Assembly: GCF_006088715.1 (NCBI RefSeq)
Contig: NZ_CP030772.1
Coordinates: forward strand, 682,001 to 746,000
DNA from: Streptomyces sp. YIM 121038
GTDB lineage: Bacteria > Actinomycetota > Actinomycetes > Streptomycetales > Streptomycetaceae
DNA length: 64,000 bases
Direction of reading: 5' to 3'
Shown here piece by piece: positions 1-64,000 of this stretch. How positions within the stretch are numbered: the stretch's first letter is position 1; every line of letters starts with the position of its first letter. Below the pieces are notes generated by a model. That model saw only the letters and a program-made list of their open reading frames with translations. It was not told where the DNA came from and did not search any database. A program made the position numbers and the translations under genes.

Positions 1-107
1 GTGCGCAGCCGTTGCCGCAACCGGTGCTGGTTCGGTAAGGGTGGAAGGCATGACGAATGGACCCTTCGCGGGCGTGGGGACTGCAATACCCCCACCATAC
101 AGGAAAG

Positions 108-125
108 AATGAACACCTCTTCATT
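108..125. promoter_or_regulatory. candidate ArsR/SmtB-type operator
   Basis: A perfect inverted repeat AATGAA-N6-TTCATT ends 22 bp before the likely ATG of the ArsR-family gene. ArsR/SmtB repressors commonly bind TGAA-rich dyads of this spacing at their own promoters, so this is a plausible autoregulatory site. No footprint or second copy supports it; it is read from symmetry and position alone. Confidence 0.4.
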
Positions 126-147
126 AGTTGTCTGTAGGATGGCTGCC

Positions 148-552
148 ATGGGTCATGGAGTCGACGACAAGAACGCTGCCACCCCGCGCGAACGGCTGGA
201 GGCGGTGGGTGCTGGTGACGTCGCCGCCACATTGCAGGCGCTGGCCACGCCGTCCCGGCTGCGGATCCTCGCGCGCCTCCAGGAGGGCCCCTGCGCAGCC
301 GGTGAACTGGCCGACGCGGTGGGGATGGAGCAGTCCGCCTGCTCCCACCAGCTGAGGCTGCTGCGCAACCTCGGCCTGGTTACCGGCGAGCGGCGCGGCC
401 GCTCCATCGTCTACAGCCTGTACGACAACCACGTCGCCGAACTCCTCGACCAGGCGCTGTACCACGTGGAACACCTGAGGCTCGGTCTGCACGACGCCCC
501 CGCAGGGGCCGATATTCCGGCAGCGGTCGAACCGGCCGTCGCCCCGCACTGA
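148..552 (+). CDS. ArsR/SmtB-family metal-sensing repressor, NmtR-like
   Basis: A winged-helix repressor of about 134 aa. The recognition-helix region reads SACSHQLRLLRNLGLV, the standard ArsR signature, followed by the wing GERRGRSIVYSLYD. The last helix carries D-x-H-x10-H-x2-H (DNH...YHVEH), the alpha5 ligand set of the mycobacterial Ni/Co sensor NmtR, so nickel or cobalt is the best guess for the inducer. ATG 148 is chosen because similar proteins begin MGHG; in-frame ATGs at 109 and 139 are alternatives. An AATGAA/TTCATT dyad sits just upstream. Its target is not visible: NmtR normally controls an efflux ATPase, but the nearest transporter here is the riboswitch-led Nramp-like gene. Family assignment is firm, metal and target are inferred. 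Confidence 0.88.
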   Translation: MGHGVDDKNAATPRERLEAVGAGDVAATLQALATPSRLRILARLQEGPCAAGELADAVGMEQSACSHQLRLLRNLGLVTGERRGRSIVYSLYDNHVAELLDQALYHVEHLRLGLHDAPAGADIPAAVEPAVAPH

Positions 553-671
553 CCTCCGCGCCAGCAGGCGTCATCTGTGCCCGAGTGCGCCTTGGGGCTG
601 CTGCCTGTGTGAACGGCAGCATATGGCAGCGCTCCATGGAGGGTGCCGGTCGAGGTGTGTCGCCGCTGGCG

Positions 672-1364
672 TCACAGGGCTTCTGGCGTCTGCCGGGCGG
701 TGGCCGTCTCGCGGGCGGGCGGGCCGATTGCCGCGCCAAGTACGGCGTTGTTGGGCAGGAGCATCTTGCCGTAGTCGCTGTGGAGTTCGATGAACAGCAG
801 GGGCATGTCGGTGACTTCGCCCTCGATGCGGCCGCCGAGCGGGCCCGACTGGACACTGATCTTCTCACCGATCGTGAAGGGGTGCGCGACCAGCAGCACC
901 AGACCGGCGAAGATGTTGCCGAGGACCGGCTGGGCGGCGATGTCCAGGATCACGCCGGTCAGTGCCCCTCCGACCAGGAGTTTTTCCCACGGGACCCGGA
1001 CCAGGCTCAGTGTGCCGAGGATCACGAGTGCGTAGCCGGACAGCAGGCATATCACGCGCAGTGCGGCGGACCGGTTGTCTCTGAGCCGTCCGGTCAGCAG
1101 CTTCACCAGGTCGTCTGTGGCCCCGCGCACCGCGATCAGTGTGCCCACCAGGAAGACTCCCACGCTGATACCGGCGATCACCCGGGAGGTCATCGACTGG
1201 TAGCTGTCCGGATTGCCGAGCAGTCCGCCGAAGTTGAGCGACACGATGAGCCCGCCGCGGGCGAGCGACGTGGAGATGACGGCCCGCCTGGTGCGGATCT
1301 CCCCGCGCCAATGCAGGTGGTGTCCAACGGTGGCACTGCCTGCGGGTTTGTGGTCGTGGTGCAT
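672..1364 (-). CDS. small MscS-family mechanosensitive channel protein
   Basis: About 230 aa with a hydrophobic N-terminal half of three to four membrane segments, then the MscS-type pore and beta domain: the stretch GVILDIAAQPVLGNIFAGLVLL matches the pore helix and the following AHPFTIGEKISV the entry to the beta domain. The region after PNNAVLG is short, so the C-terminal alpha/beta vestibule of full MscS is missing; many actinobacterial homologues are similarly short. MHHDHKPAG is taken as the start; an upstream in-frame extension looks non-coding. It is divergent from the riboswitch-led transporter and convergent with the ArsR gene. The role would be ion or osmolyte release across the inner membrane. 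Confidence 0.78.
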   Translation of the reverse strand: MHHDHKPAGSATVGHHLHWRGEIRTRRAVISTSLARGGLIVSLNFGGLLGNPDSYQSMTSRVIAGISVGVFLVGTLIAVRGATDDLVKLLTGRLRDNRSAALRVICLLSGYALVILGTLSLVRVPWEKLLVGGALTGVILDIAAQPVLGNIFAGLVLLVAHPFTIGEKISVQSGPLGGRIEGEVTDMPLLFIELHSDYGKMLLPNNAVLGAAIGPPARETATARQTPEAL

Positions 1365-1529
1365 CGATGGGCCCCCAGCGGCGTGAACGTCGCGGAGCAG
1401 AGTATCCGCGCCCCGGGCCCCGGTTCGATTGCGGTGCCGTCCCACAGGTTGAGCAGTCGGCCCGCGTCAAGAGTTCCCCAAGCAGTTGCGTGATCACGCA
1501 AGAAGGAGGCTATGCTTCTGGAGGTTTGA

Positions 1530-1702
1530 AGAAGGCACCTCGTTCGGTGAGGTGTCTGCGCGGACACAGGCCACTGACCCCACGACGTCGAGAGACGCCC
1601 AGGTTCAGGACAGGTCTCCCCGACTTAAGGGGTGACCCCAAGTGGCTTCCCCCGTCCGGGGATTACGCCGTGCAGTGCCAAAGCTCTGACGAGTCGGGGT
1701 GA
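1530..1702 (+). ncRNA. M-box (ykoK) Mg2+/Mn2+-sensing riboswitch
   Basis: The segment shows the conserved M-box blocks in order: CCTCGTTCGGTGAGG, the GACGTCGAGAGACGCC hairpin, a central paired region with GACTTAAGGGG, and the signature CAGTGCCAAAGCTCT with GACGAGTCGGGGTGAAC at the end. It stands about 300 bp before an Nramp-like transporter on the same strand, and actinobacterial M-boxes are known upstream of Nramp-related and other Mg2+ transporters. High divalent cation should fold the aptamer and reduce expression of the transporter. Boundaries are by eye. Confidence 0.9.
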
Positions 1703-1719
1703 ACCGGGTCGCACCCGGT
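1703..1719 (+). terminator. hairpin after the M-box (possible expression platform)
   Basis: ACCGGGT-CGC-ACCCGGT is a perfect 7-bp stem with a 3-nt loop directly after the aptamer. Only a short T-poor tract follows, so it may act as a Rho-dependent or weak intrinsic terminator, or simply be part of the leader. Confidence 0.4.
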
Positions 1720-1779
1720 CTACTCCTTGCTGTGTCGTTCGGCGCCCGCGTGCGCCCTGGCCGGGAGGAGGCGAGAGAC

Positions 1780-1857
1780 ATGGATTGCAGTTGCAGTAGT
1801 CCGGGCCGCAGTAGGCCCCGCACCCGTATGTCTTCTTTGACCTCCGGTACGCGGTAA
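1780..1857 (+). CDS. 25-codon leader ORF downstream of the M-box
   Basis: ATG is preceded by a very strong Shine-Dalgarno sequence (GGGAGGAGGC, 7 nt spacing) and opens a 25-aa frame beginning MDCSCSSPGRSRPRTR and ending in TAA. It lies between the riboswitch and the transporter, the position occupied by the proline-rich mgtL leader peptide of enterobacteria. The peptide is rich in Arg and Ser with two PR/RP pairs, so it could act by translation-coupled attenuation. Function is inference; no homologue is recalled. Confidence 0.45.
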   Translation: MDCSCSSPGRSRPRTRMSSLTSGTR

Positions 1858-2002
1858 CCACCTTCCCTGCGCGTCTTCGCGCCCCCCCATGTACCCGTGC
1901 GGCCTTCGCCGTGCCGGGTGTCCGGGTTGCGCGCTCGCAGGGCGGATTGCTGCCGCGTGCCCTCAACACCTCTCCCTGCCAGGGGATTTGGGGGCTCTTG
2001 CC

Positions 2003-3640
2003 ATGACCAGCGTGATCAATGACAAGACCATTCCGGCACCGCGCAGCGCGGTCCTGGACGACGCGCACGTGGGCGACATCCGCGGCGCGCTCGGCACCAT
2101 CAAGCAGGACGACCGCGGCGAGCGCCGGGGCCTGTCCGCCAAGCTCAAGATCCTGCTCGCGATAGTCGGCCCGGGCCTGATCGTGATGGTCGGCGACAAC
2201 GACGCCGGTGCCTTCGCCACGTACGGCCAGGCCGGACAGAACTACGGCACCAATCTGCTGTGGACCCTGCTCCCTCCTGGTTCCCGTGCTCTACGTGAAC
2301 CAGGAGATGGTGCTGCGCCTGGGTGCGGTCACCGGCGTCGGACACGCCCGCCTCATTCTGGAGCGGTTCGGGAAGTTCTGGGGCGCGTTCAGCGGGATCG
2401 ACCTGTTCCTGCTCAATGCGCTGACCCTGGTCACCGAGTTCATCGGGATCACGCTGGCCGCGGGGTATCTGGGGCTGTCCAAGGTGGCGTCGGTGGTGCT
2501 GGCCGCGGTGGGCATCATCACTTTCGCGTTCACCGGATCCTTCCGCCGCTTCGAGCGCATCGCGATCTTCCTGTGCGCGGGTTCGCTGCTGCTGGTTCCG
2601 CTGTACTTCATCATCCACCCGGCCTCCTCGCAGATGGCGCACGACTTCGTGGTGCCCAACATGCCCGGCGGCTCGGGCGAGTCGGCGACCGTCATGCTGC
2701 TGATCATCGGTATCGTCGGCACGACGGTGGCTCCCCGGCAGCTGTTCTTCCAGCAGTCGTACGTCATCGACAAGGGGATCACGCCGCGCTTCATGAAGTA
2801 CGAGAAGGCCGACCTCGTCATCGGCATCGCCATCATCGGCACCGCCGCGATCATGGGTATGGCCGCCGCCGCATTCGCCGGGAGCAACGCCTTCGGCAAC
2901 TTCGACGACACGGCCGGTGTCGCGGCCGGTATCGAGGCCCCCGCGGGCAAGGTCGCCGGAGTGCTCTTCGCCGTGGGCCTGCCGGATGCCTCGATCATCG
3001 GCGCGTTCGCGGTCTCGCTCTCCACCGCCTACGCCATCGGTGACGTGTTCGGCATGAAGCACTCGCTGCACCGCGGGGCCAAGGGCTTCTACGCCATCTA
3101 CGCCGGTCTGGTGGCCGTGGCCGCCACATCATCCCGATCCCCGGCTCCCCGCTCGGTCTGCTCACCCAGGGCGTGCAGACCCTCGCCGGCGTGCTGCTGC
3201 CCTCGGCTTCCGTCTTCCTGCTGCTGCTCTGCAACGACAAGGCCGTCGTGGGCCCCTGGGGCAACGGCCCGAAGACCAACGCGTTCACCGCGGCGGTCGT
3301 CGGTGTCCTGGTCACCCTCTCCGTCATCCTGACCGCCTCCGTCCTGTTCCCCGACATCACCGCGAGCGCGATCCTCGACATCATGGCCGCCTGCGGGGTG
3401 GCCGGAGTTCTGGCGGCCGGGTACTCCTTCACCCGCCGGCGCACCGGCACCAAAAAAGGACCCGATCGACCGCACCGGCCGAGAGGGCTGGCGGATGCCG
3501 CCCCTGGAGACGCTTACCCGGCCGACCATGTCCACCACCCGCACACCCGCAAGATCGGCATGGGCGCCCTGCGCACCTACCTGCTGATCGCGATGATCCT
3601 GGTCGTCATCAAGATCGTCCAGGTCGCCCTCGGCCAGTGA
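2003..3640 (+). pseudogene. Nramp-like divalent metal (Mg2+/Mn2+) transporter, frameshifted
   Basis: Translation of three frames in succession gives a complete Nramp-family membrane protein: LLAIVGPGLIVMVGDNDAGAFATYGQAG (first helix; the usual DPGN motif reads DNDAG, as in Nramp-related magnesium transporters), then helices through GSFRRFERIAIFLCAGSLLLVPLYF, GTTVAPRQLFFQQSYV and a final segment TYLLIAMILVVIKIVQ. Frame breaks fall near 2273 (an extra C in a C/T run), near 3130, in the A6 run at 3452-3457, and near 3525. Each can be repaired by one base, so it is either a recent pseudogene or a sequencing problem. ATG 2003 matches the normal N-terminus; an upstream in-frame ATG at 1889 adds a non-homologous Cys-rich stretch. 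The M-box upstream implies Mg2+ or Mn2+ as substrate. Confidence 0.85.
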
Positions 3641-3724
3641 GCCCCGCGCGGGGCGGCACCAACGCCGCCCTGCGGGCCGCATAACCAGACCATCGCCAAC
3701 TCCCCTTGAACAAGGAAGGACCCC

Positions 3725-4075
3725 ATGCATCTCCTTCAGCGCCTCGCGAAACTGACCGCGCCCGCCGTCCGCCGCCTCGCACCGGCCGGGTGTGCCTGCC
3801 CGTCGCTGCCTCTGACCCTGTTCGACGGCACCCCGCGCACCTATCTCCTGGACGACCCGGCCGGATGCCCCGGCCCGCACGCCCGGCACGCCGCCTACCA
3901 CCCCCGCGTCCACCTCGCCTACCTGCTCGCCCGCCAGGGCCACGAAGCCCGCTGGCTGGCCCAGTTCACCGACCTGCCACTGGCGGCCGCCCACCGCATC
4001 AGCCGAGCCGCCACCAGCGCCCCGTCAAACCACCCGTCCTCTCCCGCCCGCGCTACGAGCCCCGCACGGAGGTGA
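3725..4075 (+). CDS. hypothetical protein in the transporter block
   Basis: A 116-aa protein with a good ribosome site (AAGGAAGG) and Streptomyces-like codon use. It has no clear signal peptide. The central part, LDDPAGCPGPHARHAAYHPRVHLAYLLARQGHEARWLAQFTDLPLAAAHRI, is His- and Ala-rich and looks helical; two Cys lie near residues 22-24. I do not recognise a named domain. Its close spacing after the transporter (about 85 bp) and before the next small gene (7 bp) suggests the same transcript, so it may also respond to the riboswitch. Confidence 0.6.
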   Translation: MHLLQRLAKLTAPAVRRLAPAGCACPSLPLTLFDGTPRTYLLDDPAGCPGPHARHAAYHPRVHLAYLLARQGHEARWLAQFTDLPLAAAHRISRAATSAPSNHPSSPARATSPARR

Positions 4076-4082
4076 GTCACCC

Positions 4083-4334
4083 ATGTCCGCCCTGACCGCC
4101 ATCCACTTCCCCGTCCACCGCGCCACACCCCGTAAGCACGGCGCCGTGCGCGAACGGCTCACCAGCGTTCTGCGGCGGCTCGCCGACAGCCCCCTGGACA
4201 TCCGCGCTGCCCCCGGCCCGGCGGCGGCGCGAACCCCCTCGGCGCGCGCTCAGAGCAGTACCGCCCCGCACGCTCACTGGCACCCCGTCACCGGCCCCGA
4301 CGGCCGACGCCACCTCGAAGCCACCTGGCACTAG
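4083..4334 (+). CDS. small hypothetical protein
   Basis: An 83-aa basic protein beginning MSALTAIHFPVHRATPRKHG, preceded by GGAGGTGAG 7-8 nt upstream of ATG. It starts just after the previous gene and ends with a WHPVTGPDGRRHLEATWH tail. No domain is recognised. Good ribosome site, tight packing and coding bias support a real gene. Confidence 0.5.
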   Translation: MSALTAIHFPVHRATPRKHGAVRERLTSVLRRLADSPLDIRAAPGPAAARTPSARAQSSTAPHAHWHPVTGPDGRRHLEATWH

Positions 4335-4491
4335 CACCAGCTGCCGGCAGGCGACAGTGCCCGTGGGCGCCCATGGCGCCCTTCGCCCGGTGCGGCTGGA
4401 GCGCATTTCCCGCCCGCGACACCAGCTTGCAGGGGGCTTCGTTTCCCGGACCCGCGCCCTGTGGCACTGCGCTGACCTGACAGGAGAGGAT

Positions 4492-4954
4492 ATGTCCCTG
4501 AGTTACCGATCGGCCCACCGGGTTCACCACGATCCGCTGACCGCGCCCACGGGTACGCGGCGGCATCGGCAGGCCCCGGCACGTACCGCAGCCACCGGCC
4601 CGGACCGAAGCAGCAGAACTGCCGATGGCCCCGGAGTACCGCGCGGGCGGTCTCGTCGTCGACTGCGGAACCCGCCGCATCTCGGTCGACGGCCACCAAC
4701 TGGAACTCACCTGCATGGAGTTCGAGCTGCTCGCCCACCTCGTCGCGCACCCGAACCGCGTCTACACTCGCCGCCAGCTGATGGAACTCGTCTGGCAGCA
4801 GAGCCCCATGGGCGATATGCGCACCGTCGATGCCCACATCGCCCGCCTGCGCCGCAAACTCGGCCCCGGCCACCCTGCGCTGATCCGCACCGTTCGGCAG
4901 GTCGGCTACGCCTTCGACCCGTCACCCGCCCCGGCGTTACCCGCAACCGACTGA
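4492..4954 (+). pseudogene. winged-helix (OmpR/PhoB C-terminal type) regulator, probably frameshifted
   Basis: Codons from ATG 4625 encode a lone OmpR/PhoB effector domain: AGGLVVDCGTRRISVDG (N-terminal sheet), LTCMEFELLAHLVAHPNRVYTRRQLMELVW (helix-loop-helix), TVDAHIARLRRKLG (recognition helix) and IRTVRQVGYAF (wing). There is no receiver domain, so it would be a stand-alone DNA-binding protein. The only strong ribosome site is AGGAGAGG before ATG 4492, which opens another frame (MSLSYRSAHRVHHDP) that must shift near 4600-4625 to enter the domain. The gene is therefore either broken by one base there or starts weakly at 4625. Position after the metal transporter suggests a linked regulator. 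Confidence 0.72.
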
Positions 4955-5032
4955 CCCGTTCCCTTCCGCCGCAACCCGGCGGAACGCATACCTCAAGGAG
5001 GCGCTCACGTGTGATTCCTGCCCCGTGTACGG

Positions 5033-5332
5033 GTGAGGAGGGCGGGGCCGCCTGCCGCCTCGCCGTCATCCCTTGCCACCGTCCACATCCACTGCGACCA
5101 ACGTGCGGAGACCAAGGTACGAGCACTGTGCGTGCTGACCCTCGCCAAGCCCAGCGCCCGCCTCCTGGGCCTGCACGTCAACCGGCACGACGCGGCCACC
5201 GCGCATCTGCGGCTTGCGATCGCCCTGGACGGCGTGGGAACCGTACCCCCACATCCCGAGCTGGGCCACGCCGCCCATTGTCCGGGGAAAGCTGGAATCT
5301 CAGCACCACTGTACGGAGTGGCCTCACCATGA
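5033..5332 (+). CDS. uncharacterised fragment, faintly MgtC C-terminal-like
   Basis: A 99-codon frame whose core TVHIHCDQRAETKVRALCVLTLAKPSARLLGLHVNR has the look of the small beta-alpha-beta (ACT-like) C-terminal domain of MgtC-family proteins. A strong AAGGAGG at 4994-5000 is followed by GTG-TGA, so the intended start seems to be shifted by one base. The 3' end runs into the IS110 insertion. Mg2+ context (M-box, Nramp-like transporter) fits, but the similarity is weak and from memory; treat the function as open. Confidence 0.28.
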   Translation: MRRAGPPAASPSSLATVHIHCDQRAETKVRALCVLTLAKPSARLLGLHVNRHDAATAHLRLAIALDGVGTVPPHPELGHAAHCPGKAGISAPLYGVASP

Positions 5333-5350
5333 GGAAGCTCCTATAGATCG

Positions 5351-6415
5351 TCAAGCGGTCTGTGGGAGCGATTGAGCGGGGTAGGTCGCGTGGGGTAGGT
5401 GCCGGTAGATCTCACGGGCGACGAACCGTTTCAGGCACCGGACGATGTCCTTCTTGGTCATGCCTTGGGCTGTGCGTCGGGCGACGTACTCCCGGGTGCG
5501 CTGGTCGTACTTCATGCGGACCAGCACGATGGTGTGCAGGGCGTTGTTCGCGGCACGGTCGCCGCCTCGGTTGAGTCGGTGGCGGTGGGTGCGGCCGGAG
5601 GACGCGGGAACCGGAGCGGCCCCGCACAGGTGGGCGAAGGACGCCTCCGAGCGGAGCCGGTCGGGGTTGTCGCCCGTGCTCATCAGCAGTTGGCCGGCGG
5701 TTTCGGGGCCGACGCCAGGCAGGGCGATCAGCCTGGGGGCGGCCTGGGTGACCAGCGGTCCGATCTCCCTGTCCGCGTCCTTGATCTCCTCGTCCAGCTG
5801 CTGGTAGCGGCGGGCGAGCCGTCGTAGCGCGATTCTCACCGCGCAGGCCGGGTCGTCGAGTTCGCCGGTGGGGCGGCAACGGGCCAGGGTGTCGACCAGC
5901 TCCCGCGCGGACAGGCCGCGCAGCTTGTCCCGTACTGCGGACGGCGCGGTGACGATCAGGGTCCGGATCTGGTTGATGGTCTGGGTGCGGGCCTTGACCG
6001 CGCTCTTGCGGACCACCCGCAGGGCCCGGATCGCCTTTACGATCCCGTTGCGGGACTTCGGGATACCGTCGGCCCGGCCGGACAGCACGGCGGTCGCGGC
6101 CCCGTAGGCATCGATCGGGTCGGACTTGCCGTTGTCCCGCCTCGCCTTGCGGTCCGGCCGGTCCACCTCGATGACCGTGACCTCGTTCGTGGTGAGGAAC
6201 CGGGCGATCTCAGCTCCGTAGGCACCGGTGCCCTCGATCCCGACGGCGAGGACCTCTCCGTGGGACCGGAGCCAGTCCAGCAGCCGCTGGTATCCCTGCG
6301 GGGTGGTCTCGAACTGCTGGGTGGCCAAGTGTCGGCCGATGCTGTCGATGACCGCGGCCTGGTGCAGGTCGGTGTGGGTGTCAATCCCGCCGAGCACCGC
6401 TATCTCGTCTGCCAT
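5351..6415 (-). CDS. IS110-family transposase (IS element copy 1)
   Basis: A full-length DEDD transposase of about 354 aa. The N-terminal RuvC-like part begins ADEIAVLGGIDTHTDLHQAAV (first acidic residue in GIDTH), with VGIEGTGAYG and NGKSDPIDAYGAA carrying the later catalytic acids. The C-terminal part has the transposase_20 helix-hairpin signature LPGVGPETAGQLL and the Ser-containing block GAAPVPASSGRTHRHRLNRGGDRAANNALH. IS110 elements lack classical inverted repeats and use a bridge RNA from the non-coding end, so ends cannot be set here. It separates the metal block from the biosynthetic operon. The reading frame is intact, so the element may be active. Confidence 0.92.
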   Translation of the reverse strand: MADEIAVLGGIDTHTDLHQAAVIDSIGRHLATQQFETTPQGYQRLLDWLRSHGEVLAVGIEGTGAYGAEIARFLTTNEVTVIEVDRPDRKARRDNGKSDPIDAYGAATAVLSGRADGIPKSRNGIVKAIRALRVVRKSAVKARTQTINQIRTLIVTAPSAVRDKLRGLSARELVDTLARCRPTGELDDPACAVRIALRRLARRYQQLDEEIKDADREIGPLVTQAAPRLIALPGVGPETAGQLLMSTGDNPDRLRSEASFAHLCGAAPVPASSGRTHRHRLNRGGDRAANNALHTIVLVRMKYDQRTREYVARRTAQGMTKKDIVRCLKRFVAREIYRHLPHATYPAQSLPQTA

Positions 6416-6752
6416 GCTGTTGTGTGCTGCCCTTCCAACGCTCACCGGTGGGAGGGCGCGAGCCGGTCGGGCAGACGGACAAGACAGTGATGGGACCTCT
6501 AGCCAGGCTCCTATGAAGTCACCCAAGCCCGACCGGCCACGCGCCAGACGGCATCGCCCGGTCGGCCGACGATTCCCCCAAAGGACAACCGAAGCGTCAG
6601 TCAGGTGAAGAGTCAGACCTTCGGGCGATGCCATGGTCAATCCTCACTGTCAGGAGTCGACGAGCGCGCTGATCAGCTTGCGGGCCGCCTTCGTCAGCTG
6701 TTTCGCGGCCGTGCTGGTCCGCTCCCTGGAAGCACGCGGCGTGGTCGTCCGT
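6416..6752. other. non-coding flank of IS110 copy 1
   Basis: No convincing gene on either strand. This stretch probably holds the IS110 upstream non-coding end, where a bridge RNA would be encoded, and then the junction with the aminotransferase gene. Confidence 0.4.
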
Positions 6753-7733
6753 TCAGACGAACTGTCCAGCGATCTCGAGGAAAGCGTCGTTCGCTTCGGA
6801 GGTTGTCATCGTGACTCGGACGCCTTCGCCGGTGACTGGATGGACTGTTGCGTCGGCGGCGGTGCACGCGGCTGCGAAGTCGAGGATTGAGGTACCGAGC
6901 GGAAGCCAGGGGACATTGGCTTCGCTGTGCGGGAGTGCCCAGCCCTGCCCGCGCAGGGCTGTTGCCAGGAGGTTGCGTTCCCTGACGACAGCGTCGCAGC
7001 GCTCTATGAGTTCGTCGGCAGCGTGCAAGGAGGCGATCGCGGCAGTCTGCGCGAGTGAGTTGACTGCGTAGGGCACGGAGGTGGTGCGTACGGCGTGGGC
7101 GAGCGGGTCAGGGGCGATGAGGTATCCCACACGGAGTCCAGCCAGCCCGTGCGCCTTGGAAAAGGTCCGCAGGATGGCGACGTTGGGGTAGCGACGGTAG
7201 ATGGCCACGCCATCCGGGACTTGAAGGGCGCGGACGAATTCGTGGTAGGCCCCGTCGATGACGACGGGAACTTGGGCTGGGATGTTGCCGAGGAAGTGGT
7301 CCAGTTTCGGCTCTCCGTGCTGCCGTTCCCGTGGGGCTGTTGGGGTTGCACAGGATGACCAGCCTGGTGCGGTCGGCAATTGCGGCGGCAATGGTGTCGA
7401 GGTCGTGTGCCTCGTCAACGAGCGGTATGGGCACGAGGTGGACACCGGGGCTCAGGATGAGCGCCGGGTATGCCTCGAACGATCGGCAGGGGTAGATGAC
7501 TTCGTCGGCGCTGTGGGCTACAGCCCTGATGAGTTGCTGTGTCAATGCCACCGACCCAGCGCCGGTGACGACATGGGGGGGACCGGGACGTCGAGATGCT
7601 CGGCGATTGCCGTGGTCAGCTCGGTGCAGAGCATGTCCGGGTAACGGTTGAGGCGTTGCGCAGCCCCGTTTACAGCGGACAGGACGCTGGGCAGTGGCGG
7701 GTAAGGGTTCTCATTCCTTGACAGGTCGTACAC
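6753..7733 (-). pseudogene. HisC-like class I/II PLP aminotransferase, frameshifted
   Basis: Three frames together give a nearly complete fold-type I aminotransferase: NENPYPPLPSV near the N-terminus (substrate and phosphate loop), the NPNSPTG signature, VVIDGAYHEFV (the Asp/Tyr pair that holds PLP) and RTFSKAHGLAGLRVGY, whose SKAHGLAGLR carries the PLP-binding lysine. Frame breaks lie near 7575 in a G7 run and near 7330. The start is GTG 7733 behind CCAGGAGACG and overlaps the 3' end of the UbiD gene by about 23 bp, showing translational coupling. HisC homologues in secondary metabolism act on aromatic amino or 2-oxo acids. It is the last gene of the operon before IS110. Confidence 0.8.
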
Positions 7734-9222
7734 GGTCGTCTCCTGGGGCTGGTGCTGAGGATCTCCAGGTGTCGAGCACCCGGTGCCGTGTCTCGGACGG
7801 GTAGTTGTCGGCGAAGGCCGTACTGCGGGGCCGGCCGGTACCGTCGGGCAACAGACAGTCGAAGATGCTCTTGGAACCGGTGGCCGTGGACCGTTCGACG
7901 GCGGAGTAGCAGACCTGCAGCGGGAGGATGGGGACGTCGTCGACGGGGATGACACCGTGGGTGGGGTGGGACCGGGTGGCGAAGGCCCACAGAACATCGC
8001 GGAGATCGGTGGGATCGATGTCGTCGTCGATGATCATCAGTCGGCTCAGCCAGCAGGCCACGCGGGGGTAGGTGAGGCAGGCGTCGAGAATCGCCCGGCA
8101 AAATGCGGCGGAGGTGGTGGCGCCGGAGCGTTGCTTCCAGTCCCGTGGCACGGTGATCGCCATGATGTGAATGGCGCTTTCCGGGATCAGCCAGGTGGCG
8201 GTGACCGGCAGGCCGGCGGCGCGCAGATGGTGCATCCACATCGCCGAGTTCACCAGCGCGACCAGGGAATGGTCTTCGTCGACGGGCTTGCCTGCGCAGA
8301 CGATCGGCAGGATCGGGGCGTTGCGGTGGGTGATCGCGGTGATGTGGTAGACGGGACGGAGTTCGGGGGCGGTTGTCACGTAGCCTGCGTATTCGCCGAC
8401 GGGCCCCTCGGGCGCCATCTCAGTCAGGGAGACATGGCCCTCGATGACGATCTCGGCGGTCGCCGGGACCTCCAGATCGACCGTTTTGCACCTGACGAGC
8501 TGCAGGGGTTCACCGAAGTACGCGCCGAGGTAGTCGGCTTCGTTCACGTGCTCGGGCAGGGCCATGCCCGAGATGAACGGTACGGCCGGCTCGGCACCCT
8601 GGACCAGGGCGAAGGGCATCGGCTCGCCCTGTTCCCGCCACAGCTCGCGGATCATGCCGTTGTGCTGAACGGGCAGGATGAGTCCGGTCATCCGGTGTGC
8701 GTCGATCTTCATCGCCCGGGCGATCGACCAGTTGGTCCAGGATCTGTCCGGACTACGCAGGACGAACGTGCCGAAGGTGTTGACGTAGCTGCCGCCGTCT
8801 CCGTGGTGCAGCAGCGGTATGGGAAACGTGTCGAGGTCGGCCTGGTCGCCGAGGAGGACGTTGTCCTGGCAGGGGCCGGAGTCGAGGACGACCGGTGGGA
8901 CGGGTGCTGCGTCCTGGGCAGCTGTGAGGCCGTCCATGATCTGCAGTGGTGGGGTCGCCGGGTCCAGCCCCAGGGCGATCGCGCATCGCGCGTAGGGGGC
9001 TCCGGGAACGGTACTCAGTGAGGCGGGTCCGCCTAGCACACGGAACCCAGCCCGATAGCCGCGTACGCGGTCGAACAGTACGGCAGGGCCACGGGTCTCG
9101 GTGGTATGCCGGGCAAAGGCGCCGATCTCCAGGTCGGCTTCCACCTCGCGGTCGATGACGCGCAGGTCGCCGAGGGCGTCCAATGTCGCCAGGTAGTCCC
9201 GCAGGCTGGTCAGGTGTTTCAT
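7711..9222 (-). CDS. ubiD: UbiD-family prFMN-dependent decarboxylase
   Basis: A 503-aa UbiD family enzyme, which decarboxylates (or carboxylates) aromatic or alpha,beta-unsaturated acids with prenylated FMN. The hallmark PEGPVGEYAGY supplies the two catalytic glutamates; an upstream NWSIARAMKID block contains the Arg and metal/prFMN-binding residues, and LVQGAEPAVPFISGMALPEHVNEADYLGAYFGEPLQLVRCKTVDLEVPATAEIVIEG is the usual core. Length matches the family. ATG has GGGAGGCCGAGCG upstream and overlaps the expected UbiX stop as ATGA. It therefore sits in a UbiX-UbiD pair inside a prenyltransferase operon, suggesting removal of a carboxylate from a prenylated or phenolic intermediate. Substrate unknown. 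Confidence 0.93.
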   Translation of the reverse strand: MKHLTSLRDYLATLDALGDLRVIDREVEADLEIGAFARHTTETRGPAVLFDRVRGYRAGFRVLGGPASLSTVPGAPYARCAIALGLDPATPPLQIMDGLTAAQDAAPVPPVVLDSGPCQDNVLLGDQADLDTFPIPLLHHGDGGSYVNTFGTFVLRSPDRSWTNWSIARAMKIDAHRMTGLILPVQHNGMIRELWREQGEPMPFALVQGAEPAVPFISGMALPEHVNEADYLGAYFGEPLQLVRCKTVDLEVPATAEIVIEGHVSLTEMAPEGPVGEYAGYVTTAPELRPVYHITAITHRNAPILPIVCAGKPVDEDHSLVALVNSAMWMHHLRAAGLPVTATWLIPESAIHIMAITVPRDWKQRSGATTSAAFCRAILDACLTYPRVACWLSRLMIIDDDIDPTDLRDVLWAFATRSHPTHGVIPVDDVPILPLQVCYSAVERSTATGSKSIFDCLLPDGTGRPRSTAFADNYPSETRHRVLDTWRSSAPAPGDDRVRPVKE

Positions 9223-9883
9223 CGCTCGGCCTCCCTTGCCTCGTCCTCTGCGCCGGTCCAGGCGCTGTCTCCGGGATGGTTTGGAGCATCGGCCAGTAGG
9301 CTGCCCTGGGCTGGATGGAGTGGTGCATGCCCTGCCAGCGGCGGGCGTGGGCGGTGTCGATGCCGAACTGGTCGAGGACTCTGGCCACAATGTGGTCGAC
9401 GACGTCCGAGGCACGCACTGGGTGGTTGTAGAAGGCCGGCACGGGCGGGGCGAGCACGGCATCCATCCGCGCGAGCGCGAGCATGTTGTCCAGATGGATC
9501 TGGCTCAGTGGGGTCTCCCGAGGCACCAGCACAAGTTTGCGGTGCTCCTTGAGCGTGACGTCAGCCGCGCGGGCAATGAGCCCCTCGGCGCAACCCGTGC
9601 GGATGCCGGCCAAGGTCTTCATGCTGCACGGGATGATCACCATGCCGTCGGTGCGGAACGAGCCCGAGGAGATCAGCGCGCCCTGGTCGTCAGGGGCATG
9701 GCTGACGTCGGCGAGCGCAGCGATATCGCGGATCCTGCGGCCAGTCTCCAACTCGATGTTCACCCGGGCCCAACGGCTGATCACCAGGTCGGTCTCGATG
9801 TCTGCGTGTCCGCGTAGCTCCTCGAGCAGCCGCACGCCCAGCACGGCGCCTGTGGCACCGGTCATGCCGACGACCAATCGCAT
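9219..9883 (-). CDS. ubiX: UbiX-family flavin prenyltransferase (C-terminus frameshifted)
   Basis: This makes prenylated FMN from FMN and dimethylallyl phosphate for its UbiD partner. The N-terminus LVVGMTGATGAVLGVRLLEEL is the flavin-binding loop; IIPCSMKTLAGIRTGCAEGLIARAADVTLKEHRKLVLVPRETPLSQIHLDNM contains the PCSMKT and the Arg/Glu residues that hold the prenyl phosphate, and APPVPAFYNHP closes the site. The open frame runs on across UbiD, but a one-base shift near 9300 puts the end at a TGA overlapping the UbiD ATG (ATGA), the normal arrangement for the pair, so the tail after about residue 190 is probably mis-framed. It is preceded closely by the aldehyde dehydrogenase. Confidence 0.88.
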
Positions 9884-9913
9884 ACGCCCGCCCCTGCCTC
9901 ATGGCCCCGGCGA

Positions 9914-11401
9914 TCAGGCGCCGTGCAGTCGGACGCTGCCCCGGATGTCACCGAGTGCGTCTGGGGCAGCGAGCTGAATGGCTTTCAACTCGTGGTACTC
10001 GTCCAACCCGTAGGGACCGCATTGCCGACCGAGGCCCGACTGCCGGTATCCCCCGAAGGGGGCGATGAAGTTCAGCGGGGCGCCGTTGATGTCGACCTGC
10101 CCGGTGCGCAGTCGCCGCGCAACTGCGAGTGCCTCGTGATCGCTGCCAGACCATACGGATCCGTGCAGGCCGTAGGGAGAAGTGTTGGCCATCCGTACCG
10201 CGGCGTCGGTGTCCCGGTACGGGATAATGGATAGCACCGGACCGAAGATTTCCTCTTGGGCGAGCGTCATGTCGTTGCGGACACCTGCAAACACCGTCGG
10301 TCGAACGTAGTAGCCGCGATCGAGGTCGGCCGGCCGGTCGATTCCCCCGGTGCGCAGGTCTGCGCCCTCCTCGATGCCTTGGCCGATGTACCTGCGCACC
10401 CGGTTCAACGCTGCTTCGGACACCAGCGGACCCAGGTCGCTCGCCGGATCGTATGGATCACCGACCCGATAGGAGTCGGCGGCCTCGACCGCGAGGGCCG
10501 CCGCCTGGGCGTGCTGGGTGTCTTGGACGAACATCCGGCTCCAGGCCAGACAGGTCTGGCCGGAGTTGACGCACAGCTGATCCACACTGCTACGGACGGC
10601 AGAGGCCAGATCGGCGTCACTAAGGATGATGTTGGCGTTCTTTCCGCCCAGTTCGAGGTGGACCCGTTTGGTCGTCGGTGCCGCCAGCTCTGCGACTCTT
10701 CGTCCCGCGCGGGTTGATCCGGTGAGCGTGACCATGTCCACCAAGGGGTGTGCGGCCAGCGCCTCCCCCACGCCGGGTCCGTCTCCGCTGACCAGGTTGA
10801 ATACGCCCGCGGGCAGATCACAGTCGGCAAGGACGTCAGCCAGCAGAAAAGCATTGAGCGGGGCGACCTCGCTCGGTTTGAGAACCGTCGTGCAGCCTGC
10901 GGCAAGGGCCGGTACAACCTTCTGCAGGATGAGTGCCAGCGGGAGGTTCCACGGCGTGATGCAGACGACGACCCCGATCGGTTCGCGGACGACCAGGGAA
11001 GACCCGAGCCGTTCCTCCAACGGGTAGTCGGCGAGCACCTGCAGATAGGAGCGCACGGTCTGCAGGCCGAAGCCCACGTGCAGGGCGCGGGCGAGCGTGA
11101 CGGGCGCGCCCACCTCGAGGCAGGCGAGCGCGGTGAAATCGTCTGCCCTCGCCTCGAGTCCGGCGAGTAGGCGTTCCAAGAACGCCACCCTGGTCTTGGG
11201 CGGGGCGGCCGACCAGCGCGGGAATGCCGCCGCTGCCGCGGCCACCGCGCGGTCGACATCTTCTGAGGTTCCTGCGGGTACTCTACCCGCGGCCCGTTCC
11301 GTGCTGGGCTCGATCACCGTCAGGCAGTCGTCACCCGTCGTGGGGTGCCACCGGCCGTCGATCCACAGGTCGGTCCGTTCGGTGAGTGACTTGGTCAGCA
11401 T
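9914..11401 (-). CDS. NAD(P)-dependent aldehyde dehydrogenase
   Basis: A complete 495-aa ALDH superfamily enzyme. TPWNLPLALILQKVVPALAAGCTTVLKPSEVAP is the cofactor-binding region with the oxyanion Asn; LTGSTRAGRRVAE the Rossmann turn; LELGGKNANIIL holds the general-base Glu and NSGQTCLAWSRMFV the nucleophilic Cys. FGGYRQSGLGRQCGPYGLDEYHELK is the usual C-terminal motif. It is closest in style to the broad aldehyde or vanillin/benzaldehyde-type subgroup. It lies between the cupin and UbiX genes on one strand and would oxidise an aldehyde intermediate to an acid that UbiD could then decarboxylate. Substrate is not deducible. Confidence 0.92.
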   Translation of the reverse strand: MLTKSLTERTDLWIDGRWHPTTGDDCLTVIEPSTERAAGRVPAGTSEDVDRAVAAAAAAFPRWSAAPPKTRVAFLERLLAGLEARADDFTALACLEVGAPVTLARALHVGFGLQTVRSYLQVLADYPLEERLGSSLVVREPIGVVVCITPWNLPLALILQKVVPALAAGCTTVLKPSEVAPLNAFLLADVLADCDLPAGVFNLVSGDGPGVGEALAAHPLVDMVTLTGSTRAGRRVAELAAPTTKRVHLELGGKNANIILSDADLASAVRSSVDQLCVNSGQTCLAWSRMFVQDTQHAQAAALAVEAADSYRVGDPYDPASDLGPLVSEAALNRVRRYIGQGIEEGADLRTGGIDRPADLDRGYYVRPTVFAGVRNDMTLAQEEIFGPVLSIIPYRDTDAAVRMANTSPYGLHGSVWSGSDHEALAVARRLRTGQVDINGAPLNFIAPFGGYRQSGLGRQCGPYGLDEYHELKAIQLAAPDALGDIRGSVRLHGA

Positions 11402-11439
11402 GGTCTGCCTCCGCTCAAGACCGGTGCGCCTGCCGTGAC

Positions 11440-11847
11440 TTACGACTCTTTGGGATCGTTGAGCACGATGACGCTTTCCTGCTCATTGGGGTCTGTGCGG
11501 GCGACGATCGCGATGAGCGGCTCGGTCTGGCTCCGGTTGGCCGGCTGGTGCGGCACGCCTGCGGGGATGTACACGAAGTCACCTGCATCGGCGGTCAGAT
11601 GCTTCTGCATGCCTTCGCCGTACCAGCCCTCGGCCTGGCCGGAGATGATGTAGATGGCCGATTCATGGTGCTCGTGCAGGTGCGGTTTATCCTTGGCGCC
11701 CGGCGGGATCGTGACCACGTGCATGCACAGGCCCCGAGAACCGGCAGTCTCCCGCGAAATACCAGCGAAGAAGGTGTGGCCCTGCTTGCCCTGGTAGGTC
11801 TCTCCGGTGTGTACGAGTACGAGTTCTGTCGGGTTCGGCGTTTTCAT
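11440..11847 (-). CDS. small cupin-domain protein
   Basis: A 135-aa single-domain cupin. Motif 1 is PHLHEHHESAIYIISGQAEGWYG (three His plus Glu for a divalent metal) and motif 2 is GDFVYIPAGVPHQPAN. ATG is preceded by GAGGGGGG, a good ribosome site. The reading frame is open without a stop into the preceding prenyltransferase, so as read the two form one 536-codon frame; a single base change in the G6 run would restore two separate genes, with a TGA at 11862-11864 for the upstream one. Small cupins in biosynthetic operons can be isomerases, dioxygenases or binding proteins; no specific reaction can be assigned. Confidence 0.82.
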   Translation of the reverse strand: MKTPNPTELVLVHTGETYQGKQGHTFFAGISRETAGSRGLCMHVVTIPPGAKDKPHLHEHHESAIYIISGQAEGWYGEGMQKHLTADAGDFVYIPAGVPHQPANRSQTEPLIAIVARTDPNEQESVIVLNDPKES

Positions 11848-12987
11848 GATGGTGTCCCCCCTCACAGAGCGGCGGTCGGTGATCGTCCCCTCGACGGGGA
11901 CGGGAAGCGGTGGCCGGTCGGTCCGGTAGCGCGGCGGAGGATTGACACTGTGCAGCTCGGGCGACCAGTAGGCCTTCACCCGGTACTGGCCGGACGCTGG
12001 CCGCAGCGAGATATAGTTGTGCAGGCCACCTGCTGCGGACAGGGGGCGGCGGGCGACCCCGGCAAGGCAGCGGTCGTAGAGGGCCGTGGGGTGGCCGAGC
12101 CGGGCGAGGACCTGATGAGTGTGCTGGCGGACCAGGTCGTCGCGCGATTCGCCGCCCCACAGCGGGACATAGAGTGTTGCGGAGCCTAGGGGGGTGTCCG
12201 GTGTGAGGGAGAGGCAGGTGACCGCCGGTTGAACATCGAAGTCCGGTCGGCCCCCGGTCGCCAGGCGGCAGAACTCCAGGATCTCCACCGCCTCGAACCC
12301 GTTTGGGGCAAGGAGCGCTGCAAGATCCTCGGAGCGCGCGCCGTAGTGCCGGAAATAGATCTTCGTGCGGGCCTCGGCGGCTGCCGTCAGGTCCAGGGAG
12401 AACAGGATGGGGCGGCTTCTGCCGAATCCGCCCCAGGCATGTGCCTGAACCGCCTGCCAGCTCGCCTCCAGCTGCAGCAGGGCCAGCGCCTGACGCATCA
12501 GACTCTGCGCCCGCTCCCGCCCCGTGACGGACGGATAGAACCACACCTTGCAACCCGCAAGCCCTGAGCGGGAGATCTCCGCCCCAAACATGGCGACGTG
12601 CCGCTGCGCGGCACCGGCGGGCAGAAAGATGCCAGCAACATCCATCCACTGATCCGCACGCGAGCTGTACCGATTCGCCAGACTCTCCATGACCCGGCGC
12701 GCTGCCAGCACCTGTCCTGCCGGGTCTCCTTCCGTCGCCATGGGTTCGATCGCGAACTGCAGTGACGGGTCAGGCCCACCGATCTCCGCGGCGAACTCGA
12801 CGGGAGACCCGTCCGGGGAGACGTCCGACATCGGCAGCGCGGACACCGGCTTCTCGTTCCACGGATCAGTCAACTCGCGGAAGAGTTCCACGGCCAGGTC
12901 CGCATATGCGCCCAGGTCTAGACCGACTGCCAGCCGACGCAGTTGGAGCTCACACACTTCGGAGATTGTTCCCGTAAGCACAGTCAT
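11848..12987 (-). CDS. DMATS-type aromatic (indole/tyrosine) prenyltransferase
   Basis: About 380 aa of the ABBA-fold DMATS family, which transfers dimethylallyl or longer prenyl groups to Trp, Tyr or other aromatics without a DDxxD motif. Diagnostic blocks are SPDGSPVEFAAEIGG, AGCKVWFYPSVTGRERA, PILFSLDLTAAAEARTKIYFRHYG, CLSLTPDTPLGSATLYVPLW and YISLRPASGQYRVKAYWSPEL; the K-[VI]-[WY]-F and LYVPLW strands give the basic and aromatic cage for the diphosphate. ATG 12987 has GGGAGGACCAGGCC upstream and is the first gene of the operon. As written it reads through into the cupin. The acceptor is unknown; the neighbours point to an aromatic acid pathway. Confidence 0.85.
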
Positions 12988-13351
12988 GGCCTGGTCCTCC
13001 CGAACAGGCGCGGCGCTCTCATCAAGAGAGGCGATTGAGCACCCGGTCAATATCGGCTACGTATCAGGGTCAGGAGAGTTTCCTGCTTCCACACAGCAGC
13101 ACCACAGCAGCACCACAGCACACGACTCCCAGGATCACCTGTCGGATCGAGTTCGCAAAGGCGCACACCACTCACGATTGATGCGTACACGCACGACGAA
13201 GTGCGCCGTGTCGCACGCAACGCCGATCCGTCGGCAGCCGTGCTCCTGAACGGACACGGAGCGCACTAACGACCTCGCGCGCCCCGGGGCGCGTAGCCCG
13301 ACACCCGGGTGTCGGGAAGGGAACGAATAACGACAGGCGTCGCAGGCGTCC
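12988..13351. other. upstream region of the prenyltransferase operon with two perfect palindromes
   Basis: No supported gene. It should hold the operon promoter. Two GC palindromes stand side by side: CGCGCCCCGGGGCGCG at 13278-13293 and CCCGACACCCGGGTGTCGGG at 13297-13316. They could be a terminator or a regulator site. A short CAGCAGCACCA-type repeat lies at 13095-13125. Confidence 0.45.
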
Positions 13352-13838
13352 AATGAGCTTCTTCGAGTTGGCCACCGATCAGGTGACGGCCTATAGCGCA
13401 GCGAGCGAGGCCCCCGGGATGTTGATCGAGATGTCTGACGTCTCAACCATGCTGCTCGGGGGCCTCGTTGGTCATCCATCCTGCCGCACTCGACCTGCCC
13501 CGTGCACTCGTGGAGTGGGTCACCATGCTCATTGTCACGCGTGAGGGCGACCGGCGCTGCAAGCTCCGCCCGTCTCAGCGCGCGATGGTGGCACCGGTGT
13601 ACCTGCGCGAACACACCACCCTGGCGAAGATCGCTGCCGGGTTCGGGATCAGCCAGCCCACCGCCCACGCCTACACCAGCACGGTCATCCACCTGCTCGC
13701 CGAGCGTGCACCGGGACTGCTGAAGGTCCTGCGCGAGACCGGTCCCGACTTCGTCCTGCTGGACGGCACCCCCGCCGAGTGCGACCGGATCGGCGACGGA
13801 CGAGCCGACTACTCCCACAAGCACCGCCGGCACGGGGG
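13352..13838 (+). pseudogene. IS5-family transposase, N-terminal half (element A, copy 1)
   Basis: The translated part from 13468 ([10 protein letters not shown]...RREGDRRC, then [30 protein letters not shown] and [11 protein letters not shown]) is nearly identical to the more complete copy at 24.2 kb. It carries the helix-turn-helix and the first catalytic Asp, then stops matching at HKHRRHG, where the sequence switches in frame to a P450 tail. The left end shares its non-coding leader with the 24.1 kb copy. Confidence 0.8.
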
Positions 13839-14067
13839 ACAACTCCCCAAAGCGGCAATGATTCCTTTTGCTGCTGGAGCCCATAAATGCATCGCAGATG
13901 GCTTCGCCATCACCGAGATAACTACCGCGCTGGCGGTCGTCTGCTCCCGCTGGCGGCTGCGTCCGATGCCCGACTACGCCGTTCAAGAAATCGCGGCCGC
14001 CACCGTACACCCCAGCCGACTGCCAATGATCGCCGAAGCACGGTCTCCAACGACCGCAAGTACCTAG
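13839..14067 (+). pseudogene. cytochrome P450 C-terminal remnant
   Basis: In frame with the truncated transposase, [41 protein letters not shown] reads as the P450 heme-binding loop (FxxGxHxC, with C as the axial ligand) and the following L helix, then the C-terminal beta strands. Everything upstream of the loop has been lost. Such P450s are common in terpene and prenyl-aromatic clusters, so this may be the tail of a tailoring enzyme once linked to the adjacent operon. Confidence 0.75.
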
Positions 14068-14075
14068 CTCCTTGA

Positions 14076-14135
14076 CAGTTGGAGGAGATACGCCCGAAGG
14101 GCGCCCCCGCCCTTCGGGCGTATCTCCTCCAACTG
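14076..14135. repeat. perfect 28-bp inverted repeat with 4-nt loop
   Basis: Arms 14076-14103 and 14108-14135 are exact reverse complements around CCCC. The stem includes GGAGATACGCCCGAAGGGCG. It lies at the junction between the P450 remnant and a truncated IS110 transposase whose homology stops within the right arm. Confidence 0.9.
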
Positions 14136-14475
14136 CCTCGATGGCGTCTGTCTTGCCTCGCTTGCGTCGGGTGGCACGGTCGGGCTGGTTGATCTCGACG
14201 ACGTCGATGCCTTCGCGGCGCAGGACCCGGGCCAGCGCGGTCCCGAGGGATCCGGTGCACTCGACACCCGCCCGCCGCAGCACACCGAACATCCTGCCCC
14301 AGGCCAGCAGTTGACGATATCCGGTGGCAGTTGCCGAGAACTCCTGGTGGGCGAGTGAGGCACCCAGGGTGGTGATGACGGCGGCGACGTGGATGTCCTT
14401 GTGGGTGTCCACTCCGAGGATCACCTCCTCCGCCGGGCCCGAGAGCCGCTGCGCGGGCAGCGTCGGCTGGGGCAT
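14136..14475 (-). pseudogene. IS110-family transposase, N-terminal fragment (copy 2)
   Basis: PAEEVILGVDTHKDIHVAAVITTLG and VECTGSLG...EINQPDRATRRKRGKTDAIEA match the RuvC-like half of IS110 transposases, including the first Asp in GVDTHK and the KTDAIEA block. Homology ends at the 28-bp hairpin. Its upstream side is cut by the ISL3 element. Confidence 0.82.
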
Positions 14476-14585
14476 GCTGGTGACGCGGTCACGAGGCTCC
14501 CTTGGACTGGTGTCACACAGACGGGGAAGCCGAACGGCCGCCAGCGGGGAGCACGAGGGCTCATCCAAGATTTCCGTGAAATCGG

Positions 14586-16122
14586 TCATGAAGCTGTCGC
14601 CGTTGTGACTCTGGGTGTTCGGCGACTGGCAGCCACGAGCAGGACGCGCTTCCGCAGCAACGGGAAGCCTGCACGTCCTGCCATCTGCCTCCTGATCGAT
14701 TTCAGATCCGTGACTCGGCCTTCGACGATGCCCGAGCTTGAACGGACTGGTCAGGCCCTGGATGACGGCGTCGAGGTCGTTGCGGAGGTTGCGCGCGAAG
14801 CCGCGGATCACCGGAAGCTCGGCGTTCTCGGCTCGGTCGATCCAGCCGGGCAGTCGATAGGCGCCGTCCAGCCGGTCCATGATCTTGGCGAACTCCCGGA
14901 CGTGAGCGGCGGTGTCGGCCAGCTCCGGGCAGCGGTCCGCGAGTTGCTTGAGGCGAAGGGATTCTTCACTGGTCAGGCCGTCGGGGTGACGGGTGAACCA
15001 GGTGGTGGCCTGGCGCACGGTCGGTGCCTCGGGCAGCCCGTTCAGCGGCGGGTTGGTTCCGCGCAGGGGTTCCAGCCAGCGGCGCACGCTGCGGGCGCTG
15101 CCGAGATAGCCGAGCTCGCGCAGTTCGCGGTGCAGCCGTCCGCTGTCGGTGCAGCCCTCGTTCCACCGCTGGTTGAGATAGGGGGCGTAGCGGGCGAGGC
15201 CATGGCGGCCGCGCCGAGGAGCGTTGCCGATGATGTCGTCGGTGGTGTCGGCTTGGGCGTAGCGGCGTACGGTCTTGCGGTCCAGGCCGAGTTGGGCGGC
15301 GGTGCGGTCGATACCGACACCCTTGTCGTAAAGGGCATGGACTTCGGCGTGCCGGCGCCGAGTCTGTGCGGCCTGCACTCCCTCCGTTCTGGCGGCCTTG
15401 GCAGGTGCGAGCCGGGGTTCGTTCGGCGGATCCAGGCAGCTGCGGTGTGCGCCGATGGCCTTCTCGACGGTGTCGCAGAGGTTCCGCCAGACATGCCACC
15501 GATCTGCGATCTGGACAGCGTCCGGGGCCGCGGCGGAGGCGGCCGAGGCATACGCCCCGGCACGGTCTCGGCAGATCGCCTCGATGCCCTCGCGTCCGGC
15601 GAGCCAGCGGGCGAAGGTGTCCGCTTCCCGGTCTTCCAGCAGGTCAACGGGTGCGCCGGTCTCGCAGTCCACCAACACGCTGCCGTACACGTACGAGCGT
15701 TTGAAGGCGAAATCGCCCACGCCGAGCACCCTCGGTGTCGGCGCGGGAGCGTCCGGCGTCAGCATGACCAGGCGCAGGATGGTGGTCCGGCTCCCCGGCG
15801 TGGGCAACAGCGCCGCGAGCCTCGCGCCCGGCAGGCCCGACAGCGCGATGCCGATCGCCGTGAGCAGACGGTGAAGAAGGGGCGTGCGCCTTTGGTACCG
15901 CCCCGTCAACCCTTCGGTCTGTTCGGCGAACGTCACCCGCTCGCAACGAGAGTTGTCACAGAACAAGCGCCGGACCACCAAGGCGATCACGACCATGCGC
16001 CCGCCAACCGCACCGTCGGCCACCGTGCGCTGGTATCCGCTGTGTCGCCGTCTCGATCGGGCCCCGCAGTCTGGACACGGCAGCGCCGCCTCGCCGCGAG
16101 TGCGCGCCGCGATGCGTAACAT
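14586..16122 (-). pseudogene. ISL3-family transposase (copy 1), frameshifted
   Basis: The N-terminal zinc-binding part reads LPCPDCGARSRRRHSGY...LFCDNSRCERVTFAEQ; the DDE core includes VLGVGDFAFKRSYVYGSVLVD (first Asp), ICRDRAGAYASAA (second Asp) and IADRWHVWRNL. The C-terminal GFARNLRNDLDAVIQGLTSPFKLG must shift frame to continue as RVTDLKSIRRQMAGRAGFPLLRKRVLL before TGA. The normal start lies upstream near 16190 but needs another one-base shift. The gene is separated from its promoter side by the IS701 and IS630 insertions. Confidence 0.88.
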
Positions 16123-16205
16123 CCGCTCTCTACGCTCACTTGCTCCACCAGTACACCACTCAGGTGCGGCAACAGTGTCTTCAGCAGGTCCTCACACGGC
16201 CCTAG

Positions 16206-17747
16206 TACTCCAGTGGGACTTCGCCATTCCTGCTGGTCAGAGGCGTTCTTTCGAGCCTAGTGGGCTGATGGTGCGGCAGGGGCCGGTTCCGGGAAGGTGT
16301 CGTGGACGGCGGGCCGGGACGTGCAGGCTCGGGGCATGATGGCGGACTTCGTCACGGGACGCTGGGGTGCCGAGCTTGAGGACCTGTTCCTGCGGGTGAG
16401 CGGAAGGTTCGGCCGGGTCGAGGTGCGGCGCCGGATGCGGGATTACGTCCGGGGCCTGCTGGGTCCGGTCGGCCGCAAGAACAGCTGGCAGCTGGCCGAG
16501 TACGCCGGTCACAACGGCCCTTACGGACTCCAGCACCTGCTGTCGCGGAGCAAATGGGACCCCGACGAACTCCGGGACGACGTGCAGGAATACGTGGCCA
16601 AACGGCTCGGCGCCGCGGACGGCGTCCTGATCGTCGACGACACCGGATTCCTCAAGAAGGGCGTCGTCTCAGCCGGGGTGCAGCGGCAGTGCTCCGGCAC
16701 GGCCGGGCGGACCGAGAACTGCCAGATCGGCGTGTTCGCCGCTTACGCCTCCAGCCGCGGACGGGCCTTGGTGGACCGGGAGTTGTATCTGCCCAAGTCG
16801 TGGACGAACGACCCGGACCGCTGCCGGGCCGCTCGCATCCCCGCTGAGCGCGGCTTCGCCACCAAGGGAGAACTCGCCCACACCCTGGTCCTGCGGGCCC
16901 TGGCCTCACCACTGCCGATCACCTGGGTGAGTGCCGACAGTCTCTACGGGCAGGAGTGGCGCTTTCGCCACCTGCTCGAGCAAGCCCAGGTCGGCTACGT
17001 GCTCGCGGTGCCCAAGTCCCAGCAGATCAAGTCGCTGTTCGGGATCTGGCGCATCGACCAGCTCATCGACGACGCCCCCACCGATGCCTGGCAGCAGTTG
17101 TCCTGCGGCAACGGCGCCAAGGGCCCGCGCGTCTACGACTGGGCCGCGGCGAAGCTGCCCGCCAACATCGTCTTCGACCCCGATCCGCCCACCCACGAGC
17201 GGTGGGTGCTGGCCCGCCGCAGCCTCAAGCGTCCCGACGAGATCGCCTACTACCTGGCCTACGCGCCCGTCGGCACTACGGTCGAGAAGCTGGTGGCCGT
17301 CGCCGGCTCCCGCTGGGCGATCGAGGAGTGCTTCCAGGCCGCCAAGGGCCAGTGCGGCCTCGACGAGTACGAGGTGCGACGCTATCCGGGCTGGTATCGG
17401 CACATCACCCTGGCCATGCTCGCGCACGCCTTCCTCGCCGCCATGGCCACCGCGGCAATCGAAAGGGGGGCGGCAGAAACGACACAGCCGACCTGGCCCC
17501 GCTCACCGTGGCTGAAGTCCGGCGCCTGCTGGCAGTTGTCGACCCCCGGCCCGCGCACCGCGGTGTCGGCGCACTGGCCTGGTCGCGCTGGCGCAGACAC
17601 CACCAGGCCATCGCCCGCGCCTGCCACTACCGCAGACGCACCCGCGCCTGAAACACCTTCCCGGAACCGGCCCCTGCCGCACCATCAGCCCACTAGGCTC
17701 GAAAGAACGCCTCTGACCAGCAGGAATGGCGAAGTCCCACTGGAGTA
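16206..17747 (+). mobile_element. IS701-family element, copy 1
   Basis: The two ends are perfect inverted repeats over about 90 bp, beginning TACTCCAGTGGGACTTCG, and the element is bracketed by CTAG (16202-16205 and 17748-17751), the 4-bp YTAR target of IS701-type elements. The transposase nearly fills it. Confidence 0.9.
16336..17651 (+). CDS. IS701-family transposase (copy 1), -1 frame change near the C-terminus
   Basis: A DDE transposase with MRDYVRGLLGPVGRKNSWQLAEYAGH, the first Asp in VLIVDDTGFLKKG, SAGVQRQCSGTAGRTENCQIGVFAAYAS, the second Asp in WVSADSLYGQEWRFR, and the Glu in SRWAIEECFQAAKGQCGLDEYEVRRYPGWYRHITLAMLAHAF. After GAAAGGGGGGCGG (about 17460-17472) the conserved tail DTADLAPLTVAEVRRLL lies in the -1 frame and ends at 17651; the zero frame runs on to 17751 with unrelated sequence. 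The second IS701 here has the same break, so recoding is possible. ATG 16336 or 16339 is the likely start. Confidence 0.9.
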
Positions 17748-17750
17748 CTA

Positions 17751-18960
17751 GTGCTGCGTTCCCGTTTGGGGGGTAAATGTGCTGGTAGCGGGGCATGCGC
17801 GGATGCTCGGGGTGGGTGCTGAGCGATGGTGCTGTGGGCGCGGCCAGGCCGCGGCGAGGAAGAGCAGAAGATCGTGAACCGGCTGGTGCGGGCCCGGAAA
17901 GCGCCGCGCGATCTGTCGATGCGGGCCTGCATGGTTCAGCTGAGCTGGTCCGGACAGCGGGTGCCGGCGATCGCGGACACGTTGGGGTGCAGTGCCAAGA
18001 CCGTGCGGCGCTGGCTGCACCGCTTCAACCGTCAGGGCATTGCTGGGCTGGAGGACCTGGGCGGGCAGGGCCGCAAGCGCCGGATCACCGAGCAGGAACG
18101 CTCTCGCATCATCGCGCTGGTCAGAGGGCTGCCACCGGGCCGACTGCGCTGGGAACCCGTCGGCGAGCTGTGGGCACCAGATGAGTTGGGCCCGGCGGAG
18201 TGGACCTTGTCCGCGCTGGCCGCTGCAGCCCAGGCCGGGGGAATCCAGGTCGGCCGTTCACAGGTCCGCCGGATCCTGTTGGCCGAGGGGGTGCGATGGC
18301 GTCGTCCCCGTTCGTGGACCCGCTCGCGTGATCCGGACGCCCCAAAAGGACGCGGATCATCGGCCTGTACACCAGTCCGCCGCCCGGCGCCACGGTCATC
18401 TGCGCCGACGAACTCGGTCCGGTGATCCCGCGTACGTTTCCACCCGCACCGGCCTGGTCGCGGATGGGCACCGGATCAAGTCCGAACTTGACTACGGACG
18501 CGGGCCGGAGAAGACCTGGGTCTTCGGCGGGCTGCGTATCCGTGACGGTCATGAGGTCACGATGACCGCACCATCGCGCAGCAGCGTCTGCTACCAGCAG
18601 TTCCTCGAGCGGGTCGAGCAGGCCAACCCGACCGGGACGATCTGGATCGTCACCGACAACCTGTCCGCGCACCGCAGTGTGTCCACCCGGGCCTGGCTGG
18701 AAGACCACCCGCGTATCCACCACGCGTTCATCCCCGTCGGCGCCTGCTGGCTCAACCTGCAAGAAGGCTGGTGGCGGCTGTTCCGCAAGGCCGCCCTCGC
18801 CGGTCGTTCCTTCTGCAATCCTCACGACATCACCTACGCCACCGAAATAGCCACCACCCAGCTCAACGCCCACGCCAGACCCTGGGTCTGGGGCCGACCG
18901 GCCCCTCCCACCCGCACACGCAAGCGTCGATATGTGTACGTCTTATGAGGAACGCAGCAC
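17751..18960 (+). mobile_element. IS630-family element, copy 1
   Basis: Ends GTGCTGCGTTCC and GGAACGCAGCAC are perfect inverted repeats flanked by TA (17749-17750 and 18961-18962), the IS630/Tc1 target duplication. That TA is the centre of the CTAG bounding the IS701 element, so one element landed in the target site of the other. Confidence 0.88.
17826..18948 (+). pseudogene. IS630-family transposase, frameshifted
   Basis: The N-terminal half has the HTH (MRACMVQLSWSGQRVPAIADTLGCSAKTVRRWLHRFN). The DDE half continues in another frame: TWVFGGLRIRDGHEVTM, then IWIVTDNLSAHRS with the second catalytic Asp and HHAFIPVGACWLNLQEGWWRLFRKA, where IS630 enzymes carry the final acidic residue (here N-L-Q-E). 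The frame breaks around 18340-18430, just where the first Asp (CADELGP) should be read. Confidence 0.86.
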
Positions 18961-19304
18961 TAGTGTCCACGGAGGTGTGACTGAGCGGCACGAGCGCATG
19001 GTGACACACTTCGATTTCACGGAAATCTTGGATGAGCTGCACGAGATGGCCATTGACACCTTCAACGCCGCCCTCATCGAGACCGAATAGCGACGTCACA
19101 GCCACACACAGGGCCCGACCGTCGCTGATGCACCGTCTGGTCTAACCTGCTGTGCCCTTGGTGGATGGCCAGGGCATGCTCAGCCGTATGGAAGCTCCAT
19201 CGGTCGGGGCTTCAAGCGATGTCCCGGATCAGGGCAGGGTTCGGTTCACCATGTCCGTCCGTTCCTGCCCTGTCTGACCAAGATCAGTCACAGATGGAGA
19301 TGTC

Positions 19305-20321
19305 ATGCTCGCTCGCGCGCGTATCAGGGTCAGCCTGCTGGCAGCCACGGCTCTCGCTGCTGTGGTTTCTGTCCTGCCACCTCCTGCAATGGCGGCCCAA
19401 CCGGCAGGAATGGAAACCTCTCAGGCTACCCGCACAGGAGATCCTTGTGATGGTTGCCTACCCGCTGAACACGATCTTTTTCCTAGTCTCTCAGTGTGGG
19501 CCAAGGACAATTGCGACGACGAATTTTCACAAACATGCTACGAGGCCTACCTAGTAGCTGCTGCGGCCACTCAAGAGGCTAGACCTGAGGTTGCGAAGCC
19601 ATGTTTGTACCGGACTAGGGGAGAAACCGTCTTGTACAAGTATGAGGAGGAAAAGGCGATCGGGGGTGGCTATAAAGTCGTAGCCACTTCGGACAAGATT
19701 GCTGATCCCGGTCGGTGCATCACCGAGGTCGGAAAATATCTTCCCGATATGCATGACCGTCGACGGCGCTTCCTGCACCTCAAGGAGGACGAGACGAGGA
19801 GATATGATGACAGAGAGGTCTTCGTCCAGTTGGAGGAGGGGGTGGTGAAGTGTCCGAGTCAGGAGTGCACCAGGCTTGAGGAGAACCGAAAGAAGCCGAA
19901 ATCCCAACGCTGCGAGGCCCGCGTAAGTGCGGCAAAGGGGCTGCTCTACCATTATGAAGAGACAGGGCTCGGCGGGACATATAAGATGAAATTCGAGGGT
20001 CGCGGATATGGTACGAGATACCTCGAGCGCGGCACGTGTCTGATGTCCTTCGGGAAGACCATCAGTGGCCTCTTCGAAGTCGAGTACGTCGAGACAGTCA
20101 ACAGGCTCGTCAGAGTTGGTTATTCGTATACCGGACTCTTTGGAGAGCAGAAAGCGTTCTATAGGCTGCTCGATACCCCGGGTAGTAGCTTCAGGAATGA
20201 AGAGGTTTACCTCGACGACGCGGATATCGTCGTCTGCTCGTCGAATCCCGAGCGGTGTGCCCAGCTTCCAGATCCGGTGCAGGTGAGGCCCTCCCAGGAT
20301 CCAGAGGAAGTTATCCATTGA
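19305..20321 (+). CDS. secreted cysteine-rich hypothetical protein
   Basis: A 338-aa protein with a clear Sec signal peptide: basic MLARARIRVSLLAATALAAV, then PPPAMA-A as cleavage site. The mature part has about 12 Cys, beginning with a CDGC pair, which suggests disulfides outside the cell. Two stretches resemble each other: CLYRTRGETVLYKYEEEKAIGGGYKV and CEARVSAAKGLLYHYEETGLGGTYKM, so the fold is probably an internal duplication of a beta-rich unit. Ribosome site GGAG precedes ATG. Base composition is lower in GC than its neighbours, consistent with acquisition by transfer. No family is recognised. It is a surviving passenger between insertion sequences. Confidence 0.75.
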   Translation: MLARARIRVSLLAATALAAVVSVLPPPAMAAQPAGMETSQATRTGDPCDGCLPAEHDLFPSLSVWAKDNCDDEFSQTCYEAYLVAAAATQEARPEVAKPCLYRTRGETVLYKYEEEKAIGGGYKVVATSDKIADPGRCITEVGKYLPDMHDRRRRFLHLKEDETRRYDDREVFVQLEEGVVKCPSQECTRLEENRKKPKSQRCEARVSAAKGLLYHYEETGLGGTYKMKFEGRGYGTRYLERGTCLMSFGKTISGLFEVEYVETVNRLVRVGYSYTGLFGEQKAFYRLLDTPGSSFRNEEVYLDDADIVVCSSNPERCAQLPDPVQVRPSQDPEEVIH

Positions 20322-20334
20322 GGGGCCTCGCGTT

Positions 20335-20580
20335 TCCCGGATAGGCGTCTGACGGCCTATTTCACGCGGCGATTCGCAACTTCTCGTATTCGGCATGAAC
20401 TTCGTGCGGAGGGTGCGGTAACCCATTGCCGAAGGGAGGCGTTTGTGATTGTGTCAGAGTTCGATGAAGCGAGTGATGTCCTGCCGGGTGGCCTCGCGGG
20501 TCAAGTACGTCACGCGGGATGCGCGCTCATTCTTCAGGACTCCGAAAAATGATTCAGCCATCGGGTTGTCGAAACAGACG
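20335..20580 (-). pseudogene. IS3-family transposase OrfB, C-terminal remnant
   Basis: FDNPMAESFFGVLKNERASRVTYLTREATRQDITRFIEL matches the end of the IS3 OrfB at 33.2-33.6 kb, including the ESFF block with the catalytic Glu. The element terminus GAGGGGCCTCGCG is also kept just beyond. All upstream parts are gone. Confidence 0.78.
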
Positions 20581-20589
20581 AAGAGCGCC

Positions 20590-20888
20590 GCCACCGCCAG
20601 CGCGGCGGCAACCGGCGTCCAGGCACCCGCGGCGGCGTGTTCCGGCAGAAGATCACCGACGGCGACCGGATCCTCGCCGCGATCCTCTACCACCGCCGCG
20701 TCTGCGGCCTCGACGCTCTCGCCGAGCTGTTCGGCGTCTGCAAGAGCACCCTGTGGAACGCGATCCGCGACGTCCTGCCCATCCTCGACGACCGTCGCAT
20801 CGACATCGCCCCGGCCGACCATCGTCACCCCACCGCAGCCGACCTGCTCACCTCAGTCGGCGCCGATATCCACCAGGTTGTTAATTGA
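20590..20888 (+). pseudogene. transposase N-terminal HTH fragment, family unresolved
   Basis: RQRGGNRRPGTRGGVFRQKITDGDRILAAILYHRRVCGLDALAELFGVCKSTLWNAIRDVLPILDD reads as a transposase helix-turn-helix region of the type found ahead of DDE domains. The frame stops at 20888 and nothing of the catalytic domain follows. Confidence 0.55.
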
Positions 20889-20892
20889 CGGC

Positions 20893-21101
20893 TTCACCTG
20901 ATCAGGGCGTCGTTCCGTTACGCGGCCCGGCAGGACTGGGACAAGATCGCACGTGCGCTCAAGGTCGTCTGCACCGCCGCCACTCAGGACATCGCGGGGG
21001 AGCGGTTCCTTGAGTTCCGCGACGCCTGGGGCGGCGAGTACCCGGCGATCGTGCGGTTGTGGGAGAACGCGTGGGCCGAGTCCGTGCCCTTCCTCCAGGG
21101 G
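20893..21101 (+). pseudogene. IS256-family transposase internal fragment
   Basis: IRASFRYAARQDWDKIARALKVV, then AGERFLEFRDAWGGEYPAIVRLWENAWAESVPFLQ match the conserved C-terminal third of IS256/MULE transposases. Both sides are cut abruptly by other elements. Confidence 0.8.
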
Positions 21102-21129
21102 TGTGGCTCTCTTCGAGTGAGCTCGCCGA

Positions 21130-21927
21130 TCAGGCTGTGAGAGCGTATTGGGCCTGGTCGGGGGTGGGGTAGAGGCGTTGGTCTTCTTGGTCGATGTGGA
21201 ATCGCCAGTAGGTTTCGAGGTGCCCGTTGGCGGTGACGGCGCGGAGTTTGAGTATGGCTTCGGCGCCCTCGAGGCCCCACCTGGATCCGGTCACATCGAG
21301 GCGGTCGGCGAGCAGGTGTCTGGCTGCGCCCTCAATGACCCCAGTCGCGATGGGCCAGCCGGCGGCGAGGGCCTGGTCGTAGTGTATGAACTCGGCGTTC
21401 GCATACAGATAGTTGACGCAGCGGTCGGCGCCGCGACGTTGATCGTCGTCCAGCTGGGCGGCGTCAGCCTGGGCTTCGATGGCATCGGCGACCTGAACGG
21501 CTCCGCTGGCCAGGAGTGTCAGCGCATGGGTGGCGACCCAGTCCTCTGCCACCGGATCATCGCCTGCGTGGAAGCTCCATGCCCCGGCCCAGAGGTATTC
21601 GAGAGCGTGGACGATATCGATGACGATGTCCAGGGTGACACCACGGCGTTCGGCTTCAGCTTGGATCATGTCGAGTTGGTGGCGGGCGCCGTCGACCAGG
21701 ACGACCCAGCGCCGCCAGTGGCCAGGGTCTCTGGCCTCGGCGTGGTCGAACACGCGGGAGATGACGTGGCCGACGCCGTGGATGACCGAGCCGCACAGCC
21801 ACTTTCCCCTCGCCTTGGGACCGGGCCGTGGGACATCGCCGTCCTGGCGGCCGCCGGGCAGGGTGATCACATCATGCGGACGGTGGGGTGCGGGCGTCGT
21901 GTCGTAGACCACCCCCAGGGTGGCCAT
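21130..21927 (-). pseudogene. ISKra4-family transposase, C-terminal half
   Basis: ATLGVVYDTTPAPH, KWLCGSVIHGVGHVISRVFDHAEARDPGHWRRWVVLVDGARHQLDMI, VIDIVHALEYLWAGAWSFH and GWPIATGVIEGAARHLLADRLDVTGSRWGLEGAEAILKLRAV are the ISKra4 DDE blocks: Asp in LVDGA, Asp in DIVH, Glu in GVIEGA. The N-terminal half is absent here; a matching ISKra4 N-terminus exists at 40.1-40.5 kb on the same strand. Confidence 0.85.
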
Positions 21928-22254
21928 GCGTTTGCGCGCGCTCCTCTCCCCAGAGGCCAGGCAGCTCGAACAGCCCGGGATCGCTGGATGCGGTCCGAAC
22001 CGTCGCTACCCCCGGATCAGCAATCCGAGCGCCCTGCGGGCGCCGCCCCGAGGGCGCGAAAATGGGCCTGCGGCCGTCCGGTTGACGTCGTTCAGCCTTG
22101 GCGTGTCCGACCCCGTGGATTTGCAAGACGCTGGAGATCACTCGACAGGCACCCGGAAGTGTTGCTTCGAGCACGAGTATCAGGATCTTTCGCCTTCCGG
22201 ATCTCCCCGGGCGGCCGTGCTCGGGGCGAACGGCCCAAGGGAGGTGCCGGAGCG
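21928..22254. other. gap between ISKra4 fragment and IS110 copy 3
   Basis: No supported gene. The right part probably carries the non-coding left end of the IS110 element. A near-palindromic GAGCGCCCTGCGGGCGCCGCCC segment occurs at about 22028-22050. Confidence 0.35.
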
Positions 22255-23493
22255 ATGGACGTGGTCTACGAGCGGTGTGCGGGGATCGACATCAGCAAGG
22301 CTGACGTGAAGGTCTGTATCCGGGTGCCCGGCGCCGGCAGGCGGCGCCGCGGCGAGGTGCGGACCTTCACGTCGATGACCTCAGGCCTGCTGGCCATGCG
22401 GGACTGGCTGCTGGCCGAAGGGGTCACCGTGGTCGGGATGGAGGCGACCGGGATCTACTGGAAGCCGGTGTTCTACCTGCTGGAGCACGACATGGAGTGC
22501 TGGCTGCTCAACGCCCGGCACATGAAGGCCGTGCCGGGGCGCAAGACGGACGTGAAGGACGCGGAGTGGATCGCCAAGCTGGTCGAGCACGGCCTGGTCC
22601 GCCCCTCGTTCGTGCCACCCGAGCCGATCCGCCAGCTGCGGGACCTCACCCGCTACCGCACCGAGGTGATCCGCGAGCGAACCCGGGAAGCCCAGCGGCT
22701 GGAGAAACTCCTGGAGGACGCCGGGATCAAGCTGTCCTGCGTGGTCAGTGACATCCTGGGCGTGTCCGGGCGGGCCATGCTGGAGGCTCTGATCGCGGGC
22801 GAGCGCGACCCGCGCGTACTCGCGGACCTGGCCAAGCGCCGCCTGCGGCTGAAGATCCCGGACCTGATCGAGGCCCTGACCGGCCGCTTCGGCGACCACC
22901 ACGCGTTCCTCGCGAGGGCGATGCTGGACCGGATCGACGCCGCCACCGCGATGGAGGCCCGCCTCAGCACCCATATCGGGACCGCGCTGGAGCCGATGCG
23001 CCGCAGCGTGCAGCTGCTGGCCACCATCCCCGGCGTCAGCACCCGGGCCGCGGAGGTGATCCTGGCCGAGATCGGTACGGACATGTCCCGCTTCGCCTCG
23101 GCCGAGCACCTGGCCTCCTGGGCCGGGGTCTGCCCGGGCAACCACGAGTCCGCCGGCCGCCAGCCCACCGGCCGGACCCGGCACGGCGACCCCTGGCTCA
23201 AGGCCGCCCTCGGCCAGGCCGCGATGGCCGCCGCCCGCACCAAGAACACCTACCTCGCCGCCCGCTACCGACGCCTGGTCGCCCGCCGCGGCAAACGCCG
23301 GGCGGTGGTCGCCCTGGAACACTCCCTCCTGATCGCCGTCTGGCACATGCTCACCGGCGACGTCCCGCACCAGGACCTCGGCGGCGACTACTTCCTGGAA
23401 CGCACCGGGAAGACCCGGGCCACCCGACGGCTGGTCAGCCAGCTCAACCAACTCGGCTACCAGGTCAGCCTGCAGCCCGCCGGGACTTCCTGA
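22255..23493 (+). CDS. IS110-family transposase (copy 3), intact
   Basis: A complete 412-aa enzyme starting at ATG 22255 behind AAGGGAGG. N-terminal RuvC-like motifs: ERCAGIDISKADVKVCIR (first Asp), VVGMEATGIYWKPVFYLLE (Glu) and VPGRKTDVKDAEWIAKLVEHGLVRPSF (KTDVKDA with two Asp). C-terminal transposase_20 part: LATIPGVSTRAAEVILAEIGTDMSRF and ASWAGVCPGNHESAGRQPTGRTRHGDPWLKAALGQAA. It belongs to the larger IS1111/IS110 subgroup and differs from copies 1 and 2. The open frame suggests recent arrival. Confidence 0.93.
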   Translation: MDVVYERCAGIDISKADVKVCIRVPGAGRRRRGEVRTFTSMTSGLLAMRDWLLAEGVTVVGMEATGIYWKPVFYLLEHDMECWLLNARHMKAVPGRKTDVKDAEWIAKLVEHGLVRPSFVPPEPIRQLRDLTRYRTEVIRERTREAQRLEKLLEDAGIKLSCVVSDILGVSGRAMLEALIAGERDPRVLADLAKRRLRLKIPDLIEALTGRFGDHHAFLARAMLDRIDAATAMEARLSTHIGTALEPMRRSVQLLATIPGVSTRAAEVILAEIGTDMSRFASAEHLASWAGVCPGNHESAGRQPTGRTRHGDPWLKAALGQAAMAAARTKNTYLAARYRRLVARRGKRRAVVALEHSLLIAVWHMLTGDVPHQDLGGDYFLERTGKTRATRRLVSQLNQLGYQVSLQPAGTS

Positions 23494-23815
23494 CCGCCAG
23501 TTGATGTTTGCCAACGAAGAATTTTCGTATCAGGAGGGCGAGCGCCTGGGCCCGGAGTTCGGGGACTTCGCAGGTGACTGCCTGTTCAGCCTCATGACTC
23601 TTCACACCACGAGCGCCATACATGCCGAACTCGCCATTCCTCTCCGGCATCCGTGCTTTCCCTCTCCTGATACCCGTACACCACGGATTCTTGCATACCT
23701 CAAGTGCCTTCACTCTGCTGTGAATTAACGGGTACCCAACGTGCGAAATCCGCCAATGCTCTGGGTCGGCAGATAACAAGGCGCTACAGCTCGCGCTCCG
23801 GTGCAGCGAGACAAA
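23494..23815. other. no recognisable gene
   Basis: A lower-GC stretch after the IS110 gene. Short open frames occur on both strands but have no ribosome site or recognisable family. It may include the IS110 right end and a remnant of an older host gene. Confidence 0.35.
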
Positions 23816-23830
23816 GAGCGTTTTCCAACC

Positions 23831-24098
23831 TTACGCTGATGCCTGGTGGAGGATGAGGGTGGCCTTCACGACGTCGGTGATGCGGTTGGTGCTGCGGCGG
23901 AGTTTCCGCAGGAGGCGCCACCTTTGAGGGTGGCCATGGCCTGCTCGCCGAGGCAGCGGATCTTGGCGTGGGTGGTGTTGTGGCGCCGCTTCCATCGCTT
24001 GAGTCGGCGGCCGCGAAACGGGACTCGGATGGTTCCGTCGGCGCCTTGGTATGCCTTGTCTGCCCAGCATTTGAGGTCCGTTTCGGCGAGGGTTTCGA
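23831..24098 (-). pseudogene. IS5 element B transposase, C-terminal part (copy 1)
   Basis: ETDLKCWADKAYQGADGTIRVPFRGRRLKRWKRRHNTTHAKIRCLGEQAMATLKG is the end of an IS5 DDE domain, with Asp in ADKAYQG and the Glu in GEQAMATLK. The tail DVVKATLILHQASA completes the protein. Confidence 0.82.
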
Positions 24099-24972
24099 TG
24101 AGCTTCTTCGATGTGGCCACCGTTTGGGTGACGGTCCGTGAAGCGCAACGAGCGAGGCCTCCGGGCTGTTGATCGAGATGTCTGACGTCTCAACAACGCT
24201 GCTCGGGGGCCTCGTTGGTCATCCATCCTGCCGCACTCGACCTGCCTCATGCACTCGTGGAGTGGGTCACCATGCTGATCGTCACGCGTGAGGGCGACCG
24301 GCGCTGCAAGCTCCGCCCGTCACAGCGCGCGATGGTGGCACTGGTGTACCTGCGCGAGCACACCACTCTGGCGAAGATCGCTGCCGGGTTCGGGATCAGC
24401 GAGTCCACCGCCTATGCCTATACCCGTGCGGTCATCCACCTGCTCGCCGAGCGTGCTCCTGGTCTGCTGAAGACGCTGCGCGAGCATGATCCCGACTTCG
24501 TCCTGCCCGACGCCACTCCCGCCGAATGCGACGGGTCGGCGACGGCCGGGCCGACTACTCCCACAAGCACCGACGCCACGGCGTGAACGTGCAGGTTGTC
24601 ACCGATCCCGGCGGCCGGCTCCTGTGGCTCTCGCCCTCTCTGCCGGGCCGCACCCACGACCTGACCGCCGCCCGCACCCACCGGATCATCCGAATCTGCG
24701 AGCGCCAGGGCGTTCCCATCCTGGCCGATCTCGCCTACCAGGGCGCCGGTCCGTGGCTGACTACCGGCGTCAAACGCAGGCCTCTGCAGGAACTGACCCC
24801 CACCGAGAAAACCGTTAACCGGGCCCTGGCCGCAGTACGCGCACCCATCGAACGCGGCATCGCCCGCCTGAAGTCCTGGCGGATCTTCCGCAGATCCCGA
24901 GGCAGCCCCAGCCGCATGATGTCCATCGCCAAAGCCGTCCTCACCCTGGAGCGGCAACGCTGAAGAACGATG
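24099..24972 (+). mobile_element. IS5-family element A, copy 2, inserted in element B
   Basis: The left leader GAGCTTCTTCGATGTGGCCACC and following bases are shared with the truncated copy at 13.35 kb. The right edge is set by where element B resumes (THDLTAARHHDI on the minus strand). Ends are approximate. Confidence 0.65.
24215..24963 (+). pseudogene. IS5 element A transposase, one frame break
   Basis: First frame: [83 protein letters not shown] (HTH). After a break near 24530 the second frame continues [57 protein letters not shown] (second Asp) and VRAPIERGIARLKSWRIFRR (Glu). The shift falls between DATPAECDG and DGRADYS, near the first Asp. Confidence 0.85.
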
Positions 24973-25500
24973 ATGTCGTGGTGTCGTGCGGCGGTCAGGT
25001 CGTGGGTCGAGCCGGGCAGGGCCGGTGAGGCCCGGAGCAGCCGTCCGAACGGATCGGTGAGCACCTGGACGTTCGTGCCGTGGCGTTTGTGTTTCCCGGA
25101 GTAGTACGGGGTGTCGGCGGCGGTGCGGTCGATGGGCAGCAGGGTGCCGTCGAGGATGACGAACGCCTTCTTCCGGATCGTCTTCATCGCGTCGGCCAGG
25201 GACGGGGCGAGGGCGGCCAGGACGTCGACGGCCTCGCGTATGTAGCGGAAGGCGGTCGTGATCCCGATGCCGAAACCGGTCGCGAGAGGGGCGTAGGTGC
25301 CACCGCACCGCAGGTGGGCCAGGGCCAGCAGGGCCTGTCGTGCTGCGGGAAGCCGCCGCCACCGCGTGCCGGTCTCCTGCCGCCTGGCGGTCAGGTGCCC
25401 GGTCAGGAACCGCAGGGTGCGGGTGGACAGATCGATCGACGACGGGCAGACAAGCAGCCGAAGCTCCTGGCGGACACGGGTGATCTTGGCCGAGAACCCG
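24973..25500 (-). pseudogene. IS5 element B transposase, N-terminal part (copy 1)
   Basis: LLVCPSSIDLSTRTLRFLTGHLTARRQETGTRWRRLPAARQALLALAHLRCGGTYAPLATGFGIGITTAFRYIREAVDVL carries the HTH, then AFVILDGTLLPIDRTAADTPYYSGKHKRHGTNVQVLTDPFG the first Asp. It ends at THDLTAARHHDI where element A is inserted. Confidence 0.85.
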
Positions 25501-25587
25501 TCTGCCAGGAGCTTCGTCGTTGCGCAGGACTGTCCAACTCGCCGCCAGCACCGCCAGCTTGGAAAACGCTCATTGTGCGCCCCCGTA

Positions 25588-25818
25588 CTACTCGGCGATC
25601 GCGGTGCTGTAGGCGAACTGGAAGACCGGAATCTGCTGCCCGTCGACCAGGGCCACCTCACCCGTGGCCTCGAAGCGCTGATGCCGCCCGTAATAGGCCA
25701 CCACCACCCGCGAATCATCCGCCGCACCGTCCAATACCTGGTGCACTCGCGGGATTTCGGGAGGGCTGCCCTGTAGCACCGCCAGCCGCCCCGAGTTCGT
25801 CAGCACATACCTGACCAT
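25588..25818 (-). CDS. DUF5988-like small protein
   Basis: A 76-aa protein with a strong ribosome site (GAGAGGAGGG before ATG). The text VLQGSPPEIPRVHQVLDGAADDSRVVVAYYGRHQRFEATGEVALVDGQQIPVFQFAYSTAIAE follows the pattern of DUF5988 proteins: a GGP-P-like start, a central GRH-xxFEAT strand and a PVFxxxYxTxIAE end. These are small actinobacterial proteins of unknown role, often near biosynthetic or accessory genes. It lies intact beside the broken IS5 element. Confidence 0.65.
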   Translation of the reverse strand: MVRYVLTNSGRLAVLQGSPPEIPRVHQVLDGAADDSRVVVAYYGRHQRFEATGEVALVDGQQIPVFQFAYSTAIAE

Positions 25819-26221
25819 GAGGCCCTCCTCTCCAACTCAACTTCTGTGGTGCTCGGGGGTCACACCGTGCTATCGATGTCACTCCCTTTGCACTGCACAG
25901 AAAAGCCTGATCAGGGGGCGCACTGATCGGAAAGGAGCACTTCAACTTTGCTGCGGACGTCATAGGGGCGCTCCGAGCGCAAGAGCCCCCCCTTGAACTC
26001 CAGTGCGCAGCCAAGAGTTCTGCCGTGCAATGCGGCGCCGTCATCCGCGAGGACGCATCGGCCAGGCCCAAAGCCAAGGGGCAACGCTGCATGCTTCTCA
26101 CAGATGGGTGAGAAGCAGCCTCGGCCGTCCACCCGGTGTCCGAAATGACCGCCCTCCACGTTCTCAATCGGCTTCTTGGAATGCTTTCTTGAAACGTCGT
26201 CACACCTGCAGCTTCTGAGGG
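25819..26221. other. no supported gene
   Basis: Both strands hold short open frames (one of 82 codons on the minus strand from GTG 26159) without a convincing ribosome site or family. Probably debris between mobile elements. Confidence 0.35.
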
Positions 26222-26660
26222 ATGACTGGCGAGGAGTTCGACGCCGCCTGCGCCATCGAACGTCACCCCTGCCCGACCTGCGACGCGCCCGCCGGGTCGG
26301 CCTGCCGCACCGGTGCGGGGAAGACCGCGGCGAAGTACCACACCCGCCGCCTTCAGCTCGTGCCCCGCGTCGCCGAGGAACTCCACGTCCTCACCCCGCC
26401 CGACCGCCACCCCGGCAAACGCTGGACGCTCGGGTCCGAGCTCGGCGCGCACGTGCCCGCCCAGGCCCCACCCCTGGAAGCGGGGATCACGGCGGTCCGC
26501 ATCGGCTACGCCCGCTGCACGACGGCCCCCCAGGAACTCCAGTCCCAGCTCGACGCCCTCAACCCCGGCCTGCTTCGACGTCTTCCACGAGAAGGTCTTC
26601 ACCCGCGTCAAGGTCTGGCCCGAATACGAGAAGTCAGGGGCCTCCTGCCTGGGGGCGAAA
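26222..26660 (+). pseudogene. Tn3-type serine recombinase/resolvase, N-terminal remnant
   Basis: HPCPTCDAPAGSACRTGAGKTAAKYHTRRLQLVPRVAEELHVLTPPDRHPGKRW is a short zinc-ribbon-like leader that precedes resolvase domains in Streptomyces transposons, and RIGYARCTTAPQELQSQLDAL is the start of the resolvase fold (YARCST with the catalytic Ser region; here TT). The frame then degrades. A paralogous remnant lies at 38.8 kb. Confidence 0.78.
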
Positions 26661-26727
26661 CTTCTCTCACCTGGACCGAGCATCGTCCGCTCCCGGCCGG
26701 AGCGGGAGGCTCCGCCCCTTCATCGCA

Positions 26728-27288
26728 TCAGGTGAAGATCAAGGCCCCGGTCACGGCGGTGAGGGTGTTCAGGCCCGCCATTGGACAGCTCGTATTGAGG
26801 GTAACCACTGGTACGGCGTAGAGGGTGTCACCCTCCATTGGTCCGCTGGTCACCGTGCCGCTGAGCTTTACCCCCTGGCTGGGGTCGGTGCTGAGGGTGA
26901 AGCTGATTCTGCTCTTCTCACCATTCTGCCAGGCCAGGGTAGCGGTTGCCGTTACGGTCAGCAACGCTGGGCACCGAAGGACGAAACCGGTCGCCGTCGC
27001 TGTGCCCTCGGTGCCGGTGATGGTGGCCGACTTCAGCTGGGAGAACTTGCCGTTGGCCGAGGCGCACGTGGGCAGCGTACCGGTGGCGCTCACCGAGGAC
27101 TCGGTGGCTGGTCTGAGCGCCGGGCTGAAGGTCACCGTGGCCTTTGTTGTACATGCCAGGTCGCCGGTGAGGGCGTGGGCCGGTGCGGTGGGGAGAATCA
27201 GTCCCGCACTGGCCAGGGCTACCGAGACGGCCATCGCCGCAGCGGTTTTGAGCCCGGCGTAATGGGGCCGTGCCGAACGCGGAATCAT
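26728..27288 (-). CDS. small secreted protein
   Basis: 186 aa with an AAGGAGG ribosome site and a Sec signal peptide (LKTAAAMAVSVALASAGLILP, cleavage after PAHA). The mature part is Thr/Ser/Ala-rich and beta-strand-like with Cys at positions in DLACTT, LPTCAS, VLRCPA and NTSCPM, enough for two disulfides. The end LTAVTGALIFT is hydrophobic. It resembles the many short extracellular proteins of Streptomyces with no known function. Its frame is undamaged although recombinase and IS630 fragments flank it. Confidence 0.75.
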   Translation of the reverse strand: MIPRSARPHYAGLKTAAAMAVSVALASAGLILPTAPAHALTGDLACTTKATVTFSPALRPATESSVSATGTLPTCASANGKFSQLKSATITGTEGTATATGFVLRCPALLTVTATATLAWQNGEKSRISFTLSTDPSQGVKLSGTVTSGPMEGDTLYAVPVVTLNTSCPMAGLNTLTAVTGALIFT

Positions 27289-27507
27289 TATGTTCGTCCT
27301 CCTTGTAGACGCGGTGCCTCTTGAGCTGTTGGGGCACAGCATGCGCCCGTTTTGAACGCGTAGCGCCCGCTCGTATGGGAACGTACCGGTGGAATCGGAC
27401 CGCGTACGGTTGCACACACTGGCGCACTGGAGGTCCAGTGCGCCCAGCGCCGCCCGGGCGGCTTCTGAGGTCTTTGCTCGGGGGTGACGGGGTGGACTGG
27501 CGGGTGT

Positions 27508-28002
27508 ATGTCGGTAGGTGTGCGGTATCCCGATGGGGGTGGCCTGACCCCGAAAGAGCGGGCTGTGAGGGAGCAGGTTCGTTTTGAGGCTGCTGCGTTG
27601 TTTGCTCGGCAGGTTCCGCCGCAGGCAGTGGCTAAACGGCTGCGGGTGTCGCGGAAGACCGCTTATGTCTGGTGTGCGGCGTGGCGGTCCGGTGGTGTGG
27701 AAGCACTGCGGTCGCGGGGCCCTTCGGGCCGGCCGTCGCGGATGAAACCCGCCTGGCGGGCGTGGCTGGCACAGGCTCTGGAGGAGGGGCCGGCCGCGCA
27801 TGGCTGGGCGGGGGAGCAGAGATGGACGACGGCCCGGGTAGGGGTGCTGGTCTCACGCCGTTTCCATGTCCGCTTCAGCGACGTACAGATCTGGCGGATC
27901 CTGCACCAGATGGGGTTCACGGTACAGGTCCATCGGGCGGCTGGGCGGGACGAGAAGGTGGTGGTCACCTGGGGCAAGGAGACCCAATCAGGCGTGGAAT
28001 GA
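27508..28002 (+). pseudogene. IS630-family transposase, N-terminal half
   Basis: LTPKERAVREQVRFEAAALFARQVPPQAVAKRLRVSRKTAYVWCAAWRSGGVEAL (HTH) and the winged part WTTARVGVLVSRRFHVRFSDVQIWRILHQMGFTVQVHRAAGRDE are typical of the larger IS630 group. The catalytic domain is missing. A matching catalytic half lies on the opposite strand at 39.5-40.1 kb. Confidence 0.82.
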
Positions 28003-28059
28003 AGGTGAGCGGTCGTGCCGACGGGAAGCTGGCTGTCGGCGGGTGAATCGTGGCTCTGA

Positions 28060-28230
28060 GGTTCCCGGCGTGTGGGAGGTGTCGATTAGCTGGTCAGCGA
28101 GGGTTTGGCGGGTGTTCAGGTTTCGCTCGTTCGGTCGATGCCTGTTCGGCGTAGTGCTTCTCTTCGGACTCGATTGGGCTGAGGTAGCCGAGCCGCTCTG
28201 GATGCGCCGGAGGTTGCAGAAGCCGTCGAC
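28060..28230 (-). pseudogene. IS3-family OrfB, extreme C-terminal remnant
   Basis: Out-of-frame pieces on the minus strand spell the RLGYLSPIESEEKHYAEQ-like end of IS3 OrfB followed by ERNLNTRQTLADQL. Only the last 50-60 codons remain. Confidence 0.5.
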
Positions 28231-28424
28231 GGACCCCGTTGCGCAATTGATCTCACGCGGCGAAGTTGAGGTGTCCCCGGGAGTGTGGCCACAGGGGTTC
28301 ATGCTGCGAGTGTGAGTCTATGGACTCGCTGGTGTTGTTGTTCGAACTCGAAGACCGTGAAGTTCCACCTGTTGCTTGGGTGCCTGGATACGGGGACATG
28401 TGAGCCCAGGGAAAGCAGTGCCGG

Positions 28425-28724
28425 GTGGGAAGTAAGTACACGGAGCGGTACACCGCGGAGTCCAAAGGGGATGCGATCGCGCTCGTCGGCTCCACGGGCC
28501 GCACGGTCGCCGAGGTCGCCCGGGAGGTCGGGGTCAGCCCGGAGTCGCTGCGCGGCTGGTACAAGCAGGCCAAGACCGACCGCGGTGAAGGCCGCCCCGG
28601 CGAGCTCAGTACGGCGGAGCGCGAGGAGCTCAAGCGGCTGCGCAGGCTCGCTGCCGAGCAGGCCAAGACGATCGAGGTACTGCGAAAAGCCGCGGTCTTC
28701 TTCGCGAAGGAGAGCGACCGGTGA
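28425..28724 (+). CDS. IS3 OrfA (copy 1)
   Basis: A 99-aa HTH protein: SKYTERYTAESKGDAIALV, TVAEVAREVGVSPESLRGWYKQAKTD (helix-turn-helix) and a leucine-zipper-like RLRRLAAEQAKTIEVLRKAAVFFAKESDR. It overlaps OrfB by 4 bp (GTGA), the usual arrangement for frameshift-coupled IS3 transposases. Intact. Confidence 0.88.
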   Translation: MGSKYTERYTAESKGDAIALVGSTGRTVAEVAREVGVSPESLRGWYKQAKTDRGEGRPGELSTAEREELKRLRRLAAEQAKTIEVLRKAAVFFAKESDR

Positions 28725-29614
28725 ACGACACGTTCGCGTTCATCGAGGCGGGGAAGACCATCCATGGCATCGCTTTCCTGTGCCGGCTGCTGAGTGTGGC
28801 CCGCTCCTCACTTCTACGCCTGGCAGGCCGCCGCGAAGGCCCGGGCCGCCCGGAAAGCGGCCGACGAGGCCCTCGCGCACGAGATCACCGTGCTGCACAC
28901 CGTCTCCAGGGGCACCTACGGTGCCCCACGCGTCCACGCCGAACTCCGACGCCTGGGCAGGCGAGTGAACCGCAAGCGGATCGAGCGCATCATGCGTGAG
29001 CGCGGCATCAGCGGCGTGACCCGCCGCAGGCGCCGGAACCTGACCCGGCAGGTGAAGAAGGCCGTGCCCGCACGCGCCCTGCCCGGCCGCGACTTCACCG
29101 CGCACACGCCAGGCACCGAGCCGGTCGGCGACGTCACCCACATCCCCACCGCCGAGGGCCGGCTCTCCCTCGCGACCTGGCTGGACCCGGCCACCCACGA
29201 GACAGCCGGCTACTCGATGGCCGACCACCATCGCGCCGGCCTGGTCGTCGACGCGCTGATGACGGCCGCTGGCCGTGGCCCTCTGAAACCCGGCTGCATC
29301 GCACATTCGGACCGCGGCAGCGAACACCTCGGGTGAACTGCGCCGCGACATAGGCAAGTTGAACCTGAGGCAGAGCGTGGGAAGAACGGGCTCCTGTTAC
29401 GATAACGCCGCGGCCGAGAGCCTTTTTCGCCGTGCTGAAAGAGGAGATCAACACCCGTATCTGGCCCGACCGGGCCACCGCGAGAGCGGAGATCTCCTCC
29501 CTCGCCGAGACCTTCTGCAACCGCCGACGCCTGCGCAAGCATCCGCAGCGGGGCTGTCCCACCCCGCTCGAGACGCGTCAGCGCCACGAACAAACTCACA
29601 CCCTCACAGCGTAA
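28721..29614 (+). pseudogene. IS3 OrfB (copy 1), three frame breaks
   Basis: Pieces in three frames give FLCRLLSVARSS, AHEITVLHTVSRGTYGAPRVHAELRRLGRRVNRKRIERIMRERGISGVTRRRRR, VGDVTHIPTAEGRLSLATWLDPATHE (first Asp), GCIAHSDRGSE (second Asp), SVGRTGSCYDNAAAES (Glu) and RIWPDRATARAEISSLAETFCNRRRLRKHP. Breaks are near 28795, 29330 and 29425, and the other copy of this element carries the same ones. Confidence 0.88.
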
Positions 29615-29685
29615 CGACCGACTGTCCAGTCGCGGTGGAACTCCAGGGGCTGCTCGATGGATCGCCCACTGCCGACGCCAGCTAG

Positions 29686-29877
29686 CAGAACGAGTTGCTT
29701 CCGGAACTTGAAGAGTCTGGCGCGGCGGACAGCGAGCCGATTGTCAGCGCAGCGCAGCGGGTGCTGGAGTTGACCGATCCGTCCGGCGTTGCGAATGGAA
29801 AGTACCTCGTCGACGCACGACAGGCAAAGGGTGTTCAGGTCGGTGACCACAACGTGCAGCACAACACTTTCTCCTGA
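29686..29877 (+). pseudogene. C-terminal tail of a protein with a RHIM-like amyloid motif
   Basis: About 64 codons follow a TAG near the end of the IS3 element: a helical stretch LLPELEESGAADSEPIVSAAQRVLEL, then GKYLVDARQAKGVQVGDHNVQHNTFS and stop. The core GVQVGDHNVQxN is the RHIM-like bacterial amyloid signalling pattern ([VI]-Q-[VI]-G-x-x-N) found at the ends of actinobacterial NLR-type receptors and their effectors. Everything N-terminal has been removed by IS3, so the effector type cannot be told. The reading of the motif is from memory. Confidence 0.55.
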
Positions 29878-30062
29878 GCAGCGCCCGGCTGGCTAGGCAT
29901 CCTCGAAGGACGGTGAAGGGTGGTCGCGTGCGGAGGCGCAAGGACTGAAGCGACGCAAGCTGACTGACAGGACACCGCCGAGGCCAGCGGGTGTCGCGCT
30001 TGCACATGTCGACCTAGGCCCAATACCGGTGGCTTTGTGGCTGGTTGGTCGTTGGTTGTGGT

Positions 30063-30790
30063 GTGCCGAGGCCTGGACAGGTGAAGTCGTCGGATGAGCG
30101 GTTGTCGGATCGGATCGCTCTGGGTGTGCTGACGCGGGTGTTTCCGCCTGAGCTGGTGGATGAGGTGGTTGCCGAGTGTGGGCGTACGGAATTGCGGTCG
30201 CGGTTGCTGCCGGCTCGTGTGGTCGTGTACTTCGTGTTGGCGATGTGTCTGTTCTCCGGGCAGGGCTATGAGGAAGTCGCCAGGTTGCTGACCCAGGGGT
30301 TGGAGCGGGTGCGGCGGTGGGAGAAGCCGTGGCGGGTGCCGACGACGGGGCGATCGGCCGGGCCCGCTCGCGGTTGGGGCCGGAGCCGCTGAAGGCGTTG
30401 TTCGCGCGGGTCTGTCGGCCTGTTGCGACGCCCGAGACGGTCGGTGCCTGGTATCGGCAGTGGCGCCTCGTCGCGGTGGACGGCACCGTTCTGGACGTCC
30501 CGGACACCGATGCGAACGCCGCCTTCTTCGGCCGGCCCGGCTCGGGGCGCGGGTTGCAGCGCAGTGCGTATCCGCAGATCAGGGTTGCCGCACTGGTCGA
30601 GTGCGGCACCCACGCGGTGTTCGCCGCCGCGACAGGCCCTTTGCCCGTGCACGAACAGCGCCTCGTCTCGGACCTGTTGGAGCACCTCGCGCCGGGGATG
30701 CTGGTACTCGTGGACCGGGGCATCAAGCGAGCGCGAGGCCCGTCTTTCAGCACTCAGCCAGCTCGGCGCGTCAGGTTCGTGACGGCATAG
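30063..30790 (+). pseudogene. IS4-family transposase, truncated and frameshifted
   Basis: The N-terminal domain is clear (LSDRIALGVLTRVFPPELVDEVVAECGRTELRSRLLPARVVVYFVLAMCLFSGQGYEEVARLL). After a shift near 30340 the DDE part gives RLVAVDGTVLDVPDTDAN (first Asp), RSAYPQIRVAALVECGTHAVF and LVLVDRGI (second Asp). The last third with the YREK motif is missing. Confidence 0.85.
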
Positions 30791-30846
30791 GGATCATGGT
30801 CAAATTGGGACCATTGCGACTTGCCCCAAACAGGGAGGTACCTGTA

Positions 30847-31917
30847 ATGAGGCGTCATCCGCGTTCCACGGTGGTCAGAGCGTCACTGGCCGCGTTCAGT
30901 CTGCTCAGCACCGCCCTGCCCCTGACCCTTGCCACCCCCGCCCACGCCCGGCCCCTTGGGCCCTGCCCCCGCGTCTTCACCACACCCGGCACCACCCTCT
31001 GCTTCATCCCCAGGGGCGTCACTGCCTTCACGATGCATGTCGTTGGCGGGGGCGGGGGCGGGGGCGGGGGCGGGGGCGCGGCGTTCAATTACTCTGCCGG
31101 GGGTGGGGGCGGAGGCGGGCAGGCAGGCAGTGTCGTCTCCCACTGCGCCGCGGACCTCTCGAGGGACTTCTTCCTGCTTGCGGTTACTGTCGGTGGCGGG
31201 GGCGCGGGGGCCGGGGGCGGAGTCAGCTCGTTCCCCGATTCCGGTGCTGGTGCCGGTGGCAGTGGTGGGGGGCGAGGAGGCGGTGCCTCCAGGGTCGTTG
31301 GCCTCACCCTGATCGATAGCCAGTTGCGGCCGGCCCACGTCCTGGCTGCTGCCTCCGGTGGCGGCACGGGTGGCGGTGGCGGAGGCGGCACCTCCGACCC
31401 CAGCTCCCCCGGGGGTGGTGGTGGCGGCGGCGCGGTCGCCGGCGCCTCCGGAACCGGCGCCTCGCCCGGCGTCGGCGGTGCCGGCGGCGTCGGCAGTGGT
31501 GGCGGCGACGGCGGCAGCGCACAGAGCAATAACGACTTTGTCCCCGGTGGGCCGGGAGGCAAGTCCCCCAGTGCTGGTGCCGCCCACTGCTACGAAGAGA
31601 GTGGCACCGGTATCGGCAAGCGCGGCAGTAACGGCGCAGGACGCACGGGCAGCAACCCTGGCGGTGACGGCGGGGCACCGAGCCTGGCACCACCAGCCGA
31701 GTGCGGTGCCGTCGGCGGAGGCGGCGGAGGCGGCGGAGGCGGCAGAAGGGATTTCCCCGCCACCCCTGCCTCTGGTGGTGCCGGAGCCAGCGGCGGCGGC
31801 AGCGGCAGCGGCAGTCGTAGCAGCGGCGGCAGCGGCGGCTTCCCCGACAACGGTGGGGCTGGCGGGACTGGTGCGGGCGGCTGCGTCGTCATTGAGCCCT
31901 TTCCAAGCTCACGCTGA
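30847..31917 (+). CDS. secreted glycine-rich protein, 3' end altered by an IS
   Basis: 356 aa with GGGAGG before ATG and a Sec signal peptide ending TPAHA. The mature N-terminus PCPRVFTTPGTTLCFIPRGVTAFTMHVVGGGGGGGGG is the common start of bacterial glycine-rich surface proteins, where a short beta domain leads into poly-Gly. Most of the rest is Gly with Ala and Ser, interrupted by short patches such as VVSHCAADLSRDFFLLAVTV. The final GGCVVIEPFPSSR: VVIE is the normal end, but the last codons come from the left terminus of IS5 element B copy 2, which is inserted at the stop. Likely cell-surface or matrix protein; function unknown. Confidence 0.78.
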   Translation: MRRHPRSTVVRASLAAFSLLSTALPLTLATPAHARPLGPCPRVFTTPGTTLCFIPRGVTAFTMHVVGGGGGGGGGGGAAFNYSAGGGGGGGQAGSVVSHCAADLSRDFFLLAVTVGGGGAGAGGGVSSFPDSGAGAGGSGGGRGGGASRVVGLTLIDSQLRPAHVLAAASGGGTGGGGGGGTSDPSSPGGGGGGGAVAGASGTGASPGVGGAGGVGSGGGDGGSAQSNNDFVPGGPGGKSPSAGAAHCYEESGTGIGKRGSNGAGRTGSNPGGDGGAPSLAPPAECGAVGGGGGGGGGGRRDFPATPASGGAGASGGGSGSGSRSSGGSGGFPDNGGAGGTGAGGCVVIEPFPSSR

Positions 31918-32775
31918 TGCGTGGTGAAGGACGAGGTCGGTCTTCACGATGTCGGTGATGCGGTTGGTGCTGCGGCGGAGCTTTCGCAGGAGGCGCCAGC
32001 CTTTGAGAGTGGCCATGGCCTGCTCGCCGAGGCAGCGGATCTTGGCGTGGGTGGTGTTGTGGCGGTGCTTCCATCGTTTGAGCCGACGGCCCCGAAACGG
32101 TACCCGGACGGGTCTGCCGGCACCTTGATACGCCTTGTCTGCCCAGCATTTGAGCCCTGCGTCAGCGAGGGCTTCGACGCTCCCGTGCTGTCGTGCGGCG
32201 GGCAGGTCGTGGGCCGAGCCGGGCAGGGCCGGTGAGGCTCAGAGCAGCCGTCCGCACGGGTCGGTGAGGACCTGGACGTTCATGCCGTGGCGTTTATGTT
32301 TCCCGGAGTAGTACGGGGTGTCGGCGGCGATGCGGTCGATGGGCAGCAGGGTGCCGTCGAGGATGACGAACGCCTTCGTCTGGATCGTCCGCATCGCCTC
32401 GGTCAAGGTCGGGGCGAGGGCGGCCAGGACGTCGACGGCCTCGCGTATGTAGCGGTAGACGGTCGCGATGCCGAATCCTGCGGCGAGCTGGGCGTAGGTG
32501 TCGCCGCACCGCAGGTGGGCCAGGGCCAGCGGGGCCTGACGTGTGGCGGGAAGGCGTCGCCATCTCGTTCCGATCTCCTGCCGCCTGGCTGGTCAGGTGC
32601 CCGGTCAGGAACCGCAGGGTGCGGGTGGACAGATCGATCGACGACGGGCAGACAAGCAGCCGAAGCTCCTGGCGGACACGGGTGATCTTGGTCGAGAACC
32701 CGTCTGCCAGGAGCATAGCTGTTCCACAGAACCGTTCAACGCGCGGTCAGCACCACCAGCTTGGAAAAGGCTCAG
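31893..32775 (-). mobile_element. IS5-family element B, copy 2 (uninterrupted)
   Basis: Ends GAGCCCTTTCCAAGCT and AGCTTGGAAAAGGCTC are the inverted repeats, matching those of the split copy at 23.8-25.6 kb. Between them lies one continuous, though frameshifted, transposase gene. Confidence 0.78.
31910..32690 (-). pseudogene. IS5 element B transposase (copy 2), frameshifted
   Basis: The N-terminus LLVCPSSIDLSTRTLRFLTGHLT and the C-terminus LKCWADKAYQGAG...IRCLGEQAMATLKGWRLL are those of copy 1, here joined without the insertion. Several one-base shifts break the HTH and the first catalytic region. Confidence 0.82.
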
Positions 32776-32900
32776 TGAGGTTTTCTCAGCGAGTGGGTGC
32801 AGGGATGGAGGTGTTCGTCCTGTCTGGGCTCTGAACAGCACGTGAAGCCCCTGGTAGGACGGGACTTGCGACAATTCCTGTCCGACTCTGGAGGCTTCAC

Positions 32901-33124
32901 GTGGTCTCTCATCGTGCCATGCCCGATGTCCCACGTCCCGTGGTCGAGTACCTCGCTCGTTTGCTCGCCGGACATCGGCGTGCGATCGGTACCCGTCGTG
33001 GGACACGGGCACTGGGCCCGTTCCGGCAGGCGGTACTGGTCCTGCGCTGGTTCCGCGACTGCACATGTGTCCACTGCCTGGCCCGGGATGCCGGTATCTC
33101 CCAGGCCACCGGATACCGCTACCT
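32901..33124 (+). pseudogene. IS5-like transposase, N-terminal fragment
   Basis: VPRPVVEYLARLLAGHRRAIGTRRGTRALGPFRQAVLVLRWFRDCTCVHCLARDAGISQATGYRYL is an HTH leader of the Streptomyces IS5 type. It stops at GYRYL, exactly where IS3 element 3 begins. Confidence 0.75.
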
Positions 33125-33165
33125 GAGGGGTCTCGCGCTTTCCGGGCAGGTGTCTGGTGATGACT

Positions 33166-34060
33166 TCACGCCGTGATGTGCAATGTCTGGTATTCGGTGT
33201 GGGCTTCGCGAGGTGGGCGGTTACCCACTGCCGAGTGGAGGTGTTTGTGTTTGTGCCAGGATTCGATGTACCGAGTGATGTCCTGCCGGGTGGCTTCGCG
33301 TGTCAGGTAAGTCATCCTGGATACACGCTCGTTCTTCAGCGCCGCGAAGAATGATTCCGTCATAGTGTTATTGAAACAGGTCCCGGTCCGTCCGGCGGAA
33401 CGTGGAAGGCCGAGGTGTTTCAATGTCTCACCGTGCTCGGCTGGCCTGTAGTTCGATCCGCGGTCCGAGTGGAATATTGTGCCGTCTGTGAGTTTCCTGT
33501 TCCGGGCTGTGTTGCGGATGGCCCGGGATGTGAGGGGGGTGTGGTAGTGGTCGTCCATGGCGTAGCCGATGGCTTCCTTCGTGCGGCGGTCGATGGCGGT
33601 CGCCAGGTACAGCCACCTCTCACTGGTGGACACGTAGGTGATGTCCCCGACCGGCTTTTGGCCGGGAGCGTCGGCGGTGAAGTTCCGGCCGGCGAGGTCA
33701 GGCGCGGGGCCGGGGGTGCCCTGGGTGAGGCCGAAGCGTTTCGGCTTCGGCTGGGAGGGCTCCAGGCCCGGTTCGCGCGTGAGGCGGCGGGCCGGCTCCA
33801 GGCCGGCGGTGACGTCCCGGCGGTGCGGTTGTGCGTGGATGCGCCGGTGGCTGTAGGTGCTGTCGGAGTCCTCGAACGCCTTCGTGATGAGCAGTTTCAG
33901 TTCCTCACGCCGTTCGGCTGTCGCGGATTCGGGACGGCCTCACCAGTCGTAGTAGCCGGATTTGGAGACGCCGAGTCGCTTGCACATGTACTCGACGCTG
34001 TACGCGTACTCCGTCGTGTCGAGCCGCGTCTCGTTGATGAACTCGTACGTGCTCGCTGCC
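33166..34060 (-). pseudogene. IS3 OrfB (third unit), broken
   Basis: Minus-strand pieces give YAYSVEYMCKRLGVSKSGYYDW followed by a TGA, then EELKLLITKAFEDSDSTYSHRRIHAQ, KPVGDITYVSTSERWLYLATAIDRRTKEAIGYAM (first Asp), IFHSDRGSNY (second Asp), SAGRTGTCFNNTMTESFFAALKNE (Glu) and an intact C-terminus. The stop and frame changes make it inactive as read. Confidence 0.82.
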
Positions 34061-34069
34061 GGGGATCCC

Positions 34070-34345
34070 CCGCGAAGTACGCTGCGGCTTTTTTGAGGAA
34101 GGCTCTTCCATCTCGGCTTCGCGGATCCGGCGTTCCAGCTCTTTGAGGCGTGCTCGTTCGCTGAGCGTCAGTTCCGCGTCTGGCGCCGGCTCCTGGCGTG
34201 CCTTGTGTTTCTTCACCCAGTCCCGGAGGGTTTCGGGGTTCATCCCGGGCTCGCGGCCTGCTTCGGAGATCGTCTTACTCGAGCTCAGCGCGATCCGGAT
34301 GGCTTCTTCACGGAACTCGGGTGTGTACTTGCTGAGTGGCGCCAC
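34070..34345 (-). CDS. IS3 OrfA (third unit)
   Basis: LSKYTPEFREEAIRIALSSSKTISEAGREPGMNPETLRDWVKKHKARQE is the OrfA helix-turn-helix and LTLSERARLKELERRIREAEME the zipper. The expected end, KAFLKKAAAYFA, is reached only after a one-base change near 34095, so the last codons and the coupling to OrfB are disturbed. Confidence 0.78.
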
Positions 34346-34554
34346 TTCGTGCTTCCTCGTTCCCTGTTCAGGGAAACCCTATTGGGTCCCTGTCCGGAAA
34401 CTTCGGGGCCCTCACCTGGACCCCGCCGAAGCCGCGAGGCCGACCGCTTGATCAAACGGCCCGATTCAAAGTACTCCTACCGGACCAAAGGGCAAGTACT
34501 CCGGCCCACCCGCAAGGCCTCGGCGAAGGTCATCACCTTGCACCCAGCGATAGT

Positions 34555-35531
34555 TCAATGACTCAAGCAACGGCATTGAGTACCGGGAGGAAAGTGACAC
34601 ACGGTGATGTCCAGGCCGGTCTCCAGAGCCAGGGTGGCCAGCTCGAACTTCCAGGCGCGGGTGCGGTAGCCGTTGGAACCACCCGCGTCCGCGGTGATCA
34701 GCAGGCGTCGGGAGTTCGGGTAGGCATCACGCCCGATCGTGTGCCACCAGCGGCGGATAGAAGCGACGGCGAAGGCGGCGGTGTCGTGGTCGGTGCCGAC
34801 GTTGACCCAGTCGGCATCCGCGGCCAGGTCGTAGATCCCGTACGGGATCGCCTTGCCCAGATCCGCGTCGGGAAAGTCGTGGGTGCGGACCCGGACCGGA
34901 TCACCTTCACGCCGCCACTCGTGGCCGGCGTTCTTGTAACTGGCCGACGAGCTCCTTCTTCTTGGTGTCCACGCTGACCACCGGGTCCCCGGCGGCCTGG
35001 AAGTCCTTGGTCTCCTCGTTGATATAGCGGAACTGCCCGTCCCGGTCGGGGTGTTGGGCGCCCTCGACGGTCTTGGCGTTGCCCTGGAGGCTGAACCCCT
35101 CCTCACGCAGCACGGCGGCCACCGTGTCTGCCGAGACCCGATGCCCCAGGCGGGTCAGCTCGGCGGCCAGCTGCCGCGTCGACTCCGTCGTCCAGCGCAG
35201 CGGCGACATCGGATCCCCGCGCATGTCCGGCTCCACCGGAGCGAGCAGCGCGAGCCGCAGGCCCGGATCGAGGTCCACCGCCCGCTTTGCGGCCCCCGCC
35301 AGCCCGGCGGACCCGCCCCAACGGAGCTTCACCGGACTCCAGTTCCGTCACCCCACGCGACACCGTCCCCTCACGCACCCCGGCGGCACGGGCAACGACA
35401 CGAATCCCGCCATGCCCCAGCGACCGCGCCTCCGCCCCTATGGCCAGCCGCCGCTGCCGCTCGTCCAGGTGCGGAAACAGCGCCTGGAACTTCGCTGCCA
35501 GCACGGTCTCGATCCCCTCCGGCGTCCCCAT
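34555..35531 (-). pseudogene. ISAzo13-family transposase, C-terminally truncated
   Basis: Starting at GTPEGIETVLAAKFQALFPHLDERQRRLAIGAEARSLGHGGIRVVARAAGVREGTVSRGVTELE, then WTTESTRQLAAELTRLGHRVSADTVAAVLREEGFSLQGNAKT, VSVDTKKKELVG (first Asp) and YGIYDLAADADWVNVGTDHDTAAFAVASIRRWW, LLITADAGGSNGYRTRAWKFEL (second Asp). Two frame shifts; the last part after VCHFPPGT, with the final catalytic residue, is gone. Confidence 0.85.
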
Positions 35532-35603
35532 ACCACAACAACGACACTCGACCACGGAAGCGACGGCTTGTTTCCCGGCAGGCCCCAACTCCGTGGCCTT
35601 GGG

Positions 35604-35763
35604 GGAAGCCCCCTATCTGACCGAGCACATCAACAGGTTCGGCGAGTACAGCACACACGAGCTCGGCATCCAGCCCGAGGCGTACGATCCGAAGCTGGAC
35701 GTCGACTTCACCCAGCTCCGCGACCAGGACCAGGCCGCCGCTGGCTTCGGCCAGGCCGCCTGA
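35604..35763 (+). pseudogene. Tn3-family transposase (TnpA) C-terminal remnant
   Basis: APYLTEHINRFGEYSTHELGIQPEAYDPKLDVDFTQL is the extreme C-terminus of Streptomyces Tn3-type TnpA. Only about 50 codons remain. It abuts the terpene genes, which end 90 bp away on the opposite strand. Confidence 0.82.
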
Positions 35764-35853
35764 CCGGCCGCGGCCGGGTCGGCATCATGAGGGCGATGGA
35801 CGAAACGCGCGAGCTCACCGAGGACGAGCTGGACGACCTACCCGGCGTCGCCT

Positions 35854-37485
35854 TCATGCTCCGCCCCGCTGCTTGCGTGCCGCGAAGTCGGTGAGGGTAA
35901 GTTCCCACTGCACACGCCCGAAGTCTGGCCAGAGCACGTCGGTGAACTGGAGTTCCGCTTCGGCCGCTTGCCACAGCATGAACCCCGACAGGCGCCGCTC
36001 ACCGGAGGTACGCACCACCAACTCGACCGGTGGCTGACCGGCCGTGGCTAGGGACGCCTCGAACTGCTCACGGGTGGGGCCGTCCCATCCGGCGCATGCC
36101 TGCGCTGCCTGGAGGATGTCCCAGGTGCCGTTGTAGGAGCACGCCAGGTTCACCACCATGCCTCCCACCTGCGCGGTACGGATGCGGGCGTCCTCCAGCA
36201 CCTTTGTAAAGGGCTGCGGGAGCAGTGACAGGTCACCGATCGGGACCAAGCGGTACCGGGCCGAGGATGCCAGGGTTTCCACCGCTTGGCGGGTGTACTC
36301 CAGTGCCGCTTCGACCTGCTCGGGTGGGCGCTTGGCCACGTTGTCTGGCGAGGACAGCCACAGGGTCACCACCTCTACCCCCGCCTCGGCGCACCAGCTC
36401 AGCACCGGCGCGAAGCGGGCAGCGCCCTGACACAGGCCCTCGGCCATGGAAACACCGCGAGCGCGCGCCCAGCGCCGGTTACCGTCGGGGACGAACGCCA
36501 CGTGCCGAGGCACCCGCCTAGCGCCTGGCCGAGCGTAACCACTGTCATAGGCCGAGTGGGCCCCGCTGTCCGAGTAACGCGCAGTGCCCAGGCGCAGCCA
36601 CTCATAGGCACCCCGCGGCAGGTCCCGCATCGCCTGCACATGGAAGGAAAGCGCGGCGGCCCCAGGTGCATCCAGAGTTGCGGCCAGTGCCGGCAGACGC
36701 TGCTCCAGATAGAGGAACCGCTGCCCGGCGTCGCGGACCATACAGCGGACGTCGCCGATCGCCTGTTCACGAGTGCAGCCGGTAGTGGCCTCCAGCACGG
36801 TGACCATGTTGCGTACCTCGCCCCGGACCCGCTCGCTCTCCAGCGAAAACAGGTCATTGAGCAGGGCGAACATCCGGAAAGACTCCTCCTCCAAGTCCCG
36901 AACTACTGCGGAGTTGCGGGCCGACTTGGGCAGCTCGTAGTGCCCCACCCGTTCGTTGAGGTCCAAAAACACCGGCAGGCCGACGTTAGCGCGCCGCCAT
37001 TCCAGATAGTCCGCCGGGGACAGCAAGTGCTGCTCGCCCAGGTTCGTCTGCCACATGCGCGTCAGGTCCCGGCGGGCGCGGACACGCCATTGGAGCGACA
37101 TACCCGCGCCCAGGGTCGGCCACAGCGAGCACCACGCCGCACCGACCGCCGTGCGCGCCTTCGTCAGTTCTGGGGCGTCGTCGATCAGGAGATCCAGCAA
37201 GTCCTCGAGGATGTCCCGGGCGCTCTCCGTAGCGCTGTCGGCCTGGTCGTCGACCAGCAGGCCGAACGCAATCATCAGGGCCGCCAGCTCCAGGTGCCGC
37301 CCCCTGGCTCCCGGATAAGTCAGGGCCGCGCACAGTCCCGTACGCATGGACGCGAAGTATCCGGCCTGGTCGGCACCGAGGAGCAGACCCTCCTCCTCCA
37401 GCCACGCCACCACCGCGTCATCGGCCTGCTGCGCGCCCGGAGCACGGCGTACGGGGAAGGGGATGTCCACACGCTCATACGGCAT
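35854..37485 (-). CDS. terpene synthase - cis-prenyltransferase fusion protein
   Basis: A 543-aa two-domain protein. Residues about 1-310 are a class I terpene synthase: DDQAD at 79-83 (DDxxD, Mg2+), the Arg pair in LEWRRANVG near 164 (diphosphate sensor about 46 residues before the next motif), NDLFSLESE at 210-218 (NDxxSxxxE) and WLRLGTARY ending at 304 (RY pair). Residues about 325-543 are a UppS-type cis-prenyltransferase: AFVPDGNRRWARARG (catalytic Asp), VVTLWLSSPDNVAKRP, RTSGERRLSGFMLWQ (diphosphate-binding Arg/Ser) and AEAELQFTDVLWPDF. The His of the usual GHxxG loop is replaced (EGLCQGA), hinting at a short or unusual product. ATG follows GGGAGGCCACCA and overlaps the upstream gene by 11 bp. 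All catalytic motifs of both domains look intact. Confidence 0.88.
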   Translation of the reverse strand: MPYERVDIPFPVRRAPGAQQADDAVVAWLEEEGLLLGADQAGYFASMRTGLCAALTYPGARGRHLELAALMIAFGLLVDDQADSATESARDILEDLLDLLIDDAPELTKARTAVGAAWCSLWPTLGAGMSLQWRVRARRDLTRMWQTNLGEQHLLSPADYLEWRRANVGLPVFLDLNERVGHYELPKSARNSAVVRDLEEESFRMFALLNDLFSLESERVRGEVRNMVTVLEATTGCTREQAIGDVRCMVRDAGQRFLYLEQRLPALAATLDAPGAAALSFHVQAMRDLPRGAYEWLRLGTARYSDSGAHSAYDSGYARPGARRVPRHVAFVPDGNRRWARARGVSMAEGLCQGAARFAPVLSWCAEAGVEVVTLWLSSPDNVAKRPPEQVEAALEYTRQAVETLASSARYRLVPIGDLSLLPQPFTKVLEDARIRTAQVGGMVVNLACSYNGTWDILQAAQACAGWDGPTREQFEASLATAGQPPVELVVRTSGERRLSGFMLWQAAEAELQFTDVLWPDFGRVQWELTLTDFAARKQRGGA

Positions 37486-38548
37486 TGGTGGCCTCCCAAG
37501 CACTTGCGCCCGGGATCGCCAAATCGGTGAGGGTCCGCAGCGCATCCTTGGCGTCAGGCTGGAACGGCGCCGTATCCAGCACATCCAGCGCCTGCCGTCG
37601 GCGGGCGCCGACCATCGCACGCACGATGGCCGGCGCACCGGAGTCGGTGATCAACTCACGCGCTTCCCTTACGCCGTCCTCGTCCAGCCCGCCGTCCGCC
37701 ACCAGATTCCGCAGACGACAGGCGTTGCGCTCTCCAGCGTGGCGCAGAGCCAACGCCAGCACTACCGTGTGCTTGCCATCCCGCAGGTCCGCGCCGCTAG
37801 CCTTTCCCCCGTCCACGTCCTCCAAGTCGTCGTACATCTGGAACGCCTCGCCCAGCGGGTGGGCAAAGGCGCGGCATGCTTCCAACACGGCACCGCCAGC
37901 GCCGGCCAGCGCCGCGCCGATCTGCAACGGTCTCTCCACCGTGTACTTCGTCGTCTTGTAGTGGATCGTCCGCAGCGCGCCCTCCACGCTCCCGAAGTCC
38001 TCGCCGCAGGAGTTGAGGTCGAGCAGTTGGCCGAGGACAACCTCGCTGCGCATGCGGTCGATCACCCCGCGGACCGTGTCGGGTGCGGCTCCCTCCGGCG
38101 CCCCCAGTAGCTCCGCGGACCACGCTTCGCACAGGTCGCCCAGCAGGATCGCCGACCCCTGCCCGAACCAGTCGACACGCGGCACGGAGCTGCGCGCACC
38201 GAAGTCACGGTGCACAGTGGGCCGGCCGTGGCGAGTGTCGGAGCCATCGATCAGATCGTCATGGATGAGCACGTAAGCGTGGAACAACTCCAGGCCGGCG
38301 GCTGCGCGCAGCACAGACCGCTCCAAAGGTCCGGTTGCGACAGCCAGCCAGCCCAAACAGCAGAGCAGTGGGCGCAGTCGCTTACCCCCGCCGTCCAGGA
38401 AGTTGCCCAGCACTTGCAGTGGGATTCCCAGCAGCTGGCCGTCCCCCGCGCGTTCCTTGTGCTCTAAGAAGGTCCGCAGGAACGCCTCGACCTCGCGACG
38501 GATGGCGTGCAGGTCGGTACGGGCATCACCGGTACTTCCGACATTCAT
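37475..38548 (-). CDS. trans-isoprenyl diphosphate synthase (polyprenyl synthetase family)
   Basis: A 357-aa all-alpha prenyl chain-elongating enzyme making GPP, FPP or GGPP. GGGKRLRP (residues 53-60) binds IPP; the first Asp-rich motif is HDDLIDGSDTRHGRP (DDLID 97-101) and the second YDDLEDVDG (DDLED 240-244); YKTTKYTVERPLQIG holds the KT/T block. Tyr at the fifth position before the first motif and no large insertion favour a C15-C20 product, but this is weak. It is the first gene of a two-gene unit and shares 11 bp with the terpene synthase fusion, so the proteins are made together. ATG 38548 is followed upstream by about 270 bp that should hold the promoter. Confidence 0.93.
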   Translation of the reverse strand: MNVGSTGDARTDLHAIRREVEAFLRTFLEHKERAGDGQLLGIPLQVLGNFLDGGGKRLRPLLCCLGWLAVATGPLERSVLRAAAGLELFHAYVLIHDDLIDGSDTRHGRPTVHRDFGARSSVPRVDWFGQGSAILLGDLCEAWSAELLGAPEGAAPDTVRGVIDRMRSEVVLGQLLDLNSCGEDFGSVEGALRTIHYKTTKYTVERPLQIGAALAGAGGAVLEACRAFAHPLGEAFQMYDDLEDVDGGKASGADLRDGKHTVVLALALRHAGERNACRLRNLVADGGLDEDGVREARELITDSGAPAIVRAMVGARRRQALDVLDTAPFQPDAKDALRTLTDLAIPGASAWEATNAV

Positions 38549-38821
38549 TCGCAGAACCCGCCTCTCAGGCCCCGAACAGATTCGGGCGCATTCGACTCAA
38601 CTCTCAGAGGAACGCCGTCGGGCGGGTAGAGTCGCGTGCCCGGCGCACGGAGGTACTCGGGAATGAGAGCGCGTCCCCCCTGGTGGAACTTCTCACAAAT
38701 GAGTAGTTCTGAGAGACCGGAGACTCTCACCGGACCATGTCCGGTTTGCCCCTGATCTTCGTCCTCACAACCTCTCGCACAACAGCCTTCGCATCATGCC
38801 CCTCGCGATAGGTTCTGCGGC
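38549..38821. other. promoter region of the terpene operon
   Basis: No gene recognised. The stretch separates the divergent terpene operon and resolvase remnant and should carry the operon promoter; no clear -35/-10 pair or dyad could be chosen by eye. Confidence 0.35.
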
Positions 38822-39476
38822 ATGCCAGACCTCGCCAAACCGGCCGCTGCCGTAGAACAGTTCGACTGCCCCACCTGTGAAGTGCCCGCCGGAAGCACCT
38901 GCCGGACCCACGGCGGCAAAGTCGCCCCGAAGTACCACACCCCCGCGCTTCATGCTCGTCCCCCAGCTCCGCGCCGAGCTGGAGGTGAAGACCCCCGCCG
39001 ATCGAGGCCCCCGCCGCGCATGGGAGATGGGCCCTGCGATCGACGCTGCGGTGCCCGAGGCCACAACAAAGCCCACGAGGGTGGGGTACGCCCGGTGCAG
39101 TACCGCCTAGCAGGAGCTTCAGAGTCAGCTCGATGCGCTCCAGGAAGCCGGGTACTGATCTGGTCTTCTCGGAGAAGACCAGATCAGTACCCGGGTCAAG
39201 ATCCGGCCCGAGTTCGTCAAGGCGATGGACTTCGCCCGCACCATCAAGAAGGCCGTCCCGCACCAGCGGGTGATCTTCACCGCGTATGAGATGAAGCGCC
39301 TGGGCCGCGGTGCCGCCGAGCTGCTCACAATCGCGGAAGACCTGCGCCACCACAACATCCAGCTCGAACTCCTCACCGGCCCCCTCCAGGGGGTCTACGA
39401 CCCCTCCGGGCACGGCGCCGCCCTGTTCGCGTTCTTCGCGGCGATGGCCGATACTGATCTCGGCGCGTCAGGGTGA
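38822..39476 (+). pseudogene. Tn3-type serine resolvase remnant
   Basis: FDCPTCEVPAGSTCRTHGGKVAPKYHTP (zinc-ribbon-like leader), FMLVPQLRAELEVKTPADRGPRRAWEMG, then PTRVGYARCSTA (catalytic Ser of YARCST) and, after frame breaks, VKAMDFARTIKKAVPHQRVIF, EMKRLGRGAAELLTIAEDLRHHNIQLELLTGPLQGVYDPSGHGAALFAFFAAMADTDL. A TAG follows the Ser motif and a 23-bp hairpin replaces part of the gene. The 3' HTH domain is removed by the IS630 fragment. Confidence 0.85.
39148..39194. repeat. perfect 23-bp inverted repeat with 1-nt loop
   Basis: Arms 39148-39170 and 39172-39194 pair exactly around a single G. It lies in the resolvase remnant where related genes encode an RIFSEKIST-like stretch, itself a partial palindrome (GATCTTCTC/GAGAAGATC). 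Confidence 0.9.
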
Positions 39477-40105
39477 TGTGGGGGTATCCAGGGGCAGGCC
39501 GGTTTCGGCTATGAATCCGTTGAGGATGCCGGGGCGGTACTGGAGACGTTTGAGCCGGTTGCGGACGAGTGCCTCGAGACGGTCGAGAGTGGCAACGGCG
39601 AGGTTGGCCAGGCTCCGTTTGATATGCGCCCACGCCCATTTGCACCGGGTCCAGCTGCGGCGAGTAGGCGAGCAGCAGGAACACCGTCAGCCACGCGCGT
39701 CCAGAGATCAGCTGCCGCATCGTCTTGGAGACATGGGTGTTGAGCCGGTCCCACACCAGCACGAGGGGCGCCTTGACCAGCTGGTGGACCCCGTCCGGGA
39801 GCGCGATGCAGTCGCGTTCGCTCATGCTGCGCCGCTGGCCCTTGCCCGCGGGGTGACGGAGCGGGCGGTGGCACAACCAGGTACGCGAGCCCGGCCGCCA
39901 GGCGATCAGCCCGGCCACCGACAGCCGCCCGGAGCGCCGCCCGCTGACCGTCACGACCGGGGTGATGCCGCGCCGGCCCCAGGTGCGTCCACGGGGCGGC
40001 CGACGGGTGAAGCCTGCCTCGTCCTCGAAGCAGATGGGAATGGCGTCCCCGGGGCAGCGACAGCGCCGCGTCGGCCGGATGCACGTTCGATGCGTCCAGA
40101 CGGCG
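39470..40105 (-). pseudogene. IS630-family transposase, catalytic half
   Basis: CFEDEAGFTRRPPRGRTWGRRGITPVVTVSGRRSGRLSVAGLIAW (first Asp in EDEAG), LVLVWDRLNTHVSKTMRQLI (second Asp) and LLAYSPQLDPV, after which a shift gives EWAWAHIKRSLANLAVATL (final Glu) and the C-terminus. The N-terminal HTH half is absent here but is found on the plus strand at 27.5-28.0 kb. Confidence 0.85.
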
Positions 40106-40465
40106 TCAGGCACACCGCGAGACCGTGACGAAAACCGTGGCCAGCAGCCGCTCATGGCCCCACTCCAGCCGCAGCCGCACCAGCCCCTCCGGACCCCTCA
40201 CCAGAGGCCAGCACCGGTGCACGGCCTCCGCCTCGCGCCGCTCCCGCAGCTGAAGGTGGTCCTGGAATAGCTGGCGCAGGACCACTCGCCCGCGCGTGTC
40301 GATGAATTCCTCCAGCTCGTGATAGCTCAACTCGCCCGCGGCCGGGGCCTGGAGATCCTTCACGAGGGTGCCGAACAATTTCGTCGTGGCCTCAAAGGAG
40401 TCAGACTCCCAGAGCACGTAATAGCATTCTACCTGGCTCTTCTTCCTACGGGGGTTGCTTGTCAC
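40106..40465 (-). pseudogene. ISKra4-family transposase, N-terminal fragment
   Basis: SFEATTKLFGTLVKDLQAPAAGELSYHELEEFIDTRGRVVLRQLFQDHLQLRERREAEAV corresponds to the start of ISKra4 transposases, whose hallmark is LLRQLFQDHLxLR. It ends at ATVFVTVSR where the zinc-binding and DDE parts should follow; such a C-terminal half lies at 21.1-21.9 kb. Confidence 0.75.
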
Positions 40466-40489
40466 TTCCGACGGTAGGAAGAAGAGCCC

Positions 40490-40745
40490 TCACCCGCCAG
40501 AGTCCTCCCCAGGGCCACCGGTGTGCTCCACCAGGCCGAACAGCCCAGGACTGCGCTCGGTCAGCCACCCCCTGGGGGCCAGACGCTTCAGCCTCACCCG
40601 CATCGACTCCACCTTCTAGGCCCCCTCACCCAGCCCCAACACCGGACGCAGCGCCTTCGACCGCATCGCAGAGCCCGCGTCCGCGAGGGTCTCCAGGACC
40701 TCCTGATACACCTCCAGCAACACCAGCACATCCAGGCCCGACCGC
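40490..40745 (-). pseudogene. unassigned coding remnant
   Basis: Minus-strand pieces WRSGLDVLVLLEVYQEVLETLADAGSAMRSKALRPVLGLGEG and RVRLKRLAPRGWLTERSPGLFGL look like part of a winged-helix or transposase-associated protein, with a TAG between them. The family is not recognised. Confidence 0.35.
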
Positions 40746-41571
40746 CACACCGTGGCTTGAACGGGTGTGGTGCTGGTCGTGGCCGGTCCAGTGGGCGTCG
40801 AGCCGGATGATGTTGAGCGCGGTAGCGGAGAAGGTGTGTTGGAGGCGGACTTTCGGCAGGCCGCGGTAGCGGGCCCGACGAATTCCGGTGATGTCGAGGG
40901 CCTGGTTGGTGGTTCCCTCGACGCCGACGCGGAGGGCGTACTCGTTCTTCCAGGTGTCGGTCTTCTGCTCGGCACGGGCCCGGGCGAGGTTCTCGTGGAG
41001 TTCCTCGGGTCGCAGGGTCAGCATGCGGCGCCCGAGTCTCGAGGTGGTGCACTCCTGCTGGAAGGGGCAGTCACAGCAGGTCAGGACGCTGAAGGCGATC
41101 ACGATGGCGTCGGTGCCGTGCTGTGTGACGGGGTTCCAGTGGGAGCTGGTTTTCCCGGCGGGGCAGCGGACCTGCCTGGTCTTCCAGTTGATGGTGAAGG
41201 CGGTTTTGTCGAAGCCGTCGGCGCCCTTGGCCCGCGCGGAGTGGTCCAGGAGGACCGGGGTGACCATACGGATGCCGTTCTTCATGGCCTTGGTGATCAA
41301 GTCGGCCGACGGGTAGGCGGAGTCGAGGTAGTGCTCGGCCGGTTTCAGGCCGTGCTTCGCGAGGCTCTGCTGGACGGGGGCGGTGGCCTTCACGTCGGGC
41401 ACGGTTGCGTCAGTGGTGTGCACGTCGGTGATCAGATTCGGCATCTTCCCGGCTCCGGCGTCGGGGAGAGTGCCGCACGTTTCGCTGAGATGGATCTTGT
41501 AGCCCATCCAGAACAGGTCCTCGCCCTTGGCCGCCCAGCGTGCGTCCGCGTCGTAGGGGGAGGCCAGACGG
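40746..41571 (-). pseudogene. IS1182-family transposase, C-terminal half
   Basis: LASPYDADARWAAKGEDLFWMGYKIHLSETC, LITDVHTTDATVPDVKATAPVQQSLAKHGLKPAEHYLDSAYPSADLI (second Asp in LDSAY), VRCPAGKTSSHW and CPFQQECTTSRLGRRMLTLRPEELHENLARARAEQKTDTWKNEYALRVGVEGTTNQAL (Glu) with RRARYRGLPKVRLQHTFSATALNIIRLDAHW. The first half is replaced by IS3 copy 2, whose end joins it in frame. Confidence 0.88.
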
Positions 41572-41602
41572 TGGAGTTCCACCGCGACTGGACAGTCGGT
41601 CG

Positions 41603-42496
41603 TTACGCTGTGAGGGTGTGAGTTTGTTCGTGGCGCTGACGCGTCTCGAGCGGGGTGGGACAGCCCCGCTGCGGATGCTTGCGCAGGCGTCGGCGGTTGC
41701 AGAAGGTCTCGGCGAGGGAGGAGATCTCCGCTCTCGCGGTGGCCCGGTCGGGCCAGATACGGGTGTTGATCTCCTCTTTCAGCACGGCGAAAAAGGCTCT
41801 CGGCCGCGGCGTTATCGTAACAGGAGCCCGTTCTTCCCACGCTCTGCCTCAGGTTCAACTTGCCTATGTCGCGGCGCAGTTCACCCGAGGTGTTCGCTGC
41901 CGCGGTCCGAATGTGCGATGCAGCCGGGTTTCAGAGGGCCACGGCCAGCGGCCGTCATCAGCGCGTCGACGACCAGGCCGGCGCGATGGTGGTCGGCCAT
42001 CGAGTAGCCGGCTGTCTCGTGGGTGGCCGGGTCCAGCCAGGTCGCGAGGGAGAGCCGGCCCTCGGCGGTGGGGATGTGGGTGACGTCGCCGACCGGCTCG
42101 GTGCCTGGCGTGTGCGCGGTGAAGTCGCGGCCGGGCAGGGCGCGTGCGGGCACGGCCTTCTTCACCTGCCGGGTCAGGTTCCGGCGCCTGCGGCGGGTCA
42201 CGCCGCTGATGCCGCGCTCACGCATGATGCGCTCGATCCGCTTGCGGTTCACTCGCCTGCCCAGGCGTCGGAGTTCGGCGTGGACGCGTGGGGCACCGTA
42301 GGTGCCCCTGGAGACGGTGTGCAGCACGGTGATCTCGTGCGCGAGGGCCTCGTCGGCCGCTTTCCGGGCGGCCCGGGCCTTCGCGGCGGCCTGCCAGGCG
42401 TAGAAGTGAGGAGCGGGCCACACTCAGCAGCCGGCACAGGAAAGCGATGCCATGGATGGTCTTCCCCGCCTCGATGAACGCGAACGTGTCGTTCAC
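41603..42496 (-). pseudogene. IS3 OrfB (copy 2), same three frame breaks
   Basis: Same protein pieces and breaks as copy 1, with Asp in GDVTHI, Asp in HSDRGSE and Glu in NAAAES. It cannot make a functional transposase as read. Confidence 0.88.
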
Positions 42497-42792
42497 CGGT
42501 CGCTCTCCTTCGCGAAGAAGACCGCGGCTTTTCGCAGTACCTCGATCGTCTTGGCCTGCTCGGCAGCGAGCCTGCGCAGCCGCTTGAGCTCCTCGCGCTC
42601 CGCCGTACTGAGCTCGCCGGGGCGGCCTTCACCGCGGTCGGTCTTGGCCTGCTTGTACCAGCCGCGCAGCGACTCCGGGCTGACCCCGACCTCCCGGGCG
42701 ACCTCGGCGACCGTGCGGCCCGTGGAGCCGACGAGCGCGATCGCATCCCCTTTGGACTCCGCGGTGTACCGCTCCGTGTACTTACTTCCCAC
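42493..42792 (-). CDS. IS3 OrfA (copy 2)
   Basis: Identical 99-aa HTH/zipper protein to copy 1, overlapping OrfB by 4 bp. Confidence 0.88.
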   Translation of the reverse strand: MGSKYTERYTAESKGDAIALVGSTGRTVAEVAREVGVSPESLRGWYKQAKTDRGEGRPGELSTAEREELKRLRRLAAEQAKTIEVLRKAAVFFAKESDR

Positions 42793-42859
42793 CCGGCACT
42801 GCTTTCCCTGGGCTCACATGTCCCCGTATCCAGGCACCCAAGCAACAGGTGGAACTTCA

Positions 42860-43265
42860 CCACCCCCTCATCCAGAAGGTAAGAGCGATCAGCATCCACG
42901 GCCAGCCCAGCAGGGAAAACCCCAGCTCAGCCAGTCACTCAAAACGAGCCGGACCCGTTTGAAATGGTGGGGGGATGCAAGCGAAGCATCAGTTACCGCG
43001 CCAGCCGCCGACTTTACCAATCCGTGATGGACCCGAGTGCGCAGGAGCGCTCTTTTGAATGCCCCCGCCCCTATATACGCGCCGCGCTCACTCCCCCCAG
43101 TGAACTTCGTGTCAAGTGCATAGACCAATGCTTGGTGTGCACGTTGCACTGGCGGGGCCTCACGAGCGGTGCGGTGCTGACGCCGAAGTGCCCAGCACAC
43201 CCGTTCTTTCGCCGTGGTGCGGTGTCGGTAGACGCCGCAGGGACTGCTGCAGAAGGGAAGCTGTG
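42860..43265. other. no supported gene
   Basis: Between IS3 copy 2 and the next gene. A minus-strand segment could encode a hydrophobic stretch (LLGWPWMLIALTFWMRGW) but has no start or ribosome site. Confidence 0.3.
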
Positions 43266-43730
43266 ATGGCACTGATGAGAATGAGGTTTGGCGCTTCAGA
43301 GTGGCTTGCAGCCGCTTCCGAGGATCCTCGGGCTTGTAAGCGTGAGTGGCGACTGAGCATCTGTGGGATTGCGCTGCTTCCAGCGGGACGCCTGTGGGAC
43401 GTTCTGATCGTTCCGGAGGAGCTGGGGTTGCGTGTCGCCGACATTCTCAACGACCTGCCGCTGCTAAGGCCTGGACCTATCCTATGGGATGCCAGGCACT
43501 GTCAGGTGGGCTTCTTCGTACCGCTGGGCACCGCGTCCCACGCCAAAACCGGTAAGTGGTGCCCTGGCCTGCGCTGTGCGAGCAGCGGCGTGTGGATCAC
43601 AGCCCCAGCGCCTTACCGTCGCTGGGGATCTCTACGCTGGCTGGTTCCCCCCGACGGCGTCGGCACACTCAACCGGCCAGAAGTCCTAGAGCTAACACTC
43701 CGGCGCACCGTACACTCCCTTCAGTTGTAG
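43266..43730 (+). CDS. hypothetical protein, possibly related to primase/polymerase-associated proteins
   Basis: 154 aa. WRLSICGIALLPAGRLWDVLIVPEELGLRVADILND, PGPILWDARHCQVGFFVPLGTASH and SSGVWITAPAPYRRWGSLRWLVPPDGVGTLNRPEVLELTLRRTV follow the layout of small Streptomyces proteins often labelled DNA primase/polymerase-like or hypothetical: a WDV strand, a VGFFVPLGT strand and a closing WLVPPDG. No catalytic residues can be assigned. ATG 43266 follows a purine-rich GAAGGGAAG. The gene is isolated between IS3 and IS701 debris; its frame is intact. Confidence 0.6.
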   Translation: MALMRMRFGASEWLAAASEDPRACKREWRLSICGIALLPAGRLWDVLIVPEELGLRVADILNDLPLLRPGPILWDARHCQVGFFVPLGTASHAKTGKWCPGLRCASSGVWITAPAPYRRWGSLRWLVPPDGVGTLNRPEVLELTLRRTVHSLQL

Positions 43731-43783
43731 GTCAGCGGGCCCGCTGTCGTTCCCTGATCTCCCGGCTCGGGTAACACCTGGTC

Positions 43784-44153
43784 ATGCAGGTGAAGTTGCT
43801 GGACGTCGCGGAGTCCGTGGCCGATCGGGAACGTGCAGAGGAGTGGAGGCGCCAGCTCGAAGAGCTGATCCTTCGGGTAGGGAAGATCTTCCCTCGTGAC
43901 GAGCTGGAATGCCGTGCGGCCCTGTGCCTGCGCGGACTGCTGGCTCCTGTCTCCCGCAAGAACGGCTGGCAGTTGTCCGAGCAGGTGGTGAGACGAGCCC
44001 GTGGGGCCAGCAGCACCTGCTGGACCGTGCGGTGTGGGACGTGGACGGGCTGCGCGACTTCACTCGTCGCTATGTTGTCGGGGGTCTAACCGGCGATGGT
44101 GAGGGCGCCGGTCCGGGCGGGTGCGGGGTACTGGTGGTCGACGAGACCGGCTT
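43784..44153 (+). pseudogene. IS701-family transposase, N-terminal remnant
   Basis: ERAEEWRRQLEELILRVGKIFPRDELECRAALCLRGLLAPVSRKNGWQLSEQ, then after a frame break WGQQHLLDRAVWDVDGLRDFTRRYVVGGL and GGCGVLVVDETG with the first catalytic Asp. It stops there, at the ISL3 element. Confidence 0.82.
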
Positions 44154-45758
44154 GGGTGCAGGTTCGCGGCTCATACAAGATTTTCGTGAGCGTTGATCGT
44201 CCATGGGTCGTCGGTGGCGTCTGGGGGTGGGGTGCGGCGGGTTTGGGCCATGAGTAGGACTCGCTTGCGCAGGAGGCGGATGCCAGCACGGTCGGCCATC
44301 TGCCTCTTGAGCAATTTCAGATCCGTGATCCTTCCCTCGGTGACGCCCGGGCTGTAGGGCAGGGTCACGGCCGCGGTGACCGCGTCGAGGTCGTTTGAGT
44401 AACCCCGCGGTGAAGCTGACCAGTTGGGCGATGCCGCGGGTACGGGCCCGGCGGATCCAGTCGCCAAGCTGCGCGGGGCGCTGTTTGCTGAAAACCGTCG
44501 TGAAGGCGCGGATGATCTGGTGGGTCGTGTGCAGCGTTGGAGAAGCTCCTTGGCGAAGACGCGCTGGTCCTCGTTCAGGCGGTCGGGGCGGCTCATCAGC
44601 AGGCGGGAGACCTCGAAGGCGCTGCGGGCTGGAGCGGGAGGGGACAGGCCGGCATCCAGGGCTTCACGGTGGTCGGTGACGTAGAGGCGGACGGTGGACT
44701 CGCTGCCCTTGAAGCCGCGCGGCGTGCTGTCAGGTGTCCGCGCGGGCGAGGCAGCGGACTACGTTGCGGTCCAGGTCCAGGTGGCGGGTGATGGCGCGCA
44801 GGGCCATGCCCTGCTCCAGCAGCCAGTGGACCTCGGTGTGGTTGTGGCGGACGCGGGCGGCTGTGCGGCCCCCGAGGTGGCGCGGTGCGGTGGTGTGTGC
44901 CGCGGGGCCGGGCAGGCAGCCGCGGTGGGCCGCGACCACTTCGTAGACCTTGCGGCCGAGCCCCTGCCACAGGTGAAAGCGGTCGCTGACCTGGACAATC
45001 TGCGGGGAGGCGGCGGTGATTGCACCGTGGTAGACCGCCGAGCCGCCCCGGCACACGGTGCGGACGTGTGGGTGCGCGCGCAGCCAGTCGGTCAGCGGCT
45101 CACGGTCGCGGGTGTCCCAGGCGTCCAGGGGCAGTCGGCTCTCCACGTCGGCGATGAGAGTGCCGTAGCGGCGGGAGCGGCACAGGGCGAAGTCATCCGC
45201 GGCCGCTCCCCGCACGGACGGTGGCGTTGGGGCGGGCGATCTCATCAGGCAGCCTAGCAGGGCCGCCCAGCTCAGGTACTGGTGCAGGAGCCGGGTGTCG
45301 GCCATGCCGGCCAGCACCGTGACCACGGCGATGACGATCGCCTGCAGCCCCGGAGTGCGGCTCTGGTAGCGCACGGTGAGCCCGTCGACCTGCTCGACGA
45401 ACGTGACCTTCACACACTGCGGATTCCCGCAGTACAGCCGGCGCACCGACAGGTCGATCCGCACCGGGCGGCCGCCGACCGCCTCGTCCGCGACATGCCG
45501 CACATACCGGCCCCAGTCCGCTACCGTTCCGCACCCCGGACAGACGACGGGACTGCCTCGCGTGTGCGCGGTGATGGCCAGCACGTCATCGGCCACCGCG
45601 ACCGACTCGACTGCCACCGGCGCCAGTTGAGGAAGCAGCAGCAACAGCGTCTCGTCACACAGCTCCAGCATCCCGCCGAGCGCGTTTGGTGTCACGCCCT
45701 GCCGACAGCCAAGTGATCAACGCTCGCGAAAAACTTGTATGAGCCGAGAGCCGCACCC
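44154..45758 (-). mobile_element. ISL3-family element (copy 2)
   Basis: Inverted ends share GGGTGC, a short divergent spacer, then GGCTCATACAAG(A/T)TTTTCG(T/C)GAGCGTTGATC. The 8-bp flanks do not match, so one side has been rearranged after insertion. Confidence 0.75.
44171..45695 (-). pseudogene. ISL3-family transposase (copy 2), interrupted frame
   Basis: Zinc part VVCPGCGTVADWGRYVRHVADEAVGGRPVRIDLSVRRLYCGNPQCVKVTFVEQVDGLTVRYQSRTP; core AAADDFALCRSRRYGTLIADVESRLPLD (first Asp region), RTVCRGGSAVYHGAI where the usual R-D reads RG-GS, and QVSDRFHLWQGL. A stop after RCLARADT and later shifts separate the C-terminus (SNDLDAVTAAVTLPYSPGVTEGRITDLKLLKRQMADRAGIRLLRKRVLL). Related to, but clearly diverged from, ISL3 copy 1. 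Confidence 0.85.
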
Positions 45759-45916
45759 ATGGCTGACTCATCGCCGGACGGGTGCAGACCGGCCAGAGGA
45801 GCTCAGCTCCACTACGGTAAAAAGGGTGAAGAAGGTAAAGCATGATAGATCCTGAAAGCATAGCAAGTAGATATTTTTGTCTTAATGGTATACTGCATCC
45901 CGATAGGGGGCCTTTG

Positions 45917-46633
45917 GTGTCGTTGGCGATACTGCTGGTTGAGGATGATGAGGCGATTCGGCGCTCGGTTCAGTTGGCGTTGGAGCGTTATGGCTACGCC
46001 GTGGCCGTGGCGGGTGACGGTCTCAGTGCGCTGGAGCTGTTCCGGCAGGACGCATACGATCTGCTGATCTTGGATGTGATGCTGCCCGAGTTGGACGGCA
46101 TCGGGTTGTGCCGCTGGGTCCGGGAGTCCAGCCAGGTGCCGGTCCTAATGATGTCCGCTCGTGGGGACGCGTTGGATGTCGTCTCGGGCTTGGAGGCAGG
46201 CGCCGATGACTACGTGGTCAAACCAGTCGATACCGCAGTGTTGGTGGCCAGGATCCGCTCTCTGCTCCGCCGAGCCAACCTCACCTCTCACGTGTCCGTC
46301 ACCGAGCTTGAGCAGAGCTCGGACGCAGATTCCACCCCTGGTTCTGATGTGCTGGTCTTCGGCGACCTAAGCGTGGACAGGCTGGGGATGGAGGTGCGTT
46401 TGCGCGGCGCGCGGATAGCGTTGACTCCGACGGAGTTGCGGGTGCTACTGGAGTTCGCGGCGCAGCCGGGAACAGTGCTGAGCCGTCAAGTGCTGCTACG
46501 TGAGGTGTGGGACTACGACTGGGAAGGCGATATCCGGGTGGTCGACCTGTGCGTGCAGCGACTGCGGAAAAAGATCGGTGCCGGACAGATTGAGACGGTC
46601 CGGGGATTCGGCTATAAGCTGCGCCGAGCATGA
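45917..46633 (+). CDS. OmpR/CseB-like response regulator
   Basis: 238 aa. Receiver domain: AILLVEDDEAIRRSVQLALERYGY with the acidic pair, phospho-acceptor Asp at about residue 53 in LLILDVMLPELDG, Ser/Thr in MMSARGDALDVVSGLEAGADDYVVKP with the conserved Lys. Effector domain: LTPTELRVLLEFAAQPGTVLSRQVLLREVWDYD, DLCVQRLRKKIG and IETVRGFGYKLRR, a winged helix. The start is GTG 45917 behind GATAGGGGG; an in-frame ATG at 45842 would add an unrelated leader. A TATACT hexamer at 45889-45894 in a locally AT-rich stretch may be the -10 box. It overlaps the sensor kinase gene by 4 bp. Closest pattern is CseB, the cell-envelope stress regulator. Confidence 0.92.
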   Translation: MSLAILLVEDDEAIRRSVQLALERYGYAVAVAGDGLSALELFRQDAYDLLILDVMLPELDGIGLCRWVRESSQVPVLMMSARGDALDVVSGLEAGADDYVVKPVDTAVLVARIRSLLRRANLTSHVSVTELEQSSDADSTPGSDVLVFGDLSVDRLGMEVRLRGARIALTPTELRVLLEFAAQPGTVLSRQVLLREVWDYDWEGDIRVVDLCVQRLRKKIGAGQIETVRGFGYKLRRA

Positions 46634-47865
46634 GGGGCCTACTGAGTCCGGCTAGGCTGTCATTGCGCTGGCAGATCGCCGCGCTGGTGACCATCTCATG
46701 CTGCGCGGTGTCAGTCGTGGTTGGGATATTGGTGCACGACACTACGCAGGCCCGCTCGCTCAATGAGTACCGGATCAGGGCCGAGGAGCAGTTGGAGAGC
46801 GCTCTTGAGGCACACGCACGCGGCGAGGAGAAGCCGGGTGCCGAACTCGAAGACCCCGCAGGCATCTTCGAGGAATTGCGAGGGGCAAGCACAGGGAGCC
46901 CGGCCACCTGGCATGACCAGCGCAACCCGCAGGAGCCTCGGATGTGGGCGGCCGAGCCAGCCGGTGACCAGGTGATGGTTGTGTCGGTTGACATGACCTA
47001 TGACCGTCTGGCTCGGGATGGTTTGGACCGGGACATGGTCAAGGCCGTGCTGGTCGCCCTGGCCATCGTTGCGCCCCTGGCCGCGCTAGTGGCCGAGCTT
47101 TTGAACCGGCGCTTGCGGCGCGTCGCAGCGACCGCGCGCCGGATCACCGCCGGAGCCTTGGAGGCCCGTATCGGAGCCAAGAGCCCCCTCTGCGATGAGA
47201 TCAGCGACATCTCTGCTGCCCTTGACACCATGGTAGCCGCACTCCAGCGGCGCCTGCTGAGCGAACAGCGGTTCACCGCGGACGTCGCCCACGAGCTGCG
47301 CACTCCGCTGATGGGCCTGGTCACCTCGGCAGGGCTTCTTCCTGAATGTGAGGCCACCGAGTTGGTACGGGGTCGGGTCCGGGTGCTGCGGAAGCTGGTG
47401 GAGGACCTGCTGGAGATCTCCCGGCTGGACGCGGGCGCCGAACAAGCCCATCTCGTCGAGGTATCGCTGCGGGAGGTCGTGCGGGACTGCGTTGCCCGTA
47501 CCGGATACCGGGCCCGTGTGAAGGCCGTAGGTACCGCGGTTGTCGAGACGGACCCGCGCCGCCTCGACCGGATCATCGCCAACCTCGTGGTCAACGCTCA
47601 CCGGCACGGCAGCCCGCCCGTGGAGGTGACTGTGCACGGCACGAGCGTGGTGGTCCGCGATCATGGTCCGGGCTTCCCCGAGGCAGTGCGGGAAGGAGGA
47701 CCACAACGCTTCCGCACCGGTGCGGCTGAGCGCGGGAACGGACACGGGCTGGGGCTGACGATCGCTCTGGGGCAGGCGCTGGTCCTCGGAGCGAACCTTA
47801 CCTTCACCAATGCCCCCGGCGGCGGCGCCACCGCCACGCTCCACCTCACACCCGGACACCACTAG
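46630..47865 (+). CDS. membrane sensor histidine kinase (CseC-like)
   Basis: 411 aa. TM1 about 14-36 and TM2 about 139-157 enclose a short extracytoplasmic domain of about 100 residues. A HAMP follows (NRRLRRVAATARRITAGALEARIGAKSPLCDEISDISAALDTM). The H box is FTADVAHELRTPL with His at about 221, the N box DRIIANLVVNAHRHG, G boxes VRDHGPGFP and GNGHGLGLTIA. It is translationally coupled to the regulator (ATGA). The stop TAG sits exactly at the left boundary of the IS5 element: the TA is the IS target and the G is supplied by the element, as it would be by the original CTAG. The signal sensed is unknown; envelope stress is a guess from the CseC resemblance. Confidence 0.92.
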   Translation: MRGLLSPARLSLRWQIAALVTISCCAVSVVVGILVHDTTQARSLNEYRIRAEEQLESALEAHARGEEKPGAELEDPAGIFEELRGASTGSPATWHDQRNPQEPRMWAAEPAGDQVMVVSVDMTYDRLARDGLDRDMVKAVLVALAIVAPLAALVAELLNRRLRRVAATARRITAGALEARIGAKSPLCDEISDISAALDTMVAALQRRLLSEQRFTADVAHELRTPLMGLVTSAGLLPECEATELVRGRVRVLRKLVEDLLEISRLDAGAEQAHLVEVSLREVVRDCVARTGYRARVKAVGTAVVETDPRRLDRIIANLVVNAHRHGSPPVEVTVHGTSVVVRDHGPGFPEAVREGGPQRFRTGAAERGNGHGLGLTIALGQALVLGANLTFTNAPGGGATATLHLTPGHH

Positions 47866-48868
47866 GCACTGTTTCTCGGATCACGTGCGAAGCCAGATGG
47901 CGAGGGCTGCGAGGGTGATGGTGCCGAGGTAGATGTAGCCGCGTTTCTCGTAGCGGGTTGCGACGGCGCGGAAGCCCTTGAGGCGGTTGATGGCCCGTTC
48001 AACGGTGTTGCGCTTCTTGTAACGCTCGCTGTCGAATCCGGTGGGCCGACCGCCGCGGGAACCTCGGTTTCGCCGGTGTCTTTGCTGGTCGAGGCGTTCG
48101 GGGATGGTGTGCCGGATTCCGCGTCGTCGCAGGTAACGGCGGTTCTTCCGGGACGTGTAGGCCTTGTCGGCCAGCACGTGATCGGGGCGGCTCCGTGGCC
48201 GCCCAACTCCGCTGCGGGGCACGGAAATCTGGCTCAGCACCCGCTCGAACTGAGGCCCGTCACCGTAGTGTCCGGGTGTCAGGACAAAGGTGAGGGGTCT
48301 GCATCGTCCGTCGGCAGCGAGGTGGATTTTGGTGGTGAACCCGCCGCGGGAACGTCCCAGGCATTCGCCGAGCGGACCACCTCCTCCAGCCGGACGACCA
48401 GTTTCCGCACCACCGGATCGACCTGGTTCGTACCCCGCCCCGCCCCCTTTTGAGGGGGCGGGGCCGAGGGGGCTTTCCTCGCGCCGGCAGCATGCTGGTG
48501 CGCCCGCACCGTGGTGGAGTCCACCGAGATGTCCCAGTCGATCCGGCCCTCTGCGTCCTCGGCCGCCTGGGCGCGAGACAGCAGCATCGCCCACGTTCCG
48601 TCCGCCGACCAGCGGCGATGACGTTTGTAGACCGTCTCCCACGGTCCGAACCGCTCCGGCAGGTCCCGCCACTGCACACCCGTCCGCACCCGATACAACA
48701 CCCCGTTGATCACCCGCCGATGGTCACTCCACCGGCCTCCACGCGCACCACCACGAGGCAGGAGCGACTCCAGGCGATCCCACTCCGCATTCGTCAAATC
48801 CCCACGACCCATACACCCAGCCTGACCCCAACACCCATGTCACGTCAGGAGATCCGAGAAACAGTGCC
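47865..48868 (-). mobile_element. IS5-family element (IS1031-like group)
   Basis: Ends GGCACTGTTTCTCGGATC and GATC-CGAGAAACAGTGCC are perfect inverted repeats flanked by TA (47863-47864 and 48869-48870). It is inserted at the kinase stop codon, and its right TA is the centre of the CTAG used by the next IS701 element. Confidence 0.9.
47881..48812 (-). CDS. IS5-family transposase, two overlapping frames
   Basis: First frame: DLTNAEWDRLESLLPRGG, GGRWSDHRRVINGVLYRVRTGVQWRDLPERFGPWETVYKRHRRWSADGTW, WDISVDSTTVRAHQHAAGA (first Asp). Second frame: GECLGRSRGGFTTKIHLAADGRCRPL, HVLADKAYTSRKNRRYLRRRGIRHTIPE (second Asp), NTVERAINRLKGFRAVATRYEKR (Glu). The overlap suggests the programmed frameshift common in this group, though a simple indel in the C/A/G runs near 48450 is also possible. 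Confidence 0.86.
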
Positions 48869-48871
48869 TAG

Positions 48872-50445
48872 TACTCCAGCAGCGGTTCGCTATCTGGCCT
48901 GGTCGAAGGCGTCGTCGGGAGTGTAGTGGTTTGGTCGTGGGTCGGGGGTGGTCTGGCCGGACCGCCCCTCCAACGTGTGGAGTCGTCGCTGGTAGTGGCA
49001 GCGGCGGGAGACGGCCTGGTGTCTGCGGCGCCAGCGAGACCAGTTCAGAGCGTGCGTGCGAAGCGGCCGCCCGGTTTGGCGGTTCGGGCCGAGGCGAAGT
49101 GCCAGGAGCCGGCGGACTTCTGCCACGGTGAGCGGAGCCAGGGTGCCGGAAGCGTTTCTGCACCCCCCTTTCCCGCCGCGTCGGCTGCCATGACCGCGAG
49201 GTAGGCGTGAGCGAGCATGGCCAGGGTGATGTGCCGGAACCAGCCGACGTAGCGGCGGACCTCGTACTGGTCCAGGCCGCACTCGTTCTTTGCCGCCTGG
49301 AAGCACTCCTCGATCTGCCAGCGCATCCCGGCGATCCTCACCAGGTCGGCCACTGTGGTCTCCCGCGGTGCGTAGGCGAGGAAGTAGGCGATCTCCTGGG
49401 ACTTGCTGATGCTGCGGCGGGCCAGTGCCCAGCGTCGGCGTACGGGGGCCTCGCCCTGGCAGTCGAACTCGGCCACCGTGGGCAGCTCCAGTGCCGCCCA
49501 GTGGTAGCGCCTTGGTCCTTTGGCGCCGTCACCGCACGAGATCGTCTCCCACGCCTCGCCGGGGGCCTGGGCAAACAGGTAGTCGATGCGCGGGCCGAAG
49601 ACCTGCTGGGACTTGGGCACTGCGAGCACGTAGCCGAGGCCGGACTGCTCGATCAGGCGACGAAAGCGTCCCTCCTGCCCGTAGGCGGAGTCCGCAGCCA
49701 CCCACGCAAGAGGGAGATCCGAGGCCAGAGCACGCAGCACCAGGCGCTTGGCCAGCTCGCCCTTCGTGGCGAAGCCTCGTTCGTCGGGGACCTTCGCCGC
49801 CCGGCAGCGTTCCCGGTCCTCCGTCCAGGACTTGGGCAGGTAGAGCTCCTGGTCCACCAGGGCGCGGCCGCGGGTGGTGGCGTAGGCGGCGAAGACGCCG
49901 ATCTGGCAGTTCTCGGTGCGGCCGGCGGTGCCGGAGTACTGACGCTGCACCCCGGCGGAGGTGGTGCCCTTCTTGACGAAGCCGGTGTCATCGATGACGA
50001 GCACCCCGCCGTCTACGCCGAGGTGCTCGGCGACGTATGCCTGAAGGTCGTCGCGGACGTCGTCGGCATCCCAGTTCGCCGCGTTCAGCAGCCGCTGGAA
50101 GCCATCAGGGGTGTGGTGCCCGGCGAACTCGGCCAGCTGCCAGCCGTTTTTACGGCTGACGGGAGCGAGAAGCCCCCGCACATAGTCCCGCATCCGACGC
50201 CGCAGGTCCGCGCGGCCGAAGCGGTGGCCAATGCGCAAGAAGAGAGTGTCGAGTTCCCGCTCCCAGGTCACGTCCGCATGCTCGTCGATCACCTTGGAAG
50301 GCTGTCGGCACCGGAGTCGGCCAGCCAAATCCTGACCCACACGTGGGAGGGGCGGTCCGGCCAGACCACCCCCGACCCACGACCAAACCACTACACTCCC
50401 GACGACGCCTTCGACCAGGCCAGATAGCGAACCGCTGCTGGAGTA
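48872..50445 (-). mobile_element. IS701-family element, copy 2
   Basis: Inverted repeats of roughly 100 bp start TACTCCAGCAGCGGTTCGCT; CTAG brackets the element (48868-48871 and 50446-50449). It differs in sequence from copy 1 but is organised the same way. Confidence 0.9.
48890..50292 (-). CDS. IS701-family transposase (copy 2), -1 frame change near the C-terminus
   Basis: From GTG 50292: WERELDTLFLRIGHRFGRADLRRRMRDYVRGLLAPVSRKNGWQLAEFAGH, VLVIDDTGFVKKG (first Asp), SAGVQRQYSGTAGRTENCQIGVFAAYATTRGRALVDQELYLPKSW, WVAADSAYGQEGRFR (second Asp), MRWQIEECFQAAKNECGLDQYEVRRYVGWFRHITLAMLAHAY (Glu). At GGGAAAGGGGGGTGC (about 49160-49175) the conserved LAPLTVAEVRRLLA tail lies in the -1 frame and ends at 48890; the zero frame goes to 49045. 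Same position and direction of shift as copy 1. Confidence 0.9.
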
Positions 50446-50874
50446 CTAGCCCTTGCCCTGTACGTCACCCACGATCACGTGGACGCCGTGCGAGGAAGCC
50501 ACGACCTCGTACAGGTCACCGCCTGCCCGTGCGCCGGCGACGGCGGACATGTAGGAGACCGCCACCTGCAGGGGGCCCGCGGTGCGTGGCGCGGCAGTAC
50601 CCGTTGGGTGACCTCCGCGATGGAGCGCATGGTGGCGAGTTCCGCCTCGCGTCTGCCGCGCATTACTGCGGCTGTGACGCCGGCTGCGGTGACGCCGCCG
50701 ACGGACGCCAGTGCCGTGTAGCCGGGGCGCGAGTCGAACAGTCCGTCGTAGATCCCCAGCGCCGTGCGGAGCAGCAGGGCCACCGCACCGATCGCCGCTG
50801 TACGTCGCCAGGTGCCGACCAGCCCGGCGAACGCGGGCCCGAGCGAGACCAGCGGCAGGAAGCCCACCCCCGGA
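50446..50874 (-). pseudogene. SpoIIE-type (PPM) protein phosphatase, truncated
   Basis: FLPLVSLGPAFAGLVGTW, IGAVALLLRTALGIYDGLFD and TALASVGGVTAAGVTAAVM are membrane segments, followed by MRSIAEVTQRVL and, after a one-base break, LQVAVSYMSAVAGARAGGDLYEVVASSHGVHVIVGDVQGKG. GGDLYE and GDVQGKG are the metal-binding motifs of SpoIIE phosphatases. The IS701 insertion at CTAG supplies an immediate stop and removes the rest. Confidence 0.85.
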
Positions 50875-51348
50875 CTAGTGTCCAGGGGAGGCAGCAGGGG
50901 AGGAGCCGGTGGGCAGCAGGCCGAGGGAGTGCGCCAGCCCGTACTCGTCGGCGAAGAACCACGCCTCCGCGACCTTGCCGTCCACCAGGCGCCAGATGCC
51001 GAGCTCAAGGACGCGCAGGCGCCTGCCGGTCGGCTCGACGCCGAACAGCGGTCCGGTGTGGGTGCCTTGGATCGTCCACACCGCCCAGACGCGGTCCCCT
51101 CGGGCGATGATGTCCTCGATCCGGTCCCGCCGGTCCGCGATGGACCCGGCCGTGTAGCCGGTGCCGTCGGTGAAGCCGCCGAGCGCGGCCAGATGGGCCA
51201 TGCCGTGGCGGTGCACCCGGTAGCCGGGGGCGAAGAACGCCGCCCGGCCCTCGACGGTGGCGCGGCGCAGCGCCAGGACCGTGTCGAGGTTGCGGTGCTC
51301 CTCCGGAGTGTGCGGGCCTGGCCCCGCCGGGCCCACCAGGGAAGTCAC
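50875..51348 (-). CDS. SnoaL-like (NTF2-fold) ester cyclase/hydrolase family protein
   Basis: 157 aa. YRVHRHGMAHLAALGGFTDGTGYTAGSIADRRDRIEDIIARGDRVWAVWTIQGTHTGPLFGVEPTGRRLRVLELGIWRLVDGKVAEAWFFADEYGLAHSLGLL has the SnoaL layout: helical start, D-R-V-A/W strand, GxxFGxxPTGR loop and the closing W-F-x-D-xxxLxxQLG. The His/Asp residues that act in polyketide cyclases are only partly conserved, so it may be a hydrolase or a binding protein. It is the last gene of the transporter operon, 6 bp after the substrate-binding protein, which ties it to handling of the imported compound. Confidence 0.83.
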   Translation of the reverse strand: MTSLVGPAGPGPHTPEEHRNLDTVLALRRATVEGRAAFFAPGYRVHRHGMAHLAALGGFTDGTGYTAGSIADRRDRIEDIIARGDRVWAVWTIQGTHTGPLFGVEPTGRRLRVLELGIWRLVDGKVAEAWFFADEYGLAHSLGLLPTGSSPAASPGH

Positions 51349-51354
51349 GGGCCC

Positions 51355-52383
51355 CTACCTCCCCGCCGCGAAGTAGCCGGACACGTCTATCGGCCGCTCC
51401 GCCAGGCCGTAACTGTGCATCGCCGAGGCGATGCGCCGCACCAGCGGCCGTACGGTGGCGGTGTCCTGCCGCTCCAGGTACCGGTTGATGACGACGTCAG
51501 CGGCGACGTCCGCGTCCGTGCCCGTGAATGTGGGCAGCAGCTTCCGCACCTCGTCGGGGTGCGTGTTGGCGTACCGCGTCGCCTTGTTGAGGGCCGTGCG
51601 GAAGGCGCTGATCTCCTTGGGGTGTGCCTTGGCGAAGGCGGAGGTCACCAGGTAGCCGCCGACCGGGTAGCCCTTGAGCTCGCCGGTGTCGGTGTCGAAC
51701 ACGGACCGGGCGCCGAGCTTCTGGATCATCTGGGTGCGGAACGGCTCGCTGGTGCAGGTCGCCGCGACCTCGCCGGAGGACAGCACGTTGGCGTGCTCGG
51801 GCGGAGAGACTGGAGTGAACTCGATGGCGTCGGTGGGCAGTCCGCGCGCCGTCAGCTCCGCGCGGACGTTGAGGATGCACACGGTCGTCGGCGCGAGCAC
51901 GGCGAGCTTCTCCCCCTTGAGGTCGGCGAGGTCACGGGCCTTGGACGCGCGGGGGACCAGGACCTGCTGGTTGCCGTGCGTCGCGGTGTCGGTGACTGCG
52001 ACCAGGCGTACGTCGATGCCTTTGCTGTACGCGGTGAGGCCGCCCACCGAGTTCGCCCACGCCATGTCGACCTGACCGCCGACCACCGCCTCCACCGTGC
52101 TGCCCGAGCCCAGGTCCGCCTCGGGCTTCACGGTGAGGCCCGAGGCCTTGAAGTAGCCCTTCTTCAGGGCGATGTGGAGGGGGACGTTGCTGACGTTGGT
52201 GGGGTAGGTGACGCGGATGACGGTACGGCCCGCGTCGTCCTTCGCGGCCTTCGCGTCCCCGCCGCCGCACGCGGCGAGCAGCGCCAGGGCACAGGCTGCG
52301 GCGGTGCCGGTGAGGGCGGGGGCGGGGACGCGAAGGCGGGCGTATGGGGTGATGTGGCGGCGGAGGGAGGGAGAGTGGGGCAT
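51355..52383 (-). CDS. ABC transporter substrate-binding lipoprotein (SsuA/THI5-like)
   Basis: 342 aa. Lipoprotein signal: basic start, ALTGTAAACALALLAACGGG with the lipobox Cys. The mature part begins VIRVTYPTNVSNVPLHIALKKGYFKASGLTVKPEADLGSGSTVEAVVGGQVDMAWANSVGGL, the NMT1/THI5-SsuA pattern for aliphatic sulfonates, nitrate, taurine or pyrimidine precursors, and continues APTTVCILNVRAELTARGLPTDAIEFTPVSPPEHANVLSSGEVAATCTSEPFRTQMIQ. It would sit outside the membrane and feed the two permeases. About 76 bp separate it from the ATPase gene and contain a 7-bp tandem repeat. Confidence 0.93.
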   Translation of the reverse strand: MPHSPSLRRHITPYARLRVPAPALTGTAAACALALLAACGGGDAKAAKDDAGRTVIRVTYPTNVSNVPLHIALKKGYFKASGLTVKPEADLGSGSTVEAVVGGQVDMAWANSVGGLTAYSKGIDVRLVAVTDTATHGNQQVLVPRASKARDLADLKGEKLAVLAPTTVCILNVRAELTARGLPTDAIEFTPVSPPEHANVLSSGEVAATCTSEPFRTQMIQKLGARSVFDTDTGELKGYPVGGYLVTSAFAKAHPKEISAFRTALNKATRYANTHPDEVRKLLPTFTGTDADVAADVVINRYLERQDTATVRPLVRRIASAMHSYGLAERPIDVSGYFAAGR

Positions 52384-52399
52384 GGGGGGCCCTTTCCGG

Positions 52400-52441
52400 G
52401 TGCGAGGTGCGAGGTGCGAGGTGCGGGGTGTGGGGTGCGGG
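52400..52441. repeat. six tandem 7-bp units (GTGCGAG/GTGCGGG)
   Basis: Three exact GTGCGAG units are followed by GTGCGGG, GTGTGGG and GTGCGGG, all in the gap between the ATPase and binding-protein genes. Possibly a slippage tract that tunes expression of the abundant binding protein. Confidence 0.75.
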
Positions 52442-52459
52442 GGTGTACGGGGCCTGGGT

Positions 52460-53266
52460 CTAGGACGGCACCGCGTCACGGGGCGGTACGGGAGCCGGGG
52501 CGGACGCCGTGCGGATGTGCTCGGCGACCAGGCGGCGCTGCCCGACGAACTCCGGCAGCGCCCTCGTCGTGATCTGGTCGCGGGCGTCCGGCAGGTCGAC
52601 GGTCAGCTCGGTGAGGACCGCGCCGGGCGAGCGGCGGAGCACCAGGACCCGGTCGGCGAGGTACACGGACTCGTCGATGTCGTGTGTGACGAAGAGGATC
52701 GTCATCCGCGACTCCTGGTGGACGCGGCGCGTCAGGTCCTCAAGCCCGGCCCGGGTCTGCGCGTCGACGGAGGCGAACGGCTCGTCCATCAACAGCACGC
52801 GCGGGCGGTACGCGAGCGCCCGGGCGATCGCCACCCGCTGCTGCATGCCGCCGGACAGCTGCCACGGATAGTGGTCCGCCCGGTCGGCGAGGCCCACGGA
52901 CGCGAGCGCCGCGGCCACCCGTTCCCGCCGCTCCGCACGGCGCAGACCGGCCGAGCGCAGCGGGAAGCCGACGTTCCGGCCGACGCGCATCCACGGGAAC
53001 AGCGACCGGCTGTAGTCCTGGAAGACCACGGCGAGACCGTCCGGCACGCCGTGGGCCCGCTGTCCGAGGACCCAGGCGCCGCCCGAGGTCGCGGGCAGCA
53101 GCCCCGCCACGCACTTCAGCAGTGTTGTCTTGCCGCAGCCGGACGGGCCCACCACGGAGAGGAGTTCGCCCTCGGCCACGTCGAAGGAGACGCCGCGCAG
53201 CGCTGTGTGCGCGGTCGGTCCCCTGCCGTACTCCTTGGTGAGGTCCCTGACCTCCACTGCGCTCAC
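52460..53266 (-). CDS. ABC transporter ATP-binding protein (SsuB-like)
   Basis: 268 aa. Walker A GPSGCGKTTLLKC, Q-loop VFQDYSRSLFPWMRVGRNV, signature LSGGMQQRVAIARAL, Walker B VLLMDEPFASVD and the switch His in FVTHDID. The nitrate/sulfonate/taurine subclass is indicated by LFPW and by the partners. It would drive import through the two permeases. It begins about 80 bp after the second permease gene. Confidence 0.94.
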   Translation of the reverse strand: MSAVEVRDLTKEYGRGPTAHTALRGVSFDVAEGELLSVVGPSGCGKTTLLKCVAGLLPATSGGAWVLGQRAHGVPDGLAVVFQDYSRSLFPWMRVGRNVGFPLRSAGLRRAERRERVAAALASVGLADRADHYPWQLSGGMQQRVAIARALAYRPRVLLMDEPFASVDAQTRAGLEDLTRRVHQESRMTILFVTHDIDESVYLADRVLVLRRSPGAVLTELTVDLPDARDQITTRALPEFVGQRRLVAEHIRTASAPAPVPPRDAVPS

Positions 53267-53348
53267 GGTCGTCCTCCTGCGGTCGGGGTGCGCGCGGTGC
53301 GAATCCGCGCGGCTCCGGGCGGCTTCGGGCGGTGGGGACGCGGACGGC

Positions 53349-54221
53349 TCAGCCTCGGGCGGAGAGATGGCGGTGCCAGCGCAGCAGCCGCCTCTCGGTC
53401 GCCACGAACAGCAGGTTGAGCAGATAGCCGACGATGCCGAGCAGCGCGATCGCGGCCCACATGTCGAGGATGTCGAAGGAGCGCTGCGCCGTGATCAGGA
53501 AGTGCCCGAGCCCGCTGTCGGCGAGCAGCCACTCGGACAGGACCATGAGGATCAGCGAGAGCGACAGGGTGATCCGCAGGCCCGCGGCGGTCTTCGGGAG
53601 TGCGGCCGGGACGACGACGCGGACGAGCTGGACGCGCGTGGGCACGTGGAAGGCGCGGGCGGTCTCCCGCTGCACGGGATCGACGGACCGCACGCCCTGC
53701 ATGGTGTTGAGGAGCACCGGCCAGGTGCAGCCGAACGCGATGAGCCCGACCCGCATCAGGTCACCGGCCCCGAACACCAGCAGGAACACCGGGACGACGG
53801 CGGGCTTCGGCAGCGAGCGCAGGAACGTGACCGGCGGGTCGACGTACCCGGCGGCGCGCGGCCACTGCCCGGCGACCAGGCCGACGACGACCCCGACGGC
53901 CCCGCCGAGCGCCCAGCCGCCGAGCGCCCGCAGTAGGCTCGGCCCGGCGTCGTCCCGGAACCGGCCGGTGAGCACGCCGTCGGCGAGCGAGGCGCCGAAC
54001 CACAGCTCGCGCACGCGCGCCGCGGTGTCGAAGGGCGGCGGGAAGTAGGGGGACTGCTCGGCGGTCGCCGCCCACTGCCACAGCAGGACCGCGACCAGGG
54101 CGGGGCCGACCCGGATCAGGACGCCGCCGAGCACCCGAAGCGCCCGGCGCGCCACGCGCCCGCGGGTCACGGTGCCCTGGGCGGCGTCCGCGACCGAGGC
54201 CGGCGTGAGGGCCGTCGTCAC
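53349..54221 (-). CDS. ABC transporter permease (SsuC-like)
   Basis: 290 aa with six predicted membrane segments. The start is GTG 54221 behind GGGAGG; it overlaps the preceding gene by 4 bp (GTGA). The coupling loop ETARAFHVPTRVQLVRVVVPAALPKTAAGLRITLSLSLILMVLSEWL is the EAA motif of BPD-transport permeases. GALGG-type loop ALGGWALGGAVGVVVGLVAGQWP and PPVTFLRSLPKPAVVPVFLLVFG are standard for the SsuC/TauC group. Pairs with the DoxX-fused permease to form a heterodimeric pore. Confidence 0.92.
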   Translation of the reverse strand: MTTALTPASVADAAQGTVTRGRVARRALRVLGGVLIRVGPALVAVLLWQWAATAEQSPYFPPPFDTAARVRELWFGASLADGVLTGRFRDDAGPSLLRALGGWALGGAVGVVVGLVAGQWPRAAGYVDPPVTFLRSLPKPAVVPVFLLVFGAGDLMRVGLIAFGCTWPVLLNTMQGVRSVDPVQRETARAFHVPTRVQLVRVVVPAALPKTAAGLRITLSLSLILMVLSEWLLADSGLGHFLITAQRSFDILDMWAAIALLGIVGYLLNLLFVATERRLLRWHRHLSARG

Positions 54222-55603
54222 GACGCCTCCCGGGTGTCCCACCTCGTCACCCGCCGTGCGACGACGCTGGTGAGGAAATTGAGCAGGAACCCGATGAGAC
54301 CGGCGACGGTGACGGCGGCGAACACCTCGTCGGCGTGGAAGCCCGCGTACGACGCGGCGAGGATGACGTGTCCGATGCCCTGCTGGGTGCCGACGGCGAT
54401 CTCGGCGGCGACGGCCACGGTGAGCGCGGTGGACAGGGCCACGCGCAGACCGGTGAGGATCAGCGGCAGTGCGCCGGGCAGCACGACCCGCCACCAGGTG
54501 GCGAGCGTGCCCACGCGGAAGCTGCGGGCGGTCTCCACGGCGACGCGGTCCGCGCCCCGCACGCCGTACATCGTGTTGAACAGCAGCGGCCAGGTGGTGA
54601 CGAACGCGACCAGCGTCACCTCCATGCGCAGCCCCTGCCCGAGCACGAGGACGAGCAGCGGGATGATCGCGATGCCCGGCACCGACCGCAGCGACTCCAC
54701 GATCGGCGTGAGCGCCTTGGTCAGCGGCGCGTACGAGCCGAGCAGCAGCCCCGCGGGCACGGCCACCGCGCACGCCAGTCCGGTGCCGGTGACCACGGCG
54801 CGCAGCGTGTGCCCGGCCTCGCCGAGGAACTCCGGGTCGACGAGCAGCCGGGCCGTCTCCGGCAGGATCACGCTGGACGGCGGTAGGAGTTGACGGTCGA
54901 CCAGGCCGAGCCGGGCGAAGCCCTCGAAGGCGAGCGCGAGCACGGCGGCCCCGACGAGCCCCCGCCCCAGCGGGGCGAGGCGCCGCCGCACGGCCTTGCC
55001 GCGCCCGGCCGCCGGATGCGCGGTCGCCGGGCCCGGGCCCTGGGCGGGCGTCCCGGCACTGGCGCGTCCGGCGTCGTCCCCACCGCCGCCCCGCGCGCGG
55101 CTCGCCGACACCGCAGCCCCGGCGAGCGCCCCGGCCGCCACGGACACCCACCCCCACGGCCCGAAGTCGTCGCGGACACCGGCGAGTTCGTCCAGCGACC
55201 AGGTGCCGGGCCCCGCGAGCGCCACACAGCACGCGCAGGCGAGGAGGACCAGCTCGTACTCGAAGCCGTTGCGCTTGCGCGACAGGCCGTTGCGCACATG
55301 GAGTAGCAGGATGTTCACGAACGTGCCGATCAGCGCGGCGGTGGCGAGCGGCGTGAGCGCGCCGAGCGCGAGGAGCACGCCGCCCGCCGTCTCCGTAAGG
55401 CCCGCGACGGCCGCCATCACGCGCGGCGGCCGGTAGCCGACGCGCGCGAAGAACGCGGCCGTCCCGTCCAGGCCTTCGGCTCCCCACCAGCCGAAGAGCT
55501 TCTCGGTGCCGTGGTACGTGATGATCACGGCCACCGCGAGGCGCAGCGCGCACAGGCCCGCGTCGACGGCGGCCGGGACGTCGATGGCGTACGAGGCTTC
55601 CAT
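54218..55603 (-). CDS. DoxX-domain/ABC permease fusion protein
   Basis: 461 aa with two membrane modules. Residues about 1-150 are a DoxX-like four-helix domain: LRLAVAVIITYHGTEKLFGWWGAEGLDGTAAFFARVGY, then AAVAGLTETAGGVLLALGALTPLATAALIGTFVNILLLHVRNGLSRKRNGFEYELVLLACACCVALAGPGTWSLD. A Gly/Ala/Pro/Arg-rich linker (about 165-205) leads to an SsuC-type permease with AVETARSFRVGTLATWWRVVLPGALPLILTGLRVALSTALTVAVAAEIAVG as EAA loop. No frame change or stop divides them, and the linker is continuous. DoxX proteins are associated with thiosulfate/quinone or sulfur redox; such a fusion to a transporter is unusual. It opens the transport part of the operon, about 50 bp after the monooxygenase gene. Confidence 0.9.
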   Translation of the reverse strand: MEASYAIDVPAAVDAGLCALRLAVAVIITYHGTEKLFGWWGAEGLDGTAAFFARVGYRPPRVMAAVAGLTETAGGVLLALGALTPLATAALIGTFVNILLLHVRNGLSRKRNGFEYELVLLACACCVALAGPGTWSLDELAGVRDDFGPWGWVSVAAGALAGAAVSASRARGGGGDDAGRASAGTPAQGPGPATAHPAAGRGKAVRRRLAPLGRGLVGAAVLALAFEGFARLGLVDRQLLPPSSVILPETARLLVDPEFLGEAGHTLRAVVTGTGLACAVAVPAGLLLGSYAPLTKALTPIVESLRSVPGIAIIPLLVLVLGQGLRMEVTLVAFVTTWPLLFNTMYGVRGADRVAVETARSFRVGTLATWWRVVLPGALPLILTGLRVALSTALTVAVAAEIAVGTQQGIGHVILAASYAGFHADEVFAAVTVAGLIGFLLNFLTSVVARRVTRWDTREAS

Positions 55604-55654
55604 GGCGGCTCCACGGAGTCAGTAGGGCGGGGGAGGAGGCGGTGCCGGGCGGGC

Positions 55655-56722
55655 TCAGCTTCGGAACGCGGGGAGCACCTCGTCGAGGAACAGGCGCAGC
55701 GAGCGGTCGGAGGTGTCGGGGTCCATGAAGCCGTAGTGGAACAGCAGCGCGAGGTGGCGGATTCCGGCGCCCTCGTAGGCGCGGATCTGCCGGACGACCG
55801 AGGCCGGGTCGCCGACGAGCATGGCGTGCGTGAGGAACGCGTCCGGGTCCCGAGGTGACACGCCGACCACGCTCGTGAGGTGCTCGGCGTCGCGCAGGTC
55901 GCGCACGGCACCGAAGCTGCGGCGCTGGTGCTCGGCCATCAGGACGAGCCGCTCCCGGATCTCGCGCTCCGCCCGCTCGCCGGATTCGGCGAGGTAGACC
56001 TGCTTCTGCACCATGCTCCAGTCGAGCCGTTCCTGGACCTGGTCCTCGGCCAGGGCGGGTTCGGCGTTCCGTAGCGCCTGCTCGTACACCCGCCAGCGGG
56101 CGGCGAGCGGTCCCGGTGTCTCGCGGGCGGAGAACAGGTACCAGCCCCGGTCGCCGGTCCACCGGGCGCCGCTGTCGCTCTGGGTGGCGCGGGCGAACGG
56201 CGGGGCCGCGCGGTGGTAGCCCGACGGCATGATCCGGGTGTGCAGGGTGCCGCGTTCGAAGGCGGTCTTCCACTCCAGGGGCGGGTCATCGGGGCGCTTG
56301 GCGAGCGCCGCTCGGAGGACGTCGAGGTTGTGCGACAGCTGGGTGTGCCGTTCGCCCGGGTCGCGGCCCATGCCCGCGTACTCCAGCGGCGAGCCGCCCG
56401 CGGCGAAGCCGACGATGAGCTGCCCCCGGGTGAGGATGTCGAGCAGATTGCACTGCTGGGCCAGGCGCATCGGGTGGTGCAGCGGCGGTACCGCCACCGC
56501 GAGGCAGAACCGGACGCCCGCGCGCACCCGGGGCGCCAGGTGGGCGGCGAACAGGAAGTTGTCGCCGTACGTGTTGTAGCCGGAGAAGTGGTGCTCGGTG
56601 AGCACGACGCCGTCGAGGCCCGCGTCGGTGGCCGTCACGGCCTGCCGGATCAGGGTCTCGATGATGCCGACGTCCTCGTGCGGGCCGCGGGTCTGGGCGT
56701 TGAGGTAGATGGAGAAGCGCAT
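55655..56722 (-). CDS. luciferase-like (LLM) flavin-dependent monooxygenase
   Basis: 355 aa. RFSIYLNAQTRGPHEDVGIIETLIRQAVTATDAGLDGVVLTEHHFSGYNTYGDNFLFAAHLAPRV is the N-terminal strand and EHH motif; LHHPMRLAQQCNLLDILTRGQLIVGFAAGGSPLEYAGMG is the FMN/substrate segment; TSVVGVSPRDPDAFLTHAMLVGDPASVVRQIRAYEGAGIRHLALLFHYG ends the TIM barrel. It uses reduced flavin supplied by a separate reductase, encoded next to it. Partners suggest C-S, C-N or C-C cleavage of an imported compound, as in SsuD-type desulfonation, but the substrate cannot be read from sequence. The long upstream frame before ATG 56722 is not coding. Confidence 0.92.
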   Translation of the reverse strand: MRFSIYLNAQTRGPHEDVGIIETLIRQAVTATDAGLDGVVLTEHHFSGYNTYGDNFLFAAHLAPRVRAGVRFCLAVAVPPLHHPMRLAQQCNLLDILTRGQLIVGFAAGGSPLEYAGMGRDPGERHTQLSHNLDVLRAALAKRPDDPPLEWKTAFERGTLHTRIMPSGYHRAAPPFARATQSDSGARWTGDRGWYLFSARETPGPLAARWRVYEQALRNAEPALAEDQVQERLDWSMVQKQVYLAESGERAEREIRERLVLMAEHQRRSFGAVRDLRDAEHLTSVVGVSPRDPDAFLTHAMLVGDPASVVRQIRAYEGAGIRHLALLFHYGFMDPDTSDRSLRLFLDEVLPAFRS

Positions 56723-56919
56723 ACGGGGCTCCCTCACTGGGGCGGGCCGGCCTCGGGGACCTGCGCGGTGGCAAGGAGTGTCCGGAGGCGGCGCGACCGT
56801 GGTCAATGCGGTTGTGGAGTTCTTCACGTCCGGCGGCGCACGGGGTCGTACGGCCGCGGGGGCGGACCGCGGGACCCGGCCGGTTGGGGTAAGGCAGGTC
56901 GGGGCGGGGTGAGGGCGGG

Positions 56920-57471
56920 TCAGGGTGGGGGCGGGAAGCCCGCGTAGCGCCTGCGGTGGTACAGCAGCGGCAGCACGTCCGGCCGCCCGTCCCCCTCCAC
57001 GACCAGGCCGATGACCATGGTGTGGTCGCCCCCGTCCACGGTCCGCAGTACCTCGCACGCCAGGTGCGCGACCGTGTGCTCGGTGAGCACCGGGGCCCCG
57101 GCGCGGCCCGGCCGCCAGCTGACCCCCGCGAACTTGTCGGCGCCCCGCCCGGCGAAGCGCTCCGCCAGGGTGGTCGCGTCGGCCGCGAGCACGTTCACGC
57201 AGAACGCCCCGTGACCGAGCACGGCGGTCAGCGTGCGGGACCGCTCACCCATGCACACCAGCATCAGCGGCGGCTCACACGACAGGGAGCACACGGCTCC
57301 GGAGGTCATGCCCATCGGCGCGCCCAGCACGTTCAGGCTGGTGACGACGGACACCCCCGTGGGCAGCGCGGCGGCGAGCGGCAGGAACTGGTCGGCGGGC
57401 AGACCGCGCGGGGCGGTGGCGGGGCGGGACGGGGCGTTGGACACCGGGGCCTCCACGGCACGGACGAACAT
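56920..57471 (-). CDS. flavin reductase (HpaC/flavin reductase-like domain)
   Basis: 183 aa. LAAALPTGVSVVTSLNVLGAPMGMTSGAVCSLSCEPPLMLVCMGERSRTLTAVLGHGAFCVNVLAADATTLAERFAGRGADKFAGVSW is the standard FMN-binding split barrel, and HLACEVLRTVDGGDHTMVIGLVVEGD the dimer strand with the conserved GDHT. It would provide FMNH2 to the luciferase-like monooxygenase encoded next, about 200 bp downstream. ATG 57471 is chosen because the domain starts soon after; an Ala/Pro linker precedes it. Confidence 0.92.
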   Translation of the reverse strand: MFVRAVEAPVSNAPSRPATAPRGLPADQFLPLAAALPTGVSVVTSLNVLGAPMGMTSGAVCSLSCEPPLMLVCMGERSRTLTAVLGHGAFCVNVLAADATTLAERFAGRGADKFAGVSWRPGRAGAPVLTEHTVAHLACEVLRTVDGGDHTMVIGLVVEGDGRPDVLPLLYHRRRYAGFPPPP

Positions 57472-57581
57472 GGACGTGTTCAGCCTGGCCGGACGGGCGC
57501 GCCCCGCACCGCGCCCTGTGGAACACCGCACACCCGGGAAGCGAGCACGGCGCGCTGACGCACGCGCGCGGCCCCGCGCCC

Positions 57582-58376
57582 TCATAGCAGCAGCCGCACC
57601 GGCTGTTCCAGGAGCGCGGTGAACTCCCGCAGCCACGCGGCCGCCACCGCCCCGTCCACGGCACGCGGGTCCACCGAAAGCGTCGCCCGCAGCACCGTCT
57701 CGACCCGCACCCGGCCGTCCACCACCACCGCTTCCGGGCGGGCCGCGCCGACCGCGAGCACCGCGGACCGGGGTGGTGTGACGGACACGGTGGCCTCCTC
57801 GACGCCGTAGCCGCCGAGGTTCACCAACGTCAGGGTGGCGCCGTCGGGTCGGCCGGGCCGTGGCCCGTCCGCACGGGCGCGCCGCACCAGGTCCACCACC
57901 GCGTCGGCGAGCGCGGTCAGCGGCAGCCGGTCGGCGTCGCGCAGCACGGGCGTGACCAGGCCGCGCTCCGTCGCGACGGCGAGCGCGAGGTCCACGGCGG
58001 TGTGCGGGCGGACACCGGTCCCGGCGGTCTGGCCGGCCCGCATCGAGGGCACCGCCCGATGGGCGAGCGCGGCCGCCCTGACGAGCAGATGAGTCAGGGA
58101 GACATGCGGCACCCCGCCCACCTCGTTCAGCCGGTGCCGCAGGTCGAGCAGGTCGCCGACGGGGACCGGGCCGCGCAGCGTGAGCGCCGGGCACGCCACC
58201 GTGTCCCGCCGTCGCCGACGGTGCGTGACCGCCGCGAGCACGTCGCGGCGTACGACCCGGCCGCCCGGGCCGGTCCCGGGAATCTCCTCGCACACGAGCC
58301 CGGCCGCGCGTGCCAGACGCCGGGCCAGCGGGCTGCTGAAGACCCGGCCGGGCGGCGGGGCAGCCGTCGTCGCCAT
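57582..58376 (-). CDS. reduced E2-like acyltransferase of 2-oxo acid dehydrogenases
   Basis: 264 aa. Residues about 12-50 (FSSPLARRLARAAGLVCEEIPGTGPGGRVVRRDVLAAV) are a peripheral-subunit-binding domain, and 68-264 the catalytic trimer-forming domain: VSLTHLLVRAAALA, TLTLVNLGGYGVEEATVSVTPPRSAVLAVG, LRATLSVDPRAVDGAVAAAWLREF. There is no lipoyl domain. In active E2 enzymes the last motif is DHRxxDG with catalytic His; here it reads DPRAVDG (Pro at about 237). So it is probably not a normal acyltransferase and may be a structural core for E1 or use another chemistry. It starts 1 bp after the E1 stop. Confidence 0.88.
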   Translation of the reverse strand: MATTAAPPPGRVFSSPLARRLARAAGLVCEEIPGTGPGGRVVRRDVLAAVTHRRRRRDTVACPALTLRGPVPVGDLLDLRHRLNEVGGVPHVSLTHLLVRAAALAHRAVPSMRAGQTAGTGVRPHTAVDLALAVATERGLVTPVLRDADRLPLTALADAVVDLVRRARADGPRPGRPDGATLTLVNLGGYGVEEATVSVTPPRSAVLAVGAARPEAVVVDGRVRVETVLRATLSVDPRAVDGAVAAAWLREFTALLEQPVRLLL

Positions 58377-58377
58377 C

Positions 58378-60600
58378 TCAGCGCTCCGTCGTCTCGGGCA
58401 CGTCGGATACCTCGGCCATCTCGGTCGCCTCGGTCATCTCGGTGAGTTTCGCGGCCACTTCGGCCTCGCCCGCGAGCGCCGCCCGCTCCAGGACCTCGCT
58501 GATCGCGGGGGACGCCTCGCCGCCGGTGAGCCGCTCGACGGGGTGGTCGAGCCAGTCGAAGAAGCGGCGCTGGATCTCGTCGGCCAGCCAGCCCCCGTAC
58601 GAGGTGCCCGCGGCGCCCTGCTCGGCCACGAGGACGACCCCGGTCCTGCGGACGCTCCCGCCGATGGTGTCCCAGTCGACGCTCGCCCGGTCCAGCCAGC
58701 GCAGGTCCACCACCTCGGCGTCCACTCCCGTCCGGTCCACGGCCCGCAGCACCGGCTCGGTCATCGCGAGGTACGTCAGGACGGTCACGCGTTCGCCCGC
58801 ACGGCGGACGGCGGCCTTGCCGACGGGCAGGCAGTAGTCCCAGTCGTCGACGGGCGCCGGGCCCCGGCTCCGGTACAGGTCGACGTGTTCCAGGACGACC
58901 ACCGGATCCTGGCAGCGCAGGGCGCTGTTCATCAGGCCCACGTAGTCGAACGGAGTGGACGGCGCGACCACTCGCCAGCCGGGCGCGGTGGCGAGGACGC
59001 CCGCCGGGTCCATGGAGTGCTGCGCGCCGTAGCCGGTGCCGATGGCGACCTTGCTGCGCAGCACGAGGGGCACGGGCGTGGCGCCGCCGAACATGTGCCG
59101 GACCTTGCCGATCTGGTTGAAGAGCTGGTCGGCGGCGACCCACATGAAGTCGGCGTACATCAGCTCCACGACCGGGGTGAAACGCCCGTCGAGCGCGATG
59201 CCGCCCGCCGTGCCGGTGAAGGCGTTCTCGCAGATCGGGGTGGCGAGCACCCGGTCGGGAAAGGCCTCGGCGAGCCCGCGCGTCGCGCCGTTGGTGCCGC
59301 CCTTGAGCCGGTGCACGTCCTCGCCGAGCACCACCACCGAAGGATCGGTCTCCATGCGGCGGGCCATGACCCGCGCGACCGCGTCGACGAACCGGGTCTC
59401 GGTGAGCCGCCCGGCGAACGTGCCGGCCTCCGCGTACCGGGCGCCGTCGAACTCCGACAGGTCCCCGCGCACGCCCACGTCGGCGAAGGCCGCGTCGGGC
59501 CACTCCGAGGGCCGGATCCGCCGCTGCCCGGCACGGCCGCCGGGCGCCGGTTCGAGCAACTCCGCACCGAGGCCCGCCATCAGCTCCGCCGCCCGCTTGC
59601 CGCACCCGGCCACCTCGTCGGCAGTGAAGAGGCCGAGCCACTCCAGCTGACGGGCCATCAGCTCCACCGGATCCCGCTCGCGCCAGGCGCGCTCCTCCTC
59701 CTTGCCGCGGTAGCCGAACGCGCTGCCCGGCAGTGCCCCGTTCTGGTGGAAGTAGCGGTACACGTCCACCTCCACCAGGGCCGGGCCGAGCCCGGCCCGC
59801 AGATGCGCGAGCGCCGCCCGCATCGTCAGATGCACGGCGAGCGGGTCCATGCCGTCGGTCTTCCAGCTCGCGATGCCGAAGCCGGGGCCGCGCGCGGACA
59901 GGCGCGGTTCACCCGTGGCCTCCGCCACGGAGGTGGCCACCGCGTACTGGTTGTTCTCGACGAAGAAGCACAGCGGAAGCCGCCACGCCGCGGCGAGGTT
60001 GAACGTCTCCAGAGTCGAGCCGATGTTGATCGCGCCGTCCCCGAAGTACGTCACCGCGACGGCGTCGGTGCCCGCCCGCCGGTGCGCCCACGCCGATCCG
60101 GCGGCGAGCGGCACGCCCCCGCCGACGATGGCGTTGGTGCCCAGCGCCCCCGCCTCCCGCCAGCGCAGATGCATGGAGCCGCCGCGCCCGTGGCTGAACC
60201 CCCGGTCCAGGCCGCAGATCTCCGCGAGGGTGCGCAGGAGCATGGTCCGCACTTCCTCGGAGACCTCCGCGCGGGGATCGAAGCCCTGGGGCTCGACGTG
60301 GTGCAGGGCCTTCGCCAGGAACTGGTGGTGGCCCCGGTGCGAGCCGTTCACGGTGTCCCCGTCACGGAGCGCGAGGACGGAGCCGACGGCGCCGCCCTCC
60401 TGGCCGACGCTGGAGTGGGCGGGCCCGTGCACGAGCCCGGCGTCCGCGAGCTGAAGGACGTACTCTTCGAAGGCGCGGATCAGGACGAGCTGCCCGTAGA
60501 CCGTGGTGAGCAGCGCCGGGTCGGCGGCGTCCCAGTCGGCGGCGGTCGCGGTGACCTCGGTCCAGGGTGCCGCTTGTGCCAGGTGGCGTTCACTGGTCAT
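58378..60600 (-). CDS. fused alpha/beta E1 component of a 2-oxo acid (or acetoin-type) dehydrogenase
   Basis: 740 aa, thiamine diphosphate dependent. Alpha half: LIRAFEEYVLQLADAGLVHGPAHSSVGQEGGAVG, NGSHRGHHQFLAKAL, GRGGSMHL and the TPP motif GDGAINIGSTLETFNLAAAWRLPLCFFVENNQYA. Beta half from about residue 400: RFVDAVARVMARRMETDPSVVVLGEDVHRLKGGTNGATRGLAEAFPDRVLATPICENAFTGTAGGIALDG and YADFMWVAADQLFNQIGKVRHMFGG. The VYGQL-start, GPAHSS and joined subunits recall acetoin or branched-chain type E1. The gene is divergent from the VOC gene with about 100 bp between. It is the first gene of the long minus-strand operon. Confidence 0.92.
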   Translation of the reverse strand: MTSERHLAQAAPWTEVTATAADWDAADPALLTTVYGQLVLIRAFEEYVLQLADAGLVHGPAHSSVGQEGGAVGSVLALRDGDTVNGSHRGHHQFLAKALHHVEPQGFDPRAEVSEEVRTMLLRTLAEICGLDRGFSHGRGGSMHLRWREAGALGTNAIVGGGVPLAAGSAWAHRRAGTDAVAVTYFGDGAINIGSTLETFNLAAAWRLPLCFFVENNQYAVATSVAEATGEPRLSARGPGFGIASWKTDGMDPLAVHLTMRAALAHLRAGLGPALVEVDVYRYFHQNGALPGSAFGYRGKEEERAWRERDPVELMARQLEWLGLFTADEVAGCGKRAAELMAGLGAELLEPAPGGRAGQRRIRPSEWPDAAFADVGVRGDLSEFDGARYAEAGTFAGRLTETRFVDAVARVMARRMETDPSVVVLGEDVHRLKGGTNGATRGLAEAFPDRVLATPICENAFTGTAGGIALDGRFTPVVELMYADFMWVAADQLFNQIGKVRHMFGGATPVPLVLRSKVAIGTGYGAQHSMDPAGVLATAPGWRVVAPSTPFDYVGLMNSALRCQDPVVVLEHVDLYRSRGPAPVDDWDYCLPVGKAAVRRAGERVTVLTYLAMTEPVLRAVDRTGVDAEVVDLRWLDRASVDWDTIGGSVRRTGVVLVAEQGAAGTSYGGWLADEIQRRFFDWLDHPVERLTGGEASPAISEVLERAALAGEAEVAAKLTEMTEATEMAEVSDVPETTER

Positions 60601-60700
60601 GGCGTTCTCCACAGTCGGTTGCGGCGGGCGGGGCGCCCGCGTGAACGTGCCGGTGTGCCACGGGAGTCGTGGCCCCGGCAGCGCCGAAGGAGCGTGCGTG

Positions 60701-61207
60701 ATGAGCGAGGGTATTCCGGGCCTGGCCCGCCTCGACCACATCGGCTTCACTGTCCCCGACCTCGACGAGGCCCGAGCGTTCCTCGTCGACGTCCTCGGGT
60801 GTGCGTACCTGTACTCGCTCGGGCCTTTCCGCGACGACGACGGCGACTGGATGGCCCGGCACCTGAACGTCGACCCGCGGGCCGTCATGCGGGAGCTGCA
60901 CTTCTTCGGCTGCGGCGGTCAGGCGGTCTTCGAGGTGTTCGCTTACGAGGCGCCCGACCGCTGTGCGCGGGTGCCCCGCAACAGCGACATGGGCGGTCAC
61001 CATGTGGCGCTGTACGTGGACGACCTGGACGCGGCCGTGGAGTATCTGCGGGCCATGGGCGTGCGGGTGCTCGGCGGGCCGACGGTCAGCCGGGGGCCCA
61101 GCGAGGGGCAGCGCTGGGTGTACTTCCTCGCGCCGTGGGGGATGCAGTTCGAGCTGGTCTCCTATCCCGGCGGCAAGGCCTACACCCGTATGCGACACGG
61201 GAGTTGA
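60701..61207 (+). CDS. VOC-superfamily (glyoxalase/dioxygenase-like) protein
   Basis: 168 aa, the only plus-strand gene in this locus. Two beta-alpha-beta-beta-beta halves: LARLDHIGFTVPDLDEARAFLVDVLGC with His as the first metal ligand and HFFGCGGQAVFEVFAYEAP; then GGHHVALYVDDLDAAVEYLRAMGVRVLGGPTVSRGP with the second His, and WVYFLAPWGMQFELVSYPGG with the Glu. Metal-dependent lyase, dioxygenase or isomerase activity is likely. GAAGGAG lies about 10 nt before ATG. It is divergent from the E1 gene, so both may share control. Confidence 0.9.
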   Translation: MSEGIPGLARLDHIGFTVPDLDEARAFLVDVLGCAYLYSLGPFRDDDGDWMARHLNVDPRAVMRELHFFGCGGQAVFEVFAYEAPDRCARVPRNSDMGGHHVALYVDDLDAAVEYLRAMGVRVLGGPTVSRGPSEGQRWVYFLAPWGMQFELVSYPGGKAYTRMRHGS

Positions 61208-61221
61208 CGGCAATGCCGGTG

Positions 61222-62718
61222 TCACCAGTCGACGGCGGTGTACTGCGTCTCCAGGTAGTCGAGCAGCCCGTCGTGCCCGCCCTCCCGGCCGATGCCGCTC
61301 TGCTTGACCCCGCCGAAGGGCGCCGCTGGCTCGCTCACCAGACCCCGGTTCACGCCGACCATGCCCGCCTCCAGGAGCCCGGTCAGGCGCAGGGCCCGGG
61401 CCAGGTCACCGGTGTACACGTACGACACCAGGCCCATGTCGGTGGCGTTGGCGTGCCGCACCGCCTCCTCCTCGCGGTCGAACGGCACGATCGGCGCGAC
61501 CGGAGCGAAGATCTCCTCGGCAAGGATCGGGGCGCCGGGCGGCACGTCCGCGAGGACGGTCGGCGGGTAGAAACAGCCGGGCCCTGACGGGCGGGCCCCG
61601 CCCGTCAGGGCCCGGGCGCCGCTCGCCACCGCGGACGCCACGAGCCGGTCGGCCTTGGCGACGGCCGCCGCGTTGATCAGCGGCCCGATGTCGGTGCCTT
61701 CGGCGTGGCCAGGGCCCACGGTGAGCGCGGCCATGCGCGTGGCCAGGCGGCGGCCGAACTCCCCGGCCACGGGAGCCTGGACGTAGAACCGGTTGGCGGC
61801 CGTGCAGGCCTGCCCGGCGTTGCGTGTCTTCGCGAGCACCGCCCCGGCGACGGCGGCGTCGAGGTCGGCGTCCGCGAAGACCAGGAACGGCGCGTTGCCG
61901 CCCAGCTCCATCGAGACGTTGAGGACCCCCTCCGCCGCCTCGCGCAGCAGCAGGCGGCCCACCTCGGTCGAGCCGGTGAAGGACAGTTTGCGCACCCGAG
62001 GGTCGCGCAGCAGGGCCCCGACCACCTCGCCCGGCCTGCGGGACGGCACGACGTTGACCACACCCGGCGGTACCCCGGCCCGCTCCAGGAGCGCGGCGAC
62101 GCACAGGGCGGTCAACGGGGCGTCGCTCGCCGGTTTCAGGACCGCGGTGCAGCCCGCGGCGAGCGCGGGCGCGAGCTTGCGGGTGGCCATGGCGGCGGGG
62201 AAGTTCCACGGCGTGACGAGCGCGCAGACGCCGACGGGCCGGTGCTGGACGAGGATCCGGTGACCGCCGGCCGGCGCGGGCACGAGCGACCCGGCGGCGC
62301 GGACGGCCTCCTCGGCGTACCAGCGGAAGAATTCGGCGGCGTAGCGCACCTCGGCGCGCGCATCGGACAGGGCCTTGCCGCTCTCCCTGGTGATCAGCGC
62401 GGCGAGCTCCTCCGCCCGGTCCTGGAGCAGGCCGAAGGCGGCCAGGAGGAGTTCGGACCGGCGGCGCGGGGACGTGGCGGCCCAGCGCGTCCCCGCCTCG
62501 TGCGCCGCGGCCACCGCCCGCACGGCGTCGTCGGCGGTGCCGTCGGCGACCTCGGCGATCACGGTGCCGGTGGCGGGATCGCACACGGGGAAGCGGGCGT
62601 CGGTGGCGGTCGCGTGGCCGCCGATGTGCAGGTCGGTGTGGAGGGCGTGGCGGCCGGTGCGCGTGGCGGTGGCCCCACGCGTGCCGGTGCCGGCTCCGGT
62701 GAGCCCGGGTGTGCCCAT
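61222..62718 (-). CDS. aldehyde dehydrogenase, succinate-semialdehyde type
   Basis: 498 aa. RPVGVCALVTPWNFPAAMATRKLAPALAAGCTAVLKPASDAPLTALCVAALLERAGVPPGVVNVV is the nucleotide-binding region; LSFTGSTEVGRLLL the turn; MELGGNAPFLVFADADLDAAV the general-base Glu; TRNAGQACTAANRFYV the nucleophilic Cys; GVKQSGIGREGGHDGLLDYLETQYTAV the end. The pattern matches GabD-like NAD(P)-dependent succinate-semialdehyde dehydrogenases. The first 25 residues are low-complexity and the true start may be internal. It converges with the VOC gene and follows the M24 gene by about 50 bp, presumably in one transcript. Confidence 0.92.
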   Translation of the reverse strand: MGTPGLTGAGTGTRGATATRTGRHALHTDLHIGGHATATDARFPVCDPATGTVIAEVADGTADDAVRAVAAAHEAGTRWAATSPRRRSELLLAAFGLLQDRAEELAALITRESGKALSDARAEVRYAAEFFRWYAEEAVRAAGSLVPAPAGGHRILVQHRPVGVCALVTPWNFPAAMATRKLAPALAAGCTAVLKPASDAPLTALCVAALLERAGVPPGVVNVVPSRRPGEVVGALLRDPRVRKLSFTGSTEVGRLLLREAAEGVLNVSMELGGNAPFLVFADADLDAAVAGAVLAKTRNAGQACTAANRFYVQAPVAGEFGRRLATRMAALTVGPGHAEGTDIGPLINAAAVAKADRLVASAVASGARALTGGARPSGPGCFYPPTVLADVPPGAPILAEEIFAPVAPIVPFDREEEAVRHANATDMGLVSYVYTGDLARALRLTGLLEAGMVGVNRGLVSEPAAPFGGVKQSGIGREGGHDGLLDYLETQYTAVDW

Positions 62719-62764
62719 GGCGGAACTCCCCTCGGAGGGCGGGTGTCGGGTCCGTGCCGCGCCG

Positions 62765-63973
62765 TCAGCAGGCGGCCGCGACGATCAGTTCGTCGGCCGG
62801 GAACAGGGTCAGGACGTGCGCCCCGCCCGCGGTGACCACGACCTCCTCTTCGATGCGCGCGGCGGAGAAGCCGTCGTCGGCCGGGCAGTACGTCTCCAGG
62901 GCGAACACCATCCCGGCCTTGAGCTCCACGGGCTCGCGCAGGCTGTTCAGCCGCGAGATGACGGGGCGCTCGTGCAGGCCGAGCCCGAGCCCGTGGCCGA
63001 ACTGGAGCCCGAACGCGGCCATCTCGTCCGCGAAGCCGAACGAGGTCGCCTCCGGCCACAGGCGCGCGACGGCGTCCGTGCCGACGCCCGGCCGCACGGC
63101 CGCGATCGCGCGGTCCATCCACTCCCGCGCGCGGGCGTAGGCGTCCCGCTGCGAGGCGGTGGCGCGGCCCACGCCGAAGGTGCGGTAGTAGCAGGTCCGA
63201 TAGCCGTTGTAGGCGTGGATGATGTCGAAGAAGGCCTGGTCGCCGGGGCGGACGAGCCGGTCGGAGAAATTGTGCGGATGCGGGTTGCAGCGCTCGCCGC
63301 TGACCGCGTTGACCGCCTCGACCTGCTCTGAACCCAGCGCGTACAGGCGCTCGTTGACCAGTGCCACGATCTCGCTCTCGCGCACGCCGGGCCGCAGCGC
63401 CGCGAGGACGTCGTGGTACACGCCGTCGACCATGGCCGCCGCCTGGCTGAGCAGAGTGATCTCGTCCGGTGACTTGATCGCGCGTGCGTCGAGGAGGTGC
63501 TGCTGGGCGTCGACCACGCGCAGCCCCTGCCGCTCGGCCTCGAACAGGAACGGCGGCTCGACGAGGTCCACACCCACCGGCTCCCCGGCTACCCCGGCCT
63601 CGTGCAGCAGCGCCTTGACCTCCCGTACGGCGTCCCGCATCAGCCCGGCGGTCGGGGCGATGGCGCCGCGCAGCCCCAGCATCCCGGCGCGGCAGCGGTC
63701 CGGCGCGAGCCAGCGGCAGTGCGCCTGGTGGTGGCGGGCCGCGGAGCCGAAGTCCCACAGGTACGGTTCACCGCCCCGGGGCAGCAGGGCGTAGCGCGTC
63801 ATCTTGTCGCCGAGGCCGCCGCCGATCCACGTCGAGGTCGTGTAGCGGATGTTGGCGGCGTCGAAGAGCAGGAAGGCCCCGCAGCCGGAGGCGTTGAGCG
63901 CCGCGCGGGCGCGGTCGAGCCGGTAGCGGCGCAACCGGTCGACGTCGAGGCGCTGTTCGTGGTCGACGCTCAT
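62765..63973 (-). CDS. M24-fold (creatinase/aminopeptidase P-like) hydrolase with altered metal site
   Basis: 402 aa with an N-terminal creatinase-type domain (RARAALNASGCGAFLLFDAANIRYTTSTWIGGGLGDKMTRYALLPRGGEPYLWD) and a pita-bread catalytic domain. Expected metal ligands are D-x10-D, H, E, E. D250 (FFDIIHAYNGY) is kept, but the second Asp is missing: the segment reads GYRTCYYRTFGVG. His 327 in QFGHGLGLGLHERP, Glu 360 in ALETYC and Glu 376 in IEEEVVV remain. Loss of a ligand is also seen in creatinase, a metal-free C-N hydrolase of this fold, so a peptidase role is unlikely. The start is MSVDHEQ; an in-frame ATG six codons upstream is possible. It is the first gene before the window edge. 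Confidence 0.88.
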   Translation of the reverse strand: MSVDHEQRLDVDRLRRYRLDRARAALNASGCGAFLLFDAANIRYTTSTWIGGGLGDKMTRYALLPRGGEPYLWDFGSAARHHQAHCRWLAPDRCRAGMLGLRGAIAPTAGLMRDAVREVKALLHEAGVAGEPVGVDLVEPPFLFEAERQGLRVVDAQQHLLDARAIKSPDEITLLSQAAAMVDGVYHDVLAALRPGVRESEIVALVNERLYALGSEQVEAVNAVSGERCNPHPHNFSDRLVRPGDQAFFDIIHAYNGYRTCYYRTFGVGRATASQRDAYARAREWMDRAIAAVRPGVGTDAVARLWPEATSFGFADEMAAFGLQFGHGLGLGLHERPVISRLNSLREPVELKAGMVFALETYCPADDGFSAARIEEEVVVTAGGAHVLTLFPADELIVAAAC

Positions 63974-64000
63974 GTGACCGGGCGCGGGCAAGGGGGCCGA

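Follow-up and report, generated by a model that had tools for sequence, protein, structure and literature searches.

A rare fusion of a class I terpene synthase and a cis-prenyltransferase in Streptomyces and Amycolatopsis

Introduction

The window analysed here, a 64,000-nucleotide stretch of the Streptomyces sp. YIM 121038 contig NZ_CP030772.1, encodes a 543-residue polypeptide (P0001) in which a complete class I terpene synthase (TS) is joined to a complete cis-prenyltransferase (cis-PT). This fusion is real and rare, with three such proteins known here: P0001 itself, P0002 from Amycolatopsis and one from G097, another genome of the genus of the window. As far as their sequences allow us to predict, a separate trans-prenyltransferase (trans-PT) would make geranyl or farnesyl diphosphate (GPP or FPP), the cis-PT half would add one Z unit head to tail to that product and the TS half would cyclise the resulting Z product, a route that we consider probable. 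We also lean, if only slightly, towards viewing all three proteins as "cis-chimeric" TSs, in which a cis-PT hands a Z substrate to a class I cyclase of the same chain and which would represent, in fused form, a TS/cis-PT partnership of scattered occurrence, found in 11 of 392 genus genomes, in S. clavuligerus and on a Rhizobium plasmid.

In tests of bacterial TSs, the substrates commonly come from trans-PTs, and some of these enzymes prove inactive. If the cis-chimeric reading is true, screens based on all-E GPP, FPP or GGPP would miss Z-derived terpenes. Examples of how bacterial TSs are tested include co-expression with an FPP, GGPP or GFPP synthase (PMC12298776) and the use of C15-C30 prenyl diphosphates starting with E,E-FPP (PMC11234867). 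Where a cyclase and a cis-PT are covalently linked, a hint of the substrate is already given by the genome, and the question is open to direct test. The TS-paired cis-PT clade described below could, if the reading is true, mark terpene clusters needing Z substrates.

One gene, two complete halves

The fusion gene is on the minus strand, which the earlier note on this DNA had not specified, and runs from an ATG at 37485-37483 to a stop at 35856-35854 with no internal stop (Table 1), bearing out the claim of that note that one unbroken frame carries both enzymes. The domain search that it had proposed places two Pfam families above their curated cut-offs, namely Terpene_syn_C_2 (PF19086) at residues 71-253 (E 1.5e-29, 103.6 bits against a cut-off of 23.7) and the cis-type Prenyltransf (PF01255) at residues 332-541 (E 2e-52, 178.3 bits against a cut-off of 27), and every motif that it had named was located in P0001. 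Both halves are complete. PF00348 has no match in P0001 in a Pfam search up to E 1 and sits in the next gene, the trans-PT, which is separate from, upstream of and overlapping with the fusion gene, just as had been noticed.

The two halves meet in a linker, whose counterpart in the aligned stand-alone TS relatives is their C-terminal tail. In an AlphaFold2 model (mean pLDDT 88.6), P0001 folds into two well-ordered domains, joined weakly at residues 320-322; with a pTM of 0.64, the mutual orientation of the halves is not set by the model.

Table 1. Features of the terpene locus, in positions of the window
Feature	Positions	Strand	Basis or remark
TS/cis-PT fusion gene P0001, 543 aa	35854..37485	-	ORF, Pfam
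TS half, residues 1-318	36532..37485	-	
Asp-rich motif DDQAD, residues 79-83	37237..37251	-	motif alignment
YLEWRRANVG, residues 160-169, with putative diphosphate-sensor Arg	36979..37008	-	motif alignment
NSE motif NDLFSLESE, residues 210-218	36832..36858	-	motif alignment
RY pair, residues 303-304	36574..36579	-	motif alignment
Linker, residues about 305-326	36508..36573	-	low pLDDT at 320-322; alignments
cis-PT half, residues 323-543	35857..36519	-	PF01255; Foldseek matches 8wu7, UPPS, Rv1086
PDGNRRWA, residues 333-340	36466..36489	-	alignment
EGLCQGA, residues 349-355, altered GHxxG loop	36421..36441	-	alignment
RTSGERRLSGF, residues 492-502	35980..36012	-	alignment
C-terminal RXG motif as RGG, residues 540-542	35860..35868	-	sequence
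RBS-like GGGAGG, 6 nt before fusion ATG, within trans-PT gene	37492..37497	-	
trans-PT gene, 357 aa, PF00348	37475..38548	-	Pfam; 11-nt overlap with fusion gene
DDLID, first Asp-rich motif of trans-PT	38246-38260	-	
Left arm, perfect 1296-nt inverted repeat	28357..29652	.	transposase frame 28794-29336 (+)
Right arm, perfect 1296-nt inverted repeat	41565..42860	.	transposase frame 41881-42423 (-)

Distribution of the fusion

The earlier note had also suggested looking for other proteins with the same domain order, and two were found. Among 5.8 billion proteins, with scoring of the 8000 candidates sharing most words, there was one other full-length relative, P0002 from Amycolatopsis sp. NPDC088138 (544 aa, 73% identity), with both Pfam domains. 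The G097 fusion (L029:8706-10388, 560 aa, 49% identity) is likewise full-length with the same domain order, and there an IPP isomerase gene lies ahead of the trans-PT and fusion genes. That an assembly or sequencing artefact joined two genes is almost inconceivable, given that the same join recurs in both of these genomes, in proteins 73% and 49% identical to P0001; nothing was found in favour of such an artefact.

Within the genus, the fusion occurs in 2 of 392 genomes, the window's own included. It was found only in the window's own genome in the class and family samples (394 genomes each) and in none of the 346 genomes of an Actinokineospora-family sample at 1e-55, a set without positive control; the three samples overlap, and 3 or 4 candidates were scored per genome. 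A search with the TS half matched P0001 and P0002 only, and a profile built from the three TS halves brought in five more TSs, all stand-alone, from Streptomyces, Kitasatospora and Uniformispora (41-43%). In the open-access PMC literature, represented mostly by titles and the openings of abstracts, we found no description of a TS/cis-PT fusion, and the domain order of P0001 was found nowhere described for a bifunctional TS.

The terpene synthase half

P0001 has the sequence and fold hallmarks of a class I TS, namely a DDxxD motif, an NSE motif, an RY pair and the alpha-domain fold, together with an Arg in YLEWRRANVG that we take to be the diphosphate sensor. Its VIA-align match list is filled by TS matches and silent on the cis-PT half. 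The best NCBIfam models for the TS half are isoafricanol and pentalenene synthase, both below cut-off; these two enzymes use all-E FPP as substrate.

The canonical motifs (DDQAD, NSE, RRANVG and RY) are kept in two of the three known fusions, those of the window and Amycolatopsis, whose TS halves are 69% identical. The G097 fusion has eroded motifs (NDQVH at the Asp-rich site, HDVFSVERE for NSE), and the five stand-alone relatives have NDLCD (one of five) or NDLVG or NNLVG (four of five) at the Asp-rich site, so that perhaps not every member of this lineage is an active cyclase. Such erosion speaks for a reading in which the TS half is weak or dead and binds, stabilises or passes on the prenyl diphosphate of the cis-PT half, which would be the real enzyme. 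We regard this as unlikely for P0001, since the window and Amycolatopsis proteins, at 69% identity between their TS halves, keep the complete motif set. In our motif table, several cis-PT-paired TSs show odd Asp-rich motifs yet a recognisable NSE.

The TS tree joins G097 to the stand-alone proteins (94/92), a single fused clade not being rejected (AU p 0.088). The sequence SGYEDAP, or a near variant of it, is where stand-alone TS proteins end or which they run through, and it opens the linker of the G097 fusion. Our tentative reading is that the fusion came first and that the cis-PT was lost in one branch, where the Asp-rich motif decayed; a search for a cis-PT remnant downstream of the G181 stand-alone TS (E up to 1) found none.

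The cis-prenyltransferase half

The catalytic residues of cis-PTs are the Asp, Asn and Arg of DGNRR, SxxN..R, RTSGExRxS and a Glu. The eleven aligned catalytic positions of the cis-PT half, whose roles we assume from work on UPPS, are the same as in the genome's own canonical-looking UppS: PDGNRRWA presumably supplies the catalytic Asp and Asn, and we take RTSGERRLSGF to form the IPP site. FTDVLWPDF follows at residues 514-522, and the chain ends in the C-terminal RXG motif described for the family (PMC8131916). Profile, fold, catalytic positions and RXG motif thus all place this half in the UPPS family, and Foldseek matches it to 8wu7 (E 3.3e-13) and to UPPS 1x08 (rmsd 1.6). A housekeeping UppS identity for the cis-PT half was considered and rejected: a canonical-looking UppS and a second UppS (L005, L003) are encoded elsewhere in the genome.

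The earlier note had suggested a cis or an irregular, lavandulyl-like diphosphate and had taken the altered GHxxG loop to fit a short or irregular product. The His of that loop is indeed replaced in P0001 (EGLCQGA), but the loop is not diagnostic of product: Rv1086, a regular enzyme, has Tyr in place of this His, and so do 28 of the 54 cis-PT rows labelled as having no TS neighbour. The irregular product itself finds no support in the diagnostic residue, since lavandulyl diphosphate synthase (LPPS) has His-78 at the position of UPPS Asn-28 and its H78N variant abolishes lavandulyl diphosphate formation (PMC7839719), and P0001 has Asn there. The top solved relatives by sequence, 8wu7 (147 bits) and Rv1086 (145 bits), are regular enzymes by title or paper, the latter a Z,E-FPP synthase that uses GPP (PMC6214179), and the cyclolavandulyl synthase 5gul scores only 59 bits. 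It is very unlikely, then, that the cis-PT half joins two allylic substrates into an irregular, branched diphosphate, although, besides the altered loop, zFPS keeps the Asn and yet gives lavandulyl diphosphate without IPP (PMC7839719), and lavandulyl synthase 5hc8 is among the Foldseek matches (rank 35), as is UPPS. The better guess from these comparisons is that the product would be regular, head-to-tail and short.

How short is the least secure part of the reading, and residue counts say little on it. Leu occupies the presumed chain-length position in both P0001 and Rv1086 (C15), and 8wu7 (C25 by title) has Ala. Among the TS-labelled rows of our cis-PT alignment (n=17), this position is Leu in 5, Pro in 5, Ala in 4, Met in 2 and Ser in 1, and it is Met in 30 of 54 other rows, with no clean split between the two sets. 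The Leu shared with Rv1086 is, as a sign of a Z-FPP synthase type, only suggestive.

The trans-prenyltransferase and the flanks

At the fifth residue ahead of the first Asp-rich motif, the trans-PT has Tyr in the window and in G181, Phe in G097 and Ala in G146; a large residue here usually goes with shorter products, with exceptions reported (PMC6214179). The NCBIfam matches of the window's trans-PT include a mycobacterial FPP/GPP synthase model, at 204 bits, below its cut-off of 600. Taking together the trans-PT Tyr, the cis-PT Leu and the sesquiterpene-like TS half, our guess at the substrate of the cyclase would be (2Z,6E)-FPP as first choice and 2Z-GGPP as second.

The terpene genes are bracketed by the two arms of a perfect inverted repeat (Table 1), 11.9 kb apart and each with a transposase frame, an arrangement resembling a composite transposon. 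The locus is an island that may therefore have arrived as a composite element. A scan of neighbouring frames in the window turned up no tailoring gene.

Unfused partners

The partnership behind the fusion is at least partly known. On the S. clavuligerus plasmid record CP065237 (L014), a cis-PT gene is followed after 30 nt by a TS gene and then by a convergent P450 gene. The cis-PT matches PDB 8wu7 at 300 of 300 residues, an entry entitled "Structure of a cis-Geranylfarnesyl Diphosphate Synthase from Streptomyces clavuligerus". G146 (L030) has a row of IDI, GPP-methyltransferase-like, trans-PT, TS and cis-PT genes, the last 48 nt downstream of the TS gene on the same strand; its methyltransferase is of the GPP 2-C-methyltransferase kind (239 bits against a cut-off of 400), and the row may be a route to C-methylated Z-terpenes. 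Two further unfused places lie in the window's own genome (cis-PT, SDR and TS at L048; P450, cis-PT and TS at L049), and the class sample gave another in G1107 (L142). Outside actinobacteria, a cis-PT is followed by a TS annotated as hypothetical on Rhizobium etli plasmid pRetMIM1e (L055, 4947-7188). Among the plasmid neighbourhoods, a TS adjoins two of the seven cis-PT matches opened (H5, H17, H18, H19, H22, H25 and H29), those of S. clavuligerus and Rhizobium etli; a TS profile search of H22, which is unannotated, found no TS.

To extend this to the genus, a profile (A5) of seven TS-neighbour cis-PTs was run with up to 7 candidates scored per genome; it has a match in 390 of 392 genomes at 1e-68 and at least two matches in 50. 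Extra cis-PT loci, 54 in all, were fetched from 47 multi-copy genomes not yet examined, and three of them (L091, L094 and L095) group with the common second UppS. A TS frame lies within flanks of about 4 kb at 8 of the 54, at distances from overlap to 1.4 kb, and the genomes of these eight, with G000, G097 and G146, make up the 11 of 392 genus genomes with TS/cis-PT neighbours or a fusion. As a control, no TS was found within 1.5 kb of the common second UppS at 26 loci; at this matched flank a TS accompanies 6 of 54 extra copies against 0 of 26 (one-sided Fisher p 0.086), so the neighbour control is weak by itself. With some six TS genes seen in the window's 11.1 Mb genome, a rough estimate is that well under 1% of random genes would have a TS within 1.5 kb.

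Several of these loci have features of their own. L090, L093 and L096 each have one cis-PT and two TSs, and the TS adjoining the cis-PT is without the usual DDxxD (VERYFDG or VERYFDE instead); in L090 the genes stand in a row with a KshA-like Rieske oxygenase between the two TS genes, and in the TS-paired row of L096 the cis-PT frame is interrupted. Tailoring genes recur, as a Rieske oxygenase in L090 and L102 and a P450 in L092. Elsewhere (L133 in G204; L054 in NBC_01456), a trans-PT stands beside a cis-PT with no TS found, and L054 also has radical SAM and phosphomannomutase-like genes.

A cis-prenyltransferase clade paired with terpene synthases

The cis-PT tree has 72 rows, 17 of them labelled as having a TS beside or fused. 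The three fused cis-PTs group together (100/95), with the G146 cis-PT as their sister (100/99), and these belong with 8wu7 of S. clavuligerus to a 13-row clade (95/89) in which 11 rows are TS-paired or fused, one is without TS (L109) and one is not known (P0004); 6 of the 17 TS-labelled rows fall outside it. The TS label changes 6 times on the tree against 15.4 in shuffles, none of 500 shuffles being as low, figures to be read with the tree program's warning of long branches and with a 42-row clade without TS that consists partly of near copies.

This clade bears on whether the two halves of P0001 work together at all. The TS half might instead use the E,E-FPP or GPP of the trans-PT, the cis-PT having an unrelated job (e.g. 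making a Z-prenyl lipid precursor) and the fusion only coupling expression, for which the sub-threshold isoafricanol and pentalenene synthase matches and the overlap between the trans-PT and fusion genes could be invoked. This is rather unlikely, since the genome already has its two other UppS and since the cis-PT half sits in a mostly TS-paired clade, one member of which is titled a cis-GFPP synthase. The reading of the earlier note in which a cis diphosphate is made and cyclised on one protein thus gains indirect backing from sequence (catalytic positions, RXG, the TS-paired clade and 8wu7), which does not extend to its irregular product.

Comparison with known systems

TS and prenyltransferase also share one polypeptide in the fungal chimeric TSs (PTTS, e.g. 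fusicoccadiene synthase), which are likewise TS-first, their prenyltransferase being of the trans type, alpha-helical and with Asp-rich motifs. In P0001, by contrast, the prenyltransferase has the unrelated cis-PT fold, the trans-PT is in a separate gene and the fused PF00348 domain of PTTS is missing. The statement of the earlier note that described bifunctional TSs use a trans-PT agrees with the literature, so far as excerpts of it go; but pairing with a cis-PT is not confined to the fusion, for the genus has repeated cases of neighbouring, unfused TS and cis-PT genes. Fusions of a cis-PT behind another prenyl-diphosphate-using domain also exist, SQS_PSY (PF00494) being the partner in 9 of the 21 matches listed (P0009-P0011 and P0014-P0019; the named ones are actinobacterial). 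These differ in that the partner (in P0009, P0014 etc.) is PF00494, not a TS, and two tested cis-PTs of this kind group with canonical UppS.

Class II cyclases pair with partners of cis-PT fold to make tuberculosinol and kolavelool. They resemble P0001 in working with a partner of the cis-PT family (PMC8131916, PMC6214179). The difference is one of order: a class II cyclase leaves the diphosphate in place and comes first, whereas the class I cyclase of P0001 would release it, so that the cis-PT would have to act before it. A relay from trans-PT to cis-PT operates in M. tuberculosis, where Rv0989c makes GPP and the short-chain cis-PT Rv1086 turns it into Z,E-FPP (PMC6214179), but these enzymes are unfused and their product goes to a long-chain lipid carrier, not to a cyclase. 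In the tomato CPT/TPS cluster (NDPS1 with TPS19 and TPS20; CPT2, TPS21 and CYP71BN1), a cis-PT does feed an adjoining TS (PMC4364678), although these are plant enzymes encoded by separate genes, with neryl and nerylneryl diphosphate as substrates. Within bacteria, S. clavuligerus (8wu7/8ylz with the TS of L014) offers a cis-PT of the same 13-row clade as P0001 with a TS gene adjoining it; there, the genes are separate and in the order cis-PT then TS, the TS is only distantly related (29%) and the product is, by title, C25.
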